IMG/VR virus record: IMGVR_UViG_3300035701_003705
Location: 1 to 21,340 of that record
Source: a virus
DNA length: 21,340 nucleotides
Reading direction: 5' to 3' (one strand)
How positions within the stretch are numbered: the stretch's first letter is position 1; the number at the start of each line of letters is the position of its first letter. The translations under genes were made by a program, and so were the position numbers. Positions 1 through 21,340 of the stretch are shown here, piece by piece. The notes under the pieces are model-generated. The model saw nothing but the letters and a program-made list of their open reading frames with translations. It was not told the origin of the DNA and did no database searches.

Positions 1-2
1 CC

Positions 3-395
3 GCCGTCATGTCCGGGATCGCCAAGGGAACGATATTCGAGTGGCAAAAGAAGCACCCCAAGTTCTATGAGGCCGTTGAAAAAGCCATCACGGAATTTAA
101 GCTGATGAACCTGAAAGTTATCCAGCAGGCGGCCAAGCCAAAAACGTTCGGCGGCGGCGGGAGCTGGCAAGCGTCGGCGTGGATGCTGGAACGGAAGTTT
201 CAAAACGAATACTACGTCCGCCAGCGGCTTGAGCATGGGTTCGACGAACGGATGCTTCAGGAAATATCCTCAAAGATCATCGCCATCGTTCACCGGGTCG
301 CACCGGACATTTGCCCGGGGTGCAAGACCCACCTGAATATCTCACCAAAGATCGCCGAAGAACTCGTCGCCCTCTCTGGTATCTTGGTGAAATGA
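3..395 (+). CDS. terS: Terminase small subunit, 5'-truncated by the window edge
   Basis: This is probably the small terminase, the DNA-recognition partner that brings concatemeric phage DNA to the packaging motor. The visible part opens with AVMSGIAKGTIFEWQKKHP, which reads as the second half of a helix-turn-helix (a G-I-A turn followed by a recognition helix), the usual N-terminal DNA-binding fold of this family. The reading frame is open to the window edge, and the first ATG (position 9) has no ribosome binding site and falls inside the presumed helix-turn-helix, so the true start lies upstream. A region with CPGCK (near 340-355) follows and the protein ends in a short helix. The stop overlaps the large terminase start as ATGA, the normal terS-terL coupling. 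Identity rests on the HTH plus position; residue-level similarity was not tested. Confidence 0.75.
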   Translation, partial: AVMSGIAKGTIFEWQKKHPKFYEAVEKAITEFKLMNLKVIQQAAKPKTFGGGGSWQASAWMLERKFQNEYYVRQRLEHGFDERMLQEISSKIIAIVHRVAPDICPGCKTHLNISPKIAEELVALSGILVK

Positions 396-1939
396 GAGAC
401 TACCAAGAGCAACACACCGAGATCGACGCCAAGTTCCAGAAACGAATTTTTGAAAATCTGATCGCCGGATTCAAAGCCCGGTCGATTGACCTGACCGCCT
501 TCATCCCCGAAGCGTGGAACATCATCGAGCCCGCCACCAACTTCATGCCCAACTGGCACATTGACTGCATCGCCGAACACCTCCAAGCCGTGACCAACGG
601 CGAGATACGAAACCTCGTGATCAATATGCCGCCCCGGAACGGCAAGAGCAATCTTGTGTCCAAGCTCTGGCCCGCATGGTCGTGGACAAAGCGGCCCGGC
701 CTCCGCTGGATTTTTATTTCCTACTCACAGCAACTCGCCGAGGCGTTCTCGAAGGATCGCCGGGACATTGTCGAATCGGATTGGTACGGCGAGAACTGGG
801 GCAACGTCGTCAAGCTCATGCCCGACCAGAACCAGAAGCGTGAATTTATGAACACCGCCCGGGGCACGATGATGGCCACCTCCATCGGCGGAACCCTGAC
901 CGGGAAGGGAGCCGACATCATCGTCATCGACGACGGCATCGACCCCAAGCGAGCCCACAGCAAAGCGGAGCGTGAATCAACGGTGCGGTTCGTGAAGCAG
1001 GTCGTGTCCACCCGCATCAACGACAAAAAGACCGGGGCCATCGTCGAGATATCCCAGCGGACGCACAAGCAGGACATCTCCGGGACGCTCTTGGCCGAGG
1101 GCAATTACGTTCACCTGAACCTGCCCGCCATCGCACCAAAGACCACGATGGTTTACTTCCCCATTTCAAAGAAGCAGATGATCCGGGAGCCCGGCGATAT
1201 CCTTCACAACGACCGAGAGGATCGGACGGTACTCGAACAGCAGAAGGTGAAGATGCTCCTGCCCGGAATGACGCAGGGGCAAGCCTTCGAGGCCCAGTAC
1301 CAGCAGAACCCCACGTCGGACGAGGGCGGTATGTTCCGACGGGAATACTGGAAATATCACAAGGTTCCGCCGCAAATCATCTGGCGTCAATGGACGTGGG
1401 ACACGGCGATGGAGGACGGCGAGACGAACGACTACACCGTCGGGGCCCTGCTGTGCTACCACGGTCAAGGCGTGTGCATCGAACGGGTCGTGCGGGCGAG
1501 GATGCAATACCCGGAACTGAAGCGGACGGTCGAGAGCGAGTGGGCGGCCCGCCCCGGCAACATACTCCTGATCGAGGACAAGGTTTCCGGGAAGTCTCTG
1601 GCCCAAGACCTGATCCGATCCACGTCCCTCCCGATCAAGAAGGTTCAGGTGAAAGGCGACAAGGTGTTCCGGGCCGGATTGGCTTCGCCATATTTTTCTT
1701 CGAGTCGGGTTTCCGTCAAGGAAGGCGAACTTTGGGTGGCGGAATTGATCGAAGAGTTTGCGGAGTTTCCAAATTCGGAGTATAAAGATCAGGTGGACGC
1801 AATCTGTCAAGGCATCAACGAGTTTTATTTAAGCCAAACGAATCCGTCGGCGATCTTGGTGGGAAGCGGTGTCGCTCTCCCTATCGCCTCGAATGGCAAT
1901 GGCAACGGGGGCCACGCCTCATTCCCCGATTGGATGTAA
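392..1939 (+). CDS. terL: Terminase large subunit (packaging ATPase and nuclease)
   Basis: Motor protein that cuts concatemeric DNA and pumps it through the portal using ATP. The N-terminal ATPase domain shows a Walker A-type loop MPPRNGKS (about residues 79-86) and a Walker B strand ADIIVIDDG (about 174-182). The C-terminal RNase H-like nuclease shows its expected acidic positions: WTWDTAM (Asp near 337), LLIEDKVSGKS (near 393-403) and YKDQVDAICQG (near 465-475). About 515 residues is a normal length. I chose ATG 392 because it overlaps the small-subunit stop as ATGA. The longer open frame starts at a TTG at 311 inside terS, and its extra 27 residues are Arg-rich with no family look. The portal gene follows 15 bases after the stop, the classic terL-portal order. 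The family assignment is secure; the packaging type (cos or pac) cannot be read from it. Confidence 0.96.
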   Translation: MRDYQEQHTEIDAKFQKRIFENLIAGFKARSIDLTAFIPEAWNIIEPATNFMPNWHIDCIAEHLQAVTNGEIRNLVINMPPRNGKSNLVSKLWPAWSWTKRPGLRWIFISYSQQLAEAFSKDRRDIVESDWYGENWGNVVKLMPDQNQKREFMNTARGTMMATSIGGTLTGKGADIIVIDDGIDPKRAHSKAERESTVRFVKQVVSTRINDKKTGAIVEISQRTHKQDISGTLLAEGNYVHLNLPAIAPKTTMVYFPISKKQMIREPGDILHNDREDRTVLEQQKVKMLLPGMTQGQAFEAQYQQNPTSDEGGMFRREYWKYHKVPPQIIWRQWTWDTAMEDGETNDYTVGALLCYHGQGVCIERVVRARMQYPELKRTVESEWAARPGNILLIEDKVSGKSLAQDLIRSTSLPIKKVQVKGDKVFRAGLASPYFSSSRVSVKEGELWVAELIEEFAEFPNSEYKDQVDAICQGINEFYLSQTNPSAILVGSGVALPIASNGNGNGGHASFPDWM

Positions 1940-1954
1940 AGGCGAGGTGCAGGG

Positions 1955-3799
1955 ATGAAAAAGAAAAAAATCAATTTGCCGAAAAAATCAATCGCAGGAG
2001 ACTGGATGGAATCAGCGGGCCTCGGGAATAAACCCACCGCCCGGATGGCCCCGGTCACGATGGATAACTCAAGTTATGACCCCGACCGAGAGTTTCTCGA
2101 AATCCAAAACAACCCCGTAAGAAATCCCGTGATCGCTTTCCACGAAGCCCTGCGGGCCGGAAAGGTTCAGGTCGAAGAAGCGTGGCTGTACGAAGGACGC
2201 TTTGACGAACGGGGTTCCTTGATGAAGGAATCGTCCCACCTCGATTTCAACGGCCTCGTCGTTCCCTATCGGCTCCGCCACGTCGTGGGTCAGGAATACA
2301 ACCAAGCCCTCGAAGCCGCCAAGAAACAATTTATTGCCCTGCCCGATAAAAACAAACGCCTCGAAGAAGCGAAGGCCAAGCACCTCCGGGCGGTCGAATC
2401 ACTCAAGAAAGAAAAGCTCCTCGAAGAAGATTTTAACACCGACACCATCCAGCAACCTTACGACGCCGCCCAATATACCGAGTACGCTCCGACCTACGGC
2501 GGCCCGTTCAATAAACAGCTCTACATTTACGATTACCTGACCATGCATGCCCGGGCCTTTGAGGCGAAGAATCACAACCCACTGGCCAAGCGGATCGTTG
2601 ACGTGCTGGCCCAGTACGCTTTCGGACGGCGGTTCAAGGTCATTATCAAGAACCCCAAGCAGAAAAAGGTGTGGGAGGACTTCGAGAAGCAGTACAAAAT
2701 CACTCACAAGATTTCAAAGTTTTGGTCGAGAGAGTATTTAACATTCGGGGAGCTGATGATCGACAAGATCAGGTGGGATTCACTTGACCCGTCGACGGTA
2801 TGGGACATCATCACGAACCCCGACGACATCGGTGAGGTTTATTATTATTACCAGAATTACCCCACCGCATACCAGACTTTCACGGGTTACCGTGTCAAGG
2901 GTGAGCCGGGTTCCGAAAAACAACAACCACTGAAATATGTGATACGGCAACTTCCAGCTCACCAGATTTTGCATATCAAAGCGAACGTGTCCTCGATGGA
3001 GAAGCGGGGCCGTTCGTTCCTGTTCCCGATCCTCGGCTGGCTGAAGCGAATCAAAGACCTCTACAACGCCGAAGTGCTGAAAGCCCAGCTCGAGGCGTCG
3101 TTCATTTGGGACGACACCATCGACGGGAATGCCGGGGACGTGGCCGCCCACGCTTCGCAGTATTCGACGATGCCCAAGCCCGCCTCCGTGTTCGTTCATA
3201 ACAAAGCCGTTGAGCGTAAGCCCATGCCCGCCATGACCGGATCGACCCGGGGAAGCGTCGGCGTGTCGGACGAGATACTCGGCTTCATCGCCACGTCCAT
3301 TGGCATCCCGAAAGAGTTTTTTAACGTGATGGGTGCGGGATCGTCCAATCGGGCGAGTGCCGTTCAATCAGCGGAACCGTTCGAGAAAGTGATCGAGGAC
3401 TTGCAAGCGGACTTTGAACACCTCCTCCACAACATTGCCGAGGAAGTATTCGAGCAGGCCAACGTCCCTTACGAGAAAGGCGACGTTGAGTTTGGATTCC
3501 CGTCCGTCACCAAGGACACGACGACCGAGGCGATCAAGAATATCTCCTTCAGCGAGACGATGGGTTACATCGACCACCAGACCGCTTCCGAAATGATCGC
3601 CGCTGAAATGAACATCACGACCTACGATTACAAGGCGGTTCAGGATGCCATCAAAAAGGACTCGGTCAACAAGGCCGACCCTCTCCTGCCGCCAGCGGGC
3701 CGCTTCCCAGCCCCCCCGCCAACGCTCGACGATGGCGAAGGTTCGCCTATTCGGGGCAACGGGGCAAAGAAGCTCAAGGCCCAGCTTAAAACCCTATGA
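1955..3799 (+). CDS. Portal protein
   Basis: Forms the dodecameric ring at one capsid vertex through which DNA enters and leaves and onto which the connector docks. The 614-residue product has the portal pattern: NPLAKRIVDVLAQYAFGRRF near the middle, followed by a stem/wing region and the conserved RGRSFLFPILGWLKRIKDLY helix (around residues 350-370), then an ASAVQSAEPFEKVIEDLQ helix toward the C-terminus. The N-terminal 100 residues are charged and probably disordered. The C-terminus is Pro/Gly-rich (PPAGRFPAPPPTLDDGEG). GAGGTGCAGGG stands just upstream of ATG 1955. The stop overlaps the next start as ATGA (3796-3799), implying translational coupling to the MuF gene. Position directly after terL supports the call. 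It is somewhat longer than many portals, mostly through the N-terminal extension. Confidence 0.93.
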   Translation: MKKKKINLPKKSIAGDWMESAGLGNKPTARMAPVTMDNSSYDPDREFLEIQNNPVRNPVIAFHEALRAGKVQVEEAWLYEGRFDERGSLMKESSHLDFNGLVVPYRLRHVVGQEYNQALEAAKKQFIALPDKNKRLEEAKAKHLRAVESLKKEKLLEEDFNTDTIQQPYDAAQYTEYAPTYGGPFNKQLYIYDYLTMHARAFEAKNHNPLAKRIVDVLAQYAFGRRFKVIIKNPKQKKVWEDFEKQYKITHKISKFWSREYLTFGELMIDKIRWDSLDPSTVWDIITNPDDIGEVYYYYQNYPTAYQTFTGYRVKGEPGSEKQQPLKYVIRQLPAHQILHIKANVSSMEKRGRSFLFPILGWLKRIKDLYNAEVLKAQLEASFIWDDTIDGNAGDVAAHASQYSTMPKPASVFVHNKAVERKPMPAMTGSTRGSVGVSDEILGFIATSIGIPKEFFNVMGAGSSNRASAVQSAEPFEKVIEDLQADFEHLLHNIAEEVFEQANVPYEKGDVEFGFPSVTKDTTTEAIKNISFSETMGYIDHQTASEMIAAEMNITTYDYKAVQDAIKKDSVNKADPLLPPAGRFPAPPPTLDDGEGSPIRGNGAKKLKAQLKTL

Positions 3800-4794
3800 G
3801 GCATAAACAAGACCGCACCATCGAGCGATTAGAAGTCGAGAGCCTCCGGGCCATCGACAAGCTCGTGATGCAGGGGTCTTTGGGCGTCAAGGCCATTTGG
3901 GACGAGGCCATCGATTCCATGCGGAACTCGGTGATCGAGGAATACCGCCGGGACTTTGGCCGGGACAAATGGAACCTGACGCTGGCCGCCAAGATGGGAA
4001 CCTTCAATCGGATCGACCGCCGGATCGCCGGGACGCTGTCGGCATTTCACTCAGCCTCGATCCTGATGGCCGCCATGGTTTTCAGGGACATTTATTTCCA
4101 AGGCGTATTGAGAAACGCTTGGATGATCGATCAGGTAACGCCGCCCTCCTACGACGTGAAGCTCCCGAAGTCGCCCATGTTCAAAGAGGCCGACCCTGTT
4201 TATCGGGGCCCGGAATCGGACACGGCGTGGAAGGTTCGCTGGTCGGCGTGGATGGACGCTTATCGGGCGTCACTCAATCAGAACCTTCGCCTCGGGGCCA
4301 TGAACGAATCCGAGATCAACGACGCCGCCGACGAGGTGGAAGCGACCCGGCCCGGGAGCCCGCAAGCCGATATGTGGAACGCCATCGAGAAGGTTTACAC
4401 GAATCAGGCGGACACCGTTTACTCGTCGGCACAGATCGACGTGTCGGAAGCGAATCCGCAATTAGAGATTGTGGAGATTTGGCAAACCCGTTATTATGAC
4501 CGTGTCTGCGACATCTGCGATGAGAACCGTGGGCTGACCCGGGACGAGGCCGACAGCGACATTCCGGCCCATCCCAACTGCGGATGCTTCTGGCGGCTCG
4601 TGCCGAAGTCGTGGCGGGCCCTGTTGATGTCGGGCGATCAGAACGACGTGGCGATAGCGAAGGCGATGGACGCCTCGGGCGAGGTTCCCAACGCCATGCT
4701 GATTTTTAACGACGACGGGAAGCTGGTGGGATCGACGATTGTCGAGTTTGATACGTGGGCCGAAAATAAGATGGCCCCAATTCAGTCAAGGTAA
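3796..4794 (+). CDS. MuF-like minor head protein
   Basis: Minor capsid protein of the Mu gpF/SPP1 gp7 type, which binds the portal and is often packaged inside the head. The diagnostic C-terminal motif is present: VCDICDENRG (from about residue 237), then DIPAHPNCGCFWRLVP (from about residue 255), so Cys, His and Cys sit in the spacing of the MuF domain, a probable metal site or structural clasp. The N-terminal 230 residues are mostly helical with no recognised toxin or enzyme domain. The start ATG overlaps the portal stop by four bases. At 332 residues it is a standard stand-alone MuF protein, without the C-terminal polymorphic toxin fusions found in some phages. Confidence 0.9.
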   Translation: MRHKQDRTIERLEVESLRAIDKLVMQGSLGVKAIWDEAIDSMRNSVIEEYRRDFGRDKWNLTLAAKMGTFNRIDRRIAGTLSAFHSASILMAAMVFRDIYFQGVLRNAWMIDQVTPPSYDVKLPKSPMFKEADPVYRGPESDTAWKVRWSAWMDAYRASLNQNLRLGAMNESEINDAADEVEATRPGSPQADMWNAIEKVYTNQADTVYSSAQIDVSEANPQLEIVEIWQTRYYDRVCDICDENRGLTRDEADSDIPAHPNCGCFWRLVPKSWRALLMSGDQNDVAIAKAMDASGEVPNAMLIFNDDGKLVGSTIVEFDTWAENKMAPIQSR

Positions 4795-4803
4795 GGAGAC
4801 GAG

Positions 4804-5289
4804 ATGGCGAAGAATGTGGCGGACGTTTTAGAAGGACGGGCATCAACCCTTTACGAAAAGATCGGGTCGAACCTCGCTGTCTCTAACGTGCTGATGGCCC
4901 TCTTGGGCCGCTTGGTGATCATGGCCCAACAGAACGGCAAGCCCATCGAGGGCATCTCCTTGGACACGCCGATCTTCTTTGGCCGTTCCATCCGGGCCCG
5001 CATCAAGTTCAATACCCTCTCGATGACACGCTCCCCGCTGGGCCTATGGGCCCCGGCGGACGATCTCGTCAAGTACACGCAGTCGAGATCGATGCACCTC
5101 GCCAAGGTTCTCGAACGCAACAACGGCGTCAAGGTATTCTTCGCCAAGTTCTGCGAGGAGATCGACCAATTTTGCAAGCACAAACAAATCAAATGGAGTG
5201 ACCTGAAGATTGAGAAGGCTCTCATCACGCCCGACAATTTAATGGTTGTGACGTTTTCAAAGGAGCATGTAAGCTTATGGGAGAGATAG
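4804..5289 (+). CDS. Conserved-looking phage protein of unknown function
   Basis: I do not recognise this 161-residue protein. AAGGAGA lies about five bases before ATG 4804, and the gene sits ten bases after the MuF gene in the same transcript direction, so it is very probably translated. It is basic and soluble, with a helical hydrophobic stretch SNVLMALLGRLVIMAQQ (about residues 23-39) and a Cys pair in KFCEEIDQFCKHK (about 121-133). No signal peptide is evident. It overlaps the next gene by 13 bases. Its place between MuF and the prohead protease suggests a head or packaging accessory role, but that is inference from context only. Confidence 0.7.
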   Translation: MAKNVADVLEGRASTLYEKIGSNLAVSNVLMALLGRLVIMAQQNGKPIEGISLDTPIFFGRSIRARIKFNTLSMTRSPLGLWAPADDLVKYTQSRSMHLAKVLERNNGVKVFFAKFCEEIDQFCKHKQIKWSDLKIEKALITPDNLMVVTFSKEHVSLWER

Positions 5290-5498
5290 GAGAGCTTTCG
5301 AGAGACGAACAGGATTTGATTTTTGAATACCGACGGGTCAAGGCCCTGCGTCATGGCGACCTGATTGTGTCCGTCAAGAACGAGGAAATGGTCAAGCTGT
5401 GGGTGACGACGCAGACCACGAAGAAGATCGATCTCGATGGCCTACGCAACGGAAAAAAATTGATGGAGGTGACCCCCAATGACAAAGCTTGTAATTAA
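5277..5498 (+). CDS. Small hypothetical protein between minor head gene and protease
   Basis: A 73-residue frame of unknown function. AGGAG at 5261-5265 precedes ATG 5277 by 11 bases, inside the end of the upstream gene. The gene overlaps its upstream neighbour by 13 bases and the protease gene by 20 bases, a packing typical of coupled phage genes. The product is charged (MGEIGELSRDEQDLIFEYRR at the start) with a beta-like middle (HGDLIVSVKN) and no membrane segment. It could be a head accessory protein or a regulator of the neighbouring translation. The overlaps on both sides make it a little less certain than its neighbours. Confidence 0.6.
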   Translation: MGEIGELSRDEQDLIFEYRRVKALRHGDLIVSVKNEEMVKLWVTTQTTKKIDLDGLRNGKKLMEVTPNDKACN

Positions 5499-6975
5499 AG
5501 CCGTCAAGACAATGTTCCGGGACAATAAAGAAAAAAACGTCGCCGGATATGATTCGCTCGTCGATAAACTGAAGGGCGACCCGGACGTGGACAATCCCTA
5601 CGCTCTGGCCCATTACATCAAGGGCGAGTCGAAAAAGAAAGGGGCCACGCAAGCCAACACGCTGAACACGCTCTCCCAGCTTTTGAAGAAGGGCACGAAG
5701 CTCCGCTGTTCGGAATCGGCCAAATTTGTCGAGAAGGTATCCGTATCCGAAGCCCCGGAGGGCCACGTGTTCAAGGTGGTCTTGATCACTGAGGGGCTGG
5801 GGAACCGCCGCAACATGAATTTCTACGGGCCGGAAGCCATCGTGTCCGCCCCCGGCATATTCGAGGGAAAGCCATGTTTCCTCGACCACCCCAGCGAATC
5901 CGAGGATCGGGATATACCGGAACGCCGGGTGCGTGACAAGTGTGGATATTTTAAGAACGTGAAGGTGGAATCCATGGACGGGGCCCAAGCGGTGACGGGC
6001 GAGCTTCATTTTGACCTGTCGGATTCCGGGAAGAACGGCTACCTGAAAGCCCTGACCGCCCTTCACTACAGAAACGAATTTCCAAACCTCGAATCGGAAT
6101 ATGTCGGCCTCTCCATCAACGCTGATGGAGAGTGGGAAGATCGCAAAGTCGAATGGCTGGGCGAAATTCTCGACGTTAATTATGTCACGCAATTCAAAGA
6201 CGCATTCTCGTGTGACATCGTGACAAGCCCGGCACGAGGTGGAAGATTCCTTGCCTTGGTGGAAAGTGCCGCTGGGGCAAAACCCGGAAAGGAGGGAAAT
6301 GCCATGAAAGGACTCAAGAAGAGTCTTGAAGCGGCACGAGCCGCCCTTGAGGAAGCCGTCAAAGAATCCGACGCCGCAAAAAAGGCGAGTAAAGTCGCCG
6401 AGGCCAAGAAGCTCTTTGATGCGTTTCTTAAAGAGGCGGAAACAGCCGCTATGCAAGACGAAGATGAATCCGAATCCGAAAAGAAAGAAGGGTGCGAAGA
6501 CGAGGGCGAAGCCAAAGTCGTGGCCAAAGCTTCCGAAAAAAAGGAAGACGAAGCCAAGAAAGAGGACGAGTCCGAATCCGAGGACGATTCTGAAAAGAAG
6601 GATAAGGAAGTTCCAGCAGTTAAAAAGGAAGAGACCGAAGCCGAAGACGACAAGGAATTGCCGAAAGGCGATAAGGTCGATGGCGAAGACGAGGATGAAG
6701 ACGAAACCGTCGAATCCAAACGTCTCGCTGTGACCGCCCTGTTGAAGGAAGCGAAGGTCGATCTTCCCGAAGAAAAGGTCGCCGAATTGGGCAAGCTCTC
6801 TTTGAAGGAAGCGAAAAAAGAAATCGCTTTCCTCAAGGGCTTGGTCGAAGCGACCGCAAAAAAAGTGATCAGCAAAATGTCGGTTCCATCCGCCCGGTTC
6901 GCCTCGATGAGTGAATCAGAACGGAAAGCCGTCGGGTCAGGCAACAACGACCTGTTCGCTGATTGTCTAAGGTAA
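5479..6975 (+). CDS. Prohead protease fused to capsid scaffold
   Basis: One 498-residue polypeptide combining the maturation protease and the scaffold. After an N-terminal extension of roughly 75 residues comes a protease domain with NRRNMNFYGPEAI (about 114-126), FEGKPCFLDHPSE (His near 137), YVGLSINADGEW (Ser near 212) and SCDIVTSPARGG (about 244-255). This is the Mu gpI-like/assemblin-like layout, with His and Ser as likely catalytic residues (inferred from family pattern). From about residue 276 the sequence becomes a long helix, then a highly charged Lys/Glu/Asp/Ser tract, then another helix, as expected for a disposable scaffold. GGAGGT at 5465-5470 lies eight bases before ATG 5479. A second strong start inside the gene (see 6304) would give free scaffold, the arrangement known from lambda C/Nu3. 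The decoration and capsid genes follow directly. Confidence 0.85.
   Translation: MTKLVIKAVKTMFRDNKEKNVAGYDSLVDKLKGDPDVDNPYALAHYIKGESKKKGATQANTLNTLSQLLKKGTKLRCSESAKFVEKVSVSEAPEGHVFKVVLITEGLGNRRNMNFYGPEAIVSAPGIFEGKPCFLDHPSESEDRDIPERRVRDKCGYFKNVKVESMDGAQAVTGELHFDLSDSGKNGYLKALTALHYRNEFPNLESEYVGLSINADGEWEDRKVEWLGEILDVNYVTQFKDAFSCDIVTSPARGGRFLALVESAAGAKPGKEGNAMKGLKKSLEAARAALEEAVKESDAAKKASKVAEAKKLFDAFLKEAETAAMQDEDESESEKKEGCEDEGEAKVVAKASEKKEDEAKKEDESESEDDSEKKDKEVPAVKKEETEAEDDKELPKGDKVDGEDEDEDETVESKRLAVTALLKEAKVDLPEEKVAELGKLSLKEAKKEIAFLKGLVEATAKKVISKMSVPSARFASMSESERKAVGSGNNDLFADCLR
6288..6295 (+). promoter_or_regulatory. Internal ribosome binding site for the nested scaffold
   Basis: AAAGGAGG is a near-perfect Shine-Dalgarno sequence located inside the protease-scaffold gene, eight bases before the in-frame ATG at 6304. 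It is as strong as the sites in front of the decoration and capsid genes. Its position, exactly at the boundary between the protease domain and the scaffold domain, is what makes it meaningful rather than a random purine run. Confidence 0.7.
6304..6975 (+). CDS. Nested in-frame scaffold protein
   Basis: Starting at the internal ATG 6304, the same frame as the protease gene gives a 223-residue protein beginning MKGLKKSLEAARAALEEAVK. It contains only the scaffold part: a helix rich in Ala, Glu and Lys, an acidic low-complexity tract with repeated ESES, EDD and KKE (about residues 52-140), and a C-terminal helical region ending in a Ser/Arg/Asn-rich tail that probably contacts capsid subunits. 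The scaffold should be made in large excess over the protease, and a private ribosome binding site provides this. Phage lambda solves the same problem with Nu3 nested in C. The start is inferred from the sequence; no expression data exist here. Confidence 0.65.
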   Translation: MKGLKKSLEAARAALEEAVKESDAAKKASKVAEAKKLFDAFLKEAETAAMQDEDESESEKKEGCEDEGEAKVVAKASEKKEDEAKKEDESESEDDSEKKDKEVPAVKKEETEAEDDKELPKGDKVDGEDEDEDETVESKRLAVTALLKEAKVDLPEEKVAELGKLSLKEAKKEIAFLKGLVEATAKKVISKMSVPSARFASMSESERKAVGSGNNDLFADCLR

Positions 6976-6991
6976 AAAGGAGGTGGCTTAA

Positions 6992-7465
6992 ATGTCTACT
7001 ACGTCGCAAAATAATCAGATCCACAATGAAAGCACACCGCTGTATTACCCAGTCTTAACGGACGGGACGTATGATGTCAACCAAGGAGACTTGGTTTGGT
7101 TCGACAGCTCGGTTCATGCCGTCAAGCCCGTGGATTCGGATGCTCACGCCGCCTATTGTGCGGGTGTGGCTTTACAGCAAAGCAAACTGAATGTGTACGG
7201 TTCTGCGGGCTATCCGCAGGGCGGCATTCAAGTGGCGACCAGAGGTATCTTTAAATTCAAGACAACCGCTGGCGATACGCTCAACCATGGAGATGCAGTT
7301 TATATCGGTGCTGATGCTCAGACCGTCACAAATACCGCTGGCGGAATGACATCCAAAATCGGTTATGTGTTTCTGCGTCCCCAGCAGTCTGCCGTTTCCG
7401 GTGCAGTCGGTACAAACATCGAGGTTTTAATCACCCCGTTGTTCCCGATCACTGGCGGCCTATAA
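6992..7465 (+). CDS. Head decoration / stabilisation protein
   Basis: A 157-residue, small-residue-rich beta protein immediately before the capsid gene. The pattern GDLVWFDSSVHAVKPV ... GVALQ ... VATRGIFKFKTTAGDTLNHGDAVYIGAD ... IGYVF ... EVLITPL is that of the DUF2190-like capsid-cement family, whose members sit at the surface of expanded heads and stabilise them against internal DNA pressure. AAGGAGGTGG precedes ATG 6992. It is followed by the capsid gene with only a ribosome binding site in between, so the two should be co-translated at high level. The gene order scaffold, decoration, capsid matches many siphoviruses. Confidence 0.75.
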   Translation: MSTTSQNNQIHNESTPLYYPVLTDGTYDVNQGDLVWFDSSVHAVKPVDSDAHAAYCAGVALQQSKLNVYGSAGYPQGGIQVATRGIFKFKTTAGDTLNHGDAVYIGADAQTVTNTAGGMTSKIGYVFLRPQQSAVSGAVGTNIEVLITPLFPITGGL

Positions 7466-7478
7466 GGAGGAAATGACG

Positions 7479-8675
7479 ATGTCCAAAGAAACCAAAGATT
7501 CAGTCGTCCGGCTCAGCCCCCTTATTGAGGCAAACCGGAATCTCACGAAGAGAGTTCACGAACACAAATCCTCAGCGATGCTGGAAAGCATCCGCCGGGC
7601 GTTTGGCGTGGACTTGGCCGACAAGGAAAGCTTCAACTTTGAAGACCCGTTCTTCTCTTGGATTAAGTTCCGGGAAGCGGCCTACAAAGTCGCCGAGAGG
7701 AAAATGCAGGAATCAAATGCGGAGAACACCTTTTCGCAATTGCTTCGTGCGGGCATCAACATGATCGCCAACAACTGGTACGAACTGGTCGAAACCAACC
7801 ACGAAATGGTCGGTGCGTCCACGTTCTCGACCAAGGCGATTGAGCCCTACGCCCCGCTTCACCGTGGTGCGGTTCCTCGCCGAGTGCAAGCCGGAGGGCA
7901 ATTCCCCCGGACTCGTGTTGCTGGCCTCGACATCCTGATCACCAATGAAAAATTTGGTGCTATCGTGGACTTTGAACGAGAACTGTTTGACGACGATCAA
8001 ACAGGCCAGATCGCTCAACGAGCGAAAGACATTGGAGAGAATATGCGTATCCTCGAGGATGCGTGGTTCTTCCAACGGTTCATCGGAACCGCCGGAGACT
8101 ATGCCGGAGATCCGATCCCTGCATCGCAGACCTACTCGACAGTTTGGGCCCCAGCGACGGCTCCTCTGGCGGGCGGTGGGTACAATCGGCCAGCCAGCTA
8201 CTTGGCCTTTACCCCGGCGAACCTTCAGCTCGCCGACCTTGCTCTGATGCAACAGCTTGACTTGCTCGGCAACAAGATGTTGGTTAACCCCAACACCCTG
8301 CTCGTCGGAACAAGCAACAAGTTCTCTGCTCGCACACTGTTGAACTCCGAATGGTATCCGTCCAACGCCACCGTGAAAATCGGCGGCGGTGCAGGTGCGG
8401 ACTCCACCCTCGGCGTGGCCTTTGCTCGAAACGTGATGGAAGGGCTCTACAACCTCGTTGTAAGCCGGTTCCTTCCCGCCAAAGCGTGGTCAATCGGTGA
8501 GGCTGGCAAGGGGATCGTGTTCCAGCGTCGTGACGCTCTTGAGATCATCCAAGAGAATCCGGCTTCTGGTATGGCGTTCTCGAATGATGTGTTCCAGTTC
8601 CGATCCAGAGCCCGCTGGGAACCCGATTGGGTTGACCCTCGCTTCTGGTTCCTCGGAAACGACGGAACGATCTAA
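7479..8675 (+). CDS. Major capsid protein (HK97 fold)
   Basis: Shell protein of about 398 residues. An N-terminal helical, charged segment (to about residue 85) precedes the body, which has FPRTRVAGLDILITNEKFGAIVDFERELFDDD (E-loop and P-domain region), a long helix GQIAQRAKDIGENMRILEDAWF, then the A-domain part LADLALMQQLDLLGNKMLVNP and a C-terminal RSRARWEPDWVDPRFWF. This resembles HK97-fold capsid proteins of the Mu-like/siphovirus type. GGAGG at 7466-7470 is only two bases from the first ATG (7473) but eight bases from the in-frame ATG at 7479, so I choose 7479; a start at 7473 would add two residues. Position after scaffold and decoration genes supports the call. A 94-base noncoding gap with a hairpin follows. 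Confidence 0.92.
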   Translation: MSKETKDSVVRLSPLIEANRNLTKRVHEHKSSAMLESIRRAFGVDLADKESFNFEDPFFSWIKFREAAYKVAERKMQESNAENTFSQLLRAGINMIANNWYELVETNHEMVGASTFSTKAIEPYAPLHRGAVPRRVQAGGQFPRTRVAGLDILITNEKFGAIVDFERELFDDDQTGQIAQRAKDIGENMRILEDAWFFQRFIGTAGDYAGDPIPASQTYSTVWAPATAPLAGGGYNRPASYLAFTPANLQLADLALMQQLDLLGNKMLVNPNTLLVGTSNKFSARTLLNSEWYPSNATVKIGGGAGADSTLGVAFARNVMEGLYNLVVSRFLPAKAWSIGEAGKGIVFQRRDALEIIQENPASGMAFSNDVFQFRSRARWEPDWVDPRFWFLGNDGTI

Positions 8676-8699
8676 GGTCTAGGAAATTATTTAAATTGT

Positions 8700-8739
8700 C
8701 GATGCGTGTCCCCAACTTGGAAGAGACGGGTACGCATCG
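8700..8739 (+). other. RNA hairpin after the capsid gene
   Basis: The transcript between the capsid gene and the next gene can form a 12-bp stem: bases 8700-8711 pair with 8728-8739, with two G-U pairs in the middle and a 16-base loop. No T-run follows (the next bases are CCACTTTAAAAATA), so it is not a normal intrinsic terminator. It might protect the 3' end of the capsid mRNA, act as a processing site, or slow polymerase so that fewer transcripts reach downstream genes. It sits in the longest noncoding gap of the window (8676-8769). Confidence 0.4.
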
Positions 8740-8769
8740 CCACTTTAAAAATATCGGGAGGATTATAAA

Positions 8770-10134
8770 ATGAAAAAGCTTTTTCGATGGGCGATTGCCC
8801 TTTTAATCCCGTTCTGTGTTGCCGGGGGAATCTACGCCTCCCGAGTGGTTTATAACCAGCTTTTGGTCAGCGAAACCGCACTGGCCTATGACAACACATA
8901 CACGGTGGACTTGGGATCGAGCGTCCTGCCCAACAGCAACGTCGACACCATTTCCATGCAAGCGGCTTATTCAAGTGCCACAATTTCAACCGTCAGTTTG
9001 ACCGACGGCAAAGCTTCGACCGGGACGATCACCGTTGCCAACAACGCCCTCCTCTTGGGCGTGGCCGCATCGAACACCCTCACTGTATCATCCAACACTT
9101 TCCTGTCTGGAAAATCGGTTTACTTCGATCTGAACGGAACCCGATTTCTGAATGGCGACTTGTGGAACGTGGGAGCTTCTTCGGCGGCAACAGCCATCAG
9201 CATTAAAAATGCCATCAACACCTACGGCGGGACGAGTGCCCTGTTCTCCGCTTCGACTGCGACCGCAGACGGAGTGGTGACGATCACCTGTGTCGTTGTC
9301 GGTGCGGCAGGAAATAATTACACGCTGTCCTCAAGCACCGCCGCCGCCCTTGTTCGTGGTGCGGCGAAGTTCTCCGGCGGACGCAATCACCCTGTGCTGA
9401 TCGTGGCCGGGTATCCATTGACCGAGGGAACCGAATGGACTCACGGAGCGACAGCGGCCCTGACAGCCAAAAGCATCAGCGATGCCATTCAGGCCCATGC
9501 GACCCTTGGCGGTCTTATCGGATCGACTTGGACAGCGGCGGGCGTGGTCACGGCCACGTCAACCACCGTCGGTGCCGGGAAGAATTACTCGCTGTGGTCG
9601 TCGACGCTTACGTCCTTGACCACGTTCGCTCCGCAAATGAAAGGCGGGGTGGATTCGGCCATCGTGACGGCCAGCAGTAAGATCAGCTCGGTCAGTCATG
9701 GTTTGACCACGGGATTGCCCGTCCTCTACACCCTGTCTGCTGGGACATCGCCCGGGACTTTGGTCGCCAACACGACCTATTACGTCATTCGGGTAGACGC
9801 CAATAGCTTTAAGCTGGCATCAAGCCAAGCCCACGCTATCGCTGGCACAGCGGTCGCCATCGCCACACAAACGGCCCGTGGCGGCGGAATCTTCTCTCTG
9901 GCTCCCCTGCCCATTGCCGGGACGCCCAGCTTCAAATGGCAATCATCGAACGATGGCACAAACTGGTCTGACCTTGCCGTGTCGAGCGTAACAATGTCCT
10001 CTCTGGCCCCGGCCTCAACGCTGTGGGATTTCTCAGAGGTGACGATCAACTTCCGATACCTTCGCCTTAATGTCGTGGCCCCAACGGCTGGCGGCATCAA
10101 CCTCGTGGTGACTGGCGTGGGGAGATCAAACTAA
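8770..10134 (+). CDS. Repeat-rich phage surface protein with signal peptide or membrane anchor
   Basis: This 454-residue protein opens with MKKLFRWAIALLIPFCVAGG, a positive start and hydrophobic core as in a Sec signal or N-terminal anchor. There is no lipobox. GGGAGG about nine bases before ATG 8770 fixes the start, so the hydrophobic N-terminus is not an artefact. The rest is Ser/Thr/Ala-rich beta sequence. Two related units occur: about residues 110-190 (NGDLWNVG ... GVVTITCVVVGAAGNNYTLSSST) and about 215-280 (TEGTEWTHG ... GVVTATSTTVGAGKNYSLWSST). Then comes a unit with SSVSHGLTTGLPVLY and TYYVIRVDANSFKLA (about 302-355), a kind common in phage fibres and head-surface proteins, and a C-terminal beta domain ending FRYLRLNVVA. 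It may be a head fibre or an exported protein. Its place after the capsid gene argues for the virion, its N-terminus for export. Confidence 0.65.
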   Translation: MKKLFRWAIALLIPFCVAGGIYASRVVYNQLLVSETALAYDNTYTVDLGSSVLPNSNVDTISMQAAYSSATISTVSLTDGKASTGTITVANNALLLGVAASNTLTVSSNTFLSGKSVYFDLNGTRFLNGDLWNVGASSAATAISIKNAINTYGGTSALFSASTATADGVVTITCVVVGAAGNNYTLSSSTAAALVRGAAKFSGGRNHPVLIVAGYPLTEGTEWTHGATAALTAKSISDAIQAHATLGGLIGSTWTAAGVVTATSTTVGAGKNYSLWSSTLTSLTTFAPQMKGGVDSAIVTASSKISSVSHGLTTGLPVLYTLSAGTSPGTLVANTTYYVIRVDANSFKLASSQAHAIAGTAVAIATQTARGGGIFSLAPLPIAGTPSFKWQSSNDGTNWSDLAVSSVTMSSLAPASTLWDFSEVTINFRYLRLNVVAPTAGGINLVVTGVGRSN

Positions 10135-10135
10135 A

Positions 10136-10576
10136 ATGAAAAAGGGGGATTCAACCATGAACGGACAATCCATTCCAAGACCGTCCTCTATTTTGGCGGC
10201 TTCTGGTTCTCGGCCCGCCGTGGCCGAGGATCAGGAGCTGATCCAAGAGGAAACCGACCGACAGATGCGGCGGGAAGAATTAAACCGCCGGGATATCGTG
10301 CGAGGGAACAAGGTGGCCAAGATGCTCTCGGCCAGCTATTACATCACCGACAAAACGTTCCCGTTCCTTGCGTATAAGGGCCGCCAATTATCCGTGAGCG
10401 AGTATTATCCGTCGGAGAAAGTGGCTGTCGACAAGTTTTATTTTGCGGAGCGAATTGACCAGAAGGAAATCGAATTTAAAAGAAAGGTGTTCGAGGAAAA
10501 CGGATTGAAGTACGGCTTCCTCTCGCCTGATAAAAAACTGGCAGACTTGGCTACGGAGCTGGGGCTGGCGGAATGA
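10136..10576 (+). CDS. Hypothetical head-tail region protein
   Basis: An unrecognised protein of 146 residues (139 if started at the second ATG). The ATG at 10136 has GGGGAG about 11 bases upstream; the in-frame ATG at 10157 has AAAAAGGGGG about eight bases upstream and may be the real start. The N-terminal third is Pro/Ser-rich and then strongly charged (EETDRQMRREELNRRDIVR). The remainder, from AKMLSASYYITDKTFPFLAY to the end, looks folded with mixed helices and strands. There is no signal peptide. It lies one base after the preceding stop and eight bases before the next gene, in the slot where head-completion or connector proteins are usually found. Function unknown. Confidence 0.75.
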   Translation: MKKGDSTMNGQSIPRPSSILAASGSRPAVAEDQELIQEETDRQMRREELNRRDIVRGNKVAKMLSASYYITDKTFPFLAYKGRQLSVSEYYPSEKVAVDKFYFAERIDQKEIEFKRKVFEENGLKYGFLSPDKKLADLATELGLAE

Positions 10577-10584
10577 GGTGACCC

Positions 10585-11229
10585 ATGACCACCATGGCTG
10601 ATTTGATTCAACGGATGCGTACCTTCGCTGACGATTCACCGTCGGCGAATTACATCAGGGGAGAAACCCTCAAACCGAAACCGGACGGCACTCGCCTCCG
10701 GTTTTTCCTCGATCATCAGAACATCGCCAAGGACAGCATTTTCATTACCAACGGTTCCGGCGAAGCGAACTACCGGATGGCCTCCGGGTTCAATGCCGAT
10801 CTCAGTAACGGGATCGTCACGTTCGATGTCGCCCCCGGGGTTGGCGTCAATCCGTTTGAGGCGGATTATAATTTCTTCTGGTTTACGGATGCTGACCATG
10901 AGAACTTCCTGAACAACGGAGCGATCTATTTGGGGTATTCCAATCCGCTGTCCGTGATCGCCGGGCTCGTCCCGGCCATGCTCCAATTCGGATTGCACCA
11001 TTACTGGATTCGGCGGGCCTCGCATTACGCTCACAAGTACGCTTCCTCTGGCGGGATGGCGTCGCATTCTGTCGACGTGGTGTCGAAAGAATTTCACGCC
11101 TTGGCCAATTCGGCATGGGACAAAGGGGTTCAGTTCAGAGACGATTATTACAAGCGGCTCGGTCAGCGGTCTGCTCCGGCCAGTGCGGCCCCCGCTTTCG
11201 GAATCGATCCGTTTACGCCGATAAGGTAG
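10585..11229 (+). CDS. Probable head-tail connector / adaptor protein
   Basis: A 214-residue protein beginning MTTMADLIQRMRTFADDSPS. It has an N-terminal beta-rich part (TRLRFFLDHQNIAKDSIFIT) and a helical C-terminal half with HHYWIRRASHYAHKY and AWDKGVQFRDDYYKRL, then a disordered Pro/Ala tail. The position, after the capsid block and before the tail-completion and terminator-type genes, is that of the connector that extends the portal. The sequence does not match a family I can name, so the role is inferred from gene order. GAGGTG lies four bases before ATG 10585; ATG 10594 is an alternative start that would remove three residues. Confidence 0.6.
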   Translation: MTTMADLIQRMRTFADDSPSANYIRGETLKPKPDGTRLRFFLDHQNIAKDSIFITNGSGEANYRMASGFNADLSNGIVTFDVAPGVGVNPFEADYNFFWFTDADHENFLNNGAIYLGYSNPLSVIAGLVPAMLQFGLHHYWIRRASHYAHKYASSGGMASHSVDVVSKEFHALANSAWDKGVQFRDDYYKRLGQRSAPASAAPAFGIDPFTPIR

Positions 11230-11233
11230 GACG

Positions 11234-11806
11234 ATGCCCGGGCGGGTAACGTTCAACATAAAGGTTCGAGTAACCAATGGGGAGATATTCCCGGAGCTGG
11301 CGAATCGTTTAAAAGACTTCCGGCCAGTGTTTGAGGTGGTGATAAAGCAGTGGGCGAGGGGCAACGTCGACAAGTTTCGCCAGTCGATGGGAATGGAAGC
11401 GACCGGGGCGGCTATCGACCCCAACGTGTTTTGGATGCCACTGGCGGAATCGACGATGCGGGGCAAGCGGAAGCGGGGTTCGGCAGACCAGATTATGGTC
11501 GATAGCGGGGCCCTGATGCAAGCCCTGACCGACCCGTCGGGGTTCTGGTCTGAAATGACGGCCCAGCAAACGGTGTTCGGGACGCCGGGGGCCTTGGAAG
11601 ATGAGCTGAAGGTGCGATACAATCAGCAGACCCGGCAGGCAATTTTCCTTGGGGCCGACGATCAAGTGATGATCGAGGAAAAGGTGCAGAGTTACTTAAG
11701 CCTCGGGCCGGACTTTGAAAAGAAAAGATTTGAAGCGGGGCTCTCGGCAATTTACAGCCGGGACTTGGACGCCGAAATGAGCATGGACTTTGGAGGAGAA
11801 CAATGA
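11234..11806 (+). CDS. Tail completion / virion morphogenesis protein (Mu gpG-like)
   Basis: A 190-residue protein with the central pattern FWMPLAESTMRGKRKRGSAD followed by MVDSGALMQALTD (about residues 75-105). That resembles the phage virion morphogenesis/tail completion family (Mu gpG, P2 gpS type), where a W-x-P-L-x-x-S-T segment precedes a conserved L-x-x-S/T-G-x-L motif. The N-terminus (VTFNIKVRVTNG) begins with a beta strand and continues into a helix that ends in a basic region. These proteins finish the tail end or joining neck so that heads can attach. The gene overlaps its downstream neighbour by four bases (ATGA at 11803-11806), suggesting coupled translation. The family call is by motif and order. 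Confidence 0.65.
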   Translation: MPGRVTFNIKVRVTNGEIFPELANRLKDFRPVFEVVIKQWARGNVDKFRQSMGMEATGAAIDPNVFWMPLAESTMRGKRKRGSADQIMVDSGALMQALTDPSGFWSEMTAQQTVFGTPGALEDELKVRYNQQTRQAIFLGADDQVMIEEKVQSYLSLGPDFEKKRFEAGLSAIYSRDLDAEMSMDFGGEQ

Positions 11807-12315
11807 GCGAAGTCATCGAGACAGAGGGGATCACCGTCACCAACCACTTCGACGTGAAGGGGATCGCCATCCGTGATTTGATTCGCCAGTACATCCCCGG
11901 CATCCCCGGCGTTTATTACGGCTTCCGAAATCTCGGCTCCAACGATCTGGATTACCCCTGCATCCACATCGACCCCATGAACCAGAAGGCCGAGATGCTG
12001 ACGCTCGGGAAGTACCACCTGTTTTTAGAATATGGGCTGTTCTTTTTTGTCCGGGATAACGACCCGGCCAGCATCGTGACGTTGATCACGAGCTTGGCGG
12101 AATCGCTCAAGAAACTTTTTTCCAATAACGCTTTGGGAGACCTTTCCACAACGAGGTCAAACAAGTATAAGGCCCATTCCGGCTATTGGATTAACAGCGA
12201 GATGGGATTGCTCGAAATATCGAGAGCCTTCGTCAACGCCACATCCGACGATCAAACTCGGTATATGCGGGCAGGACTTCTTCGCCTCAAAGTCGAAGAT
12301 GTTGTTTTAATGTAA
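11803..12315 (+). CDS. Probable tail terminator / neck protein
   Basis: A 170-residue protein in the slot directly before the tail tube gene, where the tail terminator normally lies. After a short N-terminal tail, IRDLIRQYIPGIPGVYYGFRN is a helix followed by a strand. The strand-rich centre (YPCIHIDPMNQKAEMLTLGK, then YHLFLEYGLFFFVRDND) is followed by a helix VTLITSLAESLKKLF and further strands, an alpha/beta order compatible with gpU-like terminators that cap the tube and dock on the connector. The start overlaps the previous stop (ATGA). I see no motif specific enough to prove the family, so this is largely positional. Confidence 0.6.
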   Translation: MSEVIETEGITVTNHFDVKGIAIRDLIRQYIPGIPGVYYGFRNLGSNDLDYPCIHIDPMNQKAEMLTLGKYHLFLEYGLFFFVRDNDPASIVTLITSLAESLKKLFSNNALGDLSTTRSNKYKAHSGYWINSEMGLLEISRAFVNATSDDQTRYMRAGLLRLKVEDVVLM

Positions 12316-12332
12316 ACAAGGAGGATATTACC

Positions 12333-13301
12333 ATGCCATATGTTGGACAATTAATGGCGGCTGGGTTGGCGAAAGAAGGATCGCTTGGGGTGTTGCAGTC
12401 TCCACCGACAGAATTTTTGCCAATTTACCCGCCCGATTCTTTTATGCCCTCGATCACCCTTCTGGAATCGACGGCCATTCGTGCGTTACCGGATCGGATT
12501 TACAAGGCGATGCAGGGCCCCGGAGAAGTGAAGGGGATGAAAACGAAGTGGGAAGCGGAGCCGGAAAATATCGGCAACCTCCTCATGGCCTGTTTCGGAA
12601 CGGACACCAAGACCGGGGCTCTTGCCACTGGGTACACCCACAAGTTTACCCGGGCCGTCGTGGCCCAGCTCCCGACCTATTCGTGGTGGTTCGACAAGGG
12701 TGCGAAGAAATTGCAGTTCACCGGGTGTATGCTCAACAAGCTCGACATCACGGCCAAGACGAAGGAGTTTGTCACGGTCGAATCCGAGTGGGTGGGCTTA
12801 TTGTATGACGACACCGGAACCTCCCAAGTGCCTGTTTATTCTGCGGTCAACCCGTGGAAGTTCAACATGGCCGACGTGAAAATCGACGCCGGGTCGATCC
12901 TGAACTACGACAATGTGAAGGTCACCTTCGACAACTTCGTGAAGGCCGACCACGCCTTGTCCGGTTCGATTTACCCCGCTAAGATTTACAGCGAAGGGTT
13001 CGAGGTCACCGTGACGATGGACTTGTTCCTTGAGGACACCACGGAATATGCGAAGTTCCTCGCCGGAAGCTCCACGGCCATCCAACTGGTGCTGACGCAC
13101 AGCGACAACATCACAGGAGCCGACCCAGCCAATCCGTACAAACTGACAATCGACATTCCCGATGCGAAGTATTCCGTGGCCAGTTACCCGCTTCCGTCCG
13201 GGGTCATCAAAGTAAGCTTTACCGCCCGAGGGATTTACAATGTGGCATCGACTAAAACAGCGTCGGTGGAATTGATAAATTCCGTGTCGGCGGCGTACTA
13301 A
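12333..13301 (+). CDS. Major tail tube protein
   Basis: The 322-residue tube subunit, stacking in hexameric rings around the tape measure. AAGGAGG eight bases before ATG 12333 gives high expression. The protein has the two-part tube pattern: an N-terminal segment with KAMQGPGEVKGMKTKWEAEP, a beta sandwich with YTHKFTRA, LPTYSWWFDKG and FTGCMLNKLDITAKTKEFVT (about residues 105-150), then a second strand-rich half with VKVTFDNFVKADHALSG and FEVTVTMDLFLEDTTEY. The position, between the terminator-type gene and the tail assembly chaperone, is diagnostic. No sheath gene is present, which favours a non-contractile tail. Confidence 0.82.
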   Translation: MPYVGQLMAAGLAKEGSLGVLQSPPTEFLPIYPPDSFMPSITLLESTAIRALPDRIYKAMQGPGEVKGMKTKWEAEPENIGNLLMACFGTDTKTGALATGYTHKFTRAVVAQLPTYSWWFDKGAKKLQFTGCMLNKLDITAKTKEFVTVESEWVGLLYDDTGTSQVPVYSAVNPWKFNMADVKIDAGSILNYDNVKVTFDNFVKADHALSGSIYPAKIYSEGFEVTVTMDLFLEDTTEYAKFLAGSSTAIQLVLTHSDNITGADPANPYKLTIDIPDAKYSVASYPLPSGVIKVSFTARGIYNVASTKTASVELINSVSAAY

Positions 13302-13311
13302 GGAGAACACA

Positions 13312-13680
13312 ATGGAATTGCTGAAACTTGGAGAGAGACCAGCAGAGTTTAAGTGGAAAGACGTTACCTTCTTTTTTCGCACGAAGGTGACGGTGGGCGA
13401 CAAATACGAGATCGATACCGCCGGGACGCTGATCGCCGGGGACAAGGTTTCGTTCACGCCGTGGAATTTCTACCTGACCATCACACGGATATTCGTGACG
13501 GGCTGGGACGGAGTGACGGAGGACGGGAAGGCTGTGCCATATTCCCACGAGAATATGCTCACCCGGCTCCCGGCCCAAGATTCAGAGGACTTGATCATGA
13601 AACTGGGTGTCCACATCGCCCAAAACAACGGTCTGATATCCTCGGACAAAAAGGAAGAGGACGGCGTAAAAAACGTCTGA
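13312..13680 (+). CDS. Tail assembly chaperone, short form (gpG-like)
   Basis: The unshifted product is 122 residues and is the more abundant form expected. It begins MELLKLGERPAEFKWKDVTF and has a compact alpha/beta body including KVTVGDKYEIDTAGTLIAGD. Such proteins coat the tape measure before the tube polymerises. AAGGAGA six bases before ATG 13312 is strong. Location between tube and tape measure genes, plus the slippery site three bases before its stop codon, identifies it by the lambda G/GT model; there is little sequence conservation in this class, so context carries the call. Confidence 0.8.
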   Translation: MELLKLGERPAEFKWKDVTFFFRTKVTVGDKYEIDTAGTLIAGDKVSFTPWNFYLTITRIFVTGWDGVTEDGKAVPYSHENMLTRLPAQDSEDLIMKLGVHIAQNNGLISSDKKEEDGVKNV

Positions 13681-14006
13681 GGCGGTCGATCGAATGGCTG
13701 GAAACGGCTGGAAGTTTTAAGTGCGAACGGTTCGATTGCCCGCAGGTTAAAAAGAAGGATTGCCCCAAGTGCGGGATGCCGGAGGTAGGCCGGGACGTGG
13801 CCTTTTATTTGAACCTCTACCGCCAATGTTCCACGTGGAACATTCTGCCGGAAAGCGGCGGGCTCTTTGACCAGCGGTGGGAGATCATGGACATCTTGAA
13901 CATCATCGGGGCCGAGGTGGACAGGTGGAAGCAGAAGCGGATGGCTGACGAAAGGGCCGATGTCGAAAAGCAGACAATGTTAAGGGGAATGAATGGCGGA
14001 CGTTGA
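13312..14006 (+). CDS. Tail assembly chaperone, long form made by -1 frameshift (gpGT-like)
   Basis: Slippage by -1 at 13668-13674 joins the first 121 residues of the short form to a 110-residue extension read in the next frame up to the stop at 14004-14006, giving about 231 residues. The join reads GVKN then RLRRSIEWLETAG. The extension has no credible start of its own near its beginning. It carries a Cys cluster, KCERFDC ... DCPKC (C-x4-C and C-x2-C), suggesting a small metal-binding fold, and then a helical part LPESGGLFDQRWEIMDILNIIGAEVDRW that resembles T-domain sequences of other phages. It overlaps the tape measure start by 14 bases. A parS-like palindrome lies within the extension. 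Confidence 0.78.
13668..13674 (+). promoter_or_regulatory. Slippery heptamer for programmed -1 frameshifting
   Basis: A AAA AAC in the zero frame of the tail chaperone, directly before its last sense codon GTC and stop TGA. Both tRNAs can re-pair after slipping back by one base. A purine-rich AGGAAGAGG at 13652-13660, eight bases upstream, could act as a Shine-Dalgarno-like stimulator as in dnaX. A weaker candidate, C AAA AAG, lies at 13647-13653. I saw no strong downstream stem-loop. Confidence 0.75.
13825..13844. other. parS: parS-like centromere palindrome (candidate ParB binding site)
   Basis: A perfect 20-bp palindrome whose inner 16 bases are TGTTCCACGTGGAACA. The known bacterial parS sites have the CACGTG core flanked by GTTn/nAAC: the B. 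subtilis consensus is TGTTnCACGTGAAACA and Pseudomonas sites contain GTTCCACGTGGAAC. The match here is complete over the Pseudomonas-type core. The site is inside the coding sequence of the tail chaperone extension (residues Q-C-S-T-W-N-I). I found no other site like it in the window, and no ParA or ParB gene is in the window. What is seen is the palindrome; ParB binding is inference. Confidence 0.6.
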
Positions 14007-15711
14007 TGCAAATATAAACATCTCGGCGGTCGGGGCTGACGAAGCCTCGGCGGCCCTTGGTAAAGTATCTGAAGGCTTTCAGGGCATTTCAGACGAACAC
14101 GCCAAGCTGGCCGGGAAGTTCGGCGAGAGATTCCAACACGTCGGGCTTCAGCTCTTTGTGGGCGAGGCCCTCAAGGCGTCCGGGGTCGGGATGGAAACCC
14201 GGGGCGTTCTCAATATCCTTAACCTCGCCATCAACTCGTTCGGGTTGGCTATGGGTGCGGCGGTTCCCTACATCATCGGGGCGGGGGCGGCCCTTGCCGT
14301 TTTATATGGGCTGTACCAGAAGATGGCCGACGCCACCAAAAAGCGGAAGGACGAGCTGGCCGCCCTGCTTACCGCCCAAGAGAAAGAAATCCAATCGCTG
14401 AACACCGGGATCGCCACGCTCGAAAGCTACAACAAGACGCTCGGCTACCTGCCGGAGACAACCAGAAAACTCCTCGAAGCCAAAAAAGAACTGCGTGACT
14501 TTGAGGCCAAAGAAGAAATCTCTAACCTCGAAAAACAGGTCGTTGCCATCAAGAAGCTGATGGCCGAGGAGGAGAACCGCAACACCCAGTTAAAGAATCT
14601 TGCGGCCACGCAGAATACGGTAACCGCCGGGAGCTTGGTCGGGGCCGCCGCCACCCAAGGATTGATCGGGATCGCCGGGCAAGCCAGCCTTAAATACTCA
14701 GACTGGAATAAACAGATTTTAGAGAACAACAAAGCCTTCCTTGAGAACAAGGTTCAGCTTGCCGAGGCGACGGATCGCCTCCGGGAATTGAAGGGCGGGG
14801 TGACGGAAACCTACGACGCCCTTGCTAAGAAGGCCAAGGAAGCCCAAGAGGCGGCGGAGAAAGCCTCCCGGGAACAGATATCCGCCATCGAGAGGATTGG
14901 CAAGGCGGAGGAGGTTCTCAGGGACAAAGAGGCCGGGTATCTGGTCGATGCCGCCCAGCAGAACGCCAATTCGATGGCCGAGAAGAACCGGGCCACGGAG
15001 CTGTGGTATCAGAAGGAACAGCAAAAACTTCAGGCGTGGTACGACATGCAGGTCACGTTCATCGCCAACCACATCAAGGACGTGACGCTGGCGAACGAAA
15101 AGAAAATGGAGCTTGAGGCCCTGTACGGGAAGGCTCTGGACGCTCTTGAGAAGGATCGTTATGCCAAGACCCTGACCGCCGAAAAGAAAATGTGGAACGA
15201 CGTGAAGGATGCGGCGGCCTCCGCTATCGACGCCACGGCAAAGAAGGTGGGTGACTCCTTCGCTAAAATGCTCGTCGAGGGAAAGAGTTTCACCGACAGC
15301 CTTGAGCATATGTGGCGGGACATGGCCGAAATGTTTATTTCCGAAATCGCCCGGATGATGATTAAATATCTGGCGTTCATGGCCCTGACCGGAGGGAACA
15401 CGGCTTCTCCGATGGCCAAGATGTTTGGATTTGCGGAAGGCGGATCGATGCTGGTCACCAAGCCGACGCTGATGTTGGCGGGCGAAGGCGGCCAGCCCGA
15501 GGTGGCGACGTTCACGCCCCTGTCCAAGATGCAATCGGCGGGCGGCGGGATATCGCAGGGGCCTTCGGGCGGAAGCCAGATTTCTATTGGGGCAATCGAA
15601 ACGCACGTTTATGGCGTGACCGACCCGGCCCGGATCGCAGATGAGGTGGGACGGCAGATCGTCCAGCGAATCCGTGGGATGGGCGAGATTGATTTTGTGA
15701 GGGCAATCTAA
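13993..15711 (+). CDS. Tape measure protein
   Basis: Sets tail length and is ejected ahead of the DNA. The 572-residue protein starts inside the chaperone extension (AAGGGG just before ATG 13993). It has a hydrophobic segment at about residues 72-108 (NILNLAINSFGLAMGAAVPY and onward through an Ala/Gly-rich stretch), a possible membrane-inserting region. Long charged coiled coils follow at about 110-420, and the C-terminus is of the lambda gpH type: FAEGGSMLVTKPTLMLAGEG then GQPEVATFTPLSK (about 475-515), ending in a strand and helix near DPARIADEVGRQIVQRIRG. By the usual 0.15 nm per residue, a tail of roughly 85 nm would result. No peptidase or transglycosylase domain is visible. Confidence 0.9.
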   Translation: MADVDANINISAVGADEASAALGKVSEGFQGISDEHAKLAGKFGERFQHVGLQLFVGEALKASGVGMETRGVLNILNLAINSFGLAMGAAVPYIIGAGAALAVLYGLYQKMADATKKRKDELAALLTAQEKEIQSLNTGIATLESYNKTLGYLPETTRKLLEAKKELRDFEAKEEISNLEKQVVAIKKLMAEEENRNTQLKNLAATQNTVTAGSLVGAAATQGLIGIAGQASLKYSDWNKQILENNKAFLENKVQLAEATDRLRELKGGVTETYDALAKKAKEAQEAAEKASREQISAIERIGKAEEVLRDKEAGYLVDAAQQNANSMAEKNRATELWYQKEQQKLQAWYDMQVTFIANHIKDVTLANEKKMELEALYGKALDALEKDRYAKTLTAEKKMWNDVKDAAASAIDATAKKVGDSFAKMLVEGKSFTDSLEHMWRDMAEMFISEIARMMIKYLAFMALTGGNTASPMAKMFGFAEGGSMLVTKPTLMLAGEGGQPEVATFTPLSKMQSAGGGISQGPSGGSQISIGAIETHVYGVTDPARIADEVGRQIVQRIRGMGEIDFVRAI

Positions 15712-16373
15712 TGGGATGGCAAACATTTAAACTCGGACGACCCGGATATGAATTTAACTTCGACCTGAACCCGGAAGCCATGGCGATTGAGGACAGCCCG
15801 GTCGCTGTGCTTCAGCGGAACTTGGCGGGCGACCTGAAAAAATCAGTTCTCAAGACTTCGGTTCCCATCGTGAAGCTGAACTCGAATTACCTGCTCCTTC
15901 CGCAACGCAACCAGTTCGCCAGCTTGGCCGGGATAGCGGACACGTTCCTTTCGTTCATCACCCGGGACGATTGGCAGATCGTGGCTGAGAAGAATACACC
16001 CTCAACACTCACAACGGTGAAATTGCAGAATAATTCCATGACCAAGCTGTCCGCCGCCTTGGTGGCCGCCGGGTTCCCCGGGACGATCACCGTCACGTCC
16101 GTGTCGCAGGTTCCCAACGTAACGGCGGGGCCCGTGTTCGGCGGAGGCGGCTTTGGAGAGGGGGGATTCTCCGGGCCGGACTTTTTCACTGGGGGCGGGT
16201 ATGACGATCTGACCAGAACTGTCACTCTCGGAACGACTCTGCCATCTTTAAACCCCGTTTATATCACGTACACGTACACGGGGTGGATGGTGAACATGGA
16301 GAAGCTTTCCCACGCCATTCGGGGTGGCTGGGTTGACCGATTCACCTACGACTTCCAGCTTACCGGAGCGTAG
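15711..16373 (+). CDS. Distal tail (Dit)-like protein
   Basis: A 220-residue protein between tape measure and tail tip genes; its ATG shares one base with the tape measure stop (TAATG). MGWQTFKLGRPGYEFNFDLN is a typical beginning for a protein that closes the tube and connects it to the tip. A central Gly/Phe-rich loop GGGGFGEGGFSGPDFFTGGG (about residues 143-162) probably forms an exposed flexible insertion, and the C-terminal half has strands VYITYTYTGWMVNMEKLSH and a final WVDRFTYDFQLTG, recalling the last strands of tube-like folds. I am confident it is a tail protein, less that it is Dit itself. Confidence 0.65.
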   Translation: MGWQTFKLGRPGYEFNFDLNPEAMAIEDSPVAVLQRNLAGDLKKSVLKTSVPIVKLNSNYLLLPQRNQFASLAGIADTFLSFITRDDWQIVAEKNTPSTLTTVKLQNNSMTKLSAALVAAGFPGTITVTSVSQVPNVTAGPVFGGGGFGEGGFSGPDFFTGGGYDDLTRTVTLGTTLPSLNPVYITYTYTGWMVNMEKLSHAIRGGWVDRFTYDFQLTGA

Positions 16374-16441
16374 GCCCAATTTCGCACAAAAACCGCCCAA
16401 GGATCGATTTAAAGGTTCAAAAGGGCATAGGAGGCTCAAAG

Positions 16442-17410
16442 ATGAAGAAACTACTGACACTGGCCATCGTCGCCAGCCTCGTTGCCTTTGGAACGGGGCC
16501 ACGCTGGGCGTTTGCCGATTCGACCACAACCCGGTTCGGGATTACCAAGCCGGACGTGGGTTCCACGAACTGGGGCCCGAAGATCAACTCGAACTACGAC
16601 ATCATCGACAATGCGGCGGGGCTGGCCATTTCCAATACCTTCACCAACACAAACTATTTCACGGGCGTGGTGGTGGTGGGCGGGACGACCTTTTCCGGGA
16701 CGGGACAGTTTGAGGTTCGCAAGGATCAGGCCGCCGACACGATCCTGCGGATCACCAACGGCACGAACGGGGCCGGGGCCCAAGCCCGGGAACTGATCAC
16801 CACGGGCGGAGCATCCGCTGGGGATGCGTACTGGACGGCGGATGTCGGGGCAGTACAATATTCGTTCGGGATAGACAACTCGGATTCGGACAAATTCAAA
16901 ATTTCGCTTGGGACGGTTCTTGGAACAACGGATCGGATTGTAATTGATCCGTCCGGGGCGATCACATACCCTGTACAGCCATCTTTTCTTGCGGTCAATG
17001 CAACCCAACAAACCAATGCCACTGGCGATGGAACCTCATATAAAATTCCGTGGGCCACTGAGATTTTCGATAAGGGTGGGAATTTCGCATTGGTAAATTC
17101 GACTTATTGCTTCACCGCCCCTGTCACCGGAAAATATCATTTCGATGTTATGGTCTATTTTGAATCGGCAACCACATCCCATGTTTCGAGAGCTATAAAA
17201 TTAAACACTACAGCCAGAAATTATCAGGCTTATTTGGGAGCATCGGACACCACCAACGAATGGCGTTTGTCCGTCTTGGCCGACATGACCGCTGGGGATA
17301 TTGCGTGGGTGCAGGTTTCAATGGCCGGAAGCACAAAAACAGTTTCCATCGGATCGGGGGCGGTTTCTTCACAGCCGGGCGATTGGTTCTCTGGCTACTT
17401 GGCAAATTGA
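16442..17410 (+). CDS. Fibre-like protein with cleavable Sec signal peptide and C1q-like head
   Basis: A 322-residue protein with three parts. Residues 1-25 (MKKLLTLAIVASLVAFGTGP ... WAFA) form a textbook Sec signal peptide with an AxA cleavage site before Asp26. Residues 26-60 (TTTRFGITKPDVGSTNWGPK, then INSNYDIIDNAAG) match the N-terminal motif seen in many phage tail fibres and tail-tip proteins. Residues about 185-322 look like a C1q/TNF-type jelly roll (CFTAPVTGKYHFDVMVYFES ... WRLSVLADMTAGDIAWVQVS ... DWFSGYLAN), a trimeric binding head. AGGAGG seven bases before ATG 16442 fixes the start. The gene sits between two tail genes, so a virion role is expected, yet the signal peptide predicts export. 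The C1q part is visibly richer in A+T than its surroundings, suggesting separate acquisition. Confidence 0.75.
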   Translation: MKKLLTLAIVASLVAFGTGPRWAFADSTTTRFGITKPDVGSTNWGPKINSNYDIIDNAAGLAISNTFTNTNYFTGVVVVGGTTFSGTGQFEVRKDQAADTILRITNGTNGAGAQARELITTGGASAGDAYWTADVGAVQYSFGIDNSDSDKFKISLGTVLGTTDRIVIDPSGAITYPVQPSFLAVNATQQTNATGDGTSYKIPWATEIFDKGGNFALVNSTYCFTAPVTGKYHFDVMVYFESATTSHVSRAIKLNTTARNYQAYLGASDTTNEWRLSVLADMTAGDIAWVQVSMAGSTKTVSIGSGAVSSQPGDWFSGYLAN

Positions 17411-17421
17411 GGTGGTGACTG

Positions 17422-20400
17422 ATGCTCGCAGTATCCCCCGCATTTAAGGCCGCAGAACAGGCCGATGTCAATCAGGTCGCCGCACAGCTATTTCTCGTCC
17501 TCGGGAATTATGCGAGTGCGTCGGCCTATGGGGCGACTGCGGCGGCGTCATCTTCTGACGGAAGCGGAAACTACCCGGCGACAGGGGCGATAGACGGAGA
17601 TCGGACGGAGCTGAACATCGGGGCCGCCACGGCGGCGGACAACGACGTGGGCCTGTCCTCTTGGCGATCCAGCGTGGCCCCGGACACCACCCCGCAAACT
17701 CTGACCATCGACTTCGGCGTGTTGCGTAAAATCACACGGCTCAAGCTCTACCATCTGACCAGCCACGCCCTTAAATCGTTCAAGTTTTCATGGTCGACGG
17801 ACAACATTTCTTACACGGACTTCGCCGCCACTACCGACGTGGGCGGGGCCCCGACATTGTTCACGACCACCAAGCAACTTGACACGATTGATTTCACTCT
17901 GATAACGGCTCGCTACATCAAGCTCACGATCTCTGCCACGGACGTGGCCCTCGACAAAGCCAACGTCGTGGAGCTGGAAGCCTATCGGGTGATTGAAATT
18001 TCGGATCGGGTGGTCTCCGCCCAAATGGATCGGGCGAGGGATTATAAGCTGGTGAATCCCCTCGCCTCCACCTTGAAGCTGACCTGCGACAATTCGGATC
18101 GGTTCTTTTCGTTTGATCACGTGGCGACAGCGGCGGAGGCCGCCCTTGGGTTCATCAACTCGGAGCTGAAGCCCAACATCGGGGTGATCGCCAAGTACGG
18201 CTATGCCTTCGGCGGCGGGGCCCCGGAGCTGGCCACGGTGTTCGTGGGATTCTTGGATCGGCTCGTCATCAGCCCACGGGATCGCCGGGCCACGCTTGAG
18301 TTCCGGGACTCGATGAAGATGCTCCTCAATCAGACGGTGTCCTCGAAACTAAAGACCACCTACGACATCTCCTCGGCCATTTCCTACGCCCTGAATCTGG
18401 CCAATGTTTCCAAATGGGAAACGTCCATCGACACGACCGGGCTTTCCCTTGACTACTTCTTTCTCTCCGGCCAGACGGTAGCCTCCGCCATTCGTGACTT
18501 GACCCAAGGGGCCGGGGACGCCATATTCTATTTCGACGAGAATGGAATCGCCACGTTCAAAACGTATCTCGGCTCCACCCCGCAACAGCAAACCATCACG
18601 TCGCAAGCGGAATGGGAGGCGGGGTCGGTGTTCACGAACATCGACACCAAGAGCATCCCGGGCCAGATCAATCGGAAGTGGTATCTGGTGGACGACTTCG
18701 CAGACAATAATTTTAACATCAACCCGGCGTGGACAAACCGCATCCCCGTCCAGTTTCACATCGACAACACCAAGGTTCAATTCGATGCGGGCATCCTGTC
18801 GAACATAGACTCGGTGAGCATCCCCGATTCCATTCGACGAAGATGGTTTTTAATCGACAACTTCTCCGACGGGAATTACACGACAAACCCGGTGTGGAGC
18901 GTCTATAACGGCATTTATGATCTGCCGCCGTATATGCCAATCCAGTGGCTTGTGACGGGCGGTGTTCTCCGTTATCCGATGACCGTTTCAAAGGCATCGG
19001 GGATCGCATGGACACCGTTTGCTCAAGCGTATGGAACGTGGGAAGCGGACGTCAAGGTGACGACCGACGAAGCGTTTGGGAATTTCTTTTTTATTGCGAA
19101 TCAGGCTGGAAGTTATCAGTTTAACCATGGTTATTTTGTCGAGGTTTATCCTCACACCCTCGGGGGAATCCACCACTGCACAAGGTTTCGATTGATGAAA
19201 AACGGATACGGCGGAGCGATATATGAGCTTGGCGTCAGCGATTTCAACACTGCGAATTATCTCGGAAATCACAAAATTCGGATAACCAGAGCCGCTAATG
19301 GAAAAATGACGGTTTATGCTGACGGCGTTCAAGTAATACAGAAAACGGACACCGACTTCACCACATCCGCTTACGTCGGGTTCAGATGCACGTCGACGAG
19401 TTCCGCCACTGTTTTTGATTTCGATAATCTTTATTACTCGTATGATGTCGACGCCGTCTCCGTGGCCAGCAGTGTTCAGGCTTCAATCGAGTCGGCCCCC
19501 TACGATCAATCGGCCCAGCTCTTGGCGGAAGGATTATTTCAGGCGACGTTCAATGCCCCGGCGGGGTCGTCCGTGTCGTTTTTCACGGCGACATCGTCCG
19601 ACAATATAACGTGGGATGGGTGGGTTCCGGCGACCAACGGATATCTGATCTCCTCGGCCACGAAGCGGTACATCAAGTGGCGGGCCCTGCTCATTTGTCC
19701 AATAGATTCCGGGCTTAATAATGCCAACGTGACCACCCCGACCATTTCGTCGGTGACCATAAATTACACCGTCCGTGGATGGCAGGCCGCCTCTCAATCG
19801 CTCAAATATCTCCCGGCGACATCGGGCGTGATGGCTGGAATCGATCTCCCCTTCAACCAACCCACGGGAACGTGGCGGAGCGTGTTCACCTGCACCCCGG
19901 GGGCCGGAGGTGGATCGCTCGTGCGAATGTACGTCGTGACCACAGGGTATGGTGTCCCGGTCGGGACGTACACCGACGGATATTACGTCCAGCTTGACCA
20001 AAAAAATTCCAAGGTTGGCATCTATAAAATCAGCTCCGGCGGGGCCCGGACACTTCTGGCGGAGGTCGCCCAAGCCATCAATGGGGCCGCCCATTCGGTT
20101 CGCATGACGAGAGAAACGTCGGGCCAGCTCACCGTCTATTTTGACGAGGTTCAGATCGTTCAGGTGACGGACAGCACCTACACGCAGGTCGCCATATTCT
20201 CGCTTGAGGTCGATCCGACGGGCGACAACAACTCAGTCACCACGATTGATGACATTTATTTTTCACGCCAGATTGATGGGACGGGGGCCGTGACGAACGT
20301 GCAAGCGATTTATGAATCCGGTGTTATTGATCTGACCGCCGCTGTGGCTCTCCTCGGTCTATTGGCGTCCAGTTTCGTGACCCCAACGGGAACGAGTCTA

Positions 20401-21340
20401 TTGTTCTACACCGCCACATCTGCGGACGGAATAACCTTCGATCCCTATGTCGGTGTCGTCCCGGAGAACAACATCAACTCTACCGTCAAACGGTATTTGA
20501 AATTCAAGATCGCGATGACCACTTTACAGGACGGCGGAACTAAAGCGGATTTTACCACCCCGATTGTGAACGACGTGACCATTCACTGGAATACAACGGG
20601 CGGCTCTCAAAAATATCCGCAGTCTGTTTCCTTCACGTTCCGTTATGACGACGTTCTTTTGAATGTCGACCAACAGATCACGGATAACCTCGGCGGGGAT
20701 TCTTCCATTGCCAATGACGTGACCGTCCAAGCCAAGCCGCTTTTGCTGTCGGGAACAAGTGCCGACACGAAATGGCAGGGGTACGTCGGGACGCCCCCGG
20801 TCGCCATTGCCGTGGCCACGCCGCTGAACGTAACCATCGGTCAAGTGTTGACCTACGACGTGGTGGTTTCGGGCGGGATGGATATCTCCTTCATGACCGG
20901 GGCCAGCCCGGCGGGGGCCGTGGTGACGTTCGCTGGCGGGGCGGCGGGCAATTGGTCGTTTACCCGGATCAGCCCAACCCGGCCACGCCTCGTCATAAAT
21001 ATCACCGCCTCCGGGCAGATCACCGACCTTCGTGTTGTCGGAAAGACTTTCTCCAATTCGAGTTATGTCCAATCGCAGAACGCCAACAACCCGCAATCGA
21101 TCCGGCTCTATGGCGATCGCCCGCTTAACATTTCCAACCAGTACATTGTCAATTCCGGCGTGGCCTCGATCATTGCCACGAGGATGCTGGCCAATTACAA
21201 AGACCCCACCTCTTTCGTTTCGACGTGCGAAATCCGCCCGGCGTTTTCCATGGGGCTGGGAGATCGCATCAAAATTATCGACGACAATACGGACATGAAC
21301 GCCGACTTTATCGCCGTCGGAATCCGCCAAACGATCTCGG
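17422..21340 (+). CDS. Giant tail hub/tip protein with discoidin and concanavalin-like modules, 3'-truncated by the window
   Basis: An open frame of at least 1306 codons runs off the window end. GAGGTG stands seven bases before ATG 17422. Residues about 25-192 form an F5/8 type C (discoidin) domain: NYPATGAIDGDRTELN, SSWRSSVAPD, LTIDFGVLRKITRLKLYH, FKFSWSTDNISYTDF, ARYIKLTISATD. Residues about 194-395 resemble a tail hub domain (VFVGFLDRLVISPRDRRATL, LSGQTVASAIRDLTQGAGDA, FYFDENGIATFK). Then come a 55-residue tandem repeat (about 406-515) and two copies of a roughly 275-residue module (about 538-790 and 816-1063), each a concanavalin/LamG-like sandwich plus a beta domain. The final part ends with MGLGDRIKIIDDN and FIAVGIRQTIS, a typical hub C-terminal region, so the modules appear inserted within a hub framework. 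Role: tail tip structure and carbohydrate binding during adsorption. Confidence 0.85.
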   Translation, partial: MLAVSPAFKAAEQADVNQVAAQLFLVLGNYASASAYGATAAASSSDGSGNYPATGAIDGDRTELNIGAATAADNDVGLSSWRSSVAPDTTPQTLTIDFGVLRKITRLKLYHLTSHALKSFKFSWSTDNISYTDFAATTDVGGAPTLFTTTKQLDTIDFTLITARYIKLTISATDVALDKANVVELEAYRVIEISDRVVSAQMDRARDYKLVNPLASTLKLTCDNSDRFFSFDHVATAAEAALGFINSELKPNIGVIAKYGYAFGGGAPELATVFVGFLDRLVISPRDRRATLEFRDSMKMLLNQTVSSKLKTTYDISSAISYALNLANVSKWETSIDTTGLSLDYFFLSGQTVASAIRDLTQGAGDAIFYFDENGIATFKTYLGSTPQQQTITSQAEWEAGSVFTNIDTKSIPGQINRKWYLVDDFADNNFNINPAWTNRIPVQFHIDNTKVQFDAGILSNIDSVSIPDSIRRRWFLIDNFSDGNYTTNPVWSVYNGIYDLPPYMPIQWLVTGGVLRYPMTVSKASGIAWTPFAQAYGTWEADVKVTTDEAFGNFFFIANQAGSYQFNHGYFVEVYPHTLGGIHHCTRFRLMKNGYGGAIYELGVSDFNTANYLGNHKIRITRAANGKMTVYADGVQVIQKTDTDFTTSAYVGFRCTSTSSATVFDFDNLYYSYDVDAVSVASSVQASIESAPYDQSAQLLAEGLFQATFNAPAGSSVSFFTATSSDNITWDGWVPATNGYLISSATKRYIKWRALLICPIDSGLNNANVTTPTISSVTINYTVRGWQAASQSLKYLPATSGVMAGIDLPFNQPTGTWRSVFTCTPGAGGGSLVRMYVVTTGYGVPVGTYTDGYYVQLDQKNSKVGIYKISSGGARTLLAEVAQAINGAAHSVRMTRETSGQLTVYFDEVQIVQVTDSTYTQVAIFSLEVDPTGDNNSVTTIDDIYFSRQIDGTGAVTNVQAIYESGVIDLTAAVALLGLLASSFVTPTGTSLLFYTATSADGITFDPYVGVVPENNINSTVKRYLKFKIAMTTLQDGGTKADFTTPIVNDVTIHWNTTGGSQKYPQSVSFTFRYDDVLLNVDQQITDNLGGDSSIANDVTVQAKPLLLSGTSADTKWQGYVGTPPVAIAVATPLNVTIGQVLTYDVVVSGGMDISFMTGASPAGAVVTFAGGAAGNWSFTRISPTRPRLVINITASGQITDLRVVGKTFSNSSYVQSQNANNPQSIRLYGDRPLNISNQYIVNSGVASIIATRMLANYKDPTSFVSTCEIRPAFSMGLGDRIKIIDDNTDMNADFIAVGIRQTIS
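18637..18966 (+). repeat. 55-residue tandem repeat in the hub protein
   Basis: Two adjacent units spaced by exactly 165 bases (from 18637 and 18802). Unit 1 has NIDTKSIPGQINRKWYLVDD then FADNNFNINPAWT; unit 2 has NIDSVSIPDSIRRRWFLIDN then FSDGNYTTNPVWS. The D-D/N-F-x-D-x-N-x-x-x-N-P-x-W motif is the usual beginning of a concanavalin-like domain, so unit 1 may be a stub left by unequal duplication in front of the full domain that follows unit 2. Confidence 0.75.
19033..20610 (+). repeat. Tandem duplication of a concanavalin-like plus beta-sandwich module
   Basis: Two diverged copies, offset by about 825 bases. Matching landmarks: GTWEADVKV (19033) with GTWRSVFTC (19867); HKIRITRAANGKMTVYADG (19270) with HSVRMTRETSGQLTVYFDE (20092); VQASIESAPYD (19474) with VQAIYESGVID (20299); FFTATSSDNITWD (19579) with FYTATSADGITFD (20404); KRYIKWR with KRYLKFK. 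Each copy is thus a LamG-like domain of about 140 residues followed by a smaller beta domain. The DNA of the two copies is well diverged and copy 1 is richer in A+T, so the duplication is old or the copies were acquired separately. Confidence 0.8.

Follow-up and report, generated by a model that had tools for sequence, protein, structure and literature searches.

The slippery heptamer of phage lambda is G GGA AAG. In this phage, a short tail assembly chaperone (G) and its -1 frameshift extension (GT) are encoded upstream of the tape measure gene, with a ratio of 30:1 given for the two products (PMC5009743). A second heptamer, A AAA AAC, has been published before in the tail chaperone role. It is listed as the tail chaperone slip site of the haloarchaeal virus HCTV-2 (PMC5009743), it is given as AAAAAAC for the phiCbK group of Caulobacter phages, alongside GGGAAAC for phage Colossus (PMC3556154), and the same string is assigned to two Acinetobacter phages, Loki and IME_AB3 (PMC5313236). 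A_AAA_AAC also stands among the consensus heptamers of a report in which two HK97-type chaperone genes were measured to shift at 6-7% (PMC3711429). In IS1 and IS3 family elements, A_AA.A_AA.C is among the next most frequent heptamers after the pair A_AA.A_AA.G and A_AA.A_AA.A, has one proven IS cluster and is of low efficiency in E. coli (PMC4066793). A low heptamer efficiency would suit a long form that is needed in small amounts.

We analysed the complete virus record IMGVR_UViG_3300035701_003705 (21,340 bases; hereafter the window), in which head and tail genes are present. The features of the locus are as follows.

12333-13301, plus strand: tail tube gene, the upstream neighbour (Pfam PF18906 Phage_tube_2, E 9.5e-21)
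13312-13680, plus strand: 0-frame gene of 122 aa, probable short tail assembly chaperone (gpG-like), from the ORF, predicted fold and gene context
13652-13660, plus strand: AGGAAGAGG, a candidate Shine-Dalgarno (SD)-like stimulator, spaced 7 nt from the start of the heptamer
13668-13674, plus strand: slippery heptamer A AAA AAC, in X_XXY_YYZ phase
13674-14006, plus strand: -1-frame extension of 110 aa plus stop, probable gpT-like domain, from homology and -1-frame third-position substitution bias
13678-13680, plus strand: 0-frame stop TGA, the ORF end
13682-13743, plus strand: candidate downstream stem structure, its first pair 8 nt past the heptamer
13722-13772, plus strand: C-x4-C-x7-C-x2-C insert, zinc-ribbon-like, extension residues 17-33
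13993-15711, plus strand: tape measure gene, ATG at 13993 (phrog_24 tail length tape measure protein, E 6.7e-07)

The 0-frame ORF ends in GTA AAA AAC GTC TGA. The original prediction had placed a correctly phased A AAA AAC one sense codon ahead of the stop and had the -1 frame open for 110 further codons into the tape measure gene. The ORF coordinates bear out both claims, as the extension's stop ends at 14006 and the tape measure gene overlaps the extension by its last 14 nt; the junction peptide GVKNRLRR is likewise correctly derived. The pair lies between the tail tube and tape measure genes, which is the G/GT-type gene order. This gene order, the conservation of the heptamer, selection on the -1 frame, the predicted fold and the homology of the extension agree, and we are highly confident that the locus encodes the two tail assembly chaperones of a long-tailed phage, produced through a programmed -1 frameshift as in lambda G/GT.

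In this mechanism, the short chaperone would come from the majority of ribosomes, which translate 13312-13680 and stop at the TGA. The remaining few, holding tRNAs on AAA and AAC, would slip one base back onto AAA AAA and continue in the -1 frame to 14006. The long product would be a 231-residue fusion, made of 121 residues through the AAC asparagine and 110 residues of the extension. By analogy with lambda, the short form would coat the tape measure protein, while the extension would recruit the tail tube protein. That slippage occurs at this site, and at what rate, is something we infer from the features of the locus and its relatives. The likeness to lambda is one of arrangement rather than of directly compared sequence, and the window differs in its heptamer and in the four-cysteine insert of its extension. 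The phiCbK group, Loki, IME_AB3 and HCTV-2 share the slip site with the window at the level of the published motif.

Frame usage and start codons

Between the window and its closest relative (L001), the differences 5′ of the heptamer fall 18, 8 and 50 times on 0-frame positions 1, 2 and 3 (third position, 50 of 76), and those 3′ of it fall 18, 15 and 46 times on -1-frame positions 1, 2 and 3 (46 of 79). The corresponding counts for L007 against L008 are 19, 7 and 47 in the 0 frame (47 of 73) and 7, 4 and 29 in the -1 frame (29 of 40), and the heptamer itself carries zero differences in either comparison. The third-position bias swaps frame at the heptamer, so each frame appears to code for protein, with the heptamer as the point of change. 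The join can be placed most tightly in L008, where the heptamer (4665-4671) precedes a 0-frame stop at 4675-4677 and the overlap holds four in-phase positions, one of them taken by the heptamer. The frame join must be at the heptamer in this locus, because the -1 frame opens only 6 nt upstream, at 4659.

The same region bears on whether the extension could be an independent gene, initiated by itself or through termination-reinitiation near the TGA, such that the fusion is not made. The window leaves some room for this, since its -1 frame opens at 13353, with GTG codons there and at 13461; a TTG also stands in frame at extension codon 9 in L007 and L008. In L001, L006, L007 and L008, however, the -1 frame opens 6-66 nt 5′ of the heptamer and has no listed ATG, GTG or TTG ahead of the extension. 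Within the extension, the first such codon in the other three of the five closest loci is an ATG, at codon 35 in the window and L001 and codon 33 in L006. Starting there would lose the cysteine motif, and L007 and L008 lack this ATG. The five closest loci have no extension start codon in common, and in the alignment the conserved residues begin directly after the heptamer. The original prediction had named relatives whose extension has its own start codon and ribosome binding site as evidence that would speak against frameshifting, and none was seen among these five loci. We consider a separate gene very improbable here.

The heptamer across related loci

A comparison of the heptamer across related phages had been proposed with the original prediction, and it favours frameshifting: an in-phase X XXY YYZ heptamer is kept in 31 of 33 distinct chaperone loci (window counted), with A AAA AAC in 7 of the 33. 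These loci comprise 25 with a related extension (the window and 24 others), six found via the short form and two from Rhodococcus phages. Other cuts of the window or of counted contigs (L003, L004, L005, L014-L016, L022-L024 and L045-L047) were dropped, and three tail-tube relatives are uncounted. One of the three, L013, has an in-phase A AAA AAG one codon ahead of the stop and an extension of 82 codons; L010 and L011 showed no such in-phase site in the single ORF tested in each. Two pattern scans of genome contigs returned 39 and 43 pattern matches, from which no relative was confirmed. Elsewhere in the record, the window capsid protein is without a match among named phages, and the terminase matches are all below 60% identity.

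In the 25 loci with a related extension, an in-phase XXXYYYZ lies in every case (25/25) in the stretch that starts where the -1 frame opens and ends with the 0-frame stop. Five have AAAAAAC, 15 have CCCTTTA, two have GGGAAAC, two have GGGAAAA, and L026 has both CCCCCCA and AAATTTC; many of the CCCTTTA loci are near-identical, and by eye the set amounts to about eight lineages. The overlap is just 16-85 nt in 23 of the 24 relatives, with one in-phase heptamer each, and 382 nt with two heptamers in L026. The in-phase A AAA AAC is found in the window, L001, L006, L007 and L008, and also in the more distant chaperone relatives L002 and L021. In the five closest loci, its first A comes from the codons GTA, ATA, GCA, CTA and CTA. 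By window usage, to which these figures are confined, all four codons are rare (GTA 6.5%, ATA 9.2%, GCA 8.0% and CTA 1.8% of their own amino acid). The closely similar viral contigs L027-L032 and L034-L041 carry C CCT TTA 18 codons from the stop, farther than in the window clade.

All six loci from the short-form search have an in-phase heptamer, which is AAAAAAC in L002 and L021. By eye, the extensions of the six are unlike that of the window, and the L002 extension reaches its contig end. The A-rich heptamer is retained in phase in L021 (3153-3159) and L017 (3246-3252), chaperone-domain relatives with unlike extensions, as if extension domains had been swapped behind a retained slip site. 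The two misses in the count are the Rhodococcus phages Perlina (L009) and ReqiDocB7 (L012), which lie outside the 25-locus set. They share a related extension core and are annotated as joined coding sequences, and they differ from the window in having neither an XXXYYYZ heptamer, which counts against the frameshift reading, nor a cysteine insert. Their 0 frame ends CTG GAA AAA TAA (Perlina 2424-2438, ReqiDocB7 3918-3932), in an overlap without XXXYYYZ.

A runs can cause transcriptional slippage, and the long form might be made through RNA polymerase slippage on the A run rather than through ribosomal slippage. The near-identical loci L017-L020 have AAAAAAA within a run of nine A, 13 codons ahead of the stop, which makes transcriptional slippage a fair alternative in those loci. 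The window run, by contrast, is only six A, and CCCTTTA, GGGAAAC or AAATTTC, none of which offers a long run, is the stop-proximal heptamer in 18 of the 25 loci. For the window, polymerase slippage is given very little weight. Even less weight falls on gene decay, or on a miscalled or misassembled A6 run. Homopolymers are prone to sequencing error and the record is an IMG/VR contig, but the same frame change recurs in contigs with other sample numbers, many of them at the non-homopolymer CCCTTTA or GGGAAAC, and coding selection is seen in both frames.

The programmed frameshift can also be set against chance. The bare string AAAAAAC is not enriched, with 4 copies in the window on both strands against 5.1 expected, and the copy at 5532 is also in phase within its gene, but there the -1 frame closes after 4 codons. 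Among the 25 loci with a related extension, the long overlap of the window is the one place with off-phase heptamers (2). A Fisher combination over seven lineage representatives, in which L001 stands in for the window's lineage and the window and L026 are excluded, gives p about 2e-5, a rough value given that the own-locus rates come from 1-10 heptamers each and keep the site itself in the rate. Judged from these sequence counts, the part that exceeds chance is the conservation of the heptamer and not the bare string. A functionless coincidence is extremely improbable on this combined p and on the 31 of 33 loci with a heptamer, even though the window's overlap of 325 nt would by itself have an approximately 37% chance of holding at least one in-phase XXXYYYZ.

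Candidate stimulators

At dnaX-type sites, an SD-like sequence upstream and a stem downstream raise slippage, and the window has candidates for both, each uneven across relatives. The original prediction pointed to an SD-like stretch eight bases upstream of the heptamer. The stretch, AGGAAGAGG, is indeed present; its spacing is 7 nt, and it is unevenly conserved. Its duplex energy with an anti-SD string is -8.1 kcal/mol, which places it among the lowest 6% when set against 3000 random window positions. For the closest relatives the corresponding values are 2% (L001), 5% (L007), 9% (L008) and an ordinary 27% (L006). Elsewhere, against the window background, L033 lies in the lowest 0.5% and L043 and L044 at 3%, and the energy is ordinary in L002 (14%), in L025 (25%) and in the C CCT TTA loci tested (L027, L034 and L042 at 54%).

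Downstream, the 64-nt segment starting 6 nt 3′ of the heptamer folds at -23.1 kcal/mol (z -2.15, rank 6 of 69 local segments). Segments at the same position rank by z 1 (z -6.98) in L001, 6 in L006, 2 in L007 and 5 in L008, each of 69, and 4 of 44 in L002. Over 80 nt, z is -1.1 in the window and -6.4 in L001; no clear downstream stem was found in seven loci with other heptamers (80-nt z -1.6 to +1.2). When the L001 fold is imposed on the window, 20 of 25 pairs are kept, at -14.3 kcal/mol versus -24.3 kcal/mol for the window's own fold. Third-position change, as a measure of stem constraint, was not significantly reduced between the window and L001 (8 of the first 20 extension codons vs 38 of the remaining 90) or between L007 and L008 (3/20 vs 26/91, P 0.13). 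The local ranks hint at a downstream stem among the loci with A AAA AAC, and the SD-like stretch and the stem are likely candidate helpers in the window clade.

A further candidate, C AAA AAG at 13647-13653, had been put forward as an additional slip site and was rejected. It lacks the XXXYYYZ pattern of a standard tandem-slip heptamer, since re-pairing in the P site on CAA would mismatch at the first base, and the site is lost in the closest relative, L001, which reads AAG CAG there.

The two predicted products and the cysteine insert

The short form has a predicted mixed alpha/beta fold (mean pLDDT 76.5 over 5 sequences) that resembles a tail chaperone, though by weak scores. Five of its first 10 matches in BFVD are named tail assembly chaperone, the best of these at E 3.8e-3 with probability 1.00. 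None of its fold matches reached E 0.001, and in a Foldseek search of the PDB neither the short form nor the extension had a match at E<=0.001. The sole chain with Z>=2 among 101 PDB chains in a second look was Bacillus subtilis YqbN (PDB 3klu), which we take to have a chaperone role. The predicted fold aligns with it over 89 residues at a middling Z of 6.2, with an rmsd of 4.9 and an identity of only 17%. Neither half of the window's gene pair has a PHROGs match at E<=0.001 or a Pfam match at E<=0.1. The tail assembly chaperone family phrog_9001 was matched by 2 of the 7 members of set A2 (best E 1.5e-05), the window not among them, and by 1 of the 14 members of set A5 (E 0.037).

For the extension, the window has a weak direct match to Perlina (E 2e-4), and the L007 extension matches the ReqiDocB7 'truncated pre-TMP frameshift protein' at E 2e-8. 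L, P, GG and DQ positions are common to 7/7 aligned extensions, namely the five closest loci and the two Rhodococcus phages. At the level of sequence, the extension family appears homologous to annotated frameshift products and related to a known T domain.

The least familiar part of the locus is the four-cysteine insert of the extension, with cysteines at residues 17, 22, 30 and 33 in the window. The pattern C-x4-C-x(5-7)-C-x2-C is present in 5/5 of the closest loci (window, L001, L006, L007 and L008), where the block is predicted at pLDDT 61-77. Both Rhodococcus extensions are without the insert, and among nine other extensions compared only L026 has several cysteines nearby, arranged otherwise. 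The insert has no Pfam match at E<=1 and reads as a putative zinc ribbon. It is conceivable, at slightly less than an even chance, that the frameshift-only part of the chaperone gained a metal-binding zinc ribbon immediately behind the slip site in this lineage, and that only the rare long form is metal-bound.

Other proteins of the record showed features of their own. The long gene at 17422-21339, which runs off the contig, has an N-terminal F5/8 type C (discoidin) domain (E 5.7e-13), and in the structural module the products of 8770-10134 and 16442-17410 have N termini that look signal-peptide-like by eye (MKKLFRWAIALLIPF... and MKKLLTLAIVASLVAF...).

With the programmed frameshift as the reading of this locus, annotation can cover both chaperone products in phages whose version of this gene Pfam and PHROGs miss, and well-supported A AAA AAC sites are added to those in print. 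The relatives have at least five heptamer types in one phase, which suggests a constant slip position at which the letters of the heptamer, and perhaps the extension domains behind it, turn over. If the long form does carry a zinc ribbon, the putative ribbon could modulate how it contacts the tail tube protein or the tape measure protein.
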